NCBI RefSeq assembly: GCF_003470205.1
Contig: NZ_QWKP01000216.1
Span: 1 to 64,000 of the forward strand
Length of the DNA stretch: 64,000 bases
Direction of reading: 5' to 3'
Source of the DNA: Cellulomonas rhizosphaerae
GTDB lineage: Bacteria > Actinomycetota > Actinomycetes > Actinomycetales > Cellulomonadaceae
The first letter of the stretch is position 1; each line of letters begins with the position of its first letter. A program made the position numbers and the translations under genes. Shown one piece after another: positions 1 to 64,000 of the stretch. The notes beneath the pieces are model-generated. The model saw only the letters and a list, made by a program, of their open reading frames with translations, was not told the DNA's origin and ran no database searches.

Positions 1-129
1 GGGTTCGACACGCCCTACCCGGCGTCGAAGGTCGAGGACCACTTCCTGCCGGACCTGGACCGCCTGCTCGACGCGGTCGACCGCGTCATGGGCAGAGCCC
101 ACTCCCTGACCGGTTGGAGGGCGTCATGA
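1..129 (+). CDS. 2-oxoacid dehydrogenase E1 beta subunit, C-terminal end (partial)
   Basis: The first 42 codons read in frame from base 1 to a TGA at 127-129 and begin GFDTPYPASKVEDHFLPD. The segment TPYPASKVEDHFLP is typical of the extreme C-terminus of the E1-beta subunit of branched-chain 2-oxoacid dehydrogenase, which decarboxylates the branched oxoacid with the alpha subunit and hands the acyl group to E2. The stop overlaps the ATG of the E2 gene by four bases (ATGA), so the two are translationally coupled. The gene begins outside the window. Confidence 0.85.
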   Translation, partial: GFDTPYPASKVEDHFLPDLDRLLDAVDRVMGRAHSLTGWRAS

Positions 130-1499
130 TCAAGACGATCACGCTGCCCGACCTGGGCGAGGGCCTGACCGAGTCCGACCTGGTCGGGTGGACCGTCGCG
201 GTGGGGGACACGATCGAGCTCAACCAGGTGGTCGCCGAGGTGGAGACCGCGAAGGCGCTCGTGCAGCTGCCCTCGCCCTATGCCGGCGTGGTGGCCGAGC
301 TGCTCGTCCCGGCCGGGGCGACCGTTCCCGTCGGGGCGCCCCTCCTGACGATCACGGTCGATGTGCCCGCGGCCGTCGACGACGCGGTACCGGTCGTCGA
401 CGAGCCGGACGTCGTCGAGCCCGACGCCGCCGAGCCCGCCGCGGCTCCCGAGCGGACCGCGGTCCTCGTCGGCTACGGCCCGCTCGTGGAGGCCTCGTCG
501 CGCCCGCGGCGTCGCGCGCGGTCGGCGGCTTGGACGGCTGCGCACGCGGTTGAGGAGGTCGCGGCACTCGTCGCCGGCCGCCCGATCGGCCCGCGGGTGC
601 TGCCGCCGGTGCGCAAGCTCGCGCACGACCTCGGCGTCGACCTCAACCGCGTGGCCGGCACCGGCAAGGACGGCCTGATCACCCGCGAGGACGTGCTGCA
701 CGTCGTCTCGGGCGACCGGTCCACGCCGGTCGTCGCGCGGGAGGCAGCGGTCCGCCCGCCCGCACCGGCGTCCCGGCCGAGTGTGCCCGCGAGTGCGCCT
801 CGCGAGCGGCGGACCCCCGTCACGGGCGTCCGCAAGCAGACCGCCGCGGCGATGGTGGCCAGCGCGTTCACCGCGCCGCACGCGTCGACCTCGGTCACGG
901 TCGACGTGACGCCCACCCTCGAGCTGCTCGAGCACTTCCGGGCCGACCGCGCGATGGCCGGGCACCGGCTCACGATCCTCACGCTCGTCGCCAAGGCGGT
1001 GACGATCGCGCTCGGCCGCAACCCCTCGCTCAACGCGCGCTGGGACGAGGCCGCGGGGGAGATCGTCGAGCACGCCTACGTGAACCTCTGCATCGCGGCG
1101 GCGACCCCGCGCGGCCTGCTCGTCCCGAGCATCAAGGACGCCGAGCGGCTCCGGCTCCCGGAGCTGGCGGACGCGATCGACTCCCTCACTGAGGCCGCGC
1201 GTGCGGGGACGACGACGCCCGCGGACCTGACGGGCGGCACGATCACGATCACCAACATCGGGGTGTTCGGCGTCGACACGGGGACGCCGATCCTCGTGCC
1301 GGGCCAGGCGGCGATCCTCGCGATCGGCACGATCCGGCGGCAGCCCTGGGAGTTCCAGGACGAGATCGCGCTCCGGCACGTGATGACGCTGAGCGTGTCC
1401 TTCGACCACCGGCTCGTCGACGGCGCCGAGGCGGCCCACTTCCTCACCGACGTGGCGGGGATCCTCGCGCGGCCCGGATCGGTGCTCAGCCTGGTGTGA
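126..1499 (+). CDS. bkdC: Branched-chain 2-oxoacid dehydrogenase E2 (dihydrolipoyl acyltransferase)
   Basis: 457 residues. An N-terminal biotinyl/lipoyl domain carries the lipoyl lysine in VETAKALVQL (K43). After an Ala/Pro-rich linker comes a peripheral-subunit-binding domain near residues 155-195 (PPVRKLAHDLGVDLNRVAGTG), then the catalytic acyltransferase domain ending in SFDHRLVDGAEAAHFL, which holds the catalytic His. I chose ATG 126 because it overlaps the E1-beta stop as ATGA and follows GGAGG at 116-120. Only one lipoyl domain is present. E2 transfers the acyl group from lipoamide to CoA. The carboxylase/dehydrogenase operon downstream degrades such acyl-CoAs, so a branched-chain substrate is more likely than pyruvate, though that is inferred from context. 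The 3' end overlaps the convergent TetR gene by 14 bases. Confidence 0.88.
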   Translation: MIKTITLPDLGEGLTESDLVGWTVAVGDTIELNQVVAEVETAKALVQLPSPYAGVVAELLVPAGATVPVGAPLLTITVDVPAAVDDAVPVVDEPDVVEPDAAEPAAAPERTAVLVGYGPLVEASSRPRRRARSAAWTAAHAVEEVAALVAGRPIGPRVLPPVRKLAHDLGVDLNRVAGTGKDGLITREDVLHVVSGDRSTPVVAREAAVRPPAPASRPSVPASAPRERRTPVTGVRKQTAAAMVASAFTAPHASTSVTVDVTPTLELLEHFRADRAMAGHRLTILTLVAKAVTIALGRNPSLNARWDEAAGEIVEHAYVNLCIAAATPRGLLVPSIKDAERLRLPELADAIDSLTEAARAGTTTPADLTGGTITITNIGVFGVDTGTPILVPGQAAILAIGTIRRQPWEFQDEIALRHVMTLSVSFDHRLVDGAEAAHFLTDVAGILARPGSVLSLV

Positions 1500-2106
1500 C
1501 GTCCCTGCTGCCGAGGGCCGCCAGTGCCATCTCCTCGAGCAGCGCGCGGGTCCGGGCCACCGTCACGGACCGCGCGCTGTGCGGGGTCGAGTTGAGCAGC
1601 CCGAAGGTGGCCTGCGCGCGCAACCGCAGCTCGGCGCGCTCGGTCGTCGGGCTCAGCCGGTGCAGCACGTCGACCCACAGGTCGACGTAGCGGCGCTGCA
1701 GGGCGCGCACGGACTCGCGGTCCTGCGCGGACAGGGCCGCCAGGTCCCGGTCCTGCACGCGGATCACGTCGGGGTCGCGCAGTGCGAAGTCGACGTGGAA
1801 CCGCACGAGCGAGCCGAGCGCGGCCGACGCGTCCGGGCCGGCATCGTCCACGACGGTCCGCCCGCCGGAGAGCAGCCCCTCGCTCACGCCGACGAGCAGG
1901 GCCGCGAGCACGGCCTGCTTGCTCGCGAAGTGCCGGTACACCGCGGGCCCGCTCACGCCGACCGCCGCCCCGAGGTCCTCGATCGACACGCCGTCGAACC
2001 CGCGGCCGGCGAACAGCCGGGCGGCCGACGACAGCAGGGCGTCGCGGCGCTCGGTCTTGGCCCGGCCGCGCGCGGTCGGGACGATCTCCTGCGGCTCGGC
2101 GGCCAT
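1486..2106 (-). CDS. TetR/AcrR family transcriptional regulator
   Basis: About 206 residues from the ATG at 2106, which has an AAGGAG five bases upstream. An upstream GTG (2166) would lie inside the operator palindrome and is less likely. The N-terminal helix-turn-helix is typical of TetR: FAGRGFDGVSIEDLGAAVG followed by AVYRHFASKQAVLAAL, at roughly residues 30-75. The C-terminal ligand domain is not specific enough to name the effector. The gene is divergent from the acyl-CoA carboxylase operon, with a perfect inverted repeat between them. By synteny with the mycobacterial accD1-accA1 region, which also has a TetR regulator nearby, it probably represses the operon and responds to an acyl-CoA; that role is inferred. 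Confidence 0.85.
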   Translation of the reverse strand: MAAEPQEIVPTARGRAKTERRDALLSSAARLFAGRGFDGVSIEDLGAAVGVSGPAVYRHFASKQAVLAALLVGVSEGLLSGGRTVVDDAGPDASAALGSLVRFHVDFALRDPDVIRVQDRDLAALSAQDRESVRALQRRYVDLWVDVLHRLSPTTERAELRLRAQATFGLLNSTPHSARSVTVARTRALLEEMALAALGSRDVTPG

Positions 2107-2136
2107 CGGGCTCCTTCGTGGACAACTCCGTGGGAG

Positions 2137-2171
2137 AACTGTAACGTCAGTTGAGTTAGTCACCACTAACT
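2137..2171. promoter_or_regulatory. Candidate TetR operators between tetR and the carboxylase operon
   Basis: Bases 2154-2171 form a perfect inverted repeat AGTTAGT-CACC-ACTAACT with 7-base arms. Bases 2137-2152 form a second, weaker repeat, AACTG-N6-CAGTT, on the TetR side. Both lie between the divergent genes where promoters are expected, so autoregulation and control of the carboxylase operon are plausible. The binding itself is inferred. Confidence 0.6.
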
Positions 2172-2210
2172 GGAATGCCCTTCTCCCACCACCCCGCGGA
2201 GACAGCGTCG

Positions 2211-3809
2211 ATGGAGATGCTCAGCAGCACGGCCGTCCCGGACGCGGACTCGTTCCGCGCCAACGCCGAGTCCCAGCGCGCGCTCGTCGGGCAGCTGCGC
2301 GACCGCCTGCGTACCGCGGCCCTCGGCGGGCCGGAGCGCTCGCGCGAGCGTCACGTGGCCCGCGGCAAGCTCCTCCCGCGTGAGCGGATCGACGTGCTCC
2401 TCGACGACGGCAGCCCGTTCCTCGAGGTCGCGCCGCTCGCCGCGTACGAGCTGTACGACGGCGAGGCGCCCGGGGCCGGGGTGATCGCGGGCATCGGGCT
2501 CGTCCATGGGCGGCACGTGATGGTGCTGTCCAACGACGCGACCGTGAAGGGTGGCACCTACTACCCGCTGACCGTGAAGAAGCACCTGCGCGCGCAGGAG
2601 ATCGCGCTCGAGAACCGGCTGCCCTGCCTCTACCTCGTCGACTCGGGCGGCGCCTTCCTGCCCAAGCAGGACGAGGTCTTCCCGGACCGCGACCACTTCG
2701 GGCGGATCTTCTTCAACCAGGCGCGCATGTCCGCGGAGGGGATCCCGCAGATCGCGTGCGTGATGGGCTCGTGCACCGCGGGCGGCGCCTACGTGCCGGC
2801 GATGAGCGACGAGACGGTCATCGTGCGCGACCAGGGGACGATCTTCCTGGGCGGTCCGCCGCTGGTGAAGGCCGCGACGGGCGAGGTGGTCACCGCCGAG
2901 GAGCTCGGCGGCGGCGAGCTGCACGCGCGGACGTCGGGCGTCACCGACCACCTCGCGGAGAACGACGCGCACGCGCTGCAGATCGTGCGGGACATCGTCG
3001 CGACCCTGCCCGCGCCGCAAGAGCCCGCCTGGGAGGTGCACGAGAGCCGGCCGCCCGCCGCGGCGGAGGACGAGCTGTACGGCGTGGTCCCCACCGACCT
3101 GCTCACCCCGTACGACGTGCGCGAGGTCATCGCGCGGCTCGTCGACGGCAGCGAGCTGCACGAGTTCAAGCGCGAGTACGGCACCACGCTCGTCACCGGC
3201 TTCGCGCGCCTGCACGGGCACCCCGTGGGCATCGTCGCGAACAACGGGGTGCTGTTCGCCGAGTCCGCGCTCAAGGGCGCGCACTTCGTCGAGCTGTGCG
3301 ACCAGCGCGGCATCCCGCTGGTGTTCCTGCAGAACGTCAACGGCTTCATGGTCGGCCGCGACTACGAGGCCGGCGGCATCGCCAAGCACGGCGCCAAGAT
3401 GGTCACGGCGGTCGCGACGACGCGCGTGCCCAAGCTGACCGTGGTGATCGGCGGCTCGTTCGGGGCCGGCAACTACTCGATGTGCGGGCGGGCGTACTCG
3501 CCGCGGTTCCTGTGGATGTGGCCCGGGAGCCGGATCTCCGTGATGGGCGGACCGCAGGCAGCCTCGGTGCTGGCCACGGTCCGCCGCGAGCAGCTCGGCG
3601 ACGACTGGAGCGCGCAGGACGAGGAGGCGTTCAAGGCGCCGCTGCGCGAGCAGTACGAGACGCAGGGCAGCCCGTACTACGCGACCGCGCGGCTGTGGGA
3701 CGACGGGATCATCGACCCCGCCGACACGCGGCGCGTGCTCGGGATGGCCCTCGACGTCTGCGCGACCGTGCCGCTCGGCGAACCGCGCCTCGGCCTGTTC
3801 CGGATGTGA
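2211..3809 (+). CDS. accD1: Acyl-CoA carboxylase beta subunit (methylcrotonyl-CoA carboxylase type)
   Basis: 532 residues from ATG 2211 (GGAG at 2198-2201). An in-frame ATG at 2175 would add 12 residues but follows the operator palindrome with no ribosome-binding site. The carboxyltransferase fold shows [33 protein letters not shown] and, near the C-terminus, [20 protein letters not shown]. These are typical of 3-methylcrotonyl-CoA and related carboxylase beta subunits; propionyl-CoA carboxylase looks different here. It transfers the carboxyl group from biotin to the acyl-CoA in leucine breakdown. The alpha subunit follows at once, and the gene order matches mycobacterial accD1-accA1-fadE19. 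Confidence 0.88.
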
Positions 3810-3814
3810 GCGCG

Positions 3815-5764
3815 ATGTTCGAGGCCGTGCTCGTGGCGAACCGGGGCGAGATCGCCGTCCGCGTGATCGCGACCCTGCACCGGCTCGGGATCCGTGCGGT
3901 CGCCGTGTTCACGGACGCGGACCGCGGCGCGCTGCACGTCGGGCGCGCGGACACCGCGCTGCGGATCGAGAGCTACCTGTCGATCGACGAGGTCGTGCGC
4001 GCCGCGATCGCGTCCGGCGCGCAGGCCATCCACCCCGGCTACGGCTTCCTGTCGGAGAACGCCGACCTGGCACGCGCGTGCGAGGCCGCCGGCATCGCGT
4101 TCGTCGGCCCCGGCGTCAAGGCGCTCGAGGTCATGGGCGACAAGGTCCGCGCCAAGGAGCACGTCGCCGCGGCGGGGGTCCCCGTGATCCCCGGCGTCGC
4201 GCTGACGGGTACGCGCGACGACGAGGCCGCGGCCCGGCTCGGCTACCCGCTGCTGGTCAAGCCGTCGGCGGGCGGCGGCGGCAAGGGCATGGTCGTCGTC
4301 GACTTCGCCGAGGACCTGCCCGCGGCGCTCGCGGGTGCCCGGCGCGTCGCGGCGGCCGCGTTCGGCGACGACACCCTGCTGCTCGAGCGCCTCGTCCGGG
4401 CCCCGCGGCACATCGAGGTCCAGCTGCTGGCCGACGAGCACGAGCACGTGATCCACCTCGGCGAGCGGGAGTGCTCGCTGCAGCGGCGGCACCAGAAGGT
4501 CGTCGAGGAGGCGCCCTCGCCGCTGCTCGACGAGCCCACCCGCGCGCGGATCGGGGCCGCGGCCCGCGACATCGCGCGCAGCGTCGGCTACGTGGGCGCG
4601 GGGACGGTCGAGTTCCTGGTGTCCGACGAGGCGCCGACGGAGTTCTTCTTCATGGAGATGAACACGCGGCTGCAGGTCGAGCACGCGGTCACCGAGCTCG
4701 TCACGGGGCTGGACCTGGTCGAGTGGCAGCTGCGGGTCGCCGCGGGGGAGCGGTTGACGCTCGCGCAGGACGACGTGGTCCTGACCGGCCACGCGGTCGA
4801 GGCGCGCGTGTACGCCGAAGACCCGGCGCGCGACTTCCTGCCGTCGGCCGGGACGGTGCTCCTGCTCGACGAGCCCTCCGGCGACGGCGTCCGGGTCGAC
4901 AGCGCGCTCGTCGACGGCCTCACCATCGGGTCCACCTACGACCCGATGCTCGCGAAGGTGGTCGCGTGGGCCCCCACGCGGGCCGGCGCGATCGCGCGGC
5001 TCGACGGCGCGTTGGCCCGGACCACCGTGCTCGGCGTGCGGACCAACGTCGAGTTCCTCCGGTGCGTGCTCGCGGACGCCGACGTCCGCGCCGGCCGGCT
5101 CGACACCGGCCTGCTCGCGCGCCTCATCCCGCAGCTCGCGCCGAGCACCCCACCCGTCGCCGCGTACGCCGCGGCCGTGCTCTCGCGCGGCTCCGCTGCG
5201 CGGGGTCCGTGGAGCGCCGACGGGTGGCGCCTGGGCGAGCTGCGCGCGGTGCGGTGGGACGTGGGCGGTGTCGAGGTGAGCGTCTTGGGCGACGTCATCA
5301 CCGTGGGCGACCACGCGCCCGTGCGGGCTTCCTTGCTCGCCCCCGGGGTCGTCGAGGTCGACGGCGTCGTGCACCGGATGAGCATCGCGTCGGACGGGCC
5401 CGTCACCTGGGTGGGCGACCAGGGATCGACCTACGAGCTGCGCCTGCGGAGTCGCATCGAGCGGCTGGCCGACGACCTCGCGGCGCGCACCCGCGGCGCG
5501 CGGCCGGTGGACCCGGAGGTCCGCTCCCCGATGCCCGGCACGGTGGTCTCGATCGAGGTGCAGACCGGCGACGAGGTCGTCGTCGGCCAGGTCCTGCTGA
5601 CGATCGAGGCCATGAAGATGGAGCACCGGATCGCCGCGCCCAGCGCCGGCGTCGTCACGCTCTCGGTCCGACCGGCCGAGCAGGTGGCTCTCGACCGCGT
5701 GGTCGCCACCATCACGTCCACCCCCCACGAAGGGATCCGGCATGAGCCTGCGACTGACTCCTGA
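3815..5764 (+). CDS. accA1: Acyl-CoA carboxylase biotin-carrying alpha subunit
   Basis: About 649 residues. The N-terminus FEAVLVANRGEIAVRV opens the biotin carboxylase domain. The ATP-grasp glycine loop SAGGGGKGM lies near residue 155, and EMNTRLQVEHAVTE is the catalytic biotin carboxylase segment. The C-terminal biotinyl domain has EAMKMEH with the biotinylated Lys at codon 5615-5617 (K601). I use ATG 3815; a GTG at 3806 overlapping the previous stop as GTGA is also possible. The protein carboxylates its own biotin with ATP and bicarbonate and serves the beta subunit just upstream. It overlaps the next gene by 23 bases, so the operon is tightly coupled. Confidence 0.9.
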   Translation: MFEAVLVANRGEIAVRVIATLHRLGIRAVAVFTDADRGALHVGRADTALRIESYLSIDEVVRAAIASGAQAIHPGYGFLSENADLARACEAAGIAFVGPGVKALEVMGDKVRAKEHVAAAGVPVIPGVALTGTRDDEAAARLGYPLLVKPSAGGGGKGMVVVDFAEDLPAALAGARRVAAAAFGDDTLLLERLVRAPRHIEVQLLADEHEHVIHLGERECSLQRRHQKVVEEAPSPLLDEPTRARIGAAARDIARSVGYVGAGTVEFLVSDEAPTEFFFMEMNTRLQVEHAVTELVTGLDLVEWQLRVAAGERLTLAQDDVVLTGHAVEARVYAEDPARDFLPSAGTVLLLDEPSGDGVRVDSALVDGLTIGSTYDPMLAKVVAWAPTRAGAIARLDGALARTTVLGVRTNVEFLRCVLADADVRAGRLDTGLLARLIPQLAPSTPPVAAYAAAVLSRGSAARGPWSADGWRLGELRAVRWDVGGVEVSVLGDVITVGDHAPVRASLLAPGVVEVDGVVHRMSIASDGPVTWVGDQGSTYELRLRSRIERLADDLAARTRGARPVDPEVRSPMPGTVVSIEVQTGDEVVVGQVLLTIEAMKMEHRIAAPSAGVVTLSVRPAEQVALDRVVATITSTPHEGIRHEPATDS

Positions 5765-6917
5765 GCAGCAACGACTGAGCGACGAGGTGCGCGACTTCGC
5801 CGACAACGTCGTCGCCCCGGCGGCCTACAAGTACGACACGCTGCGGGAGCTGCCCTACGAGATCATCGGCCAGATGGGCGCGATGGGGCTGTTCGGCCTG
5901 CCCTTCCCGAAGCAGTACGGCGGGCAGGGCCGCGACTACGTGGACCTGTGCCTCGCGGTCGAGCAGCTCGCGCGCGTCGACCAGTCCATCGCGGTGACCC
6001 TCGAGGCCGGCGTGGGGCTCGGGGCGATGCCCATCTTCCGCGACGGGACCGAGGCGCAGAAGCAGGAGTGGCTGCCGATGCTCACGAGCGGCACCGCGCT
6101 CGCGGGCTTCGGGTTGACGGAGGCCGACGCGGGATCGGACGCGGGCGGGACGCGGACCACGGCCGTGCTCGACGACGGGCAGTGGGTCATCAACGGCACC
6201 AAGCAGTTCATCACCAACTCGGGCTCGGAGATCACCCGCCTGGTGACCATCACGGCGGTGACGGGCGAGAGCGTCCGCGCCGACGGGTCGGTGAAGAAGG
6301 AGCTCACGGCGATCCTGGTCCCGAGCGGGACCCCCGGCTTCACGGTCCTGCCCGCGTACGACAAGGTCGGCTGGCACACCTCGGACACCCACCCGCTGCG
6401 GTTCGAGGACGTGCGCGTGCCCGAGGCGAACCTGCTGGGGGAGCGCGGGCGCGGCTTCGCGTCGTTCATCCGGACGCTCGACGAGGGCCGGATCGCGTTC
6501 GCCGCCCTCGGCGCCGGCGCCGCGCAGGGCTGCCTCGAGGAGGCCGTGCGCTACGCCAGCAGCCGCAGCGTGTTCGGCCACGCGATCGGCGAGAACCAGC
6601 ACATCGCGTTCACGATCGCGCGCATGCAGGCCCGCGTGCACTCGGCCCGCCTGGCCTGGTACGACGCCGCCAACCGCCTGGTCGCGGGCCGGCCGTTCAA
6701 GCTCGAGGCCAGCCTCGCCAAGCTCATCGCGAGCGAGGCCGCGATGGACAACGCGCGCGACGCGACGCAGATCTTCGGCGGCTACGGGCTGATGAACGAG
6801 AACCCCGTGGCCCGGCACTACCGCGACTCGAAGATCCTCGAGATCGGCGAGGGGACCACCGAGATCCAGCTCATGGTCATCGCGCGCGAGCTGGGGTTCG
6901 CGGGGGCACCCCGATGA
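5742..6917 (+). CDS. Acyl-CoA dehydrogenase (branched/short-chain type)
   Basis: 391 residues, full length for the family. The family signatures are present: GFGLTEADAGSDAGG in the flavin/substrate region and IFGGYGLMNENPVARHYRD near the C-terminus. A Glu at residue 353 sits at the usual catalytic-base position of short- and medium-chain enzymes. Classical isovaleryl-CoA dehydrogenases carry the base elsewhere, so the exact substrate is open. ATG 5742 has AAGGGATC upstream and lies inside the carboxylase alpha gene. By position it corresponds to FadE19 of mycobacteria and likely oxidises isovaleryl-CoA or a related branched acyl-CoA, passing electrons to ETF. The operon context is stronger evidence for leucine breakdown than the sequence alone. 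Confidence 0.88.
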   Translation: MSLRLTPEQQRLSDEVRDFADNVVAPAAYKYDTLRELPYEIIGQMGAMGLFGLPFPKQYGGQGRDYVDLCLAVEQLARVDQSIAVTLEAGVGLGAMPIFRDGTEAQKQEWLPMLTSGTALAGFGLTEADAGSDAGGTRTTAVLDDGQWVINGTKQFITNSGSEITRLVTITAVTGESVRADGSVKKELTAILVPSGTPGFTVLPAYDKVGWHTSDTHPLRFEDVRVPEANLLGERGRGFASFIRTLDEGRIAFAALGAGAAQGCLEEAVRYASSRSVFGHAIGENQHIAFTIARMQARVHSARLAWYDAANRLVAGRPFKLEASLAKLIASEAAMDNARDATQIFGGYGLMNENPVARHYRDSKILEIGEGTTEIQLMVIARELGFAGAPR

Positions 6918-7390
6918 CCCGCGACGTGGTGCAGCGCGGCTTGTACTACGAGGAGCTCGAGCTGGACGCCCGGTACCTGCACCGACCCGGCCGCACGCTG
7001 ACCGAGGCGGACAACGTCCTGTTCAGCACGCTGACGATGAACGGCCAACCGCTGCACCTCGACGCCGCGTGGTCCGCCGAGCAGCCGTTCGGGCAGCGCC
7101 TGGTCAACTCGATGATGACGCTGGCCGTCCTGGTCGGCAGCTCGGTCGACCAGCTGACGCAGGGCACGATCGTCGCCAACCTCGGGTTCACCGATGTGCG
7201 CTTCCCGCACCCGCTGTTCCACGGCGACACCCTCTACGCCGAGACGGTCGTGACCGCGAAGCGCCTCTCGGCGTCTCGGCCCGGCCAGGGCGTGGTCACG
7301 CTCGAGCACACCGGGCGCAACCAGGACGACGTCGTCGTCGCCAGCGCCACGCGCTCGGTCTTGTTCTGGTGCCGGGAGGCCGCGCCATGA
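6914..7390 (+). CDS. MaoC-like hot-dog dehydratase
   Basis: 158 residues, starting at an ATG that overlaps the previous stop as ATGA. The sequence has the MaoC/hot-dog pattern: YYEELELDARYLHRPGRTLTE, then FSTLTMNGQPLHLDAAW, and FPHPLFHGDTLYAETVV in the second half. In M. tuberculosis the gene at this place in the same order (Rv2499c) is known as an itaconyl-CoA / methylglutaconyl-CoA hydratase. The same job, hydration of 3-methylglutaconyl-CoA to HMG-CoA, would fill the gap here because the operon has no crotonase-type hydratase. Function is by synteny and family. Confidence 0.8.
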   Translation: MTRDVVQRGLYYEELELDARYLHRPGRTLTEADNVLFSTLTMNGQPLHLDAAWSAEQPFGQRLVNSMMTLAVLVGSSVDQLTQGTIVANLGFTDVRFPHPLFHGDTLYAETVVTAKRLSASRPGQGVVTLEHTGRNQDDVVVASATRSVLFWCREAAP

Positions 7391-8211
7391 CGTCCTTCAC
7401 GATGGGCCCCGCGCTCCTGTTCTGCCCGGCCGACCGCCCCGACCGCTACGCGAAGGCCGCCGCGCGGGCCGACGCCGTGATCCTCGACCTCGAGGACGCG
7501 GTGGCGCCGGACGCGAAGCCGGCGGCCCGACGCCGCCTGGTCGAGACGCGGCTGGACCCCGCCCGCACGATCGTCCGCCTCAACCCCGCGGGCACCGACG
7601 ACCTCTGCGAGGACCTGCGCGCGCTGGTCGAGACGCCGTACCGCACGGTCATGCTCGCCAAGACTGCGGGCGCGGACGACCTGCGCCCGCTGGCCCGGTA
7701 CGACGTGGTCGCGCTGGTCGAGACGGCCGCAGGCGTCGTGCAGGCCGCCGCGATCGCGGCCGAGCCGAACGTCGTCGCGCTGATGTGGGGCGCCGACGAC
7801 CTCGTCGCCTCGATGGGTGGGACATCGAGCCGCACCCCCGAAGGCGCCTACCGCGCGGTGGCGCTGCACGCGCGCTCGACCGCGCTGCTCGCGGCGAGCG
7901 CGTGCGGCCGCGTCGCGATCGATGCCGTGCACCTGGACATCGAGGACCTCGACGGGCTCTCGGCCGAGGCCGTCGACGCCGCGGCCTGCGGGTTCGCGGC
8001 GACGGCGTGCATCCACCCGTCCCAGGTGCCGGTGGTCCGGGCGGCGTACCGGCCGTCCGAGGCCGAGGTGCGGTGGGCTCAGGACCTGCTCGCGGCCGCG
8101 GTGGGGCAGCCCGGCGTGTTCCGCTGGGACGGGTCGATGGTCGACGGCCCGATCCTGCGGCACGCCGAGCGCGTGATTGCCCGCGCCGGGCATCGTCCTC
8201 AGGCGGGATGA
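7387..8211 (+). CDS. CitE-like HpcH/HpaI family CoA-ester lyase
   Basis: 274 residues; ATG overlaps the upstream stop as ATGA. The TIM-barrel signatures of the citrate-lyase beta-like family are clear: LLFCPADRPDRYAKA, ADAVILDLEDAVAPDAK with acidic metal ligands, ALVETAAGVV, MWGADDLVASMGG and a late CIHPSQVPVV. A free-standing CitE-like protein without the other citrate lyase subunits is not citrate lyase. The mycobacterial counterpart in this gene order (Rv2498c) cleaves HMG-CoA and citramalyl-CoA in leucine and itaconate catabolism. That activity, giving acetyl-CoA plus acetoacetate (from HMG-CoA) or pyruvate (from citramalyl-CoA), is the best inference. This is the last gene of the operon and a hairpin terminator follows. 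Confidence 0.85.
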   Translation: MTSFTMGPALLFCPADRPDRYAKAAARADAVILDLEDAVAPDAKPAARRRLVETRLDPARTIVRLNPAGTDDLCEDLRALVETPYRTVMLAKTAGADDLRPLARYDVVALVETAAGVVQAAAIAAEPNVVALMWGADDLVASMGGTSSRTPEGAYRAVALHARSTALLAASACGRVAIDAVHLDIEDLDGLSAEAVDAAACGFAATACIHPSQVPVVRAAYRPSEAEVRWAQDLLAAAVGQPGVFRWDGSMVDGPILRHAERVIARAGHRPQAG

Positions 8212-8216
8212 CGAGC

Positions 8217-8247
8217 CGCGCGACGCCCCACCGCGGGGCGTCGCGCG
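8217..8247. terminator. Hairpin terminator between convergent genes
   Basis: A perfect 13-bp stem (8217-8229 with 8235-8247) and a five-base ACCGC loop lie six bases after the lyase stop and 13 bases before the convergent hypothetical gene. The U-tract is poor, as is common in high-GC actinobacteria. It could serve both strands. Confidence 0.75.
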
Positions 8248-8260
8248 TTGTGCGCGAGCG

Positions 8261-8818
8261 TCAGGACCGGGCGAGCTTCGCCCGTACGCCGGCGACGAGG
8301 TTCGCCGGGCGCTGCTGCTCGCCCTGCTGCGCTCCGAGCACGACGAGTGTCCCGACGAGCGCCGGGGTCACCCACTGCAGGATCCGCTGCTGCTGCTGGG
8401 CGGACGCGACCTCGGGCGGCGTGCCGGTCGAGGGGGTGACGCCGCTGTCGGCCGGGGCGGACTCGTGCGCCGCGATCTTGGCGCCCAGGATTCCGCTGTA
8501 CAGGGTGGTGCCCGCGGCGGCCACGGTGAGCACCGTCTTGACGACCGTGTTGGCCGCCGCGCCTTGCTGCCCCTTGATGCGCCCGCGGTTGGCGAGGATG
8601 AGCCCGAGTCCGCCGACCGCGTGGGCGCCGATCGCGACGGCGTTGACGGGAGCCCACTTCGCCCAGCCGACGGACGCGGTGCGGATCCGGTCGGTCGGGT
8701 CGGTGACTGCGGCCGAGGCGCCGTTGAGGCCGACGGCGCCCATGAGCGTCCCGCCGAACCATGCTGCGGCACCGAGGTCGTGCAGGGAGCGGACGAGGAG
8801 ATTGCTGGTTGCTGCCAT
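8261..8818 (-). CDS. Uncharacterised small membrane protein
   Basis: 185 residues from the ATG at 8818, which is preceded by AAGGG. The protein starts MAATSNLLVRSLHDLGAAAW and has hydrophobic stretches near residues 10-30, 50-70, 85-105 and 150-170, so three or four membrane helices are likely. A polar Ser/Thr/Pro/Gln segment separates the last two. I recognise no catalytic motif and assign no function. It faces the leucine operon tail across the terminator, with the lacI-type gene upstream on the same strand. Confidence 0.7.
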   Translation of the reverse strand: MAATSNLLVRSLHDLGAAAWFGGTLMGAVGLNGASAAVTDPTDRIRTASVGWAKWAPVNAVAIGAHAVGGLGLILANRGRIKGQQGAAANTVVKTVLTVAAAGTTLYSGILGAKIAAHESAPADSGVTPSTGTPPEVASAQQQQRILQWVTPALVGTLVVLGAQQGEQQRPANLVAGVRAKLARS

Positions 8819-8990
8819 GGGGGGTGCCCTTCGGATGGCTGCGCCTCGAGCGGGGGACACGGTCCCGGTCCCGGGCTGGCGTGCGCAGGGCTCCACCTTC
8901 CGCGACACGTGCCGCCCCCGCATCCGGTGGCGGGCCCGAACCTGAGAGGTCTGCCAGGAATCTCCCACCGAAAGGGGGGGACGGGGTGGT

Positions 8991-10013
8991 CTACGCCGAG
9001 CCGCGCCAGACGATCGGCGTCTCCAGCACGATCTGGTCCACCTCGGGCTCGGCCCCGTCCACCTGCCGCAGCACCGACTCGGCCGCGCGCTGGCCCAGCC
9101 CCGCGGCGGGCTGGTGCACGGTCGACAGCGGCGGCTGGCAGCGGGTCGCCCACGCGCTGTCGTCGAACCCCACCACGCCGACGTCCTCCGGGACGGAGCG
9201 GCCGGCCTCGCGCAGGGCCTCCAGCGCGCCGGCGGCGACGGCGTCCGAGGCGGCGAAGACGCCGTCCACGAGCGGTTCGCGCGCGAGCAGCGCGCGCATG
9301 CCCTCGAGGCCCGCCCGGTAGGAGTACAGCGGCACCGGCTCGACGAGCGTGGGGTCGAACCGGGCGCCGAGCGCCTCGGTGAAGCCGGCCAGGCGGTCCG
9401 CGCCGGAGTCGCGGTCGAGGGCCGCGGCGATCATGCCGACCCGCGTGCGCCCGGTCTCCAGGAGGCGGGTGGTGATGGTGCGGGCCGAGCCGCGGTTGTC
9501 GATGCCGACGAACGCGGCGGTGCCCAGGTCCGGCGGGTGCCCGACGAACGCGGCGGGCAGCGACAGGCGCTCGACGACCCGGGTGATGGGGTCGTCCTGG
9601 CGCGCCGAGACGATGATGACGCCATCGACGAAGCCACCGCTGAGGTACCGCGCGACGCGCTCGGTGTCGCGGTCGGAGTCCACGATCAGGCAGACCATCT
9701 GGTAGTCCGACGCCGACAGCGCGGTGTTGGCCCCGAGCAGGATCTCGCCGATGTTGGGGTCCTCGAGGAACAGCGAGTGCGGCTCGTGGACGATGAACCC
9801 CACGGCCTGCGAGCGCTGCATGACCAGCGTGCGGGCCGCGGTGTTCGGCACGTAGCCGACCTTCTTGATGGCGGCCTCGATCGCCTCGCGCGCGCTGGCC
9901 GAGACGTAGCCGTCGCCGTTGATGACGCGCCCGACCGTGCCGCGCGAGACGCCCGCCTCGGTGGCGACGTCGTGGACCGTGGCGCGGCGTCGGCGGCTCG
10001 GGGGAGAGGTCAC
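8991..10013 (-). CDS. LacI family transcriptional repressor of the galactoside operon
   Basis: 340 residues from the GTG at 10013. The N-terminal DNA-binding segment is a textbook LacI headpiece: ATVHDVATEAGVSRGTVGRV followed by SASAREAIEAAIKKVGYVPN. A periplasmic-binding-protein-like sugar domain follows, ending VGFDDSAWATRCQPPLSTV. An ideal leaderless promoter (TAGAGT seven bases before the GTG) suggests a leaderless mRNA. The gene diverges from the beta-galactosidase/ABC/alpha-galactosidase operon. Two 18-bp palindromes with a central CG, the usual layout of LacI-family operators, lie between them. Inducer is probably galactose-containing sugar; this is inferred. Confidence 0.9.
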   Translation of the reverse strand: MTSPPSRRRRATVHDVATEAGVSRGTVGRVINGDGYVSASAREAIEAAIKKVGYVPNTAARTLVMQRSQAVGFIVHEPHSLFLEDPNIGEILLGANTALSASDYQMVCLIVDSDRDTERVARYLSGGFVDGVIIVSARQDDPITRVVERLSLPAAFVGHPPDLGTAAFVGIDNRGSARTITTRLLETGRTRVGMIAAALDRDSGADRLAGFTEALGARFDPTLVEPVPLYSYRAGLEGMRALLAREPLVDGVFAASDAVAAGALEALREAGRSVPEDVGVVGFDDSAWATRCQPPLSTVHQPAAGLGQRAAESVLRQVDGAEPEVDQIVLETPIVWRGSA

Positions 10014-10020
10014 GATCAGG

Positions 10021-10026
10021 ACTCTA
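10021..10026 (-). promoter_or_regulatory. Leaderless -10 box of the lacI-type gene
   Basis: On the minus strand TAGAGT lies exactly seven bases before the GTG start, which puts transcription start at or next to the first base of the start codon. Confidence 0.5.
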
Positions 10027-10039
10027 TCGTCGCGACCCG

Positions 10040-10069
10040 TTGACGAGCCGGGACTGCCCATGCCAATGT
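10040..10069 (+). promoter_or_regulatory. Candidate promoter of the galactoside operon
   Basis: TTGACG at 10040-10045 resembles a -35 box. With an 18-base spacer a weak -10 (CAATGT, 10064-10069) follows and overlaps the left LacI operator, which would explain repression by occlusion. The -10 is poor, so this is tentative. Confidence 0.35.
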
Positions 10070-10084
10070 GTGCACGTACACACA
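10067..10084. promoter_or_regulatory. LacI operator 1 (imperfect palindrome)
   Basis: TGTGTGCACGTACACACA differs from a perfect palindrome by one base pair. It matches operator 2 in 17 of 18 positions, and their centres are 46 bp apart. The site lies upstream of the beta-galactosidase start. Confidence 0.8.
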
Positions 10085-10112
10085 AACCCGGTCGCGGTTC
10101 GCCGCGAGGGAA

Positions 10113-10130
10113 TGTGTGCACGTGCACACA
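10113..10130. promoter_or_regulatory. LacI operator 2 (perfect palindrome)
   Basis: TGTGTGCACGTGCACACA is a perfect 18-bp palindrome with a central CG. It sits in the 5' leader, just upstream of the GAAGGAG ribosome-binding site (10134-10140) of the beta-galactosidase gene. Confidence 0.85.
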
Positions 10131-10150
10131 CGCGAAGGAGCGGGTCGACG

Positions 10151-12181
10151 ATGGAGTCACGGGCACAGCGGCACCCAGCCGCGCCGCACGACGGTTTTGC
10201 CCACGAGGGCATCGCCTTCGGGTGCGACTACAACCCCGAGCAGTGGGACGAGTCCGTGTGGGCCGAGGACGTCGCGCTCATGCAGGCCGCCCACATCGAC
10301 CTCGTCGCCATCAACATCTTCGGCTGGTCGCACCTGCAGGGGCCCGACGGGATCGTCGACTTCACCGGCCTCGACACGGTCGTCGGGCTGCTGCACGACG
10401 CGGGCATCCGCATCAACCTCGGCACCGGGACGGCCTCGCCGCCGCCGTGGCTGACCACGCGCCACCCGGAGATCCTGCCGATGGCGCAGGACGGCACCAC
10501 GCGGTTCCCGGGCGGGCGGCAGGCCTGGTGCCCGAGCTCGCCGGTGTTCCGCCGCTATGCGCTCGAGCTGGTCGAGCAGGTCGCGGCCCGCTACGGCGAC
10601 CACCCGGGCGTGGCCGTCTGGCACGTGTCCAACGAGCTCGGCTGCCACAACGCGCTGTGCTACTGCGACGAGAGCGCGGCCGCGTTCCGCCGCTGGCTCG
10701 AGGCGCGGTACGGCACGATCGAGCGCCTGAACGCGGCGTGGGGCACCACGTTCTGGAGCCAGCGCTACTACGGCTGGGACGAGATCGGCACGCCGCGGCT
10801 GACACTCTCGACCCGCAACCCGGGCCAGGTGCTCGACTTCCAGCGCTTCAGCTCCGACGAGGTGCTCGGCTACTACCTGGCCGAGGCCGAGACGATCCGG
10901 CGCCACAGCCGCGTCGCGGTGACGACCAACTTCATGGTCACCGCGCACATCCGCAACCTCGACTACTGGGACTGGGCCGGCCACGTCGACGTCGTCGCGA
11001 ACGACCACTACCTCGACCACCGGCTCGAGGACCCCACGGCCGAGCTCGCCTTCGCCGCCGACGCGACCCGCGGGCTCGCGCAGGGCGCCCCGTGGCTGCT
11101 CATGGAGCACTCGACGGGCGCGGTGAACTGGCAGCCGCTCAACCTGACCAAGGGGCCGGGCGAGATGGTCCGCAACTCCCTGACCCACGTCGCGCGCGGC
11201 GCCGACGGCGTGTGCTTCTTCCAGTGGCGCGCCTCCCAGCAGGGGTCGGAGAAGTTCCACTCCGCGCTCGTGCCGCACGCCGGCACGGACAGCGCGAGCT
11301 GGCGCGAGGTGGTCGAGCTCGGCGACCTCGTGGACCGGCTCGGCGAGGTCGCGGGGACGCGCGTCGAGGCCGACGTCGCGCTCGTCTTCTCCTGGGAGAA
11401 CTGGTGGGCCGCCGAGGCGGAGATGCGCCCGAGCCACGACGTCGCCTACCTCGACCAGGTGCACGCGCTGTACGGCGCGCTGCACGCGGCGGGCGTGACG
11501 GTCGACGTGGTGCGCCCCGGCGCGGACCTGTCCGGCTACCGCGTCGTCGTCGTGCCCGGCCTGTACCTCGTCTCGGACGCCGCTGCCACGGAGCTCGACG
11601 ACTACGTCCAGGCCGGCGGCACCGCGGTGGTCACCTTCTTCAGCGGCATCGTCGACGAGGACGACCGCGTGCGGCTCGGCGGCTACCCCGGTGCGTTCCG
11701 CGACCTGCTCGGCGTCCGGGTCGAGGAGTTCGCACCCCTGCGGGCGGACGAGTCCGTGGCGCTCTCGTCGGGCGCGACGGCACGCCTGTGGACCGAGCGG
11801 CTCACGACGACGACGGCCACGGCGGTCGACTCCTTCGTCGACGGCCCCGCAAGCGGGGTCCCTGCCGTCACCCGGAACGCGCGCGGCACCGGGACCGCCT
11901 GGTACGTGGCTACGACGCTCGACAGCAAGAGCCTGGGCGGGCTCGTCGAGCGCGTGCTCGCCGAGGCCGGCGTCGACCGCCACCCGGCGGCGGGCAACGG
12001 GCTGGACGTCGTGCGCCGCAGCGCCGCCGACCGGTCCTACCTCTTCCTCATCAACCACCGCACGGACGACGTCGACGTGGACGTCGTCGGGCACGAGCTG
12101 GTCACCGGCACCTGGGCGGACGCCTCGGTCACCGTGCCCGCCGGCGCCGTGCGGATCATCCGAGAGAGGAGCGCGGCATGA
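10151..12181 (+). CDS. GH42 beta-galactosidase
   Basis: 676 residues from ATG 10151, with GAAGGAG ten bases upstream; longer in-frame starts would translate through both operators. The N-terminus GIAFGCDYNPEQWDESVW is typical of GH42. The acid/base Glu lies in AVWHVSNELGCHN (E162) and the nucleophile in PWLLMEHSTG (E319). The trimerisation and C-terminal domains follow, giving normal family length. There is no signal peptide, so the enzyme acts in the cytoplasm on imported oligosaccharides and releases terminal beta-galactose. Its stop overlaps the first permease as ATGA. Together with the alpha-galactosidase it would process galacto-oligosaccharides or plant galactosides. Confidence 0.93.
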   Translation: MESRAQRHPAAPHDGFAHEGIAFGCDYNPEQWDESVWAEDVALMQAAHIDLVAINIFGWSHLQGPDGIVDFTGLDTVVGLLHDAGIRINLGTGTASPPPWLTTRHPEILPMAQDGTTRFPGGRQAWCPSSPVFRRYALELVEQVAARYGDHPGVAVWHVSNELGCHNALCYCDESAAAFRRWLEARYGTIERLNAAWGTTFWSQRYYGWDEIGTPRLTLSTRNPGQVLDFQRFSSDEVLGYYLAEAETIRRHSRVAVTTNFMVTAHIRNLDYWDWAGHVDVVANDHYLDHRLEDPTAELAFAADATRGLAQGAPWLLMEHSTGAVNWQPLNLTKGPGEMVRNSLTHVARGADGVCFFQWRASQQGSEKFHSALVPHAGTDSASWREVVELGDLVDRLGEVAGTRVEADVALVFSWENWWAAEAEMRPSHDVAYLDQVHALYGALHAAGVTVDVVRPGADLSGYRVVVVPGLYLVSDAAATELDDYVQAGGTAVVTFFSGIVDEDDRVRLGGYPGAFRDLLGVRVEEFAPLRADESVALSSGATARLWTERLTTTTATAVDSFVDGPASGVPAVTRNARGTGTAWYVATTLDSKSLGGLVERVLAEAGVDRHPAAGNGLDVVRRSAADRSYLFLINHRTDDVDVDVVGHELVTGTWADASVTVPAGAVRIIRERSAA

Positions 12182-13101
12182 CCGCGACACTCACCACCCC
12201 CGCCCCCGGGCGCACGGGCGGGCGCAAGCGCCGGACCAAGGTGCACCACAAGGGCGCGATCTTCGCGTTCGTCGTGCCGTTCGGCGTGCTGTTCGCCGCC
12301 TTCTACCTGGTCCCGATCGGCTACGCGATCGTCCAGTCGACGCTCGTCGTCGAGCGCGAGGGCACGTTCGGCAAGGCGACCGAGGTCTTCGGCGGGCTGC
12401 AGCAGTACGCGCTGGTCTTCCAGAACGCGCCGTTTTGGCGCTCGGTCGGCCGGGTGCTGCTGTTCGGCGTCGTGCAGGTGCCCGTGATGCTCGGGCTCGC
12501 GCTGCTGTTCGCGCTCCTGCTCGACTCGCCTCTGGTCAAGGGCAAGAAGTTCTTCCGGCTCGCGTTCTTCGTGCCGTACGCGGTGCCCGGGGTCATCGCG
12601 GCGATCATGTGGGGCTTCCTGTTCTCGCCCGACCTGTCGCCGTTCACAGCGCTGACCCAGAACGTGCACTTCCTGTCGGCGGACCTCGTGCTGTGGTCGA
12701 TCGCCAACGTCGTGACCTGGGTGTTCGTCGGCTACAACATGCTGATCATCTACTCCTCGCTGCTGGCGATCCCCACCGAGGTGTACGAGGCGGCGCGGCT
12801 CGACGGCGCGAGCCAGGCGCGCATCGCGTGGTCGATCAAGATCCCGATGGTGCGGCCCGCGATCGTCCTGACGGCGATCTTCTCGATCATCGGCACGCTC
12901 CAGCTGCTCGCCGAGCCGCAGGTGTTCCGGTCCTTCAGCTCGGCCGTGACCAGCACGTTCACGCCGAACATGACCGTCTACGCGACCTCGTCGATCCCGA
13001 ACTTCAACCTCGCGGCCGCGTTCTCCGTGGTGCTCGCGCTGGCGACGTTCGTCCTGTCCTTCACGTTCCTGAAGTTCACGCAGCGAAAGGACGCGTCATG
13101 A
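12178..13101 (+). CDS. ABC sugar transporter permease (MalF type)
   Basis: 307 residues, about six membrane helices. The inner-membrane-component signature EVYEAARLDGASQARIAWSI contains the EAA loop that contacts the ATPase. It is the first of two permeases; the start overlaps the GH42 stop and the stop overlaps the second permease as ATGA. No ATPase gene is in this operon, so a shared MsiK-like ATPase elsewhere on the chromosome probably energises it, as is usual in actinobacteria. Confidence 0.92.
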   Translation: MTATLTTPAPGRTGGRKRRTKVHHKGAIFAFVVPFGVLFAAFYLVPIGYAIVQSTLVVEREGTFGKATEVFGGLQQYALVFQNAPFWRSVGRVLLFGVVQVPVMLGLALLFALLLDSPLVKGKKFFRLAFFVPYAVPGVIAAIMWGFLFSPDLSPFTALTQNVHFLSADLVLWSIANVVTWVFVGYNMLIIYSSLLAIPTEVYEAARLDGASQARIAWSIKIPMVRPAIVLTAIFSIIGTLQLLAEPQVFRSFSSAVTSTFTPNMTVYATSSIPNFNLAAAFSVVLALATFVLSFTFLKFTQRKDAS

Positions 13102-13997
13102 GCGTCGCCACCGCCGAGCGGACCGCCGCGTCGTCCACCAGGCCGCGCGCGACGGGCGTGCGCGAGTCCCTGCTGTCCCGCACGGGCGCCATGCTCGTCA
13201 TGGGGATCTTCACGGTCTACTTCCTCATCCCGATCTGGTGGCTCGTGGTCGCGTCCACGAAGTCGTCGGGCGAGTTCCTCTCGTCGAACCCGCTGTGGTT
13301 CGCCGACATGGACCTGGTCGGCAACCTCAAGGCGCTCTTCCAGTACCGCGACGGGCTCTACCTGCAGTGGCTCGGCAACAGCGTCCTGTACGCGGGCGTC
13401 GGCTCGTTCCTCGCGACGCTCATCGCCGGCATGTGCGGCTACGCCCTGGCCAAGTACCGGTTCCCCGGGCGCGAGCTGCTGTTCAACGTCGTCCTCGGCG
13501 GCGTGCTCGTGCCGGCTACCGCGCTCGCGCTGCCGCTGTTCCTGCTGTTCAGCAAGGTCCACCTGACGAACACGTACTGGGCGGTGTTCCTGCCGAGCAT
13601 CGTCAGCCCGTTCGGCGTGTACCTGGGCCGGGTGTTCGCCGCGGCGAGCGTGCCCGACGAGCTGCTCGAGGCGAGCCGCATCGACGGCGCCGGCGAGATC
13701 CGCACGTTCTTCACCGTCTCGGTCCGGCTGATGATGCCCGCGCTGGTCACGGTGTTCCTGTTCCAGTTCGTCGCGATCTGGAACAACTTCTTCCTCCCGC
13801 TGATCATGCTGCGCAGCGAGAAGCTCTTCCCGGTGACCTTCGGGCTCTACACGTGGAACTCCCAGCTCAACCAGTTCCCCGAGCTGCGCACCTTCGTGCT
13901 CGTCGGCGCGCTCGTCTCGATCGTGCCGCTCGTCGTCACCTTCCTCCTCCTGCAGCGCTTCTGGCGCACCGGTCTGGGCACCGGCTCGCTGAAGTGA
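13098..13997 (+). CDS. ABC sugar transporter permease (MalG type)
   Basis: 299 residues with about six membrane helices. The EAA-loop sequence ELLEASRIDGAGEIRTFFTV lies in the second half, and the C-terminus ends in a typical FLLLQRFWRTGLGTGSLK. It pairs with the MalF-type permease just upstream to form the oligosaccharide channel. A short stem-loop separates it from the binding-protein gene. Confidence 0.92.
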   Translation: MSVATAERTAASSTRPRATGVRESLLSRTGAMLVMGIFTVYFLIPIWWLVVASTKSSGEFLSSNPLWFADMDLVGNLKALFQYRDGLYLQWLGNSVLYAGVGSFLATLIAGMCGYALAKYRFPGRELLFNVVLGGVLVPATALALPLFLLFSKVHLTNTYWAVFLPSIVSPFGVYLGRVFAAASVPDELLEASRIDGAGEIRTFFTVSVRLMMPALVTVFLFQFVAIWNNFFLPLIMLRSEKLFPVTFGLYTWNSQLNQFPELRTFVLVGALVSIVPLVVTFLLLQRFWRTGLGTGSLK

Positions 13998-14020
13998 CCC
14001 CCTGACTGAACGACCCCACG

Positions 14021-14037
14021 CCGTGCTGTCCGCACGG
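14021..14037 (+). other. Intercistronic stem-loop before the binding-protein gene
   Basis: CCGTGC-TGTCC-GCACGG is a 6-bp hairpin in the 68-base gap between the permease and the binding-protein gene. Such hairpins often set different mRNA stability for the binding protein; here that is inferred. Confidence 0.4.
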
Positions 14038-14065
14038 CTCCACCCCCACCAGGAAATGGATCACC

Positions 14066-15400
14066 ATGTTCACCAAGAGAGCGGCCACCGTTGCCCTGCT
14101 CGCTACGGTCGCCCTGGCCGGTTGCTCGAGCTCGGGCGGGAGCACCGAAGGCAGCACCGACGCCGCCGACGCGGGCGCCTGCGCACCCTCGGGCGGCAAC
14201 GTCACCCTGCAGTTCACGTCGTGGATCCCCGGCATCGAGGACGTCGTGAAGCTGTGGAACGACAAGAACCCTGACATCCAGGTCAAGGTCCAGACGGGTC
14301 CGAGCGGCAACGCCGGCACCTACCAGAACCTGTTCAACCAGCTCAAGGCCGGCAACGCGCCCGACCTGGGCCAGATCGAGTACGACGCGCTGCCGAACTT
14401 CCGCGTGCAGGACGGCCTCGAGGACCTGGCCGCGTGCAAGGACGTCGTCGCCGCCAAGGACAAGTTCGTCGACTGGACCTGGGGCCAGGTGACGCTCGGC
14501 ACCGACTCGTCGGTCTACGGCGTCCCGCAGGACTCGGGCCCGATGGCGCTGTTCTACCGCTCGGACCTGTTCAAGAAGAACGACATCCCCGTGCCGACCA
14601 CGTGGGCGGAGTACAAGGAGGCCGCGAAGAAGATCCGCGCCCTCGGTGGGTACATCACCAACTTCTCGCAGTCGGACATCAACCAGTTCGCGGGCTTCGT
14701 GTGGCAGGCCGGCGGTCAGTGGTTCGCCAACGACGGCAGCGACTGGACCGTCGACATGACCACCGGCGCGTCGAAGGAGGTCGCCGACTACTGGCAGGAC
14801 CTGATCGCCGAGGACCTCGTCTCGACGTACCCGGCGTGGACCGACGAGTGGAACAACGCCTACAACTCGAGCAAGGTCTGGACCTGGAACTCCGCGGTGT
14901 GGGGTGCCAACTCGATCGCGAGCGGCGCACCGGACACCTCCGGCAAGTGGTCCGTCGCGCTCGCTCCGCAGTGGAACGCGGGCGACAAGGCCGCCGGCAA
15001 CTGGGGCGGCTCGTCGATCGCCGTGCTCAAGGGCAGCAAGCACCTGTACGAGTCGGCGAAGTTCGCGTTGTGGCTCAACACGTCCGACGAGGCGCTGACC
15101 GCGCTGAACAAGGCGGCGAACATCTACCCCGCCACGAAGGCCGGGCTCGACCTGCCCGTGCTCAAGGAGGGCGTCGAGTTCTACGGCGGCCAGCCGATCT
15201 ACGACGTGTTCGCGCAGGCCTCCGGCGAGGTCAACCCCGACTTCGTGTGGGGACCGACCATGACGCAGACCTACGCTGACGTGTCCGACGGCTTCAAGTC
15301 CGCCGCCAGCGGCAAGGGCACCCTGCTCGAGGCGCTGACCTCCGGGCAGCAGTCGACGATTGACACCATGAAGGCCCAGTCGATCCCGGTGAAGGGCTGA
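14066..15400 (+). CDS. Extracellular sugar-binding lipoprotein of the ABC transporter
   Basis: 444 residues. The N-terminal lipoprotein signal has a clear lipobox (ALAGC, Cys near residue 20), followed by a Ser/Gly/Thr-rich tether. The family-1 solute-binding fold shows NVTLQFTSWIPGIEDVVKLW near the start and YGVPQDSGPMALFYRSDLF, GSSIAVLKGSKH and WGPTMTQTYADV later. An AGGAAA precedes the ATG by nine bases. The protein captures the oligosaccharide outside the membrane and delivers it to the two permeases upstream. The alpha-galactosidase starts five bases after its stop, which supports raffinose- or galactan-like substrates, but the ligand cannot be read from sequence. Confidence 0.93.
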   Translation: MFTKRAATVALLATVALAGCSSSGGSTEGSTDAADAGACAPSGGNVTLQFTSWIPGIEDVVKLWNDKNPDIQVKVQTGPSGNAGTYQNLFNQLKAGNAPDLGQIEYDALPNFRVQDGLEDLAACKDVVAAKDKFVDWTWGQVTLGTDSSVYGVPQDSGPMALFYRSDLFKKNDIPVPTTWAEYKEAAKKIRALGGYITNFSQSDINQFAGFVWQAGGQWFANDGSDWTVDMTTGASKEVADYWQDLIAEDLVSTYPAWTDEWNNAYNSSKVWTWNSAVWGANSIASGAPDTSGKWSVALAPQWNAGDKAAGNWGGSSIAVLKGSKHLYESAKFALWLNTSDEALTALNKAANIYPATKAGLDLPVLKEGVEFYGGQPIYDVFAQASGEVNPDFVWGPTMTQTYADVSDGFKSAASGKGTLLEALTSGQQSTIDTMKAQSIPVKG

Positions 15401-15405
15401 CCGAG

Positions 15406-17457
15406 TTGCTCCACCACCTCCGTGCCGCGGGCGTCAGCGCAGTCATCGACGCCCGCGGCACGGGCGTGCCCCGGGTCGTGCACTGGGGCCGTGACCTCGG
15501 CGACCTGCCCGACGAGGACCTCGCTGCGCTCGCGGCCGCGACGGTCCCCGCCGTGCCACCGAGCTCGGTCGACCACCCGCTGGCCGTCTCACTCGTGCCG
15601 ACTCTCGCCTCCGGGTGGAGCGGGCGGCCCGCGGTGGCGGTGCACCGTCCGGGAGCGCCGCTCGATCTCGACCTGCGCTCCGCGGGCGGGTTCGCCACGC
15701 TCGACGCGGCGGCCGGCGTGGCCGTCGAGACCGAGGTCGAGCTGACCCCGCAGGGCGTGCTGCGCCTGCGTCAGATCGTCAGCAACGTGGGGTCGGCCCC
15801 GCTGGCGGTCGACTCGGCGGCCGTCGTCGTCCCCGTCCCCGACCGCGCGCGCGAGGTGCTCGACTTCTCCGGCCTGTGGAGCCACGAGCGCCGACCGCAG
15901 CGGCACCGGCCGCCGCACGGCGTCTGGTCGCGCGAGTCGCGGCACGGCCGCCCCGGCCACGACGACGCGCTCCTGCTGACCGTCGGCGTGCCGGGGTTCG
16001 GCTTCCGGCACGGCGAGGTCTGGGCCGCGCACGTCGCGTGGAGCGGCGACTCGGTCTCGTGGCTCGAGCGCTCGTCGCTGGGCGTCTCGGTGCTCGGTGG
16101 AGGCGAGCTGCTCGCCCCCGGTGAGGTCACGCTCGCGCCGGGCGAGAGCTACACCGGGCCGTGGACCGTGCTCGTCTGGTCGGACGCCGGCCTCGACGGG
16201 CTCTCGGACCGGCTGCACGCGTGGATCCGCTCGTGGTCGGCGATCGACCGCCCCCGCCCCCTCGTGCTCAACACGTGGGAGGCCGTGTACTTCGACCACT
16301 CGCTCGAGCGCCTCGAGCCGCTGGTCGACGCGGCGGCCGCCGTGGGCGTCGAGCGGTTCGTGCTCGACGACGGCTGGTTCCGCGGCCGCGGCGACGACAC
16401 GCGGGCGCTGGGGGACTGGTTCGTCGACGCGGACAAGTGGCCCGACGGCCTGACCCCGCTGATCGAGCGGGTCACCGGCGCGGGCATGGAGTTCGGCCTC
16501 TGGGTAGAGCCCGAGATGGTCAACCCCGACTCCGACCTGGCTCGCGAGCACCCCGAGTGGCTGGTGGGCGCGGGGACCTGGCGCCACCAGCGGGTGCTCG
16601 ACCTGACGCAGCCCGCCGCCTTCGACCACGTGCGCGACCGGCTCGACGCGCTGCTGTCCGAGTACCCGATCGCGTACCTCAAGTGGGACCACAACCGCGA
16701 CCTGCTCGCGTCGGGGGCGCACGGGCAGACCCGCGCGCTCTACCGGCTCCTGGCCGCGCTGCGGGCGGACCACACCACCGTCGAGATCGAGTCCTGCGCG
16801 TCGGGTGGTGCCCGGATCGACCTGGGGATCCTGCCGCTCGTCGACCGTGTGTGGACGAGCGACACCAACGACCCGCTCGAGCGGCAGTCGATCCAGCGCT
16901 GGACCGGGCTCGTGATCCCGCCCGAGTACCTCGGCAGCCACCTGGGAGCGGCCCGCGCGCACACCACCGGGCGGACGGCCACGCTCTCGTTCCGGCTGGT
17001 CACCGCGCTGTTCGGGCACGCCGGGATCGAGTGGGACCTCACGCGCGCCTCGGCCGACGAGCTCGCCGCAGTGACCCGCTGGACCGCGCTCTACCGGTCC
17101 TCGCGCGCGCTGCTGCACGGCGGCGTCGTGGTGCGCGGCGACTCGAGCGACCCCGCCTGGATCACGCACGGCGTCGTCGCGCCGGACCGTTCCGAGGCGC
17201 TGTTCGCCGTGGTCGCGCTCGGGACCGCGGAGGGCGCGCTGCCGCCCGCCGTCCGCCTGCCGGGCCTCGACCCTGAGCGGTCCTACCGCGTGACGGTCGT
17301 CGACGTGGGCGCCGAGCCGACGGTCGTCCAGCCGCGGCCGCCCGCGTGGTGGCCCGGCGGGGTCACCGCCTCGGGTCGGGTGCTCGCCGAGGTTGGGTTC
17401 GCGGCGCCGCTGCTGGCACCGGAGAACGCGGTGCTGCTGCGGTGCGAGGCCGTCTGA
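15406..17457 (+). CDS. GH36 alpha-galactosidase
   Basis: 683 residues starting at a TTG five bases after the binding-protein stop; GAAGGG lies in the end of that gene. The catalytic barrel is a good GH36 match: FVLDDGWFRGR, FGLWVEPEMVNPDSDL, IAYLKWDHNRD with the nucleophile Asp (D428), ESCASGGARIDLGIL and VWTSDTNDPLERQSIQ with the acid/base Asp (D486). The N-terminal beta domain and C-terminal sandwich are present, so it is full length. It has no signal peptide and should remove alpha-1,6-linked galactose from imported raffinose- or melibiose-type sugars. The rare TTG start may lower its translation relative to the binding protein. Confidence 0.93.
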   Translation: MLHHLRAAGVSAVIDARGTGVPRVVHWGRDLGDLPDEDLAALAAATVPAVPPSSVDHPLAVSLVPTLASGWSGRPAVAVHRPGAPLDLDLRSAGGFATLDAAAGVAVETEVELTPQGVLRLRQIVSNVGSAPLAVDSAAVVVPVPDRAREVLDFSGLWSHERRPQRHRPPHGVWSRESRHGRPGHDDALLLTVGVPGFGFRHGEVWAAHVAWSGDSVSWLERSSLGVSVLGGGELLAPGEVTLAPGESYTGPWTVLVWSDAGLDGLSDRLHAWIRSWSAIDRPRPLVLNTWEAVYFDHSLERLEPLVDAAAAVGVERFVLDDGWFRGRGDDTRALGDWFVDADKWPDGLTPLIERVTGAGMEFGLWVEPEMVNPDSDLAREHPEWLVGAGTWRHQRVLDLTQPAAFDHVRDRLDALLSEYPIAYLKWDHNRDLLASGAHGQTRALYRLLAALRADHTTVEIESCASGGARIDLGILPLVDRVWTSDTNDPLERQSIQRWTGLVIPPEYLGSHLGAARAHTTGRTATLSFRLVTALFGHAGIEWDLTRASADELAAVTRWTALYRSSRALLHGGVVVRGDSSDPAWITHGVVAPDRSEALFAVVALGTAEGALPPAVRLPGLDPERSYRVTVVDVGAEPTVVQPRPPAWWPGGVTASGRVLAEVGFAAPLLAPENAVLLRCEAV

Positions 17458-17763
17458 CTACGACCCGATCTGCTGCCGCGCGACCGACACGACCTTGCCG
17501 AGGTTGACCGTCCAGCCGACCCCGAACACCCTCGGGTTGATCACGTGCGAGCTCTCCGGGTCCCACATGCGCTTCTTGAGGCGCGCGATCGTCGGGATCC
17601 GGAAGTCGTAGGGCACGAAGCCGACGACCACGCCGTGCCACTCGCGCTCCTCGGCCGGCGTGCGGACCTCCTTGACGATCGCCGCGACCGCGAGGCCGAA
17701 GGTCGCCAGGCGGATCAGGCGCTGGATGTCGCGCGGGCCCTTCGAGTGCTTGTCTGACGTCAT
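17458..17763 (-). CDS. Small DUF5808-like protein
   Basis: 101 residues from the ATG at 17763, with GTGAGGA upstream. An N-terminal hydrophobic stretch (IRLATFGLAVAAIV) may be a membrane helix. The second half has FVPYDFRIPTIARLKKRMWD and RVFGVGWTVNLG, the pattern of DUF5808 (a short domain of unknown function that also occurs at the C-terminus of larger membrane proteins). It faces the alpha-galactosidase with no gap between the stops. Function unknown. Confidence 0.7.
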   Translation of the reverse strand: MTSDKHSKGPRDIQRLIRLATFGLAVAAIVKEVRTPAEEREWHGVVVGFVPYDFRIPTIARLKKRMWDPESSHVINPRVFGVGWTVNLGKVVSVARQQIGS

Positions 17764-17904
17764 CTCGCGTCCTCACGGTCGGGTCGGGCTTCCACTATCC
17801 ACCCGGGCACCGGCGTGTGCATCGATTCGGTGACGGTTCGCGAACCGGGTCAAGCCGCCGTCCGCGCGCGTCGATGCCTCGAAGGACGAGGGGGAGGGGC
17901 GCCC

Positions 17905-19356
17905 ATGCGCGAGGCACGACCGGCAGTGGCGTGGCTGACGCACCCCGTGACGCTCGTCGCGCTCGCGGTCCTGGTGCTCAACGACCACGTGCTCAAGGCG
18001 GCGTACGGCACGTGGTGGACGGGGAAGCTGTCCGATGTCGCGTGGCTGGTGCTCGCCCCGCCGCTGCTCGCGACGGTCGTGGCGCTGACCGCACGACGCC
18101 GGATCGGCGCCGGATGGAGCGTGGCGGCGGCCGGGGCCGTGTTCGTGGTCGTGAAGGTGACGGCCTTCGGCGCCGCTGCCGCGTCGGCGATCCTGAGCCT
18201 CGTCGCCGGCCGGAGCGTGGTGCTCGCCGACCCGACGGACCTGCTCGCGCTGCCCGCGCTCGGCCTCGCGCTCCTGGCCGCCGCTCGCGGGGCGCGCGCC
18301 CCGAAGCGCCAGCTCGCGCTGCTCGTCGTGCTGCCCGCCGCGGTGCTGGCGACCGCGGCGACGAGCAGCATGGGCGCGGACGGCGCTACGCACATCGGCG
18401 TCGTCGACGGGGTGCTCGTGGTCGCGGACGCGTACTCGGGGGACGACTTCGCCGGGGCGACCTGGTACCGGTCATCGGACGGCGAGACCTGGGAGGCCGT
18501 GCCCTACTCCAGCGACCGCGCCGACGAGCTGGCGGCCCGGTTCGTCGCGGTCGACGCCGACCGCGAGGTCCAGTGCTCGGGAGACGACTGCTTCCGGGCC
18601 GGCGACGGCCCTGGGCTCGAGGTCGAGCACAGCACGGACGGCGGCAGCACCTGGAGCACGGAGTGGTCGGTCTCGGGCGCTGCGCTGCAGGGACTGGCCG
18701 ACCGGTACGAGGGCGACATCCCTCCGCTGCAGACCGAAGGTGTCGCCGTCCTGACGACGCCCGACGGGTTCCGGGTCTACGCGGCCAACGACGGCGACGG
18801 GCTCGCCGTGCGTGACGAGGCCGGGACGTGGCAGCGGATCGGCTTCGGGTACCGCGGGGAGACGTCGGTCGTGCCGCTGCCCGGCGAGCCGACCGTGATC
18901 GACCACCCCGCCCCGGCCGCGCTGTTCGTCGGCCTGCTGGCGGCGCTCGTCACCCTGGCGCTGGGCCGGCCGCGGACCGAGCGCTCGGGCGGGCGGACCG
19001 TCGGCGGGAGGATCTGCGCCGTCGCGGCCGCGCTGACGCTGTGGGCGGGGGCGGCTGTGAACGACGCCGCGGGCGTGGTGGCGGGGCAGCCGTTCGGGGC
19101 CGACTTCATCCTGGGGGCGATCGGGCCGTTCGGGCTCGTCATCGTCCTGGCCCTCGCCACGATGGTGCTGCTCGGCGTCGCCGCCGGACTCCTGCGCGGC
19201 ACCCGGGGGTGGCTCGTCGCGTTCGCCGGCGTCGGCGTGACTCTCGTCGTCCAGCTCGTCTCGCCCTGGCCGCTCGCCGCGCTCGGTGCCGTCGCGGTGG
19301 TCGTCGGAGCCGTCGTCGTGTCCCGTGCCCGGACGGCCGCGGCCGTCCCCGCGTGA
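17905..19356 (+). CDS. Multi-pass membrane protein with a BNR-like extracytoplasmic region
   Basis: 483 residues from ATG 17905 (GGGGAGGGG upstream); an earlier GTG is less likely. Four or so hydrophobic segments fill residues 1-140. Then follows a polar region of roughly 190 residues with STDGGSTWSTEW, YRSSDGETWEAVPYS and a CxxxxC-like pair (VQCSGDDCF). These are Asp-box (BNR) style repeats of beta-propeller proteins. The C-terminal 150 residues return to hydrophobic helices. The layout suggests an exported sensor-like or sugar-binding region held between membrane bundles. I recognise no enzyme motif and do not name a function. Confidence 0.75.
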   Translation: MREARPAVAWLTHPVTLVALAVLVLNDHVLKAAYGTWWTGKLSDVAWLVLAPPLLATVVALTARRRIGAGWSVAAAGAVFVVVKVTAFGAAAASAILSLVAGRSVVLADPTDLLALPALGLALLAAARGARAPKRQLALLVVLPAAVLATAATSSMGADGATHIGVVDGVLVVADAYSGDDFAGATWYRSSDGETWEAVPYSSDRADELAARFVAVDADREVQCSGDDCFRAGDGPGLEVEHSTDGGSTWSTEWSVSGAALQGLADRYEGDIPPLQTEGVAVLTTPDGFRVYAANDGDGLAVRDEAGTWQRIGFGYRGETSVVPLPGEPTVIDHPAPAALFVGLLAALVTLALGRPRTERSGGRTVGGRICAVAAALTLWAGAAVNDAAGVVAGQPFGADFILGAIGPFGLVIVLALATMVLLGVAAGLLRGTRGWLVAFAGVGVTLVVQLVSPWPLAALGAVAVVVGAVVVSRARTAAAVPA

Positions 19357-19360
19357 CGCG

Positions 19361-19990
19361 CTACTTCTGCTGGCCCACGGGCCCGATGTCCATCTTCACC
19401 GCGCCCTTCTTGTAGCCCACGCGGTTCTCGGACCCGGGCTTGGAGTAGAGCTCGAGGTTGACCACGGTGAACGTGCGGTCCTCGCCGAGCAGGACCTCGC
19501 CGAAGCACAGGGTGTACTGCGTGGCGTCGGCGCTCGAATCGGAGGCGGCAAGGCCGACGATCTGGGGGCCGTTGGCGATGTTCACGTACACGCCGTACTC
19601 GCGGAAGCTCCCGGTGCCGTTCTCCAGGGCGGAGTAGCTCGACAGTGCGATCGAGGCGATGTCCGGGTGCCACGTGATGGTGATCGTCTCGAGGGCTCCC
19701 GGCGTGCGGATGTCGCCCGAGTGCCGGACGGCTCCGTCGGGCGTGACCAGCACCTCGTCCGCGTTGGCGGCACCGACGTAGACCAGGCGACCGTCGCGGT
19801 AGCGGACCAGCGCCTTGAGGTCGTAGTCCTTCTTCTTCGCGGTCCAGCCGTTGCTCGCCTCGATCGTCGGGCGCTCGGCGGCCGACTTGGTCAGCGTGAT
19901 CCGCGAGCCCTTGGTCAGGTTGACGGTCGGCGCGGCTGCCGGGGCGGGAGCGGGCTCGGGCTCGGGCTTGGAGCGGGAGAACAGGCCCAT
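19361..19990 (-). CDS. TerD family protein with proline-rich N-terminus
   Basis: 209 residues from the ATG at 19990 (AGGAG upstream). After MGLFSRSK and a Pro/Ala-rich tract of about 15 residues, the TerD fold begins: VNLTKGSRITLTKSA, ALVRYRDGRLVYVGAAN, HSGDIRTPGALETITI and EYGVYVNIANG. TerD proteins bind calcium and are linked to tellurite and stress resistance in clusters. Here it stands alone, without TerB, TerC or TerZ neighbours. The GSKPEP linker suggests it may be tethered to a partner. Role not known. Confidence 0.85.
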   Translation of the reverse strand: MGLFSRSKPEPEPAPAPAAAPTVNLTKGSRITLTKSAAERPTIEASNGWTAKKKDYDLKALVRYRDGRLVYVGAANADEVLVTPDGAVRHSGDIRTPGALETITITWHPDIASIALSSYSALENGTGSFREYGVYVNIANGPQIVGLAASDSSADATQYTLCFGEVLLGEDRTFTVVNLELYSKPGSENRVGYKKGAVKMDIGPVGQQK

Positions 19991-20036
19991 CGGGACTCCT
20001 CGGTGCGATGCGGTCGGGGTTCGGGTCCACCGTAGC

Positions 20037-20074
20037 GACGAGGGCGGCCCCGCAGGTGCGGGACCGCCCTCGTC
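20037..20074 (-). terminator. Hairpin terminator after the hydrolase gene
   Basis: Arms 20037-20053 and 20058-20074 pair in 16 of 17 positions with a four-base loop, beginning seven bases after the hydrolase stop (minus strand). No U-tract follows. Confidence 0.7.
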
Positions 20075-20081
20075 GGGCCGG

Positions 20082-20906
20082 TCAGGACTGGATGAACTCC
20101 AGCAGGTCGGCGTTGATCGTCGCCGCCTCGGTCGTCGGCATGCCGTGCGGGAAGCCCGCGTACGTCTTGAGCGTGCCGTTGCGCAGCAGCTGCGCCGACA
20201 GCGGGCCGGAGTCCGCGTAGGGGACCACCTGGTCGTCGTCGCCGTGCATGACCAGCACCGGCAGCGTGATCTTCTTCAGGTCCTCGGTGAAGTCCGTCTG
20301 GGAGAACGCGACGACGCCGTCGTAGTGCGCCTTCGCGCCGCCCATCATCCCCTGGCGCCACCAGTTGGCGATGATCGCCTCGGACGGCTCGCGGCCCGGG
20401 CGGTTGAACCCGTAGAACGCGGTCGACGGCAGGTCGCGGTAGAAGTTCGAGCGCTTGGTCGCCACCTGCTCCTGGATGCCGTCGAAGACCTCCTTCGGCA
20501 GCCCGCGCGGGTTCGACTCGGTCTGGACCATGATCGGCGGCACCGCGGCGATGAGCACCGCCTTGGACGCGCGGCTCTCGCCGTGCCGCGCGAGGTAGCG
20601 CACGACCTCGCCGCCACCCGTGGAGTGGCCGATGTGGACCGCGTCGTGCAGGTCGAGGTGCTCGGTGAGGGCGGCCAGGTCGTCGGCGTAGTGGTCCATG
20701 TCGTGGCCGTCGCTGGTCTGCGTGGATCGGCCGTGGCCGCGGCGGTCGTGTGCGATCACGCGGAAGCCGTGCTGGACGAAGAACAGGAGCTGGGCGTCCC
20801 AGTCGTCGGAGGACAACGGCCAGCCGTGGCTGAAGACGAGGGGCTGGCCCGTGCCCCAGTCCTTGTAGAAGATCTCGGTGCCATCCGGGGTGGTGATCGT
20901 GGCCAT
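20082..20906 (-). CDS. Alpha/beta hydrolase, non-heme chloroperoxidase type
   Basis: 274 residues, the usual length. It starts [20 protein letters not shown], has the oxyanion segment [13 protein letters not shown] and [11 protein letters not shown], the nucleophile Ser in [11 protein letters not shown] (S95), the Asp in [11 protein letters not shown] and the His in AGFPHGMP (H254). That set is typical of cofactor-free (per)hydrolases annotated as chloroperoxidases. In nature they act as esterases or perhydrolases. GGAGGA precedes the ATG. It is a single gene with its own terminator. Confidence 0.88.
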
Positions 20907-21147
20907 GCCAGTCCTCCAGGTGAGCGGTGGGGCGATCGGGCTGTGGCGATCGCCTGATCAGGCCAAACGTACAAGTCGGGCACCGCTGGGCGCGCGGCCG
21001 GGAGGTAACGGGTGCGTGAACGCGTGCCGCGGGCGGTGGTGTGACCTCGCTCTCGTCGGCCGATTGCCGGAAGAAACTGACGCCGCCCCCGGTTGCCCCC
21101 GAAGGCCGCCGAACCCGGCCGACCCCGAGCACCCTGGAGCCTTCCTC

Positions 21148-21222
21148 GTGAGTCCGTGGAACCTGACCGAGCGCCGCACCGTCGACCTGCACCGGGTCGC
21201 CAGCGCGCTGTGTCGGCGGTAG
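21148..21222 (+). CDS. 24-residue Cys-ending leader peptide upstream of the symporter
   Basis: GTG 21148 to TAG 21222, with a GGAG eight bases upstream (21136-21139). The peptide ends VDLHRVASALCRR, with one Cys codon (21211-21213) near the stop. Short actinobacterial leader peptides of this RRxVDLxRVxSALCR style are known upstream of sulfur- and cysteine-related genes. The next gene, 42 bases downstream, is a DAACS-family symporter, whose family includes cystine carriers. The pattern suggests translation-coupled (cysteine-sensing) control of the transporter. The gene is too short for usual gene callers. The only other content of the stretch 20907-21264 is the promoter region and a hairpin. 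Confidence 0.75.
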   Translation: MSPWNLTERRTVDLHRVASALCRR

Positions 21223-21234
21223 TCGCACCCGCCG
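21214..21234 (+). promoter_or_regulatory. Hairpin overlapping the end of the leader peptide
   Basis: CGGCGG (the two final Arg codons, 21214-21219) can pair with CCGCCG (21229-21234) across nine bases. A ribosome pausing at the Cys codon 21211-21213 would block this stem, so the hairpin could be an attenuator element. It does not cover the AGAAGG ribosome-binding site of the symporter. Role inferred. Confidence 0.4.
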
Positions 21235-21264
21235 CCCTCGCGTCCCCCACCCAGAAGGCTTCCC

Positions 21265-22680
21265 GTGACTGACACCATCGCCGTGCCCAAGCGCCGGCTG
21301 CGTCTTCCCTCCTTCACCGTCCAGGTCCTGCTCGGCCTCGGGCTCGGTGTGCTCCTCGGCTGGATCGCCCTGCAGATGGGCGAGACCGCCGGGGGCGACC
21401 CGAACTGGCTGACCACGACGCTCGACACCATCGGCTCGTCGTTCATCACGCTGCTCAAGGCGATCGTCCCGCCGCTCGTGTTCCTCGCGATCGTCACGTC
21501 GATCGCGAACCTGCAGCAGGTGACGAACGCCGCGCGCCTCGCGTGGCAGACCCTGCTCTGGTTCGCCATCACCGCCGCGATCTCCGTCGCGGTCGGCATC
21601 GGCCTGGGCCTGCTGTTCCAGCCGGGCTCGCACTCGACGCTCAGCCCCGAGGCGGGCGTCGACCCCGGCGTCAGCGCGAGCTGGCTCGACTTCCTCGACG
21701 GCCTCATCCCGGGCAACTTCCTGGGCCTGGGCGCCTCGACCGACGCGTCCGCGATCGACGGCGGCGGCATCGACGCGAGCACCTCGATCTCGTTCAACGT
21801 GCTGCAGATCGTCGTCATCGCGATCGTCGTCGGCATCGCGGTCCTGCGCACGGGCAAGCCCGCGGACCAGTTCCTCGGCTTCACGCGCTCCGCGCTGGCC
21901 GTCGTGCAGAAGGTGCTGTGGTGGGTCATCCGCCTCGCGCCGCTGGGCACCCTGGGCCTGATCGGCAAGGCCGTGGCGACCTACGGGTGGGACCTGCTCG
22001 AGCCGCTCGGCACGTTCGCCGTGGCGATCTACGTGGGGCTCGCGATCGTGCTGTTCGTGGTCTACCCGGTGATCCTGAAGAGCAACGGGCTGCGCATCGC
22101 GAGCTTCTTCCGCGGCGCGTGGCCGGCGATCCAGCTCGCGTTCGTCTCGCGCTCGTCGGTCGGCACGCTGCCGCTGACCGAGCGCGTGGTCGAGCGCAAC
22201 CTCGGCGTGCCGCGCTCGTACGCCTCGTTCGCCGTGCCGCTCGCGGCGACGACCAAGATGGACGGCTGCGCCTCGATCTACCCGGCGATCTCGGCGATCT
22301 TCGTCGCGCAGATCTTCGGCATCCACCTGGGGCTCACGGACTACCTGCTCATCGCGTTCGTGTCCGTGGTCGGCTCCGCCGCGACCGCCGGGCTCACCGG
22401 CGCGGTCGTCATGCTGACCCTGACGCTCTCGACGCTCGGCCTGCCGCTGGCCGGCGTGGGCCTGCTGCTCGCGATCGACCCGATCCTCGACATGGGCCGC
22501 ACCGCGGTGAACGTCGCGGGGCAGGCGCTCGTGCCGACGGTGGTCGCCAAGCGCGAGCGGATCCTCGACCTGGAGCAGTACGAGGCTGCCTCCGCGGAGG
22601 ACCTGTTCGCGGACGACAAGCCGGTCGACGAGTCGCGCGAGGCCGGTGCGGACGTGCCGGAGCTGGTCGAGGCTCGCTGA
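21265..22680 (+). CDS. Dicarboxylate/amino acid:cation symporter (DAACS; possibly cystine type)
   Basis: 471 residues from GTG 21265 (AGAAGG upstream). It has the hairpin-loop Ser/Thr motif RSSVGTLPLTERVVERNLGV and the substrate-site helix KMDGCASIYPAISAIFVAQIFG of the DAACS family, in eight or so membrane helices. The conserved NMDG is changed to KMDG, which may alter cation or substrate binding. TcyP-like cystine carriers fall in this family, and the Cys-ending leader peptide upstream favours cystine or a similar sulfur amino acid. Glutamate or a dicarboxylate remains possible. A strong hairpin terminator follows, so it is a single transcription unit. Confidence 0.88.
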   Translation: MTDTIAVPKRRLRLPSFTVQVLLGLGLGVLLGWIALQMGETAGGDPNWLTTTLDTIGSSFITLLKAIVPPLVFLAIVTSIANLQQVTNAARLAWQTLLWFAITAAISVAVGIGLGLLFQPGSHSTLSPEAGVDPGVSASWLDFLDGLIPGNFLGLGASTDASAIDGGGIDASTSISFNVLQIVVIAIVVGIAVLRTGKPADQFLGFTRSALAVVQKVLWWVIRLAPLGTLGLIGKAVATYGWDLLEPLGTFAVAIYVGLAIVLFVVYPVILKSNGLRIASFFRGAWPAIQLAFVSRSSVGTLPLTERVVERNLGVPRSYASFAVPLAATTKMDGCASIYPAISAIFVAQIFGIHLGLTDYLLIAFVSVVGSAATAGLTGAVVMLTLTLSTLGLPLAGVGLLLAIDPILDMGRTAVNVAGQALVPTVVAKRERILDLEQYEAASAEDLFADDKPVDESREAGADVPELVEAR

Positions 22681-22694
22681 CCCGCTGATCGCGA

Positions 22695-22732
22695 CGCCCC
22701 GGCCGCTGCTCCACGGAGCGGCGGCCGGGGCG
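22695..22732 (+). terminator. Strong hairpin terminator after the symporter
   Basis: An uninterrupted stem of about 17 bp (one G-T pair) with a short loop spans 22695-22732, 15 bases after the stop, and is followed by TTCGT. Confidence 0.75.
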
Positions 22733-22859
22733 TTCGTGGTCCTTGACGCGACCTTGACGCCGGGACCCGGCAAAACGAGTCCTCGGGCGTCGCGGCAGGC
22801 CGCATGCTGTACCCCGGGCTCCACCGGGCCCCGGCCAGCACGCAGGCAGGAGGTGCCCC

Positions 22860-23876
22860 GTGGCACTCATCGACAACGCCATCTACGTCGACGGCGACCG
22901 TTCCGGGAACCCGCACACGCTCGAGGACACCTACGAGCTGTTGCGCGAGCGCAACGGCATGGCCTGGATCGGGTTGTACCGGCCCGACGAGGCCGAGCTG
23001 CACTCGGTCGCGGCCGAGTTCTCGCTGCACCCGCTGGCCGTCGAGGACGCGCTCAAGGGGCACCAGCGCGCCAAGCTCGAGCGCTACGGCGACACGCTGT
23101 TCGTCGTGCTCCGGCCGGCCTGGTACCTCGACGCCGAGGAGGAGGTCGCGTTCGGCGAGGTGCACCTGTTCATCGGACCCGAGTTCGTCGTCACCGTCCG
23201 GCACGCCGAGAAGCCGGACCTCGGCGACGTGCGGCGGCGCCTCGAGAGCGACCCCGCGCTGCTCGCGCGCGGGCCCGAGGCCGTGCTGTACGCGGTGTTC
23301 GACCAGGTCGTCGACGGGTACGGGCCGGTCATCGCCGGGCTCGAGAACGACATCGACGAGATCCAGGACCAGCTGTTCGGCGGCGACCCGGCCGTCTCGC
23401 GGCGCATCTACGAGCTGCTGCGCGAGGTCATCTCCTTCCAGCGGGCCACCGGTCCGCTGCAGGAGATGCTCGAGGCGCTGCGCCGCGGCGCGGACAAGTA
23501 CCAGGTGGACCTCGAGCTGCAGCGCTCGCTGCGCGACGTGCTCGACCACGCGCTGCGGATCGCCGAGCGGGCCGACGGGTTCCGCGTGCTGCTCGAGAAC
23601 GCGCTCGTCGTGCACTCGACGCTCGTGACCCAGCAGCAGAACGACGTCATGCGCGAGCTGACCGAGTCCGGGTTGGCGCAGAACGAGGAGGTCAAGAAGA
23701 TCTCGTCGTGGGCCGCGATCCTGTTCGCGCCGACGCTCGTCGGGACGATCTACGGCATGAACTTCACGCACATGCCCGAGCTCGACTGGCGTTTCGGGTA
23801 CCCGCTCGCGCTGACCGCGATGGTCGTCATGGGGTTCGTGCTCTACCGGATCTTCAAGCGCCGCCGCTGGTTGTGA
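22860..23876 (+). CDS. corA: CorA family magnesium/cobalt transporter
   Basis: 338 residues from GTG 22860, preceded by AGGAGG. The N-terminal cytoplasmic alpha/beta domain is followed by a long helix with FRVLLENALVVHSTLVTQQQ. Two C-terminal membrane helices flank the selectivity signature YGMNFTHMPEL. The C-terminus is basic (IFKRRRWL). This is a normal-length pentameric CorA channel for Mg2+ (also Co2+/Ni2+). Nothing nearby shows a riboswitch. Confidence 0.92.
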   Translation: MALIDNAIYVDGDRSGNPHTLEDTYELLRERNGMAWIGLYRPDEAELHSVAAEFSLHPLAVEDALKGHQRAKLERYGDTLFVVLRPAWYLDAEEEVAFGEVHLFIGPEFVVTVRHAEKPDLGDVRRRLESDPALLARGPEAVLYAVFDQVVDGYGPVIAGLENDIDEIQDQLFGGDPAVSRRIYELLREVISFQRATGPLQEMLEALRRGADKYQVDLELQRSLRDVLDHALRIAERADGFRVLLENALVVHSTLVTQQQNDVMRELTESGLAQNEEVKKISSWAAILFAPTLVGTIYGMNFTHMPELDWRFGYPLALTAMVVMGFVLYRIFKRRRWL

Positions 23877-23926
23877 CTCATGGCGGGCGCACAGGAAACT
23901 CCGAGAACTCTCGGAGGACCGGTGCG

Positions 23927-23932
23927 CACAGT
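23927..23932 (+). promoter_or_regulatory. Leaderless -10 box of the electron-transfer operon
   Basis: CACAGT (23927-23932) lies six bases before the ATG of the ferric-reductase-like gene. Confidence 0.4.
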
Positions 23933-23938
23933 GAACCC

Positions 23939-25309
23939 ATGACCACGACGACACGAGTCGCCCCGCCGACGATCGCTGCCGTCGCCGGGCGTGCGCCCGC
24001 GCCGCGTCGTCGCGTGTCCGCCGTGCTGGTCGCGACCTGGCTCGGGTGCGCGGCCGTCCTCATGTTCTGGTGGCAGGGCGCGTCGCCGGCCGTCGCCGCG
24101 GCGCCCGGTGGCGCGCTCATGAGCGTGGGGGAGCTGGCCGGGCTGCTCGCGTCGTTCCTCGTGTGCGCGCAGGTGCTGCTCATCGCGCGGGTGCCGTGGT
24201 TCGAGCGGTCGGTCGGGTTCGACCGGCTCGTCGCGTGGCACCGGTCGCTCGGCACGACCGTCGTGCTGCTCGTCGTCACGCACGTGCTGCTGATGATCGT
24301 CGGTGGCGCGCTGCTCGACCGGGTGTCGGTGTGGGCCGAGGTGCCCGCCGCGCTGAGGACGCAGCCGTACCTGTGGTGGGCGCTGGTCGGGACCGTGCTG
24401 TTCGTGGCCGTCGGCGTCTCGAGCGCGCGGCTGGCTCGTCGCCGGCTGCGGTACGAGGTGTGGTTCGCCATCCACCTGACGGTCTACGTCGGGATCTTCC
24501 TCGCGTTCTTCCACCAGGTCGCCGGCGGGACGCACTTCGTCTCGTCCTCGTGGGCTCGTATCGCGTGGATCGTGCTCTACGCCGCGACGGGCGGGGCGAT
24601 CCTCGTCTGGCGGACGGTCCTGCCGCTGCTCGACCACCGTCGCCTCGCCCTGCGCGTCTCGGCCGTGGTGCCCGAGGGGCGCGGACTGGTCAGCGTGTGG
24701 CTGTCCGGCGCCGGGCTGTCCCAGCTGCACGCGCAGGCGGGTCAGCACCTGCTCGTGCGGTTCGTGACCCGCGGGCACCTGGGCACCGCGCACCCGTACT
24801 CGCTGTCGATGGTCCCGACCGACGACCGGCTCCGGCTGACCATCGGCGCGCTCGGTGACCACTCCACGGCGGTCGCCGGCCTGCGGCCCGGGACGCGCGT
24901 GCAGGTGGAGGGGCCGTTCGGGCGGTTCACGGCCGACCGCGCCTCGACCCACCAGGTGCTGCTCGTCGGCGGCGGCGCGGGCATCGGACCGGTGCGCGCG
25001 CTCGCGGAGGAGCTGGTGGGGCGCGGGCACGAGGTCGTCGTGGTGCACCGCGCGCACACGGCCGACGGGCTGGCCCTGGCCGGCGAGTTCACGGAGTCGG
25101 CCCGGTTGCGCTACCTGCCGGTGCCCGGACGTCGGGCCGAGCTCGGGTACGACCCGCTCGCCCCGGCCCACCTGCGGGCGCTCGTGCCGGACGTCGCCGC
25201 GCGTGACGTCTTCGTGTGCGGGCCGCCGGCCATGATCACGACCGTCGTGCGGTCCGCGCGCGCCCTCGGCGTGCCCGCGGCCGCGATCCACCGAGAGGAG
25301 ATCGGCTGA
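23939..25309 (+). CDS. Ferric-reductase-like transmembrane flavoprotein
   Basis: 456 residues. The N-terminal half has about six membrane helices with His residues in the heme-binding style of ferric reductase/NOX proteins: VAWHRSLGTT, VVTHVLLM, FAIHLTVYV and AFFHQVAGG. The C-terminal half is a ferredoxin-reductase module: FAD-binding HPYSLSMVP, a GAGIGPVRALAEEL nucleotide-binding stretch and a terminal VFVCGPPAMI. There is no iron-sulfur domain. It should move electrons from NAD(P)H through FAD and two hemes across the membrane. The next two genes encode an FMN-binding protein and an FMN transferase, so the likely acceptor is extracytoplasmic covalently bound FMN. A leaderless -10 (CACAGT) lies six bases before the ATG. 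Confidence 0.88.
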   Translation: MTTTTRVAPPTIAAVAGRAPAPRRRVSAVLVATWLGCAAVLMFWWQGASPAVAAAPGGALMSVGELAGLLASFLVCAQVLLIARVPWFERSVGFDRLVAWHRSLGTTVVLLVVTHVLLMIVGGALLDRVSVWAEVPAALRTQPYLWWALVGTVLFVAVGVSSARLARRRLRYEVWFAIHLTVYVGIFLAFFHQVAGGTHFVSSSWARIAWIVLYAATGGAILVWRTVLPLLDHRRLALRVSAVVPEGRGLVSVWLSGAGLSQLHAQAGQHLLVRFVTRGHLGTAHPYSLSMVPTDDRLRLTIGALGDHSTAVAGLRPGTRVQVEGPFGRFTADRASTHQVLLVGGGAGIGPVRALAEELVGRGHEVVVVHRAHTADGLALAGEFTESARLRYLPVPGRRAELGYDPLAPAHLRALVPDVAARDVFVCGPPAMITTVVRSARALGVPAAAIHREEIG

Positions 25310-25848
25310 TGGCTGCACGACCGTGGCGGGGGACGCTGCTGTACGTGGGGGCGGTGGCTGCGATGGCGGCGGCCGGGATCGCGAAGTTCGCGGGGGTCGC
25401 GCCCGAGGTGGCCGCGGCGCCGGCGGCGACGGCGACGACGGGATCGTCGGGTGTTGGGTCGCCGGACGCTGGGTCTGCGGACTCGTCGGGCTCGTCGGAC
25501 AGCGGCACGACCGACGGCTCGGCCGGTACCGACTCCGGCACGGACACCGGGGGCGACGCCTCGTCGTCCTCGGACGACGTGACGATCGTCGGCGACGTCG
25601 AGCAGACCCGGTACGGCCCGATCCAGCTGTCCGTGACCTTCTCGGGCGACACGATCACCGACATCACGGCCCTGCAGACCCCGAGCCGCGAACGCGAGAG
25701 CGAGCGCATCAACCAGCAGGCCGTGCCGGTGCTGACCCAGGAGGCGCTCGCTGCGCAGTCGGCGCAGATCGACACCGTCTCGGGGGCGACGTACACCTCG
25801 CAGGGGTACCTCGAGTCCCTGCAGTCCGCGATCGACCAGAGGGGCTGA
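25309..25848 (+). CDS. Exported FMN-binding domain protein (flavinylated)
   Basis: 179 residues; its ATG shares a base with the previous stop. An N-terminal signal/anchor helix (LLYVGAVAAMAAAGIA) is followed by a low-complexity Ser/Gly/Thr/Asp tether of some 50 residues. The FMN_bind domain comes last, ending near DTVSGATYTS. That motif fits the covalent flavinylation sequence Dx2SGATxT, with the modified Thr at residue 163 (codon 25795-25797). ApbE, encoded next, attaches FMN there. The long polar linker suggests the flavin swings from the membrane to reach partners. Confidence 0.88.
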   Translation: MAARPWRGTLLYVGAVAAMAAAGIAKFAGVAPEVAAAPAATATTGSSGVGSPDAGSADSSGSSDSGTTDGSAGTDSGTDTGGDASSSSDDVTIVGDVEQTRYGPIQLSVTFSGDTITDITALQTPSRERESERINQQAVPVLTQEALAAQSAQIDTVSGATYTSQGYLESLQSAIDQRG

Positions 25849-25852
25849 GCTG

Positions 25853-26602
25853 GTGCGCCACCAGGAGACCGTGATGGGCATCCCGATGTCGCTCGACGTG
25901 CCCGGCGCGCGCCGCGATCACGTCTGGGGGCTGGTCTCGGACGCGTTCGAGGTGCTGCACGCGGCGAACCGCCGGTTCAGCCGCTTCGACGCGAGCAGCG
26001 AGGTGAGCCGCTACGGGCGCGGCGAGATCGTGCCGTGGGAGATGTCCGACGACCTGCGCGAGGTGCTTGCCGTCGCCGAGCGCGCGTCGGCCGACTCGGG
26101 TGGCGCGTTCTCGGTCCGACGGCCCGACGGGTCGCTCGACACCGATGGCGTCGTCAAGGGCTGGGCCGCGCAGCGCGCGGTCGATGTGCTGCGCGCGGGC
26201 GGGCTCACGCGGTTCTGCCTGAACGCCGGGGGAGACGTCGCGGCGGCGGGCGAGCCCGAGCCGGGGCGCGGCTGGAACGTCGGCGTGCGAGACCCCGCCG
26301 ACGCGCAGCGGATGCTGGCGATACTCGAGGTGCGCGACGGCGCGGTAGCGACGTCCGGGCTCTACGAGCGCGGCCACCACGTCTGGGACGGTCGGACGGG
26401 CGAGCCCGCCTCGGGGCTCGTCTCAGCCACGGTCGTGGCCGCTGACCTCATGACCGCCGACGTGCTGGCGACGACGGTGCTGGCGCTCGGGCCCGAGGGC
26501 GTCGACTGGGCGCGGGACCACGGCGCGGTGGCCGTCATCGCGGTGCTGCCCGACGGGCGCGTGACGACCGGCGGCGCCGCGCGGGAGGGCGCGTTCGTCT
26601 GA
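25853..26602 (+). CDS. apbE: FAD:protein FMN transferase
   Basis: 249 residues from GTG 25853, four bases after the FMN-binding gene's stop. It is somewhat short for the family. Typical ApbE segments are LDTDGVVKGWAAQRAVDVL, FCLNAGGDVAAAG, VATSGLYERGHHVWDGRTG and ADLMTADVLATTVLALG; the Asp/Thr pair in the last are magnesium ligands. No signal peptide is apparent at the GTG start, so either the start is further upstream or the enzyme acts before export. It modifies the FMN-binding protein encoded upstream and completes the electron-transfer operon. Confidence 0.9.
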   Translation: MRHQETVMGIPMSLDVPGARRDHVWGLVSDAFEVLHAANRRFSRFDASSEVSRYGRGEIVPWEMSDDLREVLAVAERASADSGGAFSVRRPDGSLDTDGVVKGWAAQRAVDVLRAGGLTRFCLNAGGDVAAAGEPEPGRGWNVGVRDPADAQRMLAILEVRDGAVATSGLYERGHHVWDGRTGEPASGLVSATVVAADLMTADVLATTVLALGPEGVDWARDHGAVAVIAVLPDGRVTTGGAAREGAFV

Positions 26603-26606
26603 CGGG

Positions 26607-27641
26607 TCAGCGCGCGAGCCGCTCGACGATGCTGCCGTACAGCCGGGGCGTGGCGGCAGCGAGCGGCACGATCCCGCCGCGGAGCGGCGAGCCCGCAGCA
26701 GCCAGCAGGCCCGACGTCAGCACCCGGTAGCTGCGGGTCGCGCGGGTCCACGCGCGCTCGTACTGCGCGTTCGCGGTCGCCACGTCCGGCCCGAGGGTCG
26801 CGATCGCCGCGTGCGCCTGGGCCAGCCCGACGCGTACGCCCTCGCCCGTGAGCGCGTCGACGTAGCCGGAGGCGTCGCCCACCAGCCGCACCCGCCCGGC
26901 AGTGCGTGCCGACGTGCGTTGGCGCAGCGGTCCGGCGCCGCGCACGGGTCCGATCGTCGGCGCCCCGGCCAGGTGGCGGCGCAGGTCGGGGAACGCGTCG
27001 AGCGTGTCCTCGTAGTCGCGGTGCGGCGGCCCCAGCAGGGCCACGCCGACGACGTCGTCGTCGACCGGCGTCACGTACGCCTCCACGTCCCGCCCCCAGT
27101 GCACCTCGACGAGGTCGGCCCACGGGGCCACGCGGAAGTGGCGGCGGATCCCGTACCGGCGGCCGGCGTGCGCGCGGGACGCGACCTCGAGCCCGAGCCC
27201 GCGACGCACGGGGGAGTGCAGGCCGTCGCACGCCAGCAGCCAGCGGGCGCGGATGCCGGCGCAGCTGATCGAGTCGGCGTCCTGCTCGACGTCGCCGGCC
27301 TTCCCGGTGACGATCTGCGCGCCCAGCTCGTCGGCCCGCCGCGCGAGCGCGGCCTGCAGCGTGGTGCGTCGCACGCCGCGGCCGTGCGACGTCGCGAAGA
27401 GGTGGTCGGCGACGCGTGTGCCGGACAGGTAGCGGATGCCCGTCAGCCGGTGCCCGGTCGGGTCCACCCCGAGCCGTGCCAGGGCCGCGACGGCACCGGG
27501 CATGAGCCCCTCGCCGCACGCCTTGTCGACCGGTGTCGCGCGCGGCTCGAGGACCGTGACGGACAGCCCGGCCAGGCGCGCCTCGATCGCGGCGGCGAGC
27601 CCGACCGGTCCGCCGCCGACGACGAGCACGTCGATGGTCAT
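26607..27641 (-). CDS. FAD-dependent hydroxylase/oxidoreductase of a phenolic-lipid operon
   Basis: 344 residues, start ATG 27641. The N-terminal FAD motif is DVLVVGGGPVGLAAAIEARLAG. RLVGDASGYVDALTGEGVRVGL is the flavin ribityl-binding segment of geranylgeranyl-reductase/PHBH-type flavoproteins, and LLACDGLHSPVRRGL lies between. It is the last gene of three overlapping genes with a type III polyketide synthase and a small methyltransferase. In Streptomyces the matching flavoprotein SrsC hydroxylates alkylresorcinols to alkylquinones, so a similar tailoring step is likely. Substrate not known here. Confidence 0.85.
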   Translation of the reverse strand: MTIDVLVVGGGPVGLAAAIEARLAGLSVTVLEPRATPVDKACGEGLMPGAVAALARLGVDPTGHRLTGIRYLSGTRVADHLFATSHGRGVRRTTLQAALARRADELGAQIVTGKAGDVEQDADSISCAGIRARWLLACDGLHSPVRRGLGLEVASRAHAGRRYGIRRHFRVAPWADLVEVHWGRDVEAYVTPVDDDVVGVALLGPPHRDYEDTLDAFPDLRRHLAGAPTIGPVRGAGPLRQRTSARTAGRVRLVGDASGYVDALTGEGVRVGLAQAHAAIATLGPDVATANAQYERAWTRATRSYRVLTSGLLAAAGSPLRGGIVPLAAATPRLYGSIVERLAR

Positions 27642-28153
27642 GCGACGAGCGCGCGCAGGGCGCGTTCCTCGGTGGGGATCCGGAAGCGCAGGAGCAGGAT
27701 CGCGTTGAGGACGGTGAAGGCGATCGCGGTGACCCACGCGGTGTGCACGAGCGGAAGCGCCAGGCCCTCGACCGCGACGGCGACGTAGTTGGGGTGCGAG
27801 AACCAGCGGTAGGGACCGCGGCGCACGAGCGTCGAGCCGGGCACGACGATCACCCGGGTGCTCCAGTGCCGGCCCAGCGTCGCGATGCACCACCAGCGCA
27901 GCGCGTTCGCCGCGACGACGAACGCCAGCGCGGTCCAGCCCAGCGCGGGCAGGAACGGGCGGTCGGCGGCGTGCACCTCGACGACGCACGCCACCAGCAG
28001 CCCGGTGTGCAGCGCGACCATCGGTGGGTAGTGCCGCTGCCCGGACTCGATCCCGCCGTGCGCGAGCGCCCAGGTCACGTGCCGCTGGGACACCACGAGC
28101 TCGGCGACCCGCTCGAGCGCGATCACCACGATCAACCAGTCGTAGGGGCTCAC
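27638..28153 (-). CDS. Isoprenylcysteine carboxyl methyltransferase-like membrane methyltransferase
   Basis: 171 residues from the GTG at 28153. Four or five membrane helices, with the family signature YRWFSHPNYVAVAVEGLALP near the C-terminus. It overlaps the polyketide synthase stop (GTGA) and the flavoprotein start (ATGA) by four bases each. ICMT-like enzymes near bacterial type III polyketide synthases methylate the phenolic hydroxyl of the lipid (SrsB in Streptomyces, YpbQ/BpsB in Bacillus). That role fits better than protein methylation. SAM binding is inferred from the family. Confidence 0.85.
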   Translation of the reverse strand: MSPYDWLIVVIALERVAELVVSQRHVTWALAHGGIESGQRHYPPMVALHTGLLVACVVEVHAADRPFLPALGWTALAFVVAANALRWWCIATLGRHWSTRVIVVPGSTLVRRGPYRWFSHPNYVAVAVEGLALPLVHTAWVTAIAFTVLNAILLLRFRIPTEERALRALVA

Positions 28154-29223
28154 CAGGTCTCCTCGGGCCAGCGCAGCAGGACGGTCTCGGTGCACACACC
28201 CGGGCCGATCGCGAACAGCACGCCCGGGGAACCGGGGATGTGGCCGCCCGCGTGCAGCTCGTCGGCCAGCACGTGCAGGACGCCCGACGAGGAGAGGTTG
28301 CCGACCCGCGCGAGCGAGGCCCAGCTCGCCGCGAACGCGTCGTCGGGCAGCTCGAGCGCACGGGTCGCGGCCTGCAGGATGCGCGGCCCTCCGGTGTGCG
28401 CGACCCACGTGCCGACGTCGCTGACCTTGAGCTGGTGCGCGGCGAGCAGGTCGACGACACCCGGGGCGAGGTGCTCCCCGACGATGTCCGCGAGGCTCGC
28501 CGCGAGCACGATCCGGAAGCCGCTGCCGCCCACGTCCCAGCCGAGCGCATCGGCGGTGTCGGGGACCAGGGCGCTCCGGGTGTCGAGCACGTCGACGCCG
28601 GGAGCGTCACCGGCGCGATCGTCGCCGAGCATCACCGCCGCGGCCGCACCGTCGCCGAAGAGCCCGCTCGAGACGATGTTGGCCATCGAGGCGTCCCCGT
28701 GCTGGAGCGTCAGGGAGCACAGCTCGAGCGAGACGAGCAGCGCGACGTCCTGGGGGTGGCCGACGAGGTAGTCACGGACCCGGGCGATGCCCGCGGCCCC
28801 TGCCACGCACCCGAGCCCGAAGGACGGGATGCGCCTGACGTCGCTGCGCAGCCCGAGCCGCGCGACGAGCAGGGCGTCGACGGACGGGGCGGAGATGCCC
28901 GTGACCGAGGTGAAGAAGATCAGGTCCACCTCGTCGGGTTCGACGCCTGCCTCACCCAGGGCCCGCCGGCAGGCCTCGGCCGCCAGGTCGGTGCCCTCGC
29001 GGACGAAGGCGTCGTTCGACGAGTCGAACGAGGTCAGGTTCGCGTAGGCGTCCAGGGGCAGGACCGTGTGCCGCGTCTCGACTCCCGTGTGGGCGTGGAT
29101 CCGCGCGATCGTCGCCAGACGCCGGGGGTCGGTCGTCAGGAGGGGCGCGATGGCCGCGGTGATCTCGGACTGCGGGTGGACGTGGCGGGGGAGGACGGGG
29201 GCGATCGAGGTGATACGCACCAT
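28150..29223 (-). CDS. Type III polyketide synthase
   Basis: 357 residues from ATG 29223, chosen because a leaderless -10 (CACGAT) lies seven bases upstream; an in-frame ATG at 29232 adds three residues. The chalcone/stilbene synthase triad is complete: Cys139 in GLGCVAGAAG, His276 in VAHTGGPRIL and Asn309 in VGNLSSSGV. GDGAAAAVML is also conserved. It condenses a fatty acyl or other starter CoA with malonyl-CoA units. With the methyltransferase and flavoprotein genes downstream, an alkylresorcinol or alkylpyrone product is most likely. The starter cannot be read from sequence. Confidence 0.9.
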   Translation of the reverse strand: MVRITSIAPVLPRHVHPQSEITAAIAPLLTTDPRRLATIARIHAHTGVETRHTVLPLDAYANLTSFDSSNDAFVREGTDLAAEACRRALGEAGVEPDEVDLIFFTSVTGISAPSVDALLVARLGLRSDVRRIPSFGLGCVAGAAGIARVRDYLVGHPQDVALLVSLELCSLTLQHGDASMANIVSSGLFGDGAAAAVMLGDDRAGDAPGVDVLDTRSALVPDTADALGWDVGGSGFRIVLAASLADIVGEHLAPGVVDLLAAHQLKVSDVGTWVAHTGGPRILQAATRALELPDDAFAASWASLARVGNLSSSGVLHVLADELHAGGHIPGSPGVLFAIGPGVCTETVLLRWPEETW

Positions 29224-29297
29224 GTCGCGCATCGTGTCACGGGGTCCGGCGTCCGGCTCGGCGAGCGTCCTGGGGTGCGGCCCGGATGCGCCGCACC

Positions 29298-29303
29298 TAG
29301 CGT
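29298..29303 (+). promoter_or_regulatory. Leaderless -10 box of ndh
   Basis: TAGCGT ends six bases before ATG 29310, and no ribosome-binding site is visible. Confidence 0.45.
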
Positions 29304-29309
29304 CGCTGG

Positions 29310-30656
29310 ATGGACACGCCGCTGCACCACGTCGTCATCGTCGGCTCCGGGTTCGGCGGGCTGTTCGCCGCCCAGGCCTTCGCGCACGCCCCGGTCCGCG
29401 TGACGTTGCTCAGCGGCACCAACCACCACCTGTTCCAGCCGCTGCTCTACCAGGTGGCCACGGGCGTGCTCTCGTCGGGAGAGATCGCGCCGCCGACGCG
29501 CGACGTGCTCAAGCGGCAGCGCAACGTGCGGGTGCTGCTCGGCCTCGTCACCCACATCGACCTCGACGCACGCGAGGTCACCTCGACCTCGCCCCTCGGT
29601 GAGCGGCGAACCTCGTACGACAGCATCATCGTCGCGGCCGGCGCGGGTCAGTCGTACTTCGGCAACGACCAGTTCGCGCAGTTCGCGCCGGGCCTGAAGG
29701 GCCTCGACGACGCCCTCGAGGTCCGAGGCCGCATCCTTGGCGCGTTCGAGCTCGCCGAGCTCTCGACCGACGACGAGACCCTCGACAGGTTGCTCACGTT
29801 CGTCGTCGTCGGTGCGGGAGCGACCGGCGTCGAGATGGCGGGCCAGATCGCCGAGCTGTCCCGGCGGACGTTGCCCGGCACGTTCCGGCACATCGACCCG
29901 TCGCGGACCCGCATCGTCGTCATCGACCCGGTCCCGCAGGTGCTGCCCGGCTACAGCGACAAGCTGTCCCGCGCGGCCGCCGACCGCCTCGAGTCGCTCG
30001 GCGTGGAGCTGTGGCTGGGGCGCAAGGTGGTCGACGTCGACGAGGACGGTGTGGTCGTCGAGGACGCCGACGGCACGCGGACCCGCCTCGAGGCCGCGTG
30101 CAAGGTCTGGGCTGCCGGCGTCGGGGCCTCCCCGCTCGCGGCGCAGCTCGCCGAGGACTCGGGCGCTCCCACCGATCGCGCGGGGCGCATCGAGGTGGAG
30201 GACGACTGCACGCTGCCCGGCCACCCCGAGGTCTTCGTCGTGGGCGACCTCATGACGATCAAGGGCTACCCGTGGGTCGCTCAGCTCGCGATGCAGAGCG
30301 GCACCTACGCGGCCCGCGCGATCACCCGGCGGGTGCGGGGCGAGGAGCCCGCTCCGCCGTTCCACTACCGCGACAAGGGCATGATGGCCACGGTCGCGCG
30401 GTTCCATGCCGTCGCTCGCATCGGCCGGTTCGAGACGGCCGGGCTGTTCGCGTGGGGACTGTGGCTCGGCGTGCACCTGCTGTACCTGATCGGCTTCAAG
30501 AACCGCGTCTCGACCCTCATGCACTGGGTCGTCAGCTTCGTCGGGCGATCACGGTCCGAGCAGGCAGCGACGTGGCAGCAGGTGGTCGGACGCAACGCCT
30601 TGCGGCGGGAGGGCAGCCCGCCGCTGGCCGCTCAGCCGGGCACGGATCCGGGCTGA
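29310..30656 (+). CDS. ndh: Type II NADH dehydrogenase
   Basis: 448 residues. The FAD motif VVIVGSGFGGLFAAQAF opens the protein; the NADH motif FVVVGAGATGVEMAGQ lies near residue 175. VFVVGDLMTIKGYPWVAQLAMQSG contains both the flavin-contact Asp and the AQxAMQ quinone-site pattern. A C-terminal amphipathic/hydrophobic stretch (WGLWLGVHLLYLIGF) should dock it to the membrane. It oxidises NADH with quinone and pumps no protons. It diverges from the polyketide synthase operon; both sides appear leaderless. Confidence 0.9.
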   Translation: MDTPLHHVVIVGSGFGGLFAAQAFAHAPVRVTLLSGTNHHLFQPLLYQVATGVLSSGEIAPPTRDVLKRQRNVRVLLGLVTHIDLDAREVTSTSPLGERRTSYDSIIVAAGAGQSYFGNDQFAQFAPGLKGLDDALEVRGRILGAFELAELSTDDETLDRLLTFVVVGAGATGVEMAGQIAELSRRTLPGTFRHIDPSRTRIVVIDPVPQVLPGYSDKLSRAAADRLESLGVELWLGRKVVDVDEDGVVVEDADGTRTRLEAACKVWAAGVGASPLAAQLAEDSGAPTDRAGRIEVEDDCTLPGHPEVFVVGDLMTIKGYPWVAQLAMQSGTYAARAITRRVRGEEPAPPFHYRDKGMMATVARFHAVARIGRFETAGLFAWGLWLGVHLLYLIGFKNRVSTLMHWVVSFVGRSRSEQAATWQQVVGRNALRREGSPPLAAQPGTDPG

Positions 30657-30664
30657 CGCCCGCC

Positions 30665-30670
30665 TACGAT
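30665..30670 (+). promoter_or_regulatory. Leaderless -10 box of the NUDIX gene
   Basis: TACGAT ends six bases before GTG 30677. Confidence 0.45.
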
Positions 30671-30676
30671 CGGTCC

Positions 30677-31144
30677 GTGGCGATCCCCGAGTTCATCCTG
30701 GCGCTGCGAGCCTCCGTCGGTCACGAGTCGCTGTGGCTCAGCGGCGTGACCGCGGTGGTGGTGCGCGACGACGACCACGTGCTGCTCGTCCGTCGCGCGG
30801 ACACCGGGGCGTGGACCCCGGTGACCGGGATCATCGATCCCGGCGAGGAGCCCGCTGTGGCGGGAGCGCGCGAGGTGCTCGAGGAGGCCGACGTCGTGGC
30901 GGTGCCCGAGCGGCTCGCCTCGGTGCACGTGCTGCCGCCGATGACCTATGAGAATGGCGACCGGGCGCAGTACCTCGACCTGGTGTTCCGGTTCCGCTAC
31001 GTCTCTGGGACGCCGCACCCGGCGGACGGCGAGAACACCGACGCCGCGTGGTTCCCGCTGGACGCGCTGCCGCCCGTGTCGGCGGACATGGGCGGCAGGA
31101 TCCGCCGCGCGCTCGCCTCCGGCGAGGCCGAGTTCGGCCGCTAG
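30677..31144 (+). CDS. NUDIX hydrolase
   Basis: 155 residues from GTG 30677. The NUDIX box reads GIIDPGEEPAVAGAREVLEEADV, close to Gx5Ex7REUxEExGU, with the metal-binding REVLEE intact. The usual Gly near the end of the box is Asp. N-terminal sequence TAVVVRDDDHVLLVRRADTG is standard. A TACGAT six bases before the GTG suggests a leaderless mRNA. The substrate (a nucleoside diphosphate linked to some X) is unknown. The stop overlaps the convergent patatin gene by four bases (CTAG). Confidence 0.88.
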   Translation: MAIPEFILALRASVGHESLWLSGVTAVVVRDDDHVLLVRRADTGAWTPVTGIIDPGEEPAVAGAREVLEEADVVAVPERLASVHVLPPMTYENGDRAQYLDLVFRFRYVSGTPHPADGENTDAAWFPLDALPPVSADMGGRIRRALASGEAEFGR

Positions 31145-32031
31145 CCCCAGAACGCGGCGAGCTGCTGCGCGAGGGCACGGCCCTGGTCGTAGCCCCCGCG
31201 CGCGGCCTGCGGGCGGGTGGACGGGTCCATCGCCCTGGCGTTGAACACGTCGCCCGCGCTCGCGTCAGGGAACACCACCTCGACCGTGCTGCCCCCGGCG
31301 CGCAGCTCGTCGACCTGGGTCGCGAGGTCCATGCCCCACGCGAGCGGGTGGCGCGTGCGGCCCGAGAACGGTGACATCACGAGCACGCGCGCGTACCCGG
31401 CCGCGAGGTCGGCGTTCTCGTTGCGCCGGTAGCCGCCGTTGATGAGGCGCTGCCCGCCGATGCCGTACGTGCCGGCGAAGCCGTTGCTCGTGCTCGCGGC
31501 CACGGCGTCGACCAGGTCGACCCCGCTGTCGCGGTCGAGGACCACCGGTTCCCCGGTGCGGGCGTCGACCGCGGCGAGCCGGACCAGCTGCGCGGGCCAG
31601 TCGTGGCGGGGGAGCCGAGCCGCGACGGTCGCGCGCCAGCGGGTCGTGCCCGCGTCATCGGGCGTGTCCTTCTCGAGCGCTGCGGCGCCCATCCGGCGGC
31701 GCATCTCCGCCGCGTCCGCCGAGGAGGCGATGGTCGTGTCCGACCAGTCCATGAAGCTCTGGGCGGACGCCTGCGGCGGGCGGGTCGGCTGTGGACCGGC
31801 GGGAGGAGTCTCGGCGACGACGGCCGCGTAGAGGTCGGCCGGTCGCGTGCCGCTCGTGATCTGGGCGGCCACGGTCGAGCCGGCCGACGTGCCGACGACG
31901 AGGTCGGCCGCGGTGAGGTCGACGCCGGCGGCCGCGAGCCCGGCGACGAGGCCGAGCTCCCAGGCGTTGCCGGCGGCGCCGGCTCCGGCGAGGACGAGGG
32001 CGCGGGTGATGCGTGGGTCCGAGACGTTCAT
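31141..32031 (-). CDS. Patatin-like phospholipase
   Basis: 296 residues, ATG 32031 with AAAGG upstream. The oxyanion glycine segment is VLAGAGAAGNAWELGLVAGL and the nucleophile is in VVGTSAGSTV (Ser49). The dyad Asp of patatins normally sits in DGG/DGA; here the segment reads RLINGGYRRNENAD, so the first position is Asn198. A single base (GAC to AAC) would make the change, although NGG may be the norm in this actinobacterial subgroup. The nearby Asp in ENAD could serve instead. No signal peptide; probably a cytoplasmic lipid hydrolase. Substrate unknown. Confidence 0.82.
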   Translation of the reverse strand: MNVSDPRITRALVLAGAGAAGNAWELGLVAGLAAAGVDLTAADLVVGTSAGSTVAAQITSGTRPADLYAAVVAETPPAGPQPTRPPQASAQSFMDWSDTTIASSADAAEMRRRMGAAALEKDTPDDAGTTRWRATVAARLPRHDWPAQLVRLAAVDARTGEPVVLDRDSGVDLVDAVAASTSNGFAGTYGIGGQRLINGGYRRNENADLAAGYARVLVMSPFSGRTRHPLAWGMDLATQVDELRAGGSTVEVVFPDASAGDVFNARAMDPSTRPQAARGGYDQGRALAQQLAAFWG

Positions 32032-32178
32032 GGGAGTCGCCTTTCGCGATGTGCCTGTGCGGCGCTCCCGGTCGCGACCAGTTCAGTCGCGGGCGCTGGG
32101 GAGCACCCGGTGGGGTCCTGCGTCCATGGGTGTCACCTCCGGCTGGTCGATCGAGTCATTCGGACGCTAGCACCGCGG

Positions 32179-32857
32179 TCAACCGAGATCCTCGACGTAC
32201 CCCGCGACGAGTGCGCCGATCGGGGACGGGTGGCTCAACGGGGCGAGGTGGCCCCCGGGACCACGTCGGGCTCGACGCCGACCCGATCGAGCGCGACGCG
32301 CTGCTGCAGCGCGAGCGGGAACAGCCGGTCGTCGCGGCCCGCGATCACGTGGATCGGAGCGTCGGGCCAGGAGAACCGCGACGAGTCGGCGAACACGGCG
32401 TCGGACTGCGGCTTGTCGTGCCGGGCGACGTCGCGGACCAGCTCGGGGGCGAAGCCGTCGAGGAAGTAGACCTCGTCGGTGAACTCCGTGGGGTAGCCGC
32501 CCGCCCGGGCTGCCGTCTCTCGTGCCTGCGTCGACCCGACGTTCTCGCCCCACTCGCCGACCGTCTCGCCGGGCAGGGGGATCATCGCGTTGACGAACAC
32601 GACCATCCGCATGCTCACGCGCGACCAGACCAGGGGCGCCGTGAAGCCGCCCATCGACTGCGCGACGAGCACGACGTCCGTGCGGCCGCCGATCGCGTCG
32701 ACCACCGCGTCGGCGGCGGCGGCGGCGAGCCCGTCGTGCGGGCCGGCCGTGGGCAGGTCGACCGCGAACGCGTCGAAGCCGCGCCCGCGCAGGTCGGTGA
32801 CCAAGGGGTGCAGGAACCAGCCGTCCCCGCCCGCCCCCGGGATCATCGCGATCGTGG

Positions 32858-32861
<4 letters not shown>
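32179..32861 (-). pseudogene. Alpha/beta hydrolase with a frameshift near the C-terminus
   Basis: Begins at GTG 32861, overlapping the KBL stop as GTGA. The first 200 or so residues are a sound hydrolase: AMIPGAGGDGWFLHPLV, the nucleophile region VLVAQSMGGFTAP and the Asp region HVIAGRDDRLFP. The frame then runs VEPDVVPGATSPR and stops at 32235. The expected end GGHLAPLSHPSPIGALVAGY, which carries the catalytic His, lies in the next frame and ends at 32179. One missing base in the five-C run at 32252-32256 (plus strand) explains this. It is either a real null mutation or a sequencing error in a homopolymer. As written, the product (208 residues) lacks its catalytic His. Confidence 0.8.
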
Positions 32862-34038
<1,177 letters not shown>

Positions 34039-34039
<1 letters not shown>

Positions 34040-35082
34040 CAGATCTGCGTCCAATCGATGATGACCTTGCCGACCCCGCCCGACGCGGCCGCGTCGAACG
34101 CCTCCCGCCACTGCGTGGCGGCGAACCGGTGCGAGACGAGTGACGCGATGCGCCCGCGGAGCACCTCGCTCGTGTGCAGCATGGCGCTCATCGAGTTCCA
34201 CGTCTCGAACATCTCGCGCCCGTAGATCCCCTTGAGCGTGAGCATGCGCGTGACGACCACGCCCCAGTCGATGCTGAACGGCTCGCTCGGCAGCCCGAGC
34301 ATCGCGATCCGACCGCCGTGATTCATGTTGTCGATGACCAGCGGCAGCGCGGTCGGCGAGCCGCTCATCTCGAACGCGATGTCGAACCCCTCGCGCATGC
34401 CGACCTCGCGCTGGAGCTCGTGCAGGTTCTCGCGCGTGACGTCGAGGGCGCGGTCGGCGCCCATCTCCTTGGCCAGCGCGAGGCGCGCGTCGTTGATGTC
34501 GGTGGCGACGATGAACCGTGCCCCGGCGTGCCGCGCGACCGCGATCGACATCAGGCCGATCGGGCCGCAGCCGCTGACGAGCACGTCCTCGCCGACCACG
34601 GTGAACGCCAGCGCGGTGTGCACGGCGTTGCCGAGCGGGTCGAACAGCGCGCCGACCTCGGGCTCGATCGCGTCGTGGTGCACCCAGACGTTCTCGGCGG
34701 GCAGCACGACGAACGGCGCGAACGCGCCGTCGCGCTGCAGGCCGACCCCGACCGTGCGGATGCACATCTGGCGACGCCCGGCGCGGCAGTTGCGGCACGT
34801 GCCGCACACGATGTGGCCCTCGCCGGAGACGAGGTCGCCCGGCGCGATGTCGTGGACGCCCGCGCCGATGTCGACGATCTCGCCGCAGAACTCGTGCCCC
34901 GGGATCAGAGGCGCTCGCACGGCGCCCGCCGCCCAGGGATCCCAGCGCTCGATGTGCAGGTCAGTGCCGCAGATGCCCGTGCGCAGCACCCGGATCTTGA
35001 CCTCACCCGGTCCCGCCTCGGGCTCCGGGCGGTCGACGAGCTCGAGGCCGGGTCCGGCGGTCGCCTTGTAGAGGGCCTTCAT
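34039..35082 (-). CDS. tdh: L-threonine 3-dehydrogenase
   Basis: 347 residues. It belongs to the zinc medium-chain dehydrogenases. The catalytic zinc ligands lie in [16 protein letters not shown] and [13 protein letters not shown]. The structural zinc Cys set is in [39 protein letters not shown] is the NAD motif. It oxidises threonine to 2-amino-3-ketobutyrate for the next enzyme. The start (35082) overlaps the CoA-ligase gene's stop as ATGA; the stop shares a base with the kbl start. Confidence 0.93.
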
Positions 35083-36647
35083 CGGGTCCGCAGGTCCTTG
35101 CGCAGGATCTTGCCGGACGCCGACTTCGGCACCGCGTCGATGAACTCGACGCGGCGGACCTTCTTGTGCGCCGCGACCCGCTCCGCGACCCACGCCATCA
35201 GCGCGTCGGCGGTGACGTCGTCGGAGGCGCGCACGACGAAGGCCTTCGGCACCTCCTGGCCGTCGCCGTCCGGCACGCCGATCACCGCAGCGTCCTGCAC
35301 GCCCGGGTGCGTGAGCAGCAGCGCCTCGAGCTCCGCGGGCGGCACCTGGTAGCCGTGGTACTTGATGAGCTCCTTGAGCCGGTCGACGATGGAGAACGCG
35401 CCGGCGGCGTCGACGGTCGCGATGTCGCCCGTGTGCAGGTAGCCGTCCGCGTCGAGCGTCTGCGCGGTCGCCTCGTCGTCGCCGAGGTAGCCGGTCATCA
35501 CGTTCGGGCCCAGGCACCACAGCTCGCCGGGTTCGCTCATGCCCTCGTCGGGCACCGGGATGTCCGTCCCGTCGGCGGGGTCGACGAGGCGGCACACCAT
35601 GTTCGGGATGATCAGGCCGACCGAGCCGCGCGGGATGTCGGTGCGGTCGGCGGGGACCGCGTGCGAGACCGGGCTCATCTCGGTCATCCCGTAGCCCTGC
35701 ACCACCCTGCAGTCGAGCCGCTGCGCGACCGCGTCGGCCAGCGCGCCGTCCAGCGGGGCCGCGCCGGACAGGATGGTGTGGACGCTGCTCAGGTCGTGCT
35801 CCGCGACCAGCGGGTGGCGCGCCAGGGCCAGCGCGATCGGCGGTGCGATGAACAGGTAGGTGCAGCGCCGCTCGGCGATCGCGCCGAGGAACTGCGCGAG
35901 GTCGAACCGCGGGAACGTCACGAGCTGTGCGCGAGCGAACAGCGACAGGTTGAGCAGCACCGTCATGCCGTAGATGTGGAAGAACGGCAGCACCGCCGCG
36001 ACGCGGTCGTCCGGGCCGAGCGTGATGATGCCGATGGTCTGGGCGACGTTCGCGACGAGGTTGCGGTGCGTGAGCATGACGCCCTTGGCCAGGCCCGTGG
36101 TGCCCGACGAGTACGGCAGCACCGCCAGGTGCGTGGCGGGGTCGATGCTCACCGCGGGGGCGGAGCGCCCCTCGCCGAGCCAGTCCGCGAGCGACTCGTG
36201 CCCCTCGGCGCCGTCGACGACCATCACGGTCTCGACCCCCGCCGCCGCCGCGCCCGCGGCCATGTTCTCCCGCAGCACGCCGACCGTGATCGCCAGCCGT
36301 GCCTTCGAGTCGGCGAGCTGGCGGCCGATCTCGTCGCCCGTGTAGAGCGAGTTCACGGTGGTGACCGTGGCGCCCGCGCGCAGGATGCCGTGGAACAGCG
36401 CGACGAACGCGGGGGAGTTGGGGGAGTGCAGCGCGACGACGTCTCCCGGGCTGATCCCGCGGGCGGCGAGCGCCCCGGCGACCCGGTCGACCTGCTCGAG
36501 CAGCTCGCCGTAGGTCGTGGCACGCCCCGATGCCGCGTCGATCACGGCCGTGCTGGTCAGCGCGCCGTCCGGCAGGTCGCTGAACAGGAAGTCGTACACC
36601 GGCAGGTCCGGGATCTCGACGTCGGGGAACGGGCTGGTGATGGCCAC
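35079..36647 (-). CDS. AMP-dependent acyl-CoA synthetase (4-coumarate-CoA ligase type)
   Basis: 522 residues from GTG 36647, with AAGGAG upstream. The ATP-binding motif is [18 protein letters not shown], followed by [44 protein letters not shown] and the C-terminal catalytic lysine in [13 protein letters not shown]. This is the 4CL/long-chain family. It activates a carboxylic acid to the CoA thioester, but whether fatty, aromatic or branched is not clear. It is the first gene of a four-gene unit with tdh and kbl, an unusual partner for threonine degradation. A 10-bp hairpin lies 24 bases upstream of its start. Confidence 0.88.
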
Positions 36648-36670
36648 GGGCACTCCTTGCAGCGACGTAC

Positions 36671-36696
36671 GACCGCGCACGTCGTTGTGCGCGGTC
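36671..36696 (-). other. Perfect 10-bp hairpin upstream of the CoA-ligase operon
   Basis: GACCGCGCAC-GTCGTT-GTGCGCGGTC. It sits between the VOC gene (minus strand, upstream) and the CoA-ligase start. It may be the VOC terminator or an operator for the operon; a T-tract follows only on the plus strand (TTCTT). Its role is unresolved. Confidence 0.5.
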
Positions 36697-36764
36697 TTCT
36701 TGGCACGCTACCTCCGCGCGGGTCCCGACGCAGCAGGCTCGCTCATCCGCTGGTCGTGGCCGGC

Positions 36765-37127
36765 TCAGCCCCAGCAGAGGCAGAACGGGTGACCCGCGGG
36801 GTCCGCGTACACCTGGAACCCCTCGGGCGACTCCGGGTCCTCGGCCGCCTGCAGCAGCTCCGCGCCCAGGGCGATCGCCTCGGCGTGCGCGCTGGGCAGG
36901 TCCTCGATGTACAGGTCGAGGTGGATCTGCTGCGGCGTGCCGTCCGGCCACTGCGGGCGCTGGTGGTCGGGGGCGAGCTGGAAGCCGAGCTGCGGCTGGG
37001 AGTCGACGTAGACGGTGTGCCAGTCGTCCTCGGCCTCGACGGTGCCGCCCAGCAGCCCGGCCCAGAAGGCGGACTCGGCGGGCAGGTCGGCGGCGTCGAA
37101 CACGGTGATGCGCTTCTTGATGTCCAT
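36765..37127 (-). CDS. VOC (glyoxalase-like) family protein
   Basis: 120 residues. The start [16 protein letters not shown] and the late [25 protein letters not shown] with [17 protein letters not shown] are typical of small VOC proteins of actinobacteria. The metal-binding His/Glu pattern is not complete enough to name an activity; some of these bind antibiotics and some are isomerases or dioxygenases. A weak leaderless -10 lies before its ATG. Confidence 0.8.
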
Positions 37128-37160
37128 CCGGCCATGCTGCCGCGCCCCTCCGACACGCGC

Positions 37161-38354
37161 TCAGTCGGGAAGCATCGGCACGGAGAAGCCGTCCCCCGCC
37201 TTGATCAGGCTCGCGCGCATCACGGCGCCGCTGCCGAACCGGGCGGCGACCGCATCGACCGCGGCGTCCATCCCGCTCGTGTCCACCGGGCCGAACGAGA
37301 GCTGCGGCTGGACCACGGCGTCCGACTCGAGGTTGGTCAGCGCCACGCCGACCAGCGTCAGGCCGCGCTCGCGGATCAGCGGCCGGGCGGCGTCCAGCAG
37401 CATGGTTGCCGTCGCGGCGAGGTCCTCGCCCGACGAGGTCGCGTGCGCGAACGAGTGCGACCGCGTGGCCTTGGTGTAGTCCTCGAACCGGAGCCTCAGG
37501 ACCACCGTCCGGGCGATCCGATGGGCGGTGCGCATCCGCCGGCACACGCGGTCGACGAGGCCCAGGAGTGCAGCGGTGACGAACTCGGGGGAGTGCCTGC
37601 CGTGGCCGATCGCCCGCTGCGCGCCGATCGAGCCCCGTCGCCGGTCGGTGACCACGCGCTCGGGGGTCCGCCCGTGCACGACCGCGAAGAGGTGCCGTCC
37701 CGCTGCCGGGCCGAGCAGCCCGCGCAGGACGGGCTCGCCCAGCGCCGCGACGTCGCCCGCGGTGCGCAGGCCGTACCCCTCGAGCTTCGTCGCCGTCACC
37801 TCGCCGACGCCCCACAGCATCGTCAGCGGCAGCGGGTGCAGGAACGCGTCCTCCCCGTCCGGCGGCACGAGCAGCAGCCCGTCGGGCTTGGCGACGCGAC
37901 TGGCGACCTTCGCGAGGAACGGCGTGCGGGCGACCCCGACCGTGATCGGCAGCCCGACCTCGTCGCGGATCCTGGCCCGCAGCCGTGCGCCGATGTCGAA
38001 GGGTGCGACGTCGATCCGGTGCAGCCCCGCGACGTCGAGGAACGCCTCGTCGATCGAGACGCCCTGGACCTGCGGCGTCGTGTCCCGGAACACGTCGAAC
38101 ACCGCCTTGCTCGCCTCGACGTAGGCGTCGAACCGCGGCCGCACGTTGATGACGTCCGGGCACAGCATGCGCGCCTGCCGGCCGCTCATTGCGGTCTTCA
38201 CGCCACGTCGCTTGGCCTCGTAGGAGGCCGCGAGCACCACGCCGCCGCCCACGACGACGGGCCGGTTGCGCAGCCGCGGGTCGTCGCGCTGCTCGACCGA
38301 GGCGTAGAACGCGTCGAGGTCGGCGTGCAGGATGGCGGCGCGCGGCTCTGGCAT
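37161..38354 (-). CDS. dinB: DNA polymerase IV (Y-family)
   Basis: 397 residues from ATG 38354; an upstream in-frame ATG at 38363 lies inside the SOS box. Y-family residues are present: [17 protein letters not shown] with the metal Asp residues, [27 protein letters not shown] with the DE pair, and [19 protein letters not shown]. HhH and little-finger domains follow. It copies past DNA damage with low fidelity. A LexA box overlaps its start, so SOS induction is likely. The C-terminal beta-clamp motif was not identified with confidence. Confidence 0.92.
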
Positions 38355-38369
38355 AGAACACATGTTCTA
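38354..38369. promoter_or_regulatory. LexA (SOS) box of dinB
   Basis: TAGAACACATGTTCTA matches the actinobacterial GAAC-N4-GTTC SOS pattern with 6-base arms. Its last minus-strand base is the A of the dinB ATG, so the site lies on the transcription start region. Confidence 0.85.
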
Positions 38370-38406
38370 CCCCGGGTCTGACATCGCGCCAGACGCGGTC
38401 GCGCCA

Positions 38407-38412
38407 CACACT
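38407..38412 (+). promoter_or_regulatory. Leaderless -10 box of the SnoaL-like gene
   Basis: CACACT ends six bases before ATG 38419. Confidence 0.35.
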
Positions 38413-38418
38413 GGGCCG

Positions 38419-38781
38419 ATGGACGTCGCGGCGTGGGTCGAGGAGTACGAGCGGGCGTGGCGCGAGCAGGATGCCGCCGCGGTGGATCGGCTGTTCACGC
38501 CTGACGCCACCTACCTGCGATCCGGGTACGACGACGGGCTCGTCGGGCACGAGGCGATCCGCGACTTCTGGGACGACGACACCCCGTTCACCCTGACGTG
38601 GTCGCCGCTGGCCGTGGACGGCGCGACCGCAGTGGTGCGCGCCGAGGTCGTCTACGGAGGCGACGAGCCGCGGGAGTACCGCGACCTGTGGATCCTCGTG
38701 TTCGTCGACGACGGGCGCGTGCGGCACTTCGAGGAGTGGGCGCAGTGGCCCGGTGTGCCCTGGATCCAGTCGGAGCCCTGA
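38419..38781 (+). CDS. SnoaL-like (NTF2-fold) protein
   Basis: 120 residues from ATG 38419; CACACT six bases upstream suggests a leaderless mRNA. The sequence [48 protein letters not shown] and [10 protein letters not shown] is the NTF2-like fold with a hydrophobic pocket. Enzymes, binding proteins and toxin immunity proteins share this fold, so function is unassigned. It diverges from dinB, and the SOS box lies between them. Confidence 0.78.
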
Positions 38782-38860
38782 GCCTGACCTCGCCGCGCGC
38801 GGTCCGCGAGCCCGCGCCACACTGTCTGGCAGTCCGAAGCCCCCCAGCCAAGGAGCAGCC

Positions 38861-40342
38861 ATGAGCATCCTGCGCACCAAGAGCGTCGAGCAGTCGTTGG
38901 CAGACGCCGAAGAGCCGGAGTTCAAGCTCAAGCGCTCGCTGTCGGCGTTCGACCTCATCGTGTTCGGCGTCGGCGTCGTGATCGGCGCCGGCATCTTCAC
39001 GCTCACCGGTCGCGCGGCGCACGACGTCGCCGGGCCCGCCATCGTCCTCAGCTTCGTCGTCGCCGCGATCTGCTGCACGCTCGCCGCGATCTGCTACGCG
39101 GAGTTCGCCTCGACCGTCCCGGTCTCCGGCTCGGCGTACACGTTCAGCTACGCGAGCCTGGGGGAGATCTTCGCCTGGATCATCGGCTGGGACCTGATCC
39201 TGGAGATGTTCCTCGGCGCGAGCGTCGTGGCGCAGGGCTGGTCGGCCTACCTGAGCGTGTTCCTCGAGAACGTCGGGATCACCACGCCCGCGGCCATCAG
39301 CTCGGGCGGGACGGTCGACCTGTTCGCGATCGGGCTCGTCGTGCTCCTGGGCGTGCTCATCACGATCGGCATCAAGGAGTCGATGCGGGTCAACATCGTC
39401 CTCGTCGGCCTCAAGCTGTTCATCGTCCTGTTCGTCATCATCGCGGGCATCGGGTTCATCTCGACCGCGAACTACGACCCGTTCATCCCGCCGGCCCAGG
39501 CGACCGAGACGACGACCGGTCTCACGCAGCCCCTCATCCAGGCGCTGTTCGGGCTCGCGCCCACGGCGTTCGGCATCGGCGGCATCTTCGCGGGCGCCGC
39601 GCTGGTGTTCTTCGCGTTCATCGGGTTCGACGTGGTCGCGACGACCGCCGAGGAGACCAGGAAGCCGCAGCGCGACCTGCCGATCGGCATCATCGGCTCC
39701 CTCATCATCTGCACGATCCTGTACTGCGCGGTGTCGATCGTCGTGACCGGCATGGTGCCGTTCGACGGGCTCGACCCGAAGGCCGCCCTCGCGAACGCGT
39801 TCGAGGCGCACGGGCAGGACTGGATGGCCACCGTGATCGCGGCTGGTGCGGTCGCGGGGCTGACGACCGTGGTCCTCACGCTGATGATCGGCGCGACGCG
39901 CGTCGTGTTCGCGATGAGCCGCGACAGCCTGCTGCCCCGCGGCCTCGCCCGCGTGCACCCCACGTTCCGCACGCCGTACGTCATCACCGCGGTCGTCACG
40001 GTCGTCACCGCGCTGGTCGCGGGGCTGACGCCCGTGGGGGTGCTCGAGGAGATGGTCAACATCGGGACGCTGTCGGCCTTCGTGCTGGTCAGCCTCGGGG
40101 TCATCGTCCTGCGCAAGAAGCGCCCCGACCTGCCGCGCTCGTTCCGCGTGCCGTGGGTGCCGGTCCTGCCGATCGTGTCCGCGCTGATCTGCCTGTACCT
40201 GATGCTCAACCTCTCGGTCGAGACCTGGCTGCGGTTCGTCATCTGGCTCGCGATCGGGTTCGTCATCTACTTCGTCTACTCGCGTGGCCACTCGCGGGTC
40301 ACGGACGACGAAGCCCCGACGAAGGCTACGACTCCTCGATGA
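38861..40342 (+). CDS. APC family amino acid permease
   Basis: 493 residues from ATG 38861 with AAGGAG upstream. It has twelve membrane helices. [19 protein letters not shown] is the substrate-binding unwound helix of APC transporters, and [23 protein letters not shown] the conserved loop. This is the cationic/basic amino acid transporter subgroup (YfnA/CAT-like). The substrate is not certain. It stands alone. Confidence 0.9.
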
Positions 40343-40436
40343 GGACGTGCTGAGTCCCGGGGGAGTTTGCCCGGTTCGTGTGGGTGCTCGCTCGTAGCGT
40401 CGCCACCGGTGACGGACGAGCGAGGGGAGCGGTGCG

Positions 40437-40919
40437 ATGTGCATGAAGTGCCAGGGGATGACCGACGAGGAGGTCCGGGAGGACTTCCTCGCGAAGATCG
40501 AGCGATTCGGCTGGACGTTGTGCTCCGTGGAGGGCGGCGGGGGTCGCCTGTCGTTCACCTACACGATCGGTCTCACGCGATACCACGGGCATCCTGAGCT
40601 CGTGGTGAGCGGGCTGGACCAGTTCGACGCGGCGAGCGTGCTCAACGACCTCGGCGCGCGGGTGCGTGGCGGCGAGCGGTTCGAGCCCGGGCAGGTCGTC
40701 CCGTACGAGGGCACGAGCCACCGCAGCCTGATGGTGCGCGTGACGAGCCCGGAGAAGCTCGCCTTCGCCCAGGAGATCTACCGGATGCCGGGTGGCCGGC
40801 CTGTGCCGGCGCTCCAGGTGATCTGGAGCGACCACGCCGGCGCGTGGCCGTGGCAGGTCGACGCACGGCCGCGGCGGCAGGAGCTGCTCGGGCGCCCGCA
40901 GCACCTGCGGCGCGGGTAG
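40437..40919 (+). CDS. DUF4262 domain protein
   Basis: 160 residues from ATG 40437 (GGGAG upstream). The start MCMKCQGMTDEEVREDFLAK is followed by FTYTIGLTRYHGHPELVVSGLD, a typical DUF4262 core, and by VIWSDHAGAWPW near the end. The function of the family is unknown. Confidence 0.82.
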   Translation: MCMKCQGMTDEEVREDFLAKIERFGWTLCSVEGGGGRLSFTYTIGLTRYHGHPELVVSGLDQFDAASVLNDLGARVRGGERFEPGQVVPYEGTSHRSLMVRVTSPEKLAFAQEIYRMPGGRPVPALQVIWSDHAGAWPWQVDARPRRQELLGRPQHLRRG

Positions 40920-41017
40920 CGGACGGTGGCTCCTTCCCGTTGCGCACTCGCGCCACCAGGAGAATCGTGAGCCTCGACGCGCTTCGCCGACCGCGTCCCC
41001 GCGCGTGAAGAGGGACC

Positions 41018-42487
41018 ATGACCGACGCGACCGCCACGCCCGCTGCCTCCCCGTTCACCGTGCCGCGCTCGGCGTGGAACGCGCTCATCGTCCTCATGGC
41101 CGGCATGTTCATGGCCCTCCTGGACACGACGATCGTCAACGTCGCGCTCCCGACGATCCAGCAGTCGCTCGACGCCAGCGAGGCGACGCTCAGCTGGATC
41201 ATCTCCGGCTACGCGCTCGCGTTCGGGATCGCGCTGATCCCGGCCGGCCGGATCGGCGATCGCGTCGGGCACAAGTGGGTGTTCTTCGTCGGCCTCGCGC
41301 TGTTCACGCTCGCGAGCCTGTTCTGCGGGCTGGCCCAGAACAGCATCCAGATGATCCTGGCGCGCGTCGTCCAGGGGCTCGCGGGCGGCATTTTCGTGCC
41401 CGCGGTGACCGCGTTCATCCAGCTGCTGTTCCCGGGCCCGGTGCGAGGCAAGGCGTTCGCGATCCTCGGGTCGGTCATCGGCGTGTCCACCGCGCTCGGC
41501 CCGATCCTCGGCGGCCTGATCATCGAGGCGTTCGGCGACGAGAACGGCTGGCGGCTGGTGTTCTGGGTGAACATCCCGATCGGCATCGTCGCCCTGATCG
41601 CCGCGGCCAAGCTGCTGCCGGCCGGGGCCGAGGGAGGCGCGCGCGAGGGGTCGGACTACTTCGGGCTGCTGCTGCTCAGCGCCGGGCTCGTCGCGCTGCT
41701 CGTGCCGCTCATCGAGGGGCAGGACAAGGGCTGGCCGGCGTGGACGTTCATCACGCTCGCGCTCGGCGTGCTGCTGATCGTCGCGTTCGCGTTCTGGGAG
41801 CGGCGCGAGGCGTCGGCGGACAAGAATCCGCTCGTTCCGCCGCACCTGTTCTCCCACCCGGCGTTCACGGGCGGCACGATCCTCGCCCTGGTCTACTTCG
41901 CGGCGTTCACGAGCATCTTCTTCACGATCTCGCTGCTGTGGCAGGCAGGCCTCATGCACACCGCGCTGCAGTCGGGCCTCGTCGGCGTGCCGTTCGCGCT
42001 CGGGAGCATCGTGGGCGCCTCGCAGAGCAACCGCCTGAGCCAGAAGCTCGGTCGCACCGTGCTCATCATCGGCACGGCGATGGTCGCGGTCGGGCTCATC
42101 TGGGTGTGGCTGGTGCTGCGGACCCAGGACGCGAGCGGGCTGACCAACTGGGACCTGGCCGCTCCGCTCGCGATCGCCGGCATCGGCAACGGGTTGTTCA
42201 TCGCCCCGAACGCGCAGTTCATCGTCGCGACCGTCGACCGGACCGAGGCCGGGGCGGCCAGCGGTGTGATCTCGGTGATGCAGCGGGTCGGCAGCGCGAT
42301 CGGCATCGCCGTGATCGGCAGCGTCCTGTTCGGGACCCTGCACGTCACGAGCAGGGACCCGGCGGCGATCGGGCAGGCCTTCGCCGACAGCGCCGCGCAC
42401 GCGATGGCGGTCAGCGCGGCGCTCGCGGTGGTCAGCTTCCTGCTCGTGTTCGCCCTGCCCAGGAAGGTCGACCAGTTCCGCGGGTGA
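41018..42487 (+). CDS. MFS transporter, DHA2 (14-helix) drug-efflux type
   Basis: 489 residues with 14 predicted helices. It has the motif LLDTTIVNVALPTIQQSL and the motif-A loop GRIGDRVGHKWVF, and PILGGLIIEAFG in helix 5 (motif C). These mark DHA2/EmrB-QacA-type efflux. No regulator lies next to it; the SDR gene runs toward it with a three-base gap. The substrate is not predictable. Confidence 0.9.
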   Translation: MTDATATPAASPFTVPRSAWNALIVLMAGMFMALLDTTIVNVALPTIQQSLDASEATLSWIISGYALAFGIALIPAGRIGDRVGHKWVFFVGLALFTLASLFCGLAQNSIQMILARVVQGLAGGIFVPAVTAFIQLLFPGPVRGKAFAILGSVIGVSTALGPILGGLIIEAFGDENGWRLVFWVNIPIGIVALIAAAKLLPAGAEGGAREGSDYFGLLLLSAGLVALLVPLIEGQDKGWPAWTFITLALGVLLIVAFAFWERREASADKNPLVPPHLFSHPAFTGGTILALVYFAAFTSIFFTISLLWQAGLMHTALQSGLVGVPFALGSIVGASQSNRLSQKLGRTVLIIGTAMVAVGLIWVWLVLRTQDASGLTNWDLAAPLAIAGIGNGLFIAPNAQFIVATVDRTEAGAASGVISVMQRVGSAIGIAVIGSVLFGTLHVTSRDPAAIGQAFADSAAHAMAVSAALAVVSFLLVFALPRKVDQFRG

Positions 42488-42490
42488 GCC

Positions 42491-43264
42491 TCAGCGCGGG
42501 AGCGTAACCCCGGTCAACGCCGCCAGGCGGTCGAGCAGGCCGTCCTGCACGGCGATGTCGCGGGCGAGCGGGTTCGGCACCTGGACCTCGTGGCGCTTGA
42601 GGTACTCGCCCGTGACCCGCGCGCCGGCGTCGTCCGATGTCGCGAGCCAGACCTGCGTCGCCGCGCCCTCGTCGACCTCGTCCCACGCGTCCGGGCCGCC
42701 GAGCTTCGTCTTGATCCAGCCCGGGTCGACCGTCGTGCTGAGCACGTCGGGCCACAGCCGGGCGACCGCGAAGGCGAGGACGACGTCGTGCAGCTTGGAG
42801 TCGGAGTACGCCTGCATGCCGTGCCAGGGGCGCGCCGCGTACTGCAGGTCGTCGAGCTCGGCGACCCCGTCCTCCTGCAGCCCGGACGTCAGGTAGACGA
42901 GGCGCTCCGGGCGAGGCAGCAGCGCGGTCAGCAGGTAGGGGGCGACGACGTTGACCTGGAAGATCCGCTCGAGGCCATCTGCTGTCTCGACGCGGGTCGG
43001 CTCGCCGCCGCCGATGCCGGCGTTGTGGATCACGGCGTCGACGGGTCCGGCGGCCGCAGCCTGCTCGGCCAGTGCGCGCGTCTCGGAGAGCGAGGCGAGG
43101 TCGCCCACGACGACGCCGCGGACGCCCGGCAGCGCCGCCCGGAGCTCGTCGGCACGCGCCGCGTTGCGCGCGTGTCCGGTGACCTCGTGCCCGCCGGCGA
43201 GGAGCTGGCGGGCGGTTTCACGGCCGATGCCGTCCGACGAGCCGGTGACCAGGACGTGCGACAT
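42491..43264 (-). CDS. Short-chain dehydrogenase/reductase
   Basis: 257 residues from ATG 43264 (GGAG upstream). The Rossmann motif LVTGSSDGIGRET, the NAG segment IHNAGIGGG and the catalytic YSDSK (Tyr/Lys), plus VDPGWIKTKLGGP, make this a classical SDR. The SDG replaces the more usual SxG spacing. It may reduce or oxidise an alcohol, with NADP favoured by the basic residues after the second strand (ARNAARAD). Substrate unknown. Confidence 0.87.
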   Translation of the reverse strand: MSHVLVTGSSDGIGRETARQLLAGGHEVTGHARNAARADELRAALPGVRGVVVGDLASLSETRALAEQAAAAGPVDAVIHNAGIGGGEPTRVETADGLERIFQVNVVAPYLLTALLPRPERLVYLTSGLQEDGVAELDDLQYAARPWHGMQAYSDSKLHDVVLAFAVARLWPDVLSTTVDPGWIKTKLGGPDAWDEVDEGAATQVWLATSDDAGARVTGEYLKRHEVQVPNPLARDIAVQDGLLDRLAALTGVTLPR

Positions 43265-43302
43265 GCGGGAGCTCCGATGGATCAGGGGGTGGAGGTCGCA
43301 AT

Positions 43303-43968
43303 CTAGTCTGCGTCCGCCCACGGCGGCGCGGCGAGACCCTCGTCGTACGCGCCGCCGGCGCCGCATCCCTCCCCGTAACCGGGGCCGACCCGGGGGTACG
43401 CCTCGATCCAGTACTGCCGAGCCAGCCCCTGCCCCTGCGCGGGGGTCGCGCCGAGGGCAACGGCCATCTCCGCGTCGCGCTGGATCGCCGCGCACTCGGC
43501 CTGCGACTCGTTCTTCAGCCCGACCATGTGCATGGTCTCGTGCGTCAGGACGTGCACGGCGATGACCTGGTCGAGCGTGGGGGCGGTCTTGGATGAGGCC
43601 AGCCACGCGCTCAGGTCCCTGCACGGCTCACGCTTGATGAGGGTCGAGCGCTCAGGCGCGCCGTCGGATCCCCACCTGACCCACCCGAGCTCGGCACCGA
43701 CGTCCACGAACGCCTCGCCGAACGTCTGGCAGTGCACGGTCACGGGTCCACCCGCGACCGCGCTCGCAGCAGCGGACAGGCGCGACTCCAGGCGCGCGTG
43801 CGTCCACATCGGGATCGCGCAGCCGACCGCGATCGCGAGGCACAGGGCCATGCTGATGCGGGGGAACGGGCGCGCCCGGCCCAGGCCGTCGAACCGACGC
43901 GGGATCCACCGGACGGTGATGACGGCCGCCAGGGCGAGGAAGCCGAGGAGCGCCCAGGTGAGCAGCAC
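43303..43968 (-). CDS. Membrane-anchored protein with an HExxH metal motif
   Basis: 221 residues from the GTG at 43968. Hydrophobic segments at residues 3-22 and 38-57 give a short two-helix anchor. The rest is exported or cytoplasmic and contains HVLTHETMHMVGLKNESQAEC, with H143-E144-x-x-H147 and a candidate third ligand E158. A Cys-rich tail follows (GEGCGAGGAY). This looks like a small zinc-dependent protease or hydrolase domain, but the fold is not one I recognise. Neighbours give no clue. Confidence 0.65.
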   Translation of the reverse strand: MLLTWALLGFLALAAVITVRWIPRRFDGLGRARPFPRISMALCLAIAVGCAIPMWTHARLESRLSAAASAVAGGPVTVHCQTFGEAFVDVGAELGWVRWGSDGAPERSTLIKREPCRDLSAWLASSKTAPTLDQVIAVHVLTHETMHMVGLKNESQAECAAIQRDAEMAVALGATPAQGQGLARQYWIEAYPRVGPGYGEGCGAGGAYDEGLAAPPWADAD

Positions 43969-43992
43969 CCTGGTGCTATCGGTCGATCGCCC

Positions 43993-44610
43993 TCACGGCT
44001 GGAGCCGCTGGGCCGTCCAGGTGCCGTCGATGAGCGTGTACTGCAGCCGACGGTGCAGCCGGTCCGTGCTGCCGTACCAGAGCTCGATGCGCTCGGCGAC
44101 GACCCGGTACCCCGTCCAGTCGGCCGGGCGGGCGATGGGACCACCGGCGGCGAGAGCGGCGGCCGCCGCGCGCAGCTCGGCCTCGGAGACGAGCGGCTCG
44201 CTCTGCCGGGAGGCCGCGGTCGTGGCCTGCGCGAGCGGCGGGCGGTCGTGGAACAGCGCGTCCGAGGCGTCGTCGGGCAGCGTCTCGACCGGGCCCGCGA
44301 CCGTCACCTGCTGCAGCGTCTCGCGCCAGTAGAAGGTGAGCGACGCGCGGGGCCGTGCGGCGAGCTCGCGGCCCTTGCGGCTGCCCGTGAACGACCCGAA
44401 CACGAGGCCGCGCTCGTCGATGCCCTTGATGGCCAGCGTGCGCGTCGAGGGAGTCCCGTCCTCGTCGGCCGTCGCGAGCGTGGCCGCCCAGGGCTCGCGC
44501 ACCCCGCGCTGCTCGGCCGCGGCGAACCAGGCGCGGAGCAGCGCGAGTGGCTCGCGCGGCGGCGAGTCGAACTCGGGCAGGACGAGTGTCGGGTCTCCGG
44601 AGAGCGTCAC
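43993..44610 (-). CDS. pdxH: Pyridoxamine 5'-phosphate oxidase
   Basis: 205 residues from GTG 44610, chosen because it overlaps the previous stop as GTGA. The FMN-binding and substrate pattern is clear: DGTPSTRTLAIKGIDERGLVFGS, FTGSRKGRELAARPRASLTFYW and RQSEPLV. The C-terminal ERIELWYGSTDRLHRRLQY holds the Arg/Asp of the FMN site. It oxidises pyridoxamine or pyridoxine 5'-phosphate to pyridoxal phosphate. It is coupled to a mycothiol-isomerase-like gene and a GntR-type regulator, an unusual grouping. Confidence 0.9.
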   Translation of the reverse strand: MTLSGDPTLVLPEFDSPPREPLALLRAWFAAAEQRGVREPWAATLATADEDGTPSTRTLAIKGIDERGLVFGSFTGSRKGRELAARPRASLTFYWRETLQQVTVAGPVETLPDDASDALFHDRPPLAQATTAASRQSEPLVSEAELRAAAAALAAGGPIARPADWTGYRVVAERIELWYGSTDRLHRRLQYTLIDGTWTAQRLQP

Positions 44611-45272
44611 GGCCACGGGTCCAGGAGGGGGAGGGGACCAGTGAGGTCGTCGCCCGACGAGCGGCCCGCGAGCCACTCGGCCAGCGCGTGCTGCGGCCCG
44701 GTGATCGGGACGGGCGAGTCCCCCTCGGTGGTCCACGTGCGGCCGGTGTCGGACGCCGTCAGCTCCGCGGCCGTGGGGATGCGCACCAGGAGCCAGTCCA
44801 CGAGGTGCCCGCTCGTCGCGAGCGACCAGTCGGCGGCGGTCCGGCCGATCTCGAGGTCGACCCAGTGCACCTCGAGCTCGCGCCACCAGCACAGCCGCGT
44901 GGCGTGCAGGTCGCTGTCCCGGTAGGCGCACGGCAGCGACCAGTCGGCGTCGCTCAGGGCGCCCCACGCGTCGGAGAGCTCCGCGAAGCCGGCCCGCACG
45001 CCGTCGAGGATGTCCGGCAGCGCGCGTCCCGCGCCCAGCTCGATCGCCGCGTCGCGGGCCGGGCGGCCGCCGTCGTACACCTCGATCTGCTCACCGCGCT
45101 GGGCGTACCGGGCCTGGCGCGCGAACGCCGCCGAGAGGTGACCCAGGTGCGTGAGCACGTGGGCGCGCGTCCAGCCGGGCAGGGCGATCGACGCGTGCGC
45201 CTCGGCCTCGGTGAGCTGCTCGGCGCGTGCGAGCAGGGCGGCGTTGCCGGCGAGGAGGTCTTCGGGGGTCAT
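44607..45272 (-). CDS. Maleylpyruvate isomerase-like (mycothiol-dependent, DinB-fold) protein
   Basis: 221 residues. The DinB/YfiT four-helix metal site shows in LPGWTRAHVLTHLGHLSAAF and in WWRELEVHWVDLEIGR. The C-terminal MDMPI part follows with WTTEGDSPVPITGPQHALAEWLAG. In the family, mycothiol is used as cofactor to isomerise maleylpyruvate or detoxify compounds. No gentisate genes are near, so the substrate is unknown. Start and stop overlap the neighbours by four bases each. Confidence 0.82.
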   Translation of the reverse strand: MTPEDLLAGNAALLARAEQLTEAEAHASIALPGWTRAHVLTHLGHLSAAFARQARYAQRGEQIEVYDGGRPARDAAIELGAGRALPDILDGVRAGFAELSDAWGALSDADWSLPCAYRDSDLHATRLCWWRELEVHWVDLEIGRTAADWSLATSGHLVDWLLVRIPTAAELTASDTGRTWTTEGDSPVPITGPQHALAEWLAGRSSGDDLTGPLPLLDPWP

Positions 45273-46570
45273 GCGCTCTCCTGGGGCTGGGTCAGGGCGT
45301 TGGCGTCGACCGTGTAGAGCTGGTCGACCAGGGCGTCGGCTCGGTCGACGTCGCCCGCGACGAGCGCCGCGTGCAGGTCGCGGATGAGGGCGGCGTTGAG
45401 CGTGGCGGACACGGCGGGGTCGTGCAGGATGTACCAGCGCACCCGGGCCGTGGACCGCGCGATCAGCTCGACCAGGACGGCATTGCTCGTGAGCACCTCG
45501 ACCCGAGCAGCCATCGTGGTCGCGGCCTCGACGACGGACGCCCCCCGGTCCAGCTCGGTCACGGCTTCCGCCACGGCGGCCGTGGTCCCCCCGGGGTCTT
45601 GCGCGAAACCCTCGCGCAGCGCCAGTCGGCGCAGCAGGCCCGTCGCGCGCATCGCCTGCTGGAAGGCGAGCGGGTCCAGCGTCGCGACGCGCGCGGGCCG
45701 GTGGTACGCCTGCTCGACCAGCCCGAGCGCGGCGAGTCGCGCCAAGGCCTCTCGCACCGGGGTGCGCGAGATGTTCATCCACTCCATGAGCGCCGACTCG
45801 TGCAGGATCTCGCCCGGGACGAGCGTGCCGTCGAGGATCGATCGTTGGACGAGCTCGGCGGCCCGGTCGCGGATGAGCGGGCTGGGGGCGGCGACTGGTA
45901 CGGGTTCATCGCCTCTGACCCTCGCCAGAGCAGCCGGCAGGTGCACCGTCGCGTTCGCCTCCCAGGCCTCCAGCGCAGCCGTGGTGTCACCCACGAGCGC
46001 TCCGGCGACGACGGCCCGCTGGTGGCGGCGGGAGGCCGCGGCGTCGAACTCGTCGGCGAACTGGGCGTTGACCCGCAGGAGCGTCGGGTTGAGCCAGCCG
46101 CGCAGCCGGTCGTACTCGGGGTTCGCGATCCGCTCGAAGAACACGCCGTACAGCTCGCTGACGACGGCGTTCGTGCGGATGGCCTCGCGCGTGCTCACCT
46201 CGTCGGCGAGCGCGGTCAGGGAGTATGCGGTCAGCCGAGCCCGGTCCTCGTCGGTCAGCAGGGGTGTGCCCTCGGCGATGCCCTGCGCGACGACGGCGTG
46301 CACGACGGCGAACGTGCCCTGGACCCGGTCCGGCTCGATCGGGGCGACCTGGGTGGACTGTCGGGGCGCGACGTCGACCATGCCGACCGCCGCGAGCCGG
46401 TGCATCGCCTCCCGCAGCGCGGCCCGCGGGGCGTCGAAGCGGGTCAGCATCTCGGGCTCGGCCAGGCGGGCGCCCGGGGGCAGCTCGCCCGTGACGATGG
46501 CGTCGAGGATCCGGTCGTACAGCTCGTCGCGGTGCGGAGTCAGGTCGACGCGGGTGCTGGGGATGGGCAC
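45269..46570 (-). CDS. Double GntR/FCD transcriptional regulator
   Basis: 433 residues from GTG 46570; TTG 46582 is an alternative. Two full GntR-type winged-helix segments exist in one chain. The first (near residues 12-80) reads RDELYDRILDAIVTGELPPG...PRAALREAMHRLAAVG; the second (near residues 230-300) reads LVQRSILDGTLVPG...SRTPVREALARLAALGL. Each is followed by a helical FCD-like ligand region. Normal FadR-type proteins have one copy (about 230 residues), so this looks like a fused duplication. It is translationally coupled to the isomerase-like gene and pdxH. Ligand and targets are unknown. Confidence 0.82.
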   Translation of the reverse strand: MPIPSTRVDLTPHRDELYDRILDAIVTGELPPGARLAEPEMLTRFDAPRAALREAMHRLAAVGMVDVAPRQSTQVAPIEPDRVQGTFAVVHAVVAQGIAEGTPLLTDEDRARLTAYSLTALADEVSTREAIRTNAVVSELYGVFFERIANPEYDRLRGWLNPTLLRVNAQFADEFDAAASRRHQRAVVAGALVGDTTAALEAWEANATVHLPAALARVRGDEPVPVAAPSPLIRDRAAELVQRSILDGTLVPGEILHESALMEWMNISRTPVREALARLAALGLVEQAYHRPARVATLDPLAFQQAMRATGLLRRLALREGFAQDPGGTTAAVAEAVTELDRGASVVEAATTMAARVEVLTSNAVLVELIARSTARVRWYILHDPAVSATLNAALIRDLHAALVAGDVDRADALVDQLYTVDANALTQPQESA

Positions 46571-46629
46571 GATGCCATTCAACAGGGATTTCCCGGACGA
46601 GTGCGGGACCAGTGGGACCAGGGGTGGGT

Positions 46630-46935
46630 ATGGAGCTCGAGTTCGAGGGCAGGTTGCGGCTGTGGGACGCACGGCGCGACGAGGGCTGGACGTTCGTGGA
46701 CGTGCCGACGGAGATGGCCGACGAGATCCTCGAGGTCGCCGAGGGCGTCGCGCGCGGGTTCGGATCCGTGCGCGTGCAGGTGCAGATCGGCTCGACCACG
46801 TGGCGGACGAGCCTGTTCCCTGGTGAGTCGACGTACGCGCTGCCGATCAAGAAGGCCGTGCGGACTGCGGAGGGGTGCGAGGCGGGGGACTCCGTGCACG
46901 TGCGGATCGAGCTGCTCGACGTCCCACGTCCGTAG
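46630..46935 (+). CDS. DUF1905 domain protein
   Basis: 101 residues from ATG 46630. Sequence MELEFEGRLRLWDARRDEGW, FVDVPTEMADEILEVAEG, VRVQVQIGSTTWRTSLFP, YALPIKKAVRTAEG and DSVHVRIELLDV is the DUF1905 barrel. Function is unknown. Its promoter region is shared with the divergent double-GntR gene 59 bases away. Confidence 0.85.
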   Translation: MELEFEGRLRLWDARRDEGWTFVDVPTEMADEILEVAEGVARGFGSVRVQVQIGSTTWRTSLFPGESTYALPIKKAVRTAEGCEAGDSVHVRIELLDVPRP

Positions 46936-46980
46936 CGCGGCCCGTCCTGCTCCTGTGGTCCGAGCGAAGGAGGTCGACCG

Positions 46981-48156
46981 ATGGACGAGCTGAACGCGGC
47001 GCGCAGCTGGCTGCGCCTCAACCAGCGCAAGTTCGCGCAGATCCATCCCGAGGGTGGGTTGGACGGCCACCGGGTTGCGCTCGCGCGTGTCGACGAGCGG
47101 GAGCGGGCCGCGATTCCCGACGGCGACGACGTCCGGGTCGAGGGCTTCCGGTTCGGCGCAGCGAGCGAGCGCGACCGGCTCGAGCGGTCCCGGGTGATCA
47201 TCGACCGCATCGAGCCGGGCCCGTACGAGGACGGGATCAAGCTCGAGATCCTGGCCCGGCAGGCGGCGCCCCTGGAGCTCGCGCTGCTCGACCTCGAGAC
47301 CGACCGGGTGACCAGGCCGATCGCACGCGCCCTGGACCACGTCATCATCGGGACCACCGGATGGCAGCGGCACGACGCCGTGACCAGCAAGGTGGGAGGC
47401 GGGTCCGCCATCACCTTCTCCGACGGCATGATGACCGCCTACTACCAGTCGGCGAAGGCCGTCGTCCTCGCGTGGCCACTGGTCACGGGCACCGACGGGC
47501 TGGAGTACCTCTCGACCCGGCTCGAGCTGATGGCCGCTGGGCTCGACCGCGACGGGGCGCCGGTGCTGCAGCTCGAGGAGGTCTTGGGCAACTGGTTCTA
47601 CTCGGGCAGACCGCTCCCGCAGCGCTCCGTGCCGCCCGCCTCGGAGCAGCGCCGCCGCGGGCTGACGGTCCTCACCGCCTGCATGGAGCGGTTCGTGCTC
47701 GCGCACGAGTACGTGCACGCCGTCTTCGATCAGCAGGGTGCGCCGTTCCCCGGCGAGGAGCCCGCGTCCGCGATCGAGCGCGAGGTCCGTGCCGACCTCG
47801 TCGCCGCGCAGCTCGTCATGGGCAGCGCCTCGGTCTGGGACAGGTTCGCCCCCAACATGTCGCTGCAGGGAGCCCTGCTGGCCGTGCGGATCCACGAGGT
47901 CGTGCAGGAGGCGTTGACGATCGCCGGCAGACCCGAGGCCGCGCCGTCGGACACCCACCCGCCGCTGCGGGACCGGCTCGCGATGCTCGTCGACCTCTAC
48001 CGGGAGGACGTCCACCAGGAGGGGACCGACCTTGACGTGCGCGGCATGCTGTACGCGACGCAGACGCTCGACGAGCTGTGGTCCCGGGCCCGGGTGCCGC
48101 TGGGCGAGTGGCTGACGTCGGACCGACCGTTCCACACGACGTGGGGAACCACCTGA
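46981..48156 (+). CDS. Predicted zinc metalloprotease (HExxH)
   Basis: 391 residues from ATG 46981 (AAGGAGG upstream). The first 230 residues are polar and have no family I can name. RFVLAHEYVHAVFDQQG holds the zinc motif H242-E243-x-x-H246, with a downstream EREVRADLVAAQLVMG segment that could supply a third Glu ligand, and DTHPPLRDRLAML, as seen in many M48-like or phage/conflict-type peptidases. No signal peptide or membrane helix is visible, so it acts in the cytosol. The next gene starts nine bases later and encodes a one-helix membrane protein, so the two likely work together. Function is open. Confidence 0.7.
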   Translation: MDELNAARSWLRLNQRKFAQIHPEGGLDGHRVALARVDERERAAIPDGDDVRVEGFRFGAASERDRLERSRVIIDRIEPGPYEDGIKLEILARQAAPLELALLDLETDRVTRPIARALDHVIIGTTGWQRHDAVTSKVGGGSAITFSDGMMTAYYQSAKAVVLAWPLVTGTDGLEYLSTRLELMAAGLDRDGAPVLQLEEVLGNWFYSGRPLPQRSVPPASEQRRRGLTVLTACMERFVLAHEYVHAVFDQQGAPFPGEEPASAIEREVRADLVAAQLVMGSASVWDRFAPNMSLQGALLAVRIHEVVQEALTIAGRPEAAPSDTHPPLRDRLAMLVDLYREDVHQEGTDLDVRGMLYATQTLDELWSRARVPLGEWLTSDRPFHTTWGTT

Positions 48157-48165
48157 GGGGGAGCG

Positions 48166-48621
48166 ATGGACCAGGAACAGGGTGAGGCCGAGCTCGTGCT
48201 CGACCCGACCGAGGTGGCCGACGTCCAGCGGTGGGCGGCCGAGGAAGGGCTCGAGGTGGTGTCCGTCGAGCAGCAGGGCTTTGAGCCGATCACCACGGTG
48301 ACCCTGCTGATCTTCGGGGGGATCGCGGGGGTCGCCCTGGTCAAGCACCTGCTCGACCAGCGCCGCGGTGGTCAGGTCATCGACCTGCGCGGCGGCGAAC
48401 CTGCCTTCCGGCGGGACCCTGAGCTGATCTACGGCCTCGTCGTGATCCTCGTCGCCGACGGCACCGTCACGGTCGACGTCAAGGAGCCGAAGGGCATCCT
48501 CGGCGAGATCATCGAGGCGCTGCGCAGCACGATCACCGACCTGGGCAAGGCGGGGATCGAGACGATCGCCGCGGCCGCGCGCACCGCGGTCGGCGCGCGC
48601 GGCTCGGTGACGACCAGCTAG
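48166..48621 (+). CDS. Small single-helix membrane protein paired with the protease
   Basis: 151 residues. A soluble N-terminus (VADVQRWAAEEGLEVVSVEQ) precedes a membrane helix near residues 44-63 (VTLLIFGGIAGVALVKHLL). A beta-rich domain follows (GGQVIDLRGGEPAFRRDPELIYGLVVILVADGTVTVDVKEP) and an amphipathic tail. It has no motif I recognise. It is co-directional with the metalloprotease, nine bases downstream. The layout, a small conserved domain attached to a membrane helix next to a peptidase, resembles the adaptor components of some bacterial conflict systems, but that is only a resemblance. Its stop overlaps the convergent ABC permease gene by CTAG. Confidence 0.68.
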   Translation: MDQEQGEAELVLDPTEVADVQRWAAEEGLEVVSVEQQGFEPITTVTLLIFGGIAGVALVKHLLDQRRGGQVIDLRGGEPAFRRDPELIYGLVVILVADGTVTVDVKEPKGILGEIIEALRSTITDLGKAGIETIAAAARTAVGARGSVTTS

Positions 48622-49472
48622 CTCGTCACGTCCGCGGTCGTGAACCGGCTCCAGGCGAGCGCCCCGAAGATCGCGACCCACGCGGCCTGCACCGCGAGCC
48701 CGCCGCCGATCACGCCCCAGTCCGGCTCGATCCGCAGGAACTCCGCGAAGTCGAGCCAGTGGTGCGTGAGCAGCGCGGGATGGATCGCGGACAGGGCCGG
48801 GATGGTGTCGAGCACGCCCGAGACGATCGCGACGACGACGGTCGCAGCCATCGCGCCGACGGGCACCTCGGTGAGCGTCGAGAAGAACAGCCCGACGGCG
48901 ACGAGGCCGGTCAGCGACAGCCCGACGTAGACGACCACGGCCAGGACGCGCAGCGCACCCGCACCCAGGGACACGGTGTCGCCGGAGAGCAGCGTCACGT
49001 CGTGCACCCCGAACAGCGCGGCACCTGCGATCAGCCCGACGACGGCGATGGACGCGACGGCTGCCGCGGCGAACGCGAGCGCGCCGACCGCCTTGACCAG
49101 CAGGAGCCGCGTACGACCCACCGGCACGGTCAGCAGGTACCGCAGCGTGCCGGCCGAGGCCTCGCCCGCGATCGCGTCGCCGGACGCGATGCCGATCGTC
49201 AGCGGGAGCAGGAACGGCAGGCACAGGAACACGGACGCGACCACGAGGAACAGGCCGTTGCCCGTCACGCGGCCGAGGAACGCGGGACCCTGACCGTCCA
49301 GCGCGGTGTCCTGCGTGAAGAACAGGACGAGCCCGAGCAGCAGCGGCACGGCCGCGAGCCCGAGCAGGAGCACGAGGTTGCGTCGTCGGCCCAGCACGAG
49401 CCGGAGCTCGGAGCGCTGCAGTCGCCAGTACGCGGCGGCAGTCGACTGCGCGGGTGCCTCAGCGAGCGACAT
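48618..49472 (-). CDS. ABC-2 type transporter permease
   Basis: 284 residues. Six or so membrane helices: LVLLLGLAAVPLLLGLVLFF, LFLVVASVFLCLPFLLPLTI and four more, with SGDAIAGEASAGTLRYLLT in the second half of the first loop, typical of ABC-2 permeases. Its gene overlaps the ATPase gene by 14 bases. It works with the ATPase upstream, exporting or clearing an unknown molecule. Confidence 0.88.
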   Translation of the reverse strand: MSLAEAPAQSTAAAYWRLQRSELRLVLGRRRNLVLLLGLAAVPLLLGLVLFFTQDTALDGQGPAFLGRVTGNGLFLVVASVFLCLPFLLPLTIGIASGDAIAGEASAGTLRYLLTVPVGRTRLLLVKAVGALAFAAAAVASIAVVGLIAGAALFGVHDVTLLSGDTVSLGAGALRVLAVVVYVGLSLTGLVAVGLFFSTLTEVPVGAMAATVVVAIVSGVLDTIPALSAIHPALLTHHWLDFAEFLRIEPDWGVIGGGLAVQAAWVAIFGALAWSRFTTADVTS

Positions 49473-50433
49473 CGAAGCCCTCCCCGGTCAGCTCGACGAA
49501 GACCTGCTCGAGGCTCGGGCGACGGACCTCGAAGCCGGTCACGTCGACGCCCGCGTGCACGAGGGCCTCGGGGATGCGGGCGGGCGCGAGCGTGCCGAGC
49601 TCCGCGCCGAGCGTCAGCTCCTCGATGCTCACGTCGAGGCCCAGCACCCGGAGCACGCCCGCTGCGGTCGCGACGTGCCCCGGGGCGACGGTCACCGCGA
49701 CGCGCGCGACGCCGCGGGAGTCGATCACGTCGCGCGGGCCCTGCAGGAGCAGGCGTCCGCGGCTCATGATCCCGATGTGGGTGCAGACCTGCTCGATCTC
49801 GCCGAGCAGGTGCGAGCTGACCAGCACCGTGGTCCCGGCCTGGGCGAGCTCGCGGATGAGCAGCCGCACCTCGCGGGTGCCCTGCGGGTCGAGGCCGTTG
49901 GTCGGCTCGTCGAGCACCAGCAGGTCCCGGCGACGCAGCAGCGCCGCGGCGAGGCCGAGGCGCTGCTTCATGCCGAGCGAGTACTGCCGGTAGGGCTTGC
50001 CCTCGGCGGCCAGCAGGCCGACCCTCTCGAGGGCCTCGGACGCCCGCCGGTCGGCGGTACGGGCGTCCGAGGTCTGGTCGGCCGCGTCGAGCCGGGCGAG
50101 GTTGGCGCGGCCCGTGAGGTACGGGTGGAAGCCCGGTCCCTCCACGAGCGCGCCGACCCGCGGCAGCACGTCGGCCGGGTTCGGGGAGTCGAGCAGCCAC
50201 GCCTGGCCGCTCGTCGGGCGCACGAGGCCCAGGATCATGCGGATCGTCGTCGTCTTCCCCGACCCGTTCGGGCCGAGGAAGCCGTAGACCGCGCCGCGCG
50301 GGACGAGCAGGTCGATGCCGTCGACCGCGACCTGCCCGGACCGGAACCGCTTCGTCAGCCCCTGCGTGCGTACCGCGGTCCCGGCGGTGACTGGGGATGT
50401 CACCGCCGGGACGACCGTGGCCGGAGCCGTCAT
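49459..50433 (-). CDS. ABC transporter ATP-binding protein
   Basis: 324 residues. Walker A GPNGSGKTT, the Q-loop, the signature YSLGMKQRLGLAAALL, Walker B LLVLDEPTNGLDPQG and the switch His in VLVSSHLLGEIE are all present. A C-terminal extension (about 90 residues, ending VFVELTGEGFDVAR) resembles the bacitracin-type BcrA tail. It forms an ABC-2 exporter with the following permease. The start overlaps the upstream LolA-like gene's stop as ATGA. Confidence 0.92.
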   Translation of the reverse strand: MTAPATVVPAVTSPVTAGTAVRTQGLTKRFRSGQVAVDGIDLLVPRGAVYGFLGPNGSGKTTTIRMILGLVRPTSGQAWLLDSPNPADVLPRVGALVEGPGFHPYLTGRANLARLDAADQTSDARTADRRASEALERVGLLAAEGKPYRQYSLGMKQRLGLAAALLRRRDLLVLDEPTNGLDPQGTREVRLLIRELAQAGTTVLVSSHLLGEIEQVCTHIGIMSRGRLLLQGPRDVIDSRGVARVAVTVAPGHVATAAGVLRVLGLDVSIEELTLGAELGTLAPARIPEALVHAGVDVTGFEVRRPSLEQVFVELTGEGFDVAR

Positions 50434-51617
50434 CGCGCGTCAGCCTGCAGCGTCGCTCCGGGCACCGCGCCGACCAGCACGCGGCCGTCGTCGGTCACGA
50501 GCACGCTGGCGAGCCTGGTCTCGATGAGCCGACCCTCGGGGACCTTCGTCGTGATCGTGTCGAACAGGGTGCCCAGGTCGAGGTCGCGGACCTTGCCGCT
50601 GCCGTCGGCGCCGAACTCGTCGAGCAGCTTCTGGCCGCTCTTGGAGCCGATGGCCGGCTGGCTGCCCGGGACCGAGGCCAGGGCGTCGGTGTCGCCGGCC
50701 AGCAGGCCCGCGACGTCCACGCCGCTCGCCTGCACGACCGTGTCCCAGCCGGTGCCGGTGACCGTGGTGCCCTCGGGGATCCCCGCCGCGGGGCGGTCCG
50801 TGGCGGCGGGCAGCGGGACGGTGACGTCCTTGGTGCTCGCGCCGGCGGGCGCGCTGAACGAGAGGACCGAGGCCGACGGGGTCGCGAAGCGGACGTCCGT
50901 GAAGCCGACCTCGAGCGCGGGGGCCGTCGAGTCGCGGTCCCAGACCTGCACGCGCAGCGGCGTGCTCGTCTTCGCGTCGACCGAGATGACGACGTGCCCG
51001 ACGAGGGTCGTGGTGCTCTTCGGAGTCACGACCAGGTTGTACGCGTCGCGCCCGGCGACGGTCGACTGCGCGTCGAGGCTCACGGTGGAGAACTGCTCGA
51101 CCAGGCCCAGCACCGAGGTGGCCGCGGCCGCGGGGGTCGGCAGGTCGCCCTCGACGGTCGGGTCCTGCGCGAGGGCGTCGTAGCGCGCCTGGTCCTTCGC
51201 GGGGAGCGCGTAGTGGACGACCGCGTCGTCGGTGCTCGAGTACGTCCAGGCCTGCGAGCCGTCGCGGACCACCGAGTACTCGGAGGTGGCGCCCAGCAGG
51301 GAGGCCCGCGAGCGGTCGACGCCGTCGGTCCAGACCCGCATGGTCGAGCTGCCGTCCAGGAGGTTGACCGGCGACGCGCCGGCCATGTCGCCGAGCGGCA
51401 GCGAGGGCAGGCCGAGGCGTGCGGTGTAGACGACCGTGCCGGACAGCGGCTGGTCCTTCGCGTCCGCGACCGCGGTCACGAGCTGCTGCGGCGTGAGGGT
51501 GGGCAGGTCGTCGCTGCTGGCCGAGGCGACCAGCGGGGGAGCGACGAACGCGGCGGCGACCACCACGCCGACGACGGCGGGAACGGCCCAGCGGGCCCGG
51601 GGCGACAGGTTGCTCAT
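50430..51617 (-). CDS. Exported LolA-like lipoprotein-carrier fold protein
   Basis: About 395 residues from ATG 51617. The N-terminus has a signal-type helix (RWAVPAVVGVVVAAAFVAPPLVASASS). The body has repeated beta strands (GTVVYTARLGLPSLPLG, AYNLVVTPKSTTTLVGHVVISVD, LRVQVWDRDS) of the LolA/RseB-like half-barrel. In actinobacteria such proteins occur next to ABC exporters and two-component systems. It heads the operon with the ABC genes and is divergent from the response regulator 83 bases away. It may sense or carry lipid. Function inferred. Confidence 0.78.
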   Translation of the reverse strand: MSNLSPRARWAVPAVVGVVVAAAFVAPPLVASASSDDLPTLTPQQLVTAVADAKDQPLSGTVVYTARLGLPSLPLGDMAGASPVNLLDGSSTMRVWTDGVDRSRASLLGATSEYSVVRDGSQAWTYSSTDDAVVHYALPAKDQARYDALAQDPTVEGDLPTPAAAATSVLGLVEQFSTVSLDAQSTVAGRDAYNLVVTPKSTTTLVGHVVISVDAKTSTPLRVQVWDRDSTAPALEVGFTDVRFATPSASVLSFSAPAGASTKDVTVPLPAATDRPAAGIPEGTTVTGTGWDTVVQASGVDVAGLLAGDTDALASVPGSQPAIGSKSGQKLLDEFGADGSGKVRDLDLGTLFDTITTKVPEGRLIETRLASVLVTDDGRVLVGAVPGATLQADAR

Positions 51618-51688
51618 GACCACACCCTGCGCCGCGAGCCCTGTGGGGAACCTGAGAGGCGGTGCGCGCCGTGATGCGCGGGCGGTGA

Positions 51689-51694
51689 CATGCT
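51689..51694 (+). promoter_or_regulatory. Leaderless -10 box of the response regulator gene
   Basis: CATGCT ends six bases before ATG 51701. Confidence 0.35.
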
Positions 51695-51700
51695 GCCCGT

Positions 51701-52354
51701 ATGCGGGTCCTGGTGGTCGACGACGAGCGCGGGCTCGCGCGCGCCCTGCAGCGCGGGCTGACCGCGGAGGGCTTCGCGGTGGACCTGGCGCACGACGGCG
51801 AGCGCGGCCTCGAGATGGCGACCGACCACGAGTACGACGCGATCGTGCTCGACATCATGCTGCCGCGCCGCAACGGCTACGACGTCGTCACCGAGCTGCG
51901 CGCCCGCGCGATCACGACGCCCGTGCTCATGCTCAGCGCCAAGGACGGCGAGTACGACGTGGCCGACGGCCTCGACGTGGGGGCGGACGACTACCTGACC
52001 AAGCCGTTCTCGTTCGTCGTGCTCGTCGCCCGGCTGCGCGCCCTGCTGCGCCGGCCCGCGCGCGTGACCGCCCCCGTGCTCGAGGTGCGCGACCTGGTGC
52101 TCGACCCGGCCGCACGCACGCTGACACGGGCCGGCGAGCCGGTCGCCCTGACCGCGCGCGAGCTCGCCCTGCTCGAGTACCTCATGCGGCACACGGACCG
52201 CGTGGTCGGCAAGGTCGAGCTGCGCGACCACGTGTGGGACGGCACGGGCGAGGACGTCAACGTCGTGGAGGTCTACGTCGGCTACCTGCGACGCAAGCTC
52301 GGACGTGACGCGGTGGCCACCGTGCGCGGTGCGGGCTACCGCGTGGCGGGGTAG
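51701..52354 (+). CDS. OmpR-type response regulator
   Basis: 217 residues. The receiver domain has the acidic pair in LVVDDERGLARAL, the phosphoacceptor Asp51 in IVLDIMLPRRNGY, and the Lys in LTKPFSF. The C-terminal winged-helix domain ends VEVYVGYLRRKLGRDAVATVRGAGYRV. CATGCT lies six bases before the ATG, which suggests a leaderless mRNA. The sensor kinase follows three bases later. The neighbouring LolA-ABC operon is the probable target. Confidence 0.92.
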   Translation: MRVLVVDDERGLARALQRGLTAEGFAVDLAHDGERGLEMATDHEYDAIVLDIMLPRRNGYDVVTELRARAITTPVLMLSAKDGEYDVADGLDVGADDYLTKPFSFVVLVARLRALLRRPARVTAPVLEVRDLVLDPAARTLTRAGEPVALTARELALLEYLMRHTDRVVGKVELRDHVWDGTGEDVNVVEVYVGYLRRKLGRDAVATVRGAGYRVAG

Positions 52355-52357
52355 CGC

Positions 52358-53653
52358 GTGGGGCGCTGGTCGCTGCGCGCGCGGCTCACGGTCGTCACCG
52401 CGGCGCTGCTGTGCGTCGCGCTCGTCGTCGGCGCCGTCGCTCTGACGACCGTCCTGTCCCGCAGCCGGATCGCGGCGCTCGACGACGTGGTGACCCCACG
52501 GGCCTCGACGGTCGCGGCGCTCGCGGCCGACGACCGGTTGCCGGCCGCCCTGCCCGTCGAGCAGCCGGGCGAGATCGTGCAGCTGCTCGACGCCTCCGGG
52601 CACGTCCTGGCGTCGTCCACCTCGGCGAGCCGTACGCTGCCGGTGCTGCCTGCCGACGTGGTCGCCGACCTGGGTCGTCGCTCGCCCTGGGTGGGGAGCA
52701 CGAGCGACAGCGCGTACGACGAGCAGGCGCGCGTGGCGGTCCGCACGACGACCTGGCAGGGCGAGCCCGCGACCGTCGTCGCGACCGTGCCGCTGGGCGA
52801 GGTGCGCAGCCTGCTCCGCGCGCTCACCGTCGCGCTGCTCGTCGTGGTCCCCCTGCTGACCGCGCTGCTCGCGGCCGCCATCTGGTTCGCGCTCGGGCGC
52901 GCGCTGACGCCCGTGGAGCAGCTGCGGCGGGCCGCGGCGCAGGTCGCGGTGAGCGGCGGGCCGGGCTCGCTGCCGGTCCCGGCGGCCGACGACGAGCTCG
53001 GCGCGCTGGCTCGCACCCTGAACGAGATGCTCGACCGGCTGGAGACGGCCGCCGCGCGGCAGCGGACCTTCGTGGCCGACGCCGCGCACGAGCTGCGCTC
53101 GCCGATCGCCTCGTTGCGCGCTGCGGTGGACGTGGCCCGGGCGCACCCCGGCTCCTACGCGCCCGACGAGCTCGCCGCGGACCTGGACGGCGACCTGGCG
53201 CGGATGCAGGCGCTCGTCGACGACCTGCTGCTGCTGGCCCGCGTCGGCTCGGCGTCGCACGGGCGCTCGACGGTCGACCTGGCGGCGCTCGCGGCGTCCG
53301 TCGGGGCCGTCGAGGTGGTCGGCTCGGGGTCGGCAGTCGTGGACGCCGACGCCGTCGGGCGCGTGCTGCGCAACCTCGTCGACAACGCGACCCGGCACGC
53401 CTCGTCGCGCGTCCTCGTGACCGTTGCCCCCGGGTCGGTGACGGTGGACGACGACGGCTCGGGCGTGGCCGCGGCCGACCGTGAGCGGGTGTTCGAGCGG
53501 TTCGTCAGGCTCGACGAGGCGCGCGAGCGCGAGGCGGGCGGCAGCGGCCTCGGGCTGGCCATCGCCCGGGAGATCGCGCGCGATCAGGGCGGCGACGTGA
53601 CGCTGGCGGACTCGCCGCTGGGCGGGCTGCGCGCGGTCCTGACGCTCAGCTGA
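52358..53653 (+). CDS. Two-component sensor histidine kinase
   Basis: 431 residues from GTG 52358. Two membrane helices (near residues 10-32 and 158-180) flank a short sensing region. A HAMP segment follows, then the phospho-accepting His244 in VADAAHELRSPIA, the N-box NLVDNATRHA and the G-boxes VDDDGSG and GGSGLGLAIARE. It pairs with the response regulator upstream. Its gene end overlaps the convergent endonuclease-like gene by eight bases. Confidence 0.9.
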   Translation: MGRWSLRARLTVVTAALLCVALVVGAVALTTVLSRSRIAALDDVVTPRASTVAALAADDRLPAALPVEQPGEIVQLLDASGHVLASSTSASRTLPVLPADVVADLGRRSPWVGSTSDSAYDEQARVAVRTTTWQGEPATVVATVPLGEVRSLLRALTVALLVVVPLLTALLAAAIWFALGRALTPVEQLRRAAAQVAVSGGPGSLPVPAADDELGALARTLNEMLDRLETAAARQRTFVADAAHELRSPIASLRAAVDVARAHPGSYAPDELAADLDGDLARMQALVDDLLLLARVGSASHGRSTVDLAALAASVGAVEVVGSGSAVVDADAVGRVLRNLVDNATRHASSRVLVTVAPGSVTVDDDGSGVAAADRERVFERFVRLDEAREREAGGSGLGLAIAREIARDQGGDVTLADSPLGGLRAVLTLS

Positions 53654-55286
53654 TGCGGATCCGCGCCCACTGCAGGTTGTGGTCCGAGCCGCGGTAGCGC
53701 TCGTCGAAGCGGCCCGACGATGTGAGGATCATCTGGTTCACGAAGGTCGAGACCCCGCCGCCGTTCTTGACGAAGATGTAGTCGATCCTCGTACCCGTGT
53801 ACTTGTAGTTGTACGGCTTGGCGGGGAAACCGCCGTCCTTGCTCGCGTAGTGCGAGTTGGACGTCGTGTCCGACCGCTTGACCGTGCGCTGCGCGGCCGT
53901 CGCGCTCGCGTACCCGGCCTTCACCAGGGCGACCTGGGGGCCGCTCGTCCAGCGCGAGTCCGAGTTGAGGTCGCCCATGAGCACGATCGGGGCGCCGGAC
54001 AGGCCGGCGGCCTTGGCCTTGCCCTCGATGAACGTCCGCACGCCGGACATGGCCGCCTTGCGCATCGTCTGCAGCGTCGCGCTCGTGCCCTGCTCGAGGT
54101 GCGTCGAGACCACGTAGAACTTCGCGGCGGTGGCCTTGGAGCGCATGAGCGCCCACGTGAAGTCACGGTCGAACTTGCTGCGGTCCCAGGTCACGCCACC
54201 GGAGACCGCGAACGTCGAGTGCACGCCTGCGGACAGCACGGTGACGTCGGCGGGCTTGTAGAGGATGTGGTCCGAGCGCGAGACGCCGTTGGCGCCGAGG
54301 CGCTTGGCGGCGTTGATCTGGTCCGTGCTCACGCGGAGCTTGTCCACGCCCACGGCGCTGCGATACGTGCCGGAGAGCATCCTCGTGAGCTCCTGGAACT
54401 GCTGGCCGGCCGAGAGGGAGGAGGCGGCCTCCTGCACGGCCACGACGGACGCGTCCGCCTTGAGGAGGCCGTTCTTCACCGCGGCCTTGCGCTGGTCCCA
54501 GCTCCGGCCCTTCACGTCGGCCGTTGCTGTCGAGCTCGCGATGTTCCACGTGGCGAAGGTGATCGCGTCCTTGGCCGAGCCCTGCAGGGCCGGCGCGCTC
54601 GGGTACCCGAACGCCGTGACCGAGTGCGCGGTCTTCGAGCCGTTCCTCGCGTACAGGTGCACGTAGACCGGTTCAGTGCCCGTCGAGCCCATCAGTGCCC
54701 GCCACTTGGCGGGGACTGTGAGCGTGACCGACGTGCGCGCGACCGGCACGCTCGTGATCCACACCTTGCTCGGGTTCACGGCGCCGACGGTCGTCTTCCC
54801 GGCTGTGTAGACGTTGTCGTTGTTCCACGACGCGACGACCTTGAGCGAGGTGCCGGCGACATACTTGGGCCAGCTCACCTTCACCTTGTTCGTGCCCGCG
54901 GCCGCGACCGTCACGCCGGTCTTGTAGCGGGGCGAGTTCGTGGTCGGAACGGTCGAGACCTTCGTGCTCCAGCTGCCGCCTGCGGCCTTCGCGCGCACCC
55001 AGTAGGTGGTGCGCAGCGCCAGCGACTCCGAGGTCAGCACGGTCTTCGTCGTCCTGATCGTCCGCGTCTTCGACCTCGCGAACGACTTCGAGCGCGAGAT
55101 CTGGACGGTGTACTTCTTCGCGCCCTTGACGGCCTTCCAGCCCACGCTGATCTGCTTGTTGCCGGGCACCACCACCACGGACGTCGGCGCCGGCGTGGCC
55201 GCCTCGGCGATCGCCGGCACGAGGCCGACGAGAGCGAGGACGGCGACGATGGCGATCGTCACGAGGCGTAGCGCTGAGCGGCTCAT
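53646..55286 (-). CDS. Secreted EEP (endonuclease/exonuclease/phosphatase) protein with FN3-like domains
   Basis: 546 residues, start ATG 55286 (GGAGAAG upstream). A signal peptide ends near AEAATPAP. Two or so fibronectin-III-like beta domains fill residues 30-230 (SVGWKAVKGAKKYTVQISRS, VKVSWPKYVAG). The EEP catalytic domain follows: ITFATWNIASS, VVAVQEAASS, VVSTHLEQG, LMGDLNSDSRW and RGSDHNLQWA contain the metal and catalytic Asn, Glu, His, Asp-Asn and Asp-His pairs. It is exported and may be a nuclease or phosphatase outside the cell, with FN3 parts as spacers or binding modules. No cell-wall anchor is visible. Confidence 0.87.
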   Translation of the reverse strand: MSRSALRLVTIAIVAVLALVGLVPAIAEAATPAPTSVVVVPGNKQISVGWKAVKGAKKYTVQISRSKSFARSKTRTIRTTKTVLTSESLALRTTYWVRAKAAGGSWSTKVSTVPTTNSPRYKTGVTVAAAGTNKVKVSWPKYVAGTSLKVVASWNNDNVYTAGKTTVGAVNPSKVWITSVPVARTSVTLTVPAKWRALMGSTGTEPVYVHLYARNGSKTAHSVTAFGYPSAPALQGSAKDAITFATWNIASSTATADVKGRSWDQRKAAVKNGLLKADASVVAVQEAASSLSAGQQFQELTRMLSGTYRSAVGVDKLRVSTDQINAAKRLGANGVSRSDHILYKPADVTVLSAGVHSTFAVSGGVTWDRSKFDRDFTWALMRSKATAAKFYVVSTHLEQGTSATLQTMRKAAMSGVRTFIEGKAKAAGLSGAPIVLMGDLNSDSRWTSGPQVALVKAGYASATAAQRTVKRSDTTSNSHYASKDGGFPAKPYNYKYTGTRIDYIFVKNGGGVSTFVNQMILTSSGRFDERYRGSDHNLQWARIRIS

Positions 55287-55425
55287 CCGGAGAAGTCCTC
55301 TTTCGGGTGAATTCGGGGGTGAACTTCGATGGTACGTCGGGGCGACGGGAGGTCCCGGTCGTGTGGCTGACTCCACTCTGATCGGCTGATCAGGCGACGC
55401 TCTTCAGCTTGTCGCCGCACGCCCC

Positions 55426-55431
55426 TACGAT
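55426..55431 (+). promoter_or_regulatory. Leaderless -10 box of the GH6 gene
   Basis: TACGAT ends seven bases before GTG 55439; no ribosome-binding site is present. Confidence 0.5.
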
Positions 55432-55438
55432 CGCCAAC

Positions 55439-56422
55439 GTGAACCCACGCCGTCTCGCCGCCCTCCTGCTGGCTGCCGCGTTCGTCCTCGTCGTCGGCGC
55501 CCCCGCGCAGGCGGCGACGGTCGACCCGCGCCTGACGCAGAAGCTCTACGTCGAGCCCGCCGGCTCCGCGTACGCGGCGGCCAAGGCGGCGCGCAAGGCC
55601 GGGAAGGTCGCGACGGCGAAGAAGCTCGAGGTCATCTCGAAGACCGCGCAGGGCAAGTGGATCGGTGACTGGGCGGGCGCCAAGCAGACCCGTGCCGACG
55701 TGCGGGCCTACGTCAAGGCGGCCGCGAAGGCCAAGCGCACGCCGCTCGTCGTGGTCTACGCCGTGCCCGGCCGCGACTGCGGCGGGCAGTCCGCCGGCGG
55801 GCTGGCGGCGGGCTCGTACAAGACATGGATCAAGGGCGTCGCCGCAGGTCTCAAGGACGGCGCGGTCAAGGGCAGGAGCCGCGCGCTCGTCGCGCTCGAG
55901 CCCGACTCGCTGATGATGGACTGCGCGGGGTCGTCGCGCAGCGCCCTGATCACCTACGCGGCCAAGACGCTCGCCGCGACGGGCGCGTGGGTCTACCTCG
56001 ACGCGGGTCACTCGAACTGGCGCACGCCGGCGGACACCGCGACCCGCCTCAAGGCTGCCGGCGTCCGCTATGCGCGGGGCTTCTTCACCAACGTCTCCAA
56101 CTTCAACGCGACCTCCGCCGAGAAGCGGTACGCGACCAAGGTCGGGGCGTCGCTCAAGGCCAAGGGCATCACCGCCGCGCACCGCCACTACGTCATCGAC
56201 ACCTCGCGCAACGGCCGGGCGACCGCGAACGGGCAGTGGTGCAACCCGCCGAAGCAGGGCCTCGGCGCGAAGCCCAGCCTCTCGACGAGCAAGGGCGCGC
56301 TGGACGGCTACCTATGGGTCAAGCGCCCCGGCGAGTCGGACGGTGCGTGCAACGGCGGGCCCGGTGCCGGCCAGTGGTGGCAGGCGTACGCGCTCGACCT
56401 GGTGAAGTACCGCAAGGGCTGA
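55439..56422 (+). CDS. Secreted GH6 cellulase, catalytic domain only
   Basis: 327 residues from GTG 55439, preceded by TACGAT seven bases upstream (leaderless). A signal peptide ends near QAATVDP. The GH6 signatures are complete: VVYAVPGRDCGGQSAGG (active Asp113), VALEPDSLMMD (Asp156), YLDAGHSNWRTP, HYVIDTSRNG, WCNPPKQGLGAKP and the catalytic-base segment WVKRPGESDGAC. It cleaves beta-1,4-glucan as an endoglucanase or cellobiohydrolase; the loops that decide this were not judged. There is no cellulose-binding module, unlike most large actinobacterial GH6 enzymes. Confidence 0.93.
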   Translation: MNPRRLAALLLAAAFVLVVGAPAQAATVDPRLTQKLYVEPAGSAYAAAKAARKAGKVATAKKLEVISKTAQGKWIGDWAGAKQTRADVRAYVKAAAKAKRTPLVVVYAVPGRDCGGQSAGGLAAGSYKTWIKGVAAGLKDGAVKGRSRALVALEPDSLMMDCAGSSRSALITYAAKTLAATGAWVYLDAGHSNWRTPADTATRLKAAGVRYARGFFTNVSNFNATSAEKRYATKVGASLKAKGITAAHRHYVIDTSRNGRATANGQWCNPPKQGLGAKPSLSTSKGALDGYLWVKRPGESDGACNGGPGAGQWWQAYALDLVKYRKG

Positions 56423-56428
56423 CGCTCC

Positions 56429-56434
56429 TAGACT
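56429..56434 (+). promoter_or_regulatory. Leaderless -10 box of rlmC
   Basis: TAGACT ends six bases before GTG 56441. Confidence 0.45.
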
Positions 56435-56440
56435 CCGGGG

Positions 56441-57583
56441 GTGCAGTGCTCCTACTACGACGCGGGTTCGTGCCGCTCGTGCACGCTCATGGGGCAGCCG
56501 CACGGCGTCCAGGTCGCTGACAAGGAGCGGCACGTCCGCTCGTTGCTCGCCGCCGACGTGGACTGGCTGCCGCCCGTCGTCGGGCCCGAGAGCGGGTTCC
56601 GCAACAAGGCCAAGATGGTCGTCGGCGGGACCGTGCAACGACCGACCCTGGGGATCCTGGACCGCGCCGGCGTGGGCGTCGACCTGCAGGGTTGTGGCCT
56701 GTACGCGCCTGAGCTGAGCCGCGTCTTCCCGACGCTCGAGGCGTTCGTGACGACGGCCGGGCTGACCCCGTACTCCGTGCCCGACCGCACGGGCGAGCTC
56801 AAGAACGTGCTGGTCACGCTCTCGCCCGACGGCGAGCTCATGGTCCGGTTCGTGCTGCGCTCGCAGGAGTCGGTGGCGCGCATCCGCAAGCACCTGCCCG
56901 CGCTGGGCGACGTCGCGGTCGTCTCGGCGAACATCCTCCCGGAGCACAAGGCGGTCCTCGAGGGCTCGCTGGAGATCCCGCTGACGCAGCGTCAGACGCT
57001 GCCGATGCGGGTCAACGGGATCGACCTGCACCTGCGCCCGCAGTCGTTCTTCCAGACGAACACCGAGGTCGCCGCCGCGCTCTACCGGCAGGCGGTCGAG
57101 TGGGTCACGGAGGTGGGACCTGCCTCGCTGTGGGACCTGTACTGCGGGGTGGGCGGGTTCGCGCTGCACTGCGCCGGCAGGGGTGCAGCGTCGGACCGCG
57201 ACGTGACGGGCATCGAGGTGAGCGAGGAGGCGATCGTGAGCGCGACGACCTCGCGCGACGAGCTGGGGCTGTCCCGGGTCCGCTTCGCGGCCGGGGACGC
57301 GACCGCGTTCGCCCTGGGCGCCGACGCGCCGCCCGAGATGGTCATCGTCAACCCGCCGCGGCGCGGGATCGGCCACGACCTCGCCGCGTGGCTCGAGCGC
57401 TCGGGCGTCCGGCACGTCCTGTACTCGAGCTGCAACGCCGAGTCGCTGGCCCGCGACCTCGCGGCGATGCCCTCCCTGCGGCCCACCCGCGCGCGCCTGC
57501 TCGACATGTTCCCCCAGACGACGCACTACGAGGTCATCACCATGCTCGAACGGCCGTCGCGCGCGGGCGCGTCCGCACGGTAG
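56441..57583 (+). CDS. rlmC: 23S rRNA (uracil-5-)-methyltransferase RlmC-type
   Basis: 380 residues from GTG 56441; TAGACT six bases before it suggests leaderless mRNA. The N-terminus MQCSYYDAGSCRSC gives the Cys set of the iron-sulfur cluster of RlmC/TrmA-type enzymes. SAM motif LWDLYCGVGGFALHCAG and IVNPPRRG follow, and the C-terminal YSSCNAESLARDL has the nucleophile Cys. It likely methylates one uracil (E. coli position 747) in 23S rRNA. There is no TRAM domain. Length and N-terminus match RlmC rather than RlmD. Confidence 0.9.
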   Translation: MQCSYYDAGSCRSCTLMGQPHGVQVADKERHVRSLLAADVDWLPPVVGPESGFRNKAKMVVGGTVQRPTLGILDRAGVGVDLQGCGLYAPELSRVFPTLEAFVTTAGLTPYSVPDRTGELKNVLVTLSPDGELMVRFVLRSQESVARIRKHLPALGDVAVVSANILPEHKAVLEGSLEIPLTQRQTLPMRVNGIDLHLRPQSFFQTNTEVAAALYRQAVEWVTEVGPASLWDLYCGVGGFALHCAGRGAASDRDVTGIEVSEEAIVSATTSRDELGLSRVRFAAGDATAFALGADAPPEMVIVNPPRRGIGHDLAAWLERSGVRHVLYSSCNAESLARDLAAMPSLRPTRARLLDMFPQTTHYEVITMLERPSRAGASAR

Positions 57584-57593
57584 AACAGCCCCC

Positions 57594-58688
57594 ATGAGCA
57601 CCCTGGTCATCGGCGCCGGCCCCGCAGGTCTCGCCGTCGCGGCAGCGCTGCGCGCCCGCGGCGTCGAGGCGACCGTCCTCGAGCGAGCCGACGACGTCGC
57701 GGCGTCCTGGCGCGGTCACTACGACCGCCTGCACCTGCACACCACGCGCCGCTGGTCGAGCCTGCCCGGTACGGTCATCCCGCGCCGCTACGGGCGGTGG
57801 GTGGCGCGCGACGACGTGGTCGCCTACCTCGAGGCGTACGCCGCCGACCTCGACGTGCGGACGGGTGTCGCGGTCGAGCGCGCGGACGCCGACGGCGCCG
57901 GGTGGGTGCTGACGACCTCGGCGGGCGAGCTGCGCGCGCGCAACGTCGTGGTCGCGACCGGCTACAACCACACGCCGGTACCGCCCGCGTGGCCCGGCAT
58001 CGAGACGTTCACGGGCGAGGTGCTGCACGCGTCGCGCTACCGGAACCCCGCGCCCTTCGTCGGGCGGGACGTGCTCGTCGTCGGCGTGGGCAACACCGGC
58101 GCGGAGCTCGCCGTCGACCTGGCCGAGGGCGGCGCGTCGCGCGTGCGGCTCGCGGTCCGCACGCCCCCGCACATCGTGCGCCGGTCCAACCTCGGGTGGC
58201 CCGCGCAGGGCACGGGGATCCTCGTGCGGCACCTGCCCGTGCCGCTCGTCGACAAGATCGCGGGCGCCGTGGCGCGCGTCGAGGTGCCGGACCTCTCGTC
58301 GTACGGGCTGCCGCGGCCGACGACCGGGCTGTACTCGCGCGTGCAGCAGGGCTCCGTGCCCGTCCAGGACGTGGGGCTCATCGCGGCCGTCCAGTCGGGC
58401 GCCGTGACGCCGGTCGCGGCGGTCGTCGGCGTCGACGGCCCCGACGTGCTCCTGGCCGACGGCTCGCGCGTCAGCCCCGACGTGCTGCTCGCGGCGACGG
58501 GTTACCGGCGTGGGCTCGAGCCGCTCGTCGGGCACCTCGGCGTGCTGGACGCGACCGGCGTCCCGCTCACCCACGGTCCGCGGCCCGCGCGGCCGGGGCT
58601 GTACTTCACCGGCTACACCAACCCGATCAGCGGGATGTTCCGCGAGCTGCGCATCGACGCCGAGCGGATCGCGCGCGCCGTCGTCTGA
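57594..58688 (+). CDS. Flavin-containing monooxygenase-like NAD(P)/FAD oxidoreductase
   Basis: 364 residues from ATG 57594. The FAD motif TLVIGAGPAGLAVAAAL opens it, followed by SWRGHYDRLHLHTTRRWSSLPG and the NADP motif VLVVGVGNTGAELAVDLAEGG, with LLAATGYRRGLEPLVG near the end. This pattern is that of group B flavin monooxygenases/YUC-like proteins. It oxidises an unknown small molecule or sulfur or nitrogen site. It follows rlmC by ten bases, so the two may be co-transcribed. Confidence 0.87.
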   Translation: MSTLVIGAGPAGLAVAAALRARGVEATVLERADDVAASWRGHYDRLHLHTTRRWSSLPGTVIPRRYGRWVARDDVVAYLEAYAADLDVRTGVAVERADADGAGWVLTTSAGELRARNVVVATGYNHTPVPPAWPGIETFTGEVLHASRYRNPAPFVGRDVLVVGVGNTGAELAVDLAEGGASRVRLAVRTPPHIVRRSNLGWPAQGTGILVRHLPVPLVDKIAGAVARVEVPDLSSYGLPRPTTGLYSRVQQGSVPVQDVGLIAAVQSGAVTPVAAVVGVDGPDVLLADGSRVSPDVLLAATGYRRGLEPLVGHLGVLDATGVPLTHGPRPARPGLYFTGYTNPISGMFRELRIDAERIARAVV

Positions 58689-58714
58689 CCCTTGCCCGGC
58701 GGGCGGGCGCCCAC

Positions 58715-58720
58715 CAGACT
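58715..58720 (+). promoter_or_regulatory. Leaderless -10 box of the GH128-type gene
   Basis: CAGACT ends seven bases before ATG 58728. Confidence 0.35.
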
Positions 58721-58727
58721 CCGCACC

Positions 58728-59543
58728 ATGCCTGCACGTCGCGGACTCGTGATCGCTCTCCTGCTCGTCGCCCTCGTCGGCGCGCCCGCCGCGCAGGCGT
58801 CGGCCGCCACGCACCACAGCGCCAAGAAGGGCGTGGCGACGTGGCAGATGCCGGGGCTCAAGGCGGCGCTCGAGGACGTCGGCGCCAGCTGGTACTACAC
58901 CTGGTCGCCCTCGAACACCGGGATGAAGGGGCCGAAGGGTGCGACCTTCGTGCCGATGATCTGGGGCGCCGGCTCGGTGACGAAGGCGAACCTCGCGGCG
59001 GCCAAGAAGTCGACGGTGGTCCTCGGCTTCAACGAGCCGGACCTCGCGGAGCAGGCGAACCTGAGCGTCGCGCGCGCCCTGGCCCTGTGGCCCCGGCTGC
59101 AGGCGACCGGGCGGACGCTCGGCAGCCCGGCGGTCGCCTGGGGGGCCGACCGGTCCGGCGGCTGGCTCGACCGGTTCATGAAGGGCGCCAAGGCCAAGCA
59201 CCTGCGCGTCGACTTCATCACGCTGCACTGGTACGGCTCGGACTTCTCGTCGGCCTCGGTCAAGCAGCTCAAGGCGTACATCGTGGCGGTCCACAAGAAG
59301 TACAAGAAGCCGATCTGGGTCACCGAGTTCAGCCTCATCCGGTTCGGCGCGAAGGCCACGTACCCGTCCAGCAAGCAGCTCGTGGCGTTCATCCAGGGCG
59401 CGACGACGATGATGGAGAAGCTGTCGTACGTGAAGCGGTACGCCTACTTCGGGCTGCCGGCGAAGGGCTACCCGAACGGGCTGTACCGGGACGGGGACTC
59501 GCCGACCGCGGCGGGCCGTGCCTACCGAGCCGTCGGGACCTAG
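58728..59543 (+). CDS. Secreted GH128-type beta-1,3-glucanase
   Basis: 271 residues from ATG 58728; CAGACT seven bases upstream suggests a leaderless mRNA. The signal peptide ends near AQASAATHH. GH128 signatures: WYYTWSPSN, FVPMIWGAG, VVLGFNEPDLAEQANLSVARA (acid/base Glu), VDFITLHWYG and KPIWVTEFSL (nucleophile Glu). It should hydrolyse beta-1,3-glucan outside the cell. No carbohydrate-binding module is attached. The GH6 gene lies 2.3 kb upstream on the same strand. The stop overlaps the convergent gene by CTAG. Confidence 0.88.
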   Translation: MPARRGLVIALLLVALVGAPAAQASAATHHSAKKGVATWQMPGLKAALEDVGASWYYTWSPSNTGMKGPKGATFVPMIWGAGSVTKANLAAAKKSTVVLGFNEPDLAEQANLSVARALALWPRLQATGRTLGSPAVAWGADRSGGWLDRFMKGAKAKHLRVDFITLHWYGSDFSSASVKQLKAYIVAVHKKYKKPIWVTEFSLIRFGAKATYPSSKQLVAFIQGATTMMEKLSYVKRYAYFGLPAKGYPNGLYRDGDSPTAAGRAYRAVGT

Positions 59544-60151
59544 CCGCGGAGCCAGACCCGCAGCGGCCCGATCGGGCTGAACCCCGCGGCCAGGGCGGCG
59601 GTCGGGTCGATCTCGTAGCCGACGAGCGGGAGCGCGCCGAAGGACTGGTGGGCCAGCCCGGGGAGGTCGCGCCAGAGGTCGGCCGGGTCGCCGTCGTCGA
59701 CGGCGACGTTCGAGACGCCGATCTCGGCCGCGCTGAGGTTGAACGCCACCCGGCCGGCGACGCCGTCGGTCGTCTCCAGGACGCGCACGTCCTCGCCGGT
59801 GCCGGTCGCGGCGTCGAGCCGGCCCGGCTCCCAACGGCGCACGGGATCTCGCGTGCTCCCGGGGTGGCCGATCCACGTCGCGTCGAACAGGACCGTGTAG
59901 CCGTGGGTGACGAGGTCGAGGTCGGCGAACGAGTCCTTGACCGAGGCGCCGGGGGAGCCGTCCATCCGCGCGAGCAGGGTCGCCGCGTCGATCCCGGGAC
60001 GCAGCGTGATCGCGTCCGGGTAGCCCGGCGGCGTGCGGGCCGACGACCACCACAGACCGTCGTCGGCCTCAGGTGCCAGCCCGGCGGCGCGGCACACGGC
60101 GTCGCACCACGCGGCGTTGTTCGCCGCCGCACGCGCGCGGGGATCGGTCAC
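59540..60151 (-). CDS. Uncharacterised protein (possible GNAT-like fold)
   Basis: 203 residues from GTG 60151. The N-terminus NNAAWCDAVCRAAGL and middle VTHGYTVLFDATWIG, VRVLETTDGVAGRVAFNLSA and VGYEIDPTAALAAGFSPIGPLRVWLRG have the rhythm of small GNAT-like proteins, but no acetyl-CoA loop is clear. Function unassigned. The convergent glycosidase shares four bases with its stop. Confidence 0.6.
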   Translation of the reverse strand: MTDPRARAAANNAAWCDAVCRAAGLAPEADDGLWWSSARTPPGYPDAITLRPGIDAATLLARMDGSPGASVKDSFADLDLVTHGYTVLFDATWIGHPGSTRDPVRRWEPGRLDAATGTGEDVRVLETTDGVAGRVAFNLSAAEIGVSNVAVDDGDPADLWRDLPGLAHQSFGALPLVGYEIDPTAALAAGFSPIGPLRVWLRG

Positions 60152-60207
60152 GGTCCGAGTGTGGCACCGCGCTCATCCGGCGGGCTCCACCTGCCGATGC
60201 AACGGCC

Positions 60208-61212
60208 GTGACCTCGCCCGACGACCTGCCGCGCTCGCCCTCGGGCCGCATCCCGCAGTGGGTGCTCGACGAGGCCGCGGGCCGGACGGTCGAGTCGCCG
60301 GCATGGCGCACCGACGTCGCGTACCCCGAGGCGCGTGGCAGCCGCCGCGCCGCGAGGCGTGCCCGGCGTGCAGCGCGTCGCGCCGCCGGGCCGAGCAACC
60401 GCGTCACGGTCCTGATCGCCGTCCTCGTCGTCGCGACCACGCTCGCCGCGTCTCTCGCATGGGTCGACGACCAGCCGGGTGGGCTTGCGGGTGCGTGGGC
60501 GTCGTTGCGAGGCGAGGACGTCGTCGTCGACGACCCGTCGCGGCCCCCGGTCGGGCTTGGAGAGGCGGCCGCGCCGCTGGGGACGCCGCCCGAGGTGCCC
60601 GCGAGCACGTCCTACGCCTTCGTCGCGACGCAGGCGGCGGACACCGGCGAGCAGGTCCCCGTCACCTGGTCGCCCTGCCGCCCGATCCACTTCGTGATCA
60701 ACGTCGACCGAGCGCCGGACGACTTCATCCCGACGGTCGGCGCCGTGGTCGAGGAGGTCAGCGCCGCGACGGGTCTCGACTTCGTCTTCGACGGGCTGAG
60801 CGACGAGCCGCCGGTCGCGCGGCGCGCGAGCTACCTGCCGCAGAGGTACGGCGACCAGTGGGCGCCCGTGCTCGTCCAGTTCGCCGACGAGCTCGACAAC
60901 CCCGAGCTCGCGGGCGACGTCGCCGGCGTGGGCGGCCCGGCCTTCGTCGCGGACCCGACCACGGGTACCCAGAGCTACGTCTCGGGCTCGGTCCAGCTCG
61001 ACGTGACCCAGCTCGACGAGCCCGACGCGGGCACAGAGCCCGCCTACGTCCCCGTGCTGCGGCACGAGCTCGGCCACGTCATCGGGCTCCAGCACGTGAC
61101 GGACGACGCGCAGATCATGTTCCCCACGACGAACGACGTGCGCGACTACCAGGACGGGGACCGGGCCGGGCTCGCGCTGCTCGGCGCGGGTCCCTGCGCC
61201 CCAGGTCTCTAG
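60208..61212 (+). CDS. Membrane-anchored matrixin-like zinc metalloprotease
   Basis: 334 residues from GTG 60208. A basic N-terminal cytoplasmic segment (ARRARRAARRAAGPSNR) precedes a membrane helix near residues 67-90. The outside domain has the metzincin motif LRHELGHVIGLQHV (H286, E287, H290, H296), and a Met-turn-like IMFPTTNDV after it. PVTWSPCRPIHFVINVDRAP is typical of actinobacterial matrixin-like domains. It is a type II membrane protein with an extracellular protease domain. Substrate unknown. Confidence 0.85.
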   Translation: MTSPDDLPRSPSGRIPQWVLDEAAGRTVESPAWRTDVAYPEARGSRRAARRARRAARRAAGPSNRVTVLIAVLVVATTLAASLAWVDDQPGGLAGAWASLRGEDVVVDDPSRPPVGLGEAAAPLGTPPEVPASTSYAFVATQAADTGEQVPVTWSPCRPIHFVINVDRAPDDFIPTVGAVVEEVSAATGLDFVFDGLSDEPPVARRASYLPQRYGDQWAPVLVQFADELDNPELAGDVAGVGGPAFVADPTTGTQSYVSGSVQLDVTQLDEPDAGTEPAYVPVLRHELGHVIGLQHVTDDAQIMFPTTNDVRDYQDGDRAGLALLGAGPCAPGL

Positions 61213-61219
61213 GCCACCT

Positions 61220-62242
61220 CTAGCCCAGCGCGGCGGCCAGCAGGCGCAGGGTCTCCTCGCGCGCGGGCGAACGGTCCGCGGGCGAGCCGCGGTGCGCGCC
61301 GGCGATCGGGCTGACCATGAGCTCGTCGGTGCCGAGCCGCTCGGCCAGGCGCGTGACCTCGGCGGCGGCGTGCTCCGGGTCGCCGACGATCCACGAGTGG
61401 GTCAGCTCGTCCATCGGCGGGGTCGGGGCGGCCTCCTCCGCGTCCTCGACGAGTTCCTGCGGGGACAGCGTCTGCCCCGAGCGCAGCCGCCACATCGAGC
61501 GCGCGTTCGGCAGGGCCAGGCGCGCGGCCTCGGCGGCGTCCTGCGCGACCACGACGTTGGCGACCGCGATGGTCCGGGGCTCGGGAAGCTCGTCGGACGG
61601 GACGAACGTGCGGCGGTACAGCGCGATGGCCTCGTTGGTGCCGCGGCCCGCGAAGTGGTGCGCGAACACGTAGGGCAGGCCGAGCTCGCCGGCGAGCTGC
61701 GCCGAGTACATCGACGAGCCGAGCAGCCAGACCTGCGCGGCGCTCGTGGCCTGGGGCGTGGCACGCAGGTCGTAGGTGCGCGCGCCGACGGCCACCTGCA
61801 CGCCGTTCGGGCGCAGCAGCGAGCCGAGCGTGGCGACGTCGTCGGGGAAGGTGTCCACGCCGTCGGTCGTCGCGCCGCGGCGCAGCAGGTGGCCGGTCAC
61901 CGGGTCGGAGCCGGGCGCGCGGCCCAGGCCGACGTCGATGCGGCCGGGGTGGGCGGCCTCGAGCAGTGCGACCTGCTCGGCGATGACCAGGGGGGAGTGG
62001 TTGGGGAGCATCACACCGCCCGAGCCGACGCGGATCCGCTGCGTCGCCGCGGCCACCATCGCCATGAGGATCGGCGGGTTGGTCGAGGCCACCGCCGGCA
62101 TGTTGTGGTGCTCGGCGAGCCAGTAGCGGGTCAGGCCCAGCTCGTCGGCGGTACGGGCCAACGACAGGGTCGCGGCGAGCGCGTCGCCCGTGGTCTGGTC
62201 GGTGCGGACGGGGATGAGGTCGAGGACCGAGAGTGCGGGCAC
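61220..62242 (-). CDS. LLM class flavin-dependent oxidoreductase
   Basis: 340 residues from GTG 62242. The family patterns PALSVLDLIPVRTDQTTG, YWLAEHHNMPAVASTNPP, IRVGSGGVMLPNHSPLVIAEQ and GRIDVGLGRAPGSDP are of the YhbW/luciferase-like type. It probably uses reduced flavin or F420 to oxidise a small molecule; the cofactor cannot be decided. The gene ends seven bases from the convergent protease gene. Confidence 0.88.
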   Translation of the reverse strand: MPALSVLDLIPVRTDQTTGDALAATLSLARTADELGLTRYWLAEHHNMPAVASTNPPILMAMVAAATQRIRVGSGGVMLPNHSPLVIAEQVALLEAAHPGRIDVGLGRAPGSDPVTGHLLRRGATTDGVDTFPDDVATLGSLLRPNGVQVAVGARTYDLRATPQATSAAQVWLLGSSMYSAQLAGELGLPYVFAHHFAGRGTNEAIALYRRTFVPSDELPEPRTIAVANVVVAQDAAEAARLALPNARSMWRLRSGQTLSPQELVEDAEEAAPTPPMDELTHSWIVGDPEHAAAEVTRLAERLGTDELMVSPIAGAHRGSPADRSPAREETLRLLAAALG

Positions 62243-62297
62243 GCTCTCGGCAACCGGCGGCCGCGGCCAGGCATTCCGGCGGGACCGGCGGCGGACG

Positions 62298-62645
62298 TCA
62301 CACGGGCGAGCGCTGCGCCGCGATCGCCTCGGCGACCTGCTGGATCAGGTCGTAGGGGACCTCGTCGGCGTACTGGAAGGTGACCGAGTCCTTCTCGGAC
62401 CGGTACGGCGCGATCGCGTCCTCGAGGGGACCCTCGAAGCGCGGCACGGGGTAGAGGCCCACGTGCTTCTTCCAGCCGCCGATGTGGATCGCGTAGCGGC
62501 CGCCCAGCATCACGGCGGCCATGCCGTAGCGGATCTTCTCGTCGGCGCCCGGCACGCCGCGGTGGATGGCGAGCCGGACGTTCTGCAGGATCTCCTGCAC
62601 GTCGGGTTCGAAGCCGGCGATGTACTCGTCCACGGTGTCGGGCAT
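62298..62645 (-). CDS. DUF1801 / iron-chaperone-like protein
   Basis: 115 residues from ATG 62645. MPDTVDEYIAGFEPDVQEI, EKIRYGMAAVMLGGRYAIHIGGWKKHVGLYP and SVTFQYADEVPYDLIQQVAEAI are typical of the YdhG/DUF1801 fold. Its -10 (TAGAGT on the minus strand) lies six bases before the ATG and shares a palindrome with the divergent cutC promoter. Confidence 0.85.
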   Translation of the reverse strand: MPDTVDEYIAGFEPDVQEILQNVRLAIHRGVPGADEKIRYGMAAVMLGGRYAIHIGGWKKHVGLYPVPRFEGPLEDAIAPYRSEKDSVTFQYADEVPYDLIQQVAEAIAAQRSPV

Positions 62646-62651
62646 GAGGGC

Positions 62652-62661
62652 ACTCTAGAGT
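62652..62661. promoter_or_regulatory. Palindromic shared -10 box for two divergent leaderless genes
   Basis: ACTCTAGAGT is a perfect 10-bp palindrome. It supplies TAGAGT seven bases before the cutC GTG on the plus strand and TAGAGT six bases before the DUF1801 ATG on the minus strand. Only one direction can be used by RNA polymerase at a time. Confidence 0.55.
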
Positions 62662-62668
62662 CGGGGCC

Positions 62669-63388
62669 GTGACTGCGCTCGAGCTGGCCGTGACCGACCT
62701 CGCGGGCCTCCGCGTCGCCCTCGACCTGGGGATGGACCGGGTCGAGCTGTGCGGTGCGCTGGAGGTCGGCGGCGTGACCCCCTCGCTGTCCCTCGCTGCC
62801 GCGGCGGTCGCGCTCGCGGCCGGGTCCGGGCTCGGGGTGCACCCGATCATCCGGGCGCGGGCCGGCGGGTTCACCTACGACGACGACGAGGTGGCCGTGA
62901 TGGTCGCCGACGTCCGGCGGCTCGTCGATCTCGGCGTCGACGGGGTCGTCGTCGGCGTGCTGCGCGACGGCGGCGTCGACCTCGCGGCGCTCGCGGCGCT
63001 GCGCGAGGCGGCCGGGGGAGTCCCGCTCACGTTCCACCGCGCGGTCGATGCGGTGACGGACCCCGACGTCCTCGACGTGCTGGCCGACGCCGGCGTCACG
63101 CGCGTGCTCACGGCGGGCGGCACGGACGTCACCGCGGGGCTGCCCGCGCTGCGCGCCCTGTCCGCGCGGCCCGGCCGGCGCGTGCAGGTGATGGCCGGCG
63201 GCGGCGTGACCGAGGCGAACCTCGTCAGCGTGCTCGAGGCCGGTGTCGACGCGGTGCACTTCTCGGCGGGTGCGCGCGTGTTCGACCCGAGCGCTGAGGC
63301 CGGCGCGTACGGCGCTCACCAGGTCACCGACCCGGCTCGCGCCCGCGCGCTCGTGGAGCTCGCCCGCTCGCACGTCGCCGGGCACTGA
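62669..63388 (+). CDS. cutC: CutC family protein
   Basis: 239 residues from GTG 62669. The TIM-barrel CutC sequence MDRVELCGALEVGGVTPSLS, HPIIRARAGGFTYDDDE, GVVVGVLRDGGVDL, FHRAVDAVTDP and RVLTAGGTDVTAG is clear. It is annotated as copper homeostasis protein, although its real activity is uncertain. It uses the palindromic promoter shared with DUF1801. Confidence 0.9.
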   Translation: MTALELAVTDLAGLRVALDLGMDRVELCGALEVGGVTPSLSLAAAAVALAAGSGLGVHPIIRARAGGFTYDDDEVAVMVADVRRLVDLGVDGVVVGVLRDGGVDLAALAALREAAGGVPLTFHRAVDAVTDPDVLDVLADAGVTRVLTAGGTDVTAGLPALRALSARPGRRVQVMAGGGVTEANLVSVLEAGVDAVHFSAGARVFDPSAEAGAYGAHQVTDPARARALVELARSHVAGH

Positions 63389-63394
63389 CCCCTA

Positions 63395-63488
63395 GCCCGA
63401 GGTAGCCGCACCTGTGGCTCGAGTGAACTGCTGGGGCTCGCCCGTGCCTCAGGAGTCCACCTGCGCACCAGGTGCGGCTACCTCGGGC
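63395..63488. repeat. 20-bp perfect inverted repeat with a 54-base loop
   Basis: Arms 63395-63414 and 63469-63488 are perfectly complementary over 20 bases. Within the loop and right arm CACCTG (63458-63463) can pair with CAGGTG (63469-63474), giving a competing local hairpin. It lies between cutC and the TetR gene, which are convergent. It could be a terminator-like or regulatory structure, or a short transposon-like element. No target duplication is visible. Confidence 0.65.
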
Positions 63489-63577
63489 CGGATGGCGGAC
63501 GAGTGCCGCGGGCGGGTACGCCATCGGGGCCGGCGGCTGGCGGACGCGGGGTAGCGGCCCGGCGAGGCTGCGGGAGG

Positions 63578-64000
63578 TCAGGCCGGGGTGCGCGCGCCGT
63601 AGCGCAGGCCGTCGATCACGAGGTCGAGCAGGCGGCGGACCTGCCCCTCCCACGCGTCGCCGAGCGGGATGTTCCACACCCCGCCCATCGCGAGCCACAG
63701 GTCGTCCGGGTCGGCGTCGGGGCGCGTCGACCCGTCGGCCGCGCCGGCGGCGAGCAGGAGCGCGAGCGCGCCGACGATGCGCTCGCGCGTCTCGCTGAAC
63801 AACATCGCGTCGCTGCCCGCGGCCGAGCGCAGGGCCGCGCCCATGCCGCGCTTGGTGGCGACGTAGTGCACGAAGCGCACGCTCCACTCCCGCAGGGCGT
63901 CCACCGCGTGGTCGTGGCGCTCGAGCAGGTCGGGTGCCGCGTCGCACAGCGCGCCGACCTCCTGGCGGTAGGCGGCCTCGACGAGCGCGTCGCGGTTGGC
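63578..64000 (-). CDS. TetR family regulator, C-terminal part (partial)
   Basis: The frame runs from the window edge at 64000 to a stop at 63578 (140 residues). NRDALVEAAYRQEVGALCDAA is a typical junction between the TetR DNA-binding domain and the ligand domain, followed by LREWSVRFVHYVATKRGMGAALR and LGDAWEGQVRRLLDLVIDGL. The helix-turn-helix lies outside the window. Targets are unknown. Confidence 0.8.
   Translation of the reverse strand, partial: ANRDALVEAAYRQEVGALCDAAPDLLERHDHAVDALREWSVRFVHYVATKRGMGAALRSAAGSDAMLFSETRERIVGALALLLAAGAADGSTRPDADPDDLWLAMGGVWNIPLGDAWEGQVRRLLDLVIDGLRYGARTPA

Follow-up and report, generated by a model that had tools for sequence, protein, structure and literature searches.

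A leader ORF in front of a DAACS symporter gene

We analysed a stretch of 64,000 nucleotides from Cellulomonas rhizosphaerae (the window), which lies within a 3.66-Mb draft genome on its contig C131. On its forward strand, a short ORF that opens with GTG at 21148 and closes with a TAG stop at 21220–21222 encodes the 24-codon peptide MSPWNLTERRTVDLHRVASALCRR, and 42 nt separate this stop from the GTG of a DAACS symporter gene at 21265. The locus contains the following features:

21136–21139, + strand: leader Shine-Dalgarno (SD) sequence GGAG, 8 nt 5' of the leader ORF (from sequence)
21148–21222, + strand: leader peptide ORF of the NF042934 family (from sequence, family match, conservation and coding signature)
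21211–21213, + strand: proposed sensing Cys codon UGU (TGT in 41/41 Cys-bearing symporter leaders)
21214–21236, + strand: small hairpin named in the initial annotation, in two registers (exact pairing in 2/45 loci only)
21223–21264, + strand: C-rich, G-poor spacer, a candidate Rho-loading stretch (24 C and 8 G in 42 nt)
21254–21259, + strand: SD-like GAAGGC of the symporter (from sequence)
21265–22680, + strand: DAACS (PF00375) symporter of the subfamily with the ATTKMDGCA-x-IYP motif (Pfam, motif and tree)

The sequence confirms the layout described in the initial annotation, a 24-codon ORF with its own GGAG placed 42 nt 5' of a DAACS symporter. That annotation had also placed one Cys codon beside the stop; the leader does contain a single Cys codon, but this is the third codon before the stop and two Arg codons intervene. 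GGAG or GGGAG occupies the equivalent place upstream of the leader at six further loci (L018–L023), and the GGAG 8 nt upstream of the window leader speaks against a leaderless start of the poly-Cys mycobacterial attenuator type. A sigma-70 scan yielded no promoter near the leader.

The leader is a conserved member of a curated family

In hmmscan searches the peptide matched the NCBIfam model NF042934 ('putative leader peptide', cis_reg_atten) at 28.5 bits against a curated cut-off of 27, and it is therefore a leader of a known kind. Scores against the Cys-rich leader models Ms5788A (NF042933, 27.7 bits) and Ms4527A (NF042936, 18.2 bits) were both below their cut-offs of 45. NF042934 describes short ORFs ahead of sulfur or amino-acid genes, and the window leader has this position relative to a symporter with a putative sulfur role. 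Because NCBI has a curated model that covers the leader, the earlier remark that ordinary gene finding misses it is only partly true. The draft genome holds 10 matches to NF042934, of which the window leader is the sole one over the cut-off. Of the 396 genomes sampled over the phylum, 36 contain a match at E<=0.01, 24 of them above the cut-off; in the window's own family, 35 of 121 genomes contain one at E<=0.001, and 31 of these exceed the cut-off. Behind 25 of the 30 best-scoring family leaders that we fetched lies a symporter of the present type, identified solely by its MDGCA motif.

We then surveyed the loci of the best 80 of 577 symporter relatives. A profile found a leader-like peptide upstream in 44 of 80, compared to 0/80 on the reverse strand and 0/80 in dinucleotide shuffles. 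The profile had been trained on many of the same leaders that it scored, so the weight is carried by these controls together with a plain pattern search, which recovered the motif at 30 of the 80 loci. By score the leader is absent from 36 of the 80, including two Cellulomonas loci (L024 and L027). Among these best 80 loci, Cys-bearing leaders occur in 12 named genera, which include Cellulomonas, Nocardioides, Blastococcus, Jiangella and Nocardiopsis; the nearest named relative among those found, Cellulomonas sp. PhB150, has a symporter 96% identical to that of the window. Substitution patterns in 17 Cellulomonas-like leaders gave pN 0.14 against pS 0.29 in the leader frame, whereas pN exceeded pS in both remaining frames (0.19 v 0.11 and 0.18 v 0.13); over all 45 leaders, the leader frame gave pN 0.32 and pS 0.50. 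The low in-frame pN relative to pS shows that selection acts on the peptide.

The leader is thus genuine and conserved, and it belongs to a known family of leader peptides that probably sense cysteine. Both the family match and the conservation with the symporter bear out the initial annotation, which had likened the peptide to actinobacterial leaders of the RRxVDLxRVxSALCR style beside sulfur-amino-acid genes, and the check it suggested, a search for the peptide upstream of DAACS genes in other actinobacteria, was positive at the 44 loci above. That the ORF is a conserved but non-functional small frame, or a chance one, without regulatory effect is extremely improbable given the contrast with both controls, the coding signature and the existence of a family model. 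In open-licence papers we found no earlier report of a leader of this family before this transporter type.

Selection on the peptide also bears on an alternative in which the nascent RRxVDLxRVxSALC chain would stall in the ribosomal tunnel in response to a small molecule, the Cys codon serving only as the arrest site. Such an arrest peptide would fit an amino-acid core that is preserved over 12 named genera despite variation in the Arg and Leu codons, as well as the low pN, and it would fit the persistence of Cys-less leaders at three loci. At these loci (L047, L050 and L057, all Geodermatophilaceae) the LTRRRxxD core is kept and the sensing place holds TGA twice and TGG once.

By eye, a degenerate leader is visible at the Occultella locus L034, outside the counts given here. 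L043 and L045 have no leader motif and carry other Cys-rich short ORFs upstream, one ending STCCC and one encoding ACMCMMRCPGMDR, likewise seen by eye and uncounted.

The proposed sensing codon is fixed as UGU

In all 41 Cys-bearing symporter leaders the proposed sensing codon is TGT; the remaining 3 of the 44 have no Cys there. TGT is otherwise the rarer Cys codon: long ORFs at these loci use it for 104 of 931 Cys codons (11%). Each of 44 symporter genes has a single Cys codon in its matched part, always TGC. Of the 110 other two-fold C/T codons in the 45 leaders, 102 end in C, so the fixed TGT does not reflect local T-richness.

The same codon recurs beyond the symporter loci. We fetched 58 leaders in the phylum sample, mostly best-scoring ones, and 54 of 57 have TGT at the sensing position and 3 have TGC (L191, with no Cys there, was left out of the codon count), compared to 8 TGT and 96 TGC among the 104 Cys codons of the genes behind them. 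All 30 of the best-scoring family leaders have TGT at this place. Additional Cys codons within single-Cys leaders are TGC 14 times and TGT twice, and those inside leaders with Cys runs, besides the sensing one, are TGC 57 times and TGT 30 times. The fixed UGU at the sensing position of the examined relatives is new here.

What would favour the rarer codon? One tRNA-Cys gene, with anticodon GCA, was found in the draft genome among 43 tRNA matches (RF00005 and ARAGORN). Codon choice in attenuators is ascribed to selective charging of isoacceptors in an excerpt of PMC1183508, an explanation that is inapplicable to UGU with a single tRNA-Cys gene. RNA pairing was rejected as the cause because the bases flanking TGT vary, as judged by reading. 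We propose slow G-U wobble reading by the GCA tRNA as the cause. An invariant UGU is more easily explained by such codon reading than by an arrest peptide.

Probable cysteine leaders at other genes

The same genome carries a sulfite reductase-cysH-cysD gene group on contig C97, preceded by a Cys-rich ORF and a C-rich spacer. This ORF (G000:C97, L132:547-606) can be read as MTARPAMPSIVMCCCPRSN or as MCCCPRSN, with Cys codons TGC TGC TGT, and is not among the NF042934 matches of its own genome. A Cys-rich short ORF stands before sulfite reductase at 23 of 30 loci in the family, compared to 6 of 30 in a reverse-strand control. The last Cys codon of these leaders is TGT in 21 of 23 and TGT makes up 53 of all 85 Cys codons, against a background of 2 TGT in 170 Cys codons in the sulfite reductase genes (30 genes, each covered in part). 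These ORFs encode quite different peptides and show the same UGU bias, which argues against the sequence of the nascent chain as the sensor; taken with its points of support above, we consider an arrest peptide unlikely.

Downstream genes in the phylum sample were clustered, and each cluster was classed through a single Pfam or NCBIfam representative, which makes the class sizes approximate. Representatives comprise DUF4395, ThiS, sulfite/nitrite reductase (NIR_SIR), rhodanese and the SsuA family, as well as sulfatase, FMN reductase and luciferase-like proteins; L146 and L149 were placed with ThiS by reading, L172 and L175 were left out of the scan, and the genes downstream of L163 and L170 had no NCBIfam match. 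A group of 9 of the 58 leaders (L154–L162), all from one genus (g9, Streptomyces-like by reading) and of the type VRLWRRVHMDLxRYAGCVCRPS, precedes a cluster with a cysteine dioxygenase-like representative, which is the wrong sign for a switch turned on by starvation. Family Cys leaders at L204, L211, L229 and L170 stand before an oxygenase that we named, by reading, as isopenicillin-N-synthase-like.

Folding predictions give little support for a structural switch

The initial annotation had proposed a hairpin at 21214–21234 that a ribosome stalled at the Cys codon would disrupt. CGGCGG at 21214–21219 can indeed pair with CCGCCG at 21229–21234, although the minimum-energy fold takes another register, 21215–21220 with 21231–21236. 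The regulatory role was not supported: the exact 6-bp pairing past the Cys codon occurs in the window and at L018 only, 2 of the 45 loci, and five other Cellulomonas loci fold differently from the window. In folding predictions with a ribosome footprint on the Cys codon, the accessibility of the symporter start rose by a mean of only 0.02 (Wilcoxon p 0.02), with a gain above 0.1 at 3 of 45 loci. We therefore rejected the hairpin as a regulatory switch.

A longer pairing joins the two translation starts, as the leader SD region (21136–21144) is complementary over 9 bp to the symporter SD region (21254–21262) and is paired with it in the minimum-energy fold. On this model the pairing would answer to initiation on the leader and not to a stall at Cys. 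A footprint placed 45 nt upstream, near the leader start, gave a predicted mean gain of 0.04, but the gain at the symporter site exceeded 0.1 at no more than 10 of the 45 loci, and the SD-SD pairing likewise found little support as a switch.

These folds bear on translational attenuation of the mycobacterial poly-Cys type, in which structure would hide the symporter SD until a ribosome stalled at Cys opened it. Such attenuation by poly-Cys leaders was reportedly described for the cysteine genes of M. smegmatis by Canestrari in 2020. The SD-SD pairing in the minimum-energy fold and the small, nominally significant gain from a block at the Cys codon are consistent with it. Against it stand the rarity of gains above 0.1, the stronger effect of the block 45 nt upstream, and spacers that reach an estimated 251 nt. 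We regard this mechanism as rather unlikely for the symporter.

A conserved C-rich spacer follows the leader

A simple scan of 20900–21350 found no intrinsic terminator (hairpin plus T run), on which ground we rejected a classical attenuator, and the two Rfam matches in 20900–21400 both fell below their gathering scores. What follows the leader is a stretch of unusual composition: when 42-nt segments on either strand of the window are counted, the spacer at 21223–21264 falls in the top 0.034%. C exceeds G after the leader stop in 45/45 leader loci; over up to 60 nt from the stop, mean C is 0.51 and mean G 0.26, compared to 0.35 v 0.34 upstream of the leader. An excess of C over G of at least 0.15 is found in 38 of the 45 spacers and in 13% of the stretches upstream of 207 other ORFs, whose start was taken as the first in-frame ATG or GTG. 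The bias is also present behind 56 of 58 phylum-sample leaders and all 30 of the best-scoring family leaders fetched; it occurs upstream of 22 of 36 leaderless symporters.

Rho is encoded in the genome (PF07497 match, 85.5 bits). The conserved C-rich, G-poor spacer suggests a Rho-type switch, while C-rich tracts as such are no proof of Rho use. Spacers range from 15 to 251 nt, lengths that depend on script estimates of the symporter starts, and a stalled ribosome would cover only their beginning.

The symporter forms a clade of its own

The symporter matches PF00375 at 328.6 bits (gathering score 27.9); among solved proteins, homologues of aspartate and glutamate transporters are nearest to it in sequence. 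All 80 relatives have KMDGCA together with GQ in the last motif, compared to NMDGTA and GD in three solved chains. The description of the protein as a cystine-type carrier fails in the sense of membership in the TcyP clade: in a midpoint-rooted tree with long branches the symporter falls in its own clade outside TcyP (support 93/99), and we rejected its identification as TcyP. E. coli TcyP, annotated as a cystine/sulfocysteine symporter, has 30% identity to the window protein and carries GQNGC in place of KMDGC. Both are DAACS proteins that share GCA-x-YP, including an extra residue, and DMGRTAxNVxG. Since GCA-x-YP is common to both despite the separate clades, cystine is a plausible substrate on these sequence motifs. 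The genes next to symporter homologues on plasmids did not point clearly to a substrate.

The second DAACS protein of the genome, encoded on contig C102, groups with TcyP in the same tree (support 97/94, again with long branches and a midpoint root) and lacks a leader of the NF042934 family. About 125 nt before its gene we noticed a short ORF (G000:C102:6119-6172), VRPAGTHRSNRCRCTTA, which ends NRCRCTTA (Cys codons TGT and TGC) and is followed by a stretch of 28 C to 14 G. The ORF and the C-rich spacer recur in a 97%-identical relative, the one read of four; these four are the relatives of this DAACS found at E<=1e-80 in 60 other genomes. The ORF may be due to chance, as such ORFs were present in 6 of 30 control stretches.

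Proposed mechanism

We infer that cysteine-sensing attenuation is the best reading of the leader. With fair confidence we propose that it senses cysteine and controls the symporter through a wait at UGU combined with Rho action at the C-rich spacer, as part of a cysteine regulon. When Cys-tRNA is plentiful, the ribosome would pass the single UGU, end at the stop three codons on and leave, exposing C-rich, G-poor RNA as a loading site for Rho, which could then end transcription ahead of the symporter gene or within its early part. Under cysteine shortage, a ribosome waiting at UGU would cover the start of the spacer, and the symporter would be made. Wobble reading of UGU by the only tRNA-Cys found could sharpen the response. 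The symporter might import cystine or another sulfur-bearing acid and, together with the sulfite reductase/cysH/cysD operon, would form a small cysteine regulon.

Several observations count against this proposal, among them the Cys-less leaders at L047, L050 and L057, the 36 of 80 leaderless symporters (22 of these 36 also with C above G), the spacer range of 15–251 nt, the cysteine dioxygenase-like genes behind L154–L162 and a carrier outside the TcyP clade.

A wider reading, which we hold tentatively and at a little short of even chances, is that actinobacterial cysteine attenuators have converged on UGU despite unrelated peptides, the rarity of this codon there and a single tRNA for both Cys codons, sensing cysteine through the speed of wobble decoding, and that the KMDGCA DAACS subfamily imports sulfur compounds under cysteine regulation. 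With one tRNA reading a fixed UGU, such leaders would offer a clean test of whether wobble-decoding speed, and not the choice of tRNA, sets the sensitivity of an attenuator. In addition, a UGU near the stop followed by a C-rich spacer provides a simple mark for finding other unannotated cysteine leaders, and the symporter subfamily is now tied to probable cysteine control across actinobacteria of at least 12 named genera.

Comparison with known leaders

The window leader shares the RRxVDLxRVxSALC core with the NF042934 family but precedes a DAACS symporter, as only one of the 58 phylum-sample leaders does (L147). With the mycobacterial Cys-rich leaders Ms5788A and Ms4527A it has in common a related peptide core and Cys near the stop; those leaders contain a run of Cys codons, whereas the window leader has one Cys, an SD-like GGAG in front and little folding support for SD release. 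The mycobacterial cysteine leader system is cited as translation attenuation in an excerpt of PMC13236596.

Rare codons were suggested early for the leu operon leader, according to an excerpt of PMC1183508. The leu attenuator and the leader described here both place a rare synonymous codon at a regulatory position; the same excerpt explains the leu codon by isoacceptor charging, whereas here one tRNA-Cys gene was found.

The E. coli tnaC leader is a Rho-dependent attenuator that senses free Trp by arrest. As in tnaC, the proposed switch is a ribosome at the leader end beside a Rho-loading region, but tnaC is arrested by free Trp, whereas here the ribosome would wait at UGU for Cys-tRNA. A further precedent is the 2005 account of cys leaders in Mycobacterium, Propionibacterium acnes and Bifidobacterium longum, which an excerpt of PMC1262725 likens to tnaC. 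In those leaders as in the present one, Cys is encoded shortly before the stop and pyrimidine-rich motifs follow the leader; neither has a conserved terminator, and Rho is proposed for both. For the mycobacterial cys leaders, the excerpt proposes a Rho-type switch and calls its motifs not conserved and the prediction weak; here, in contrast, C exceeds G in every one of the 45 spacers.
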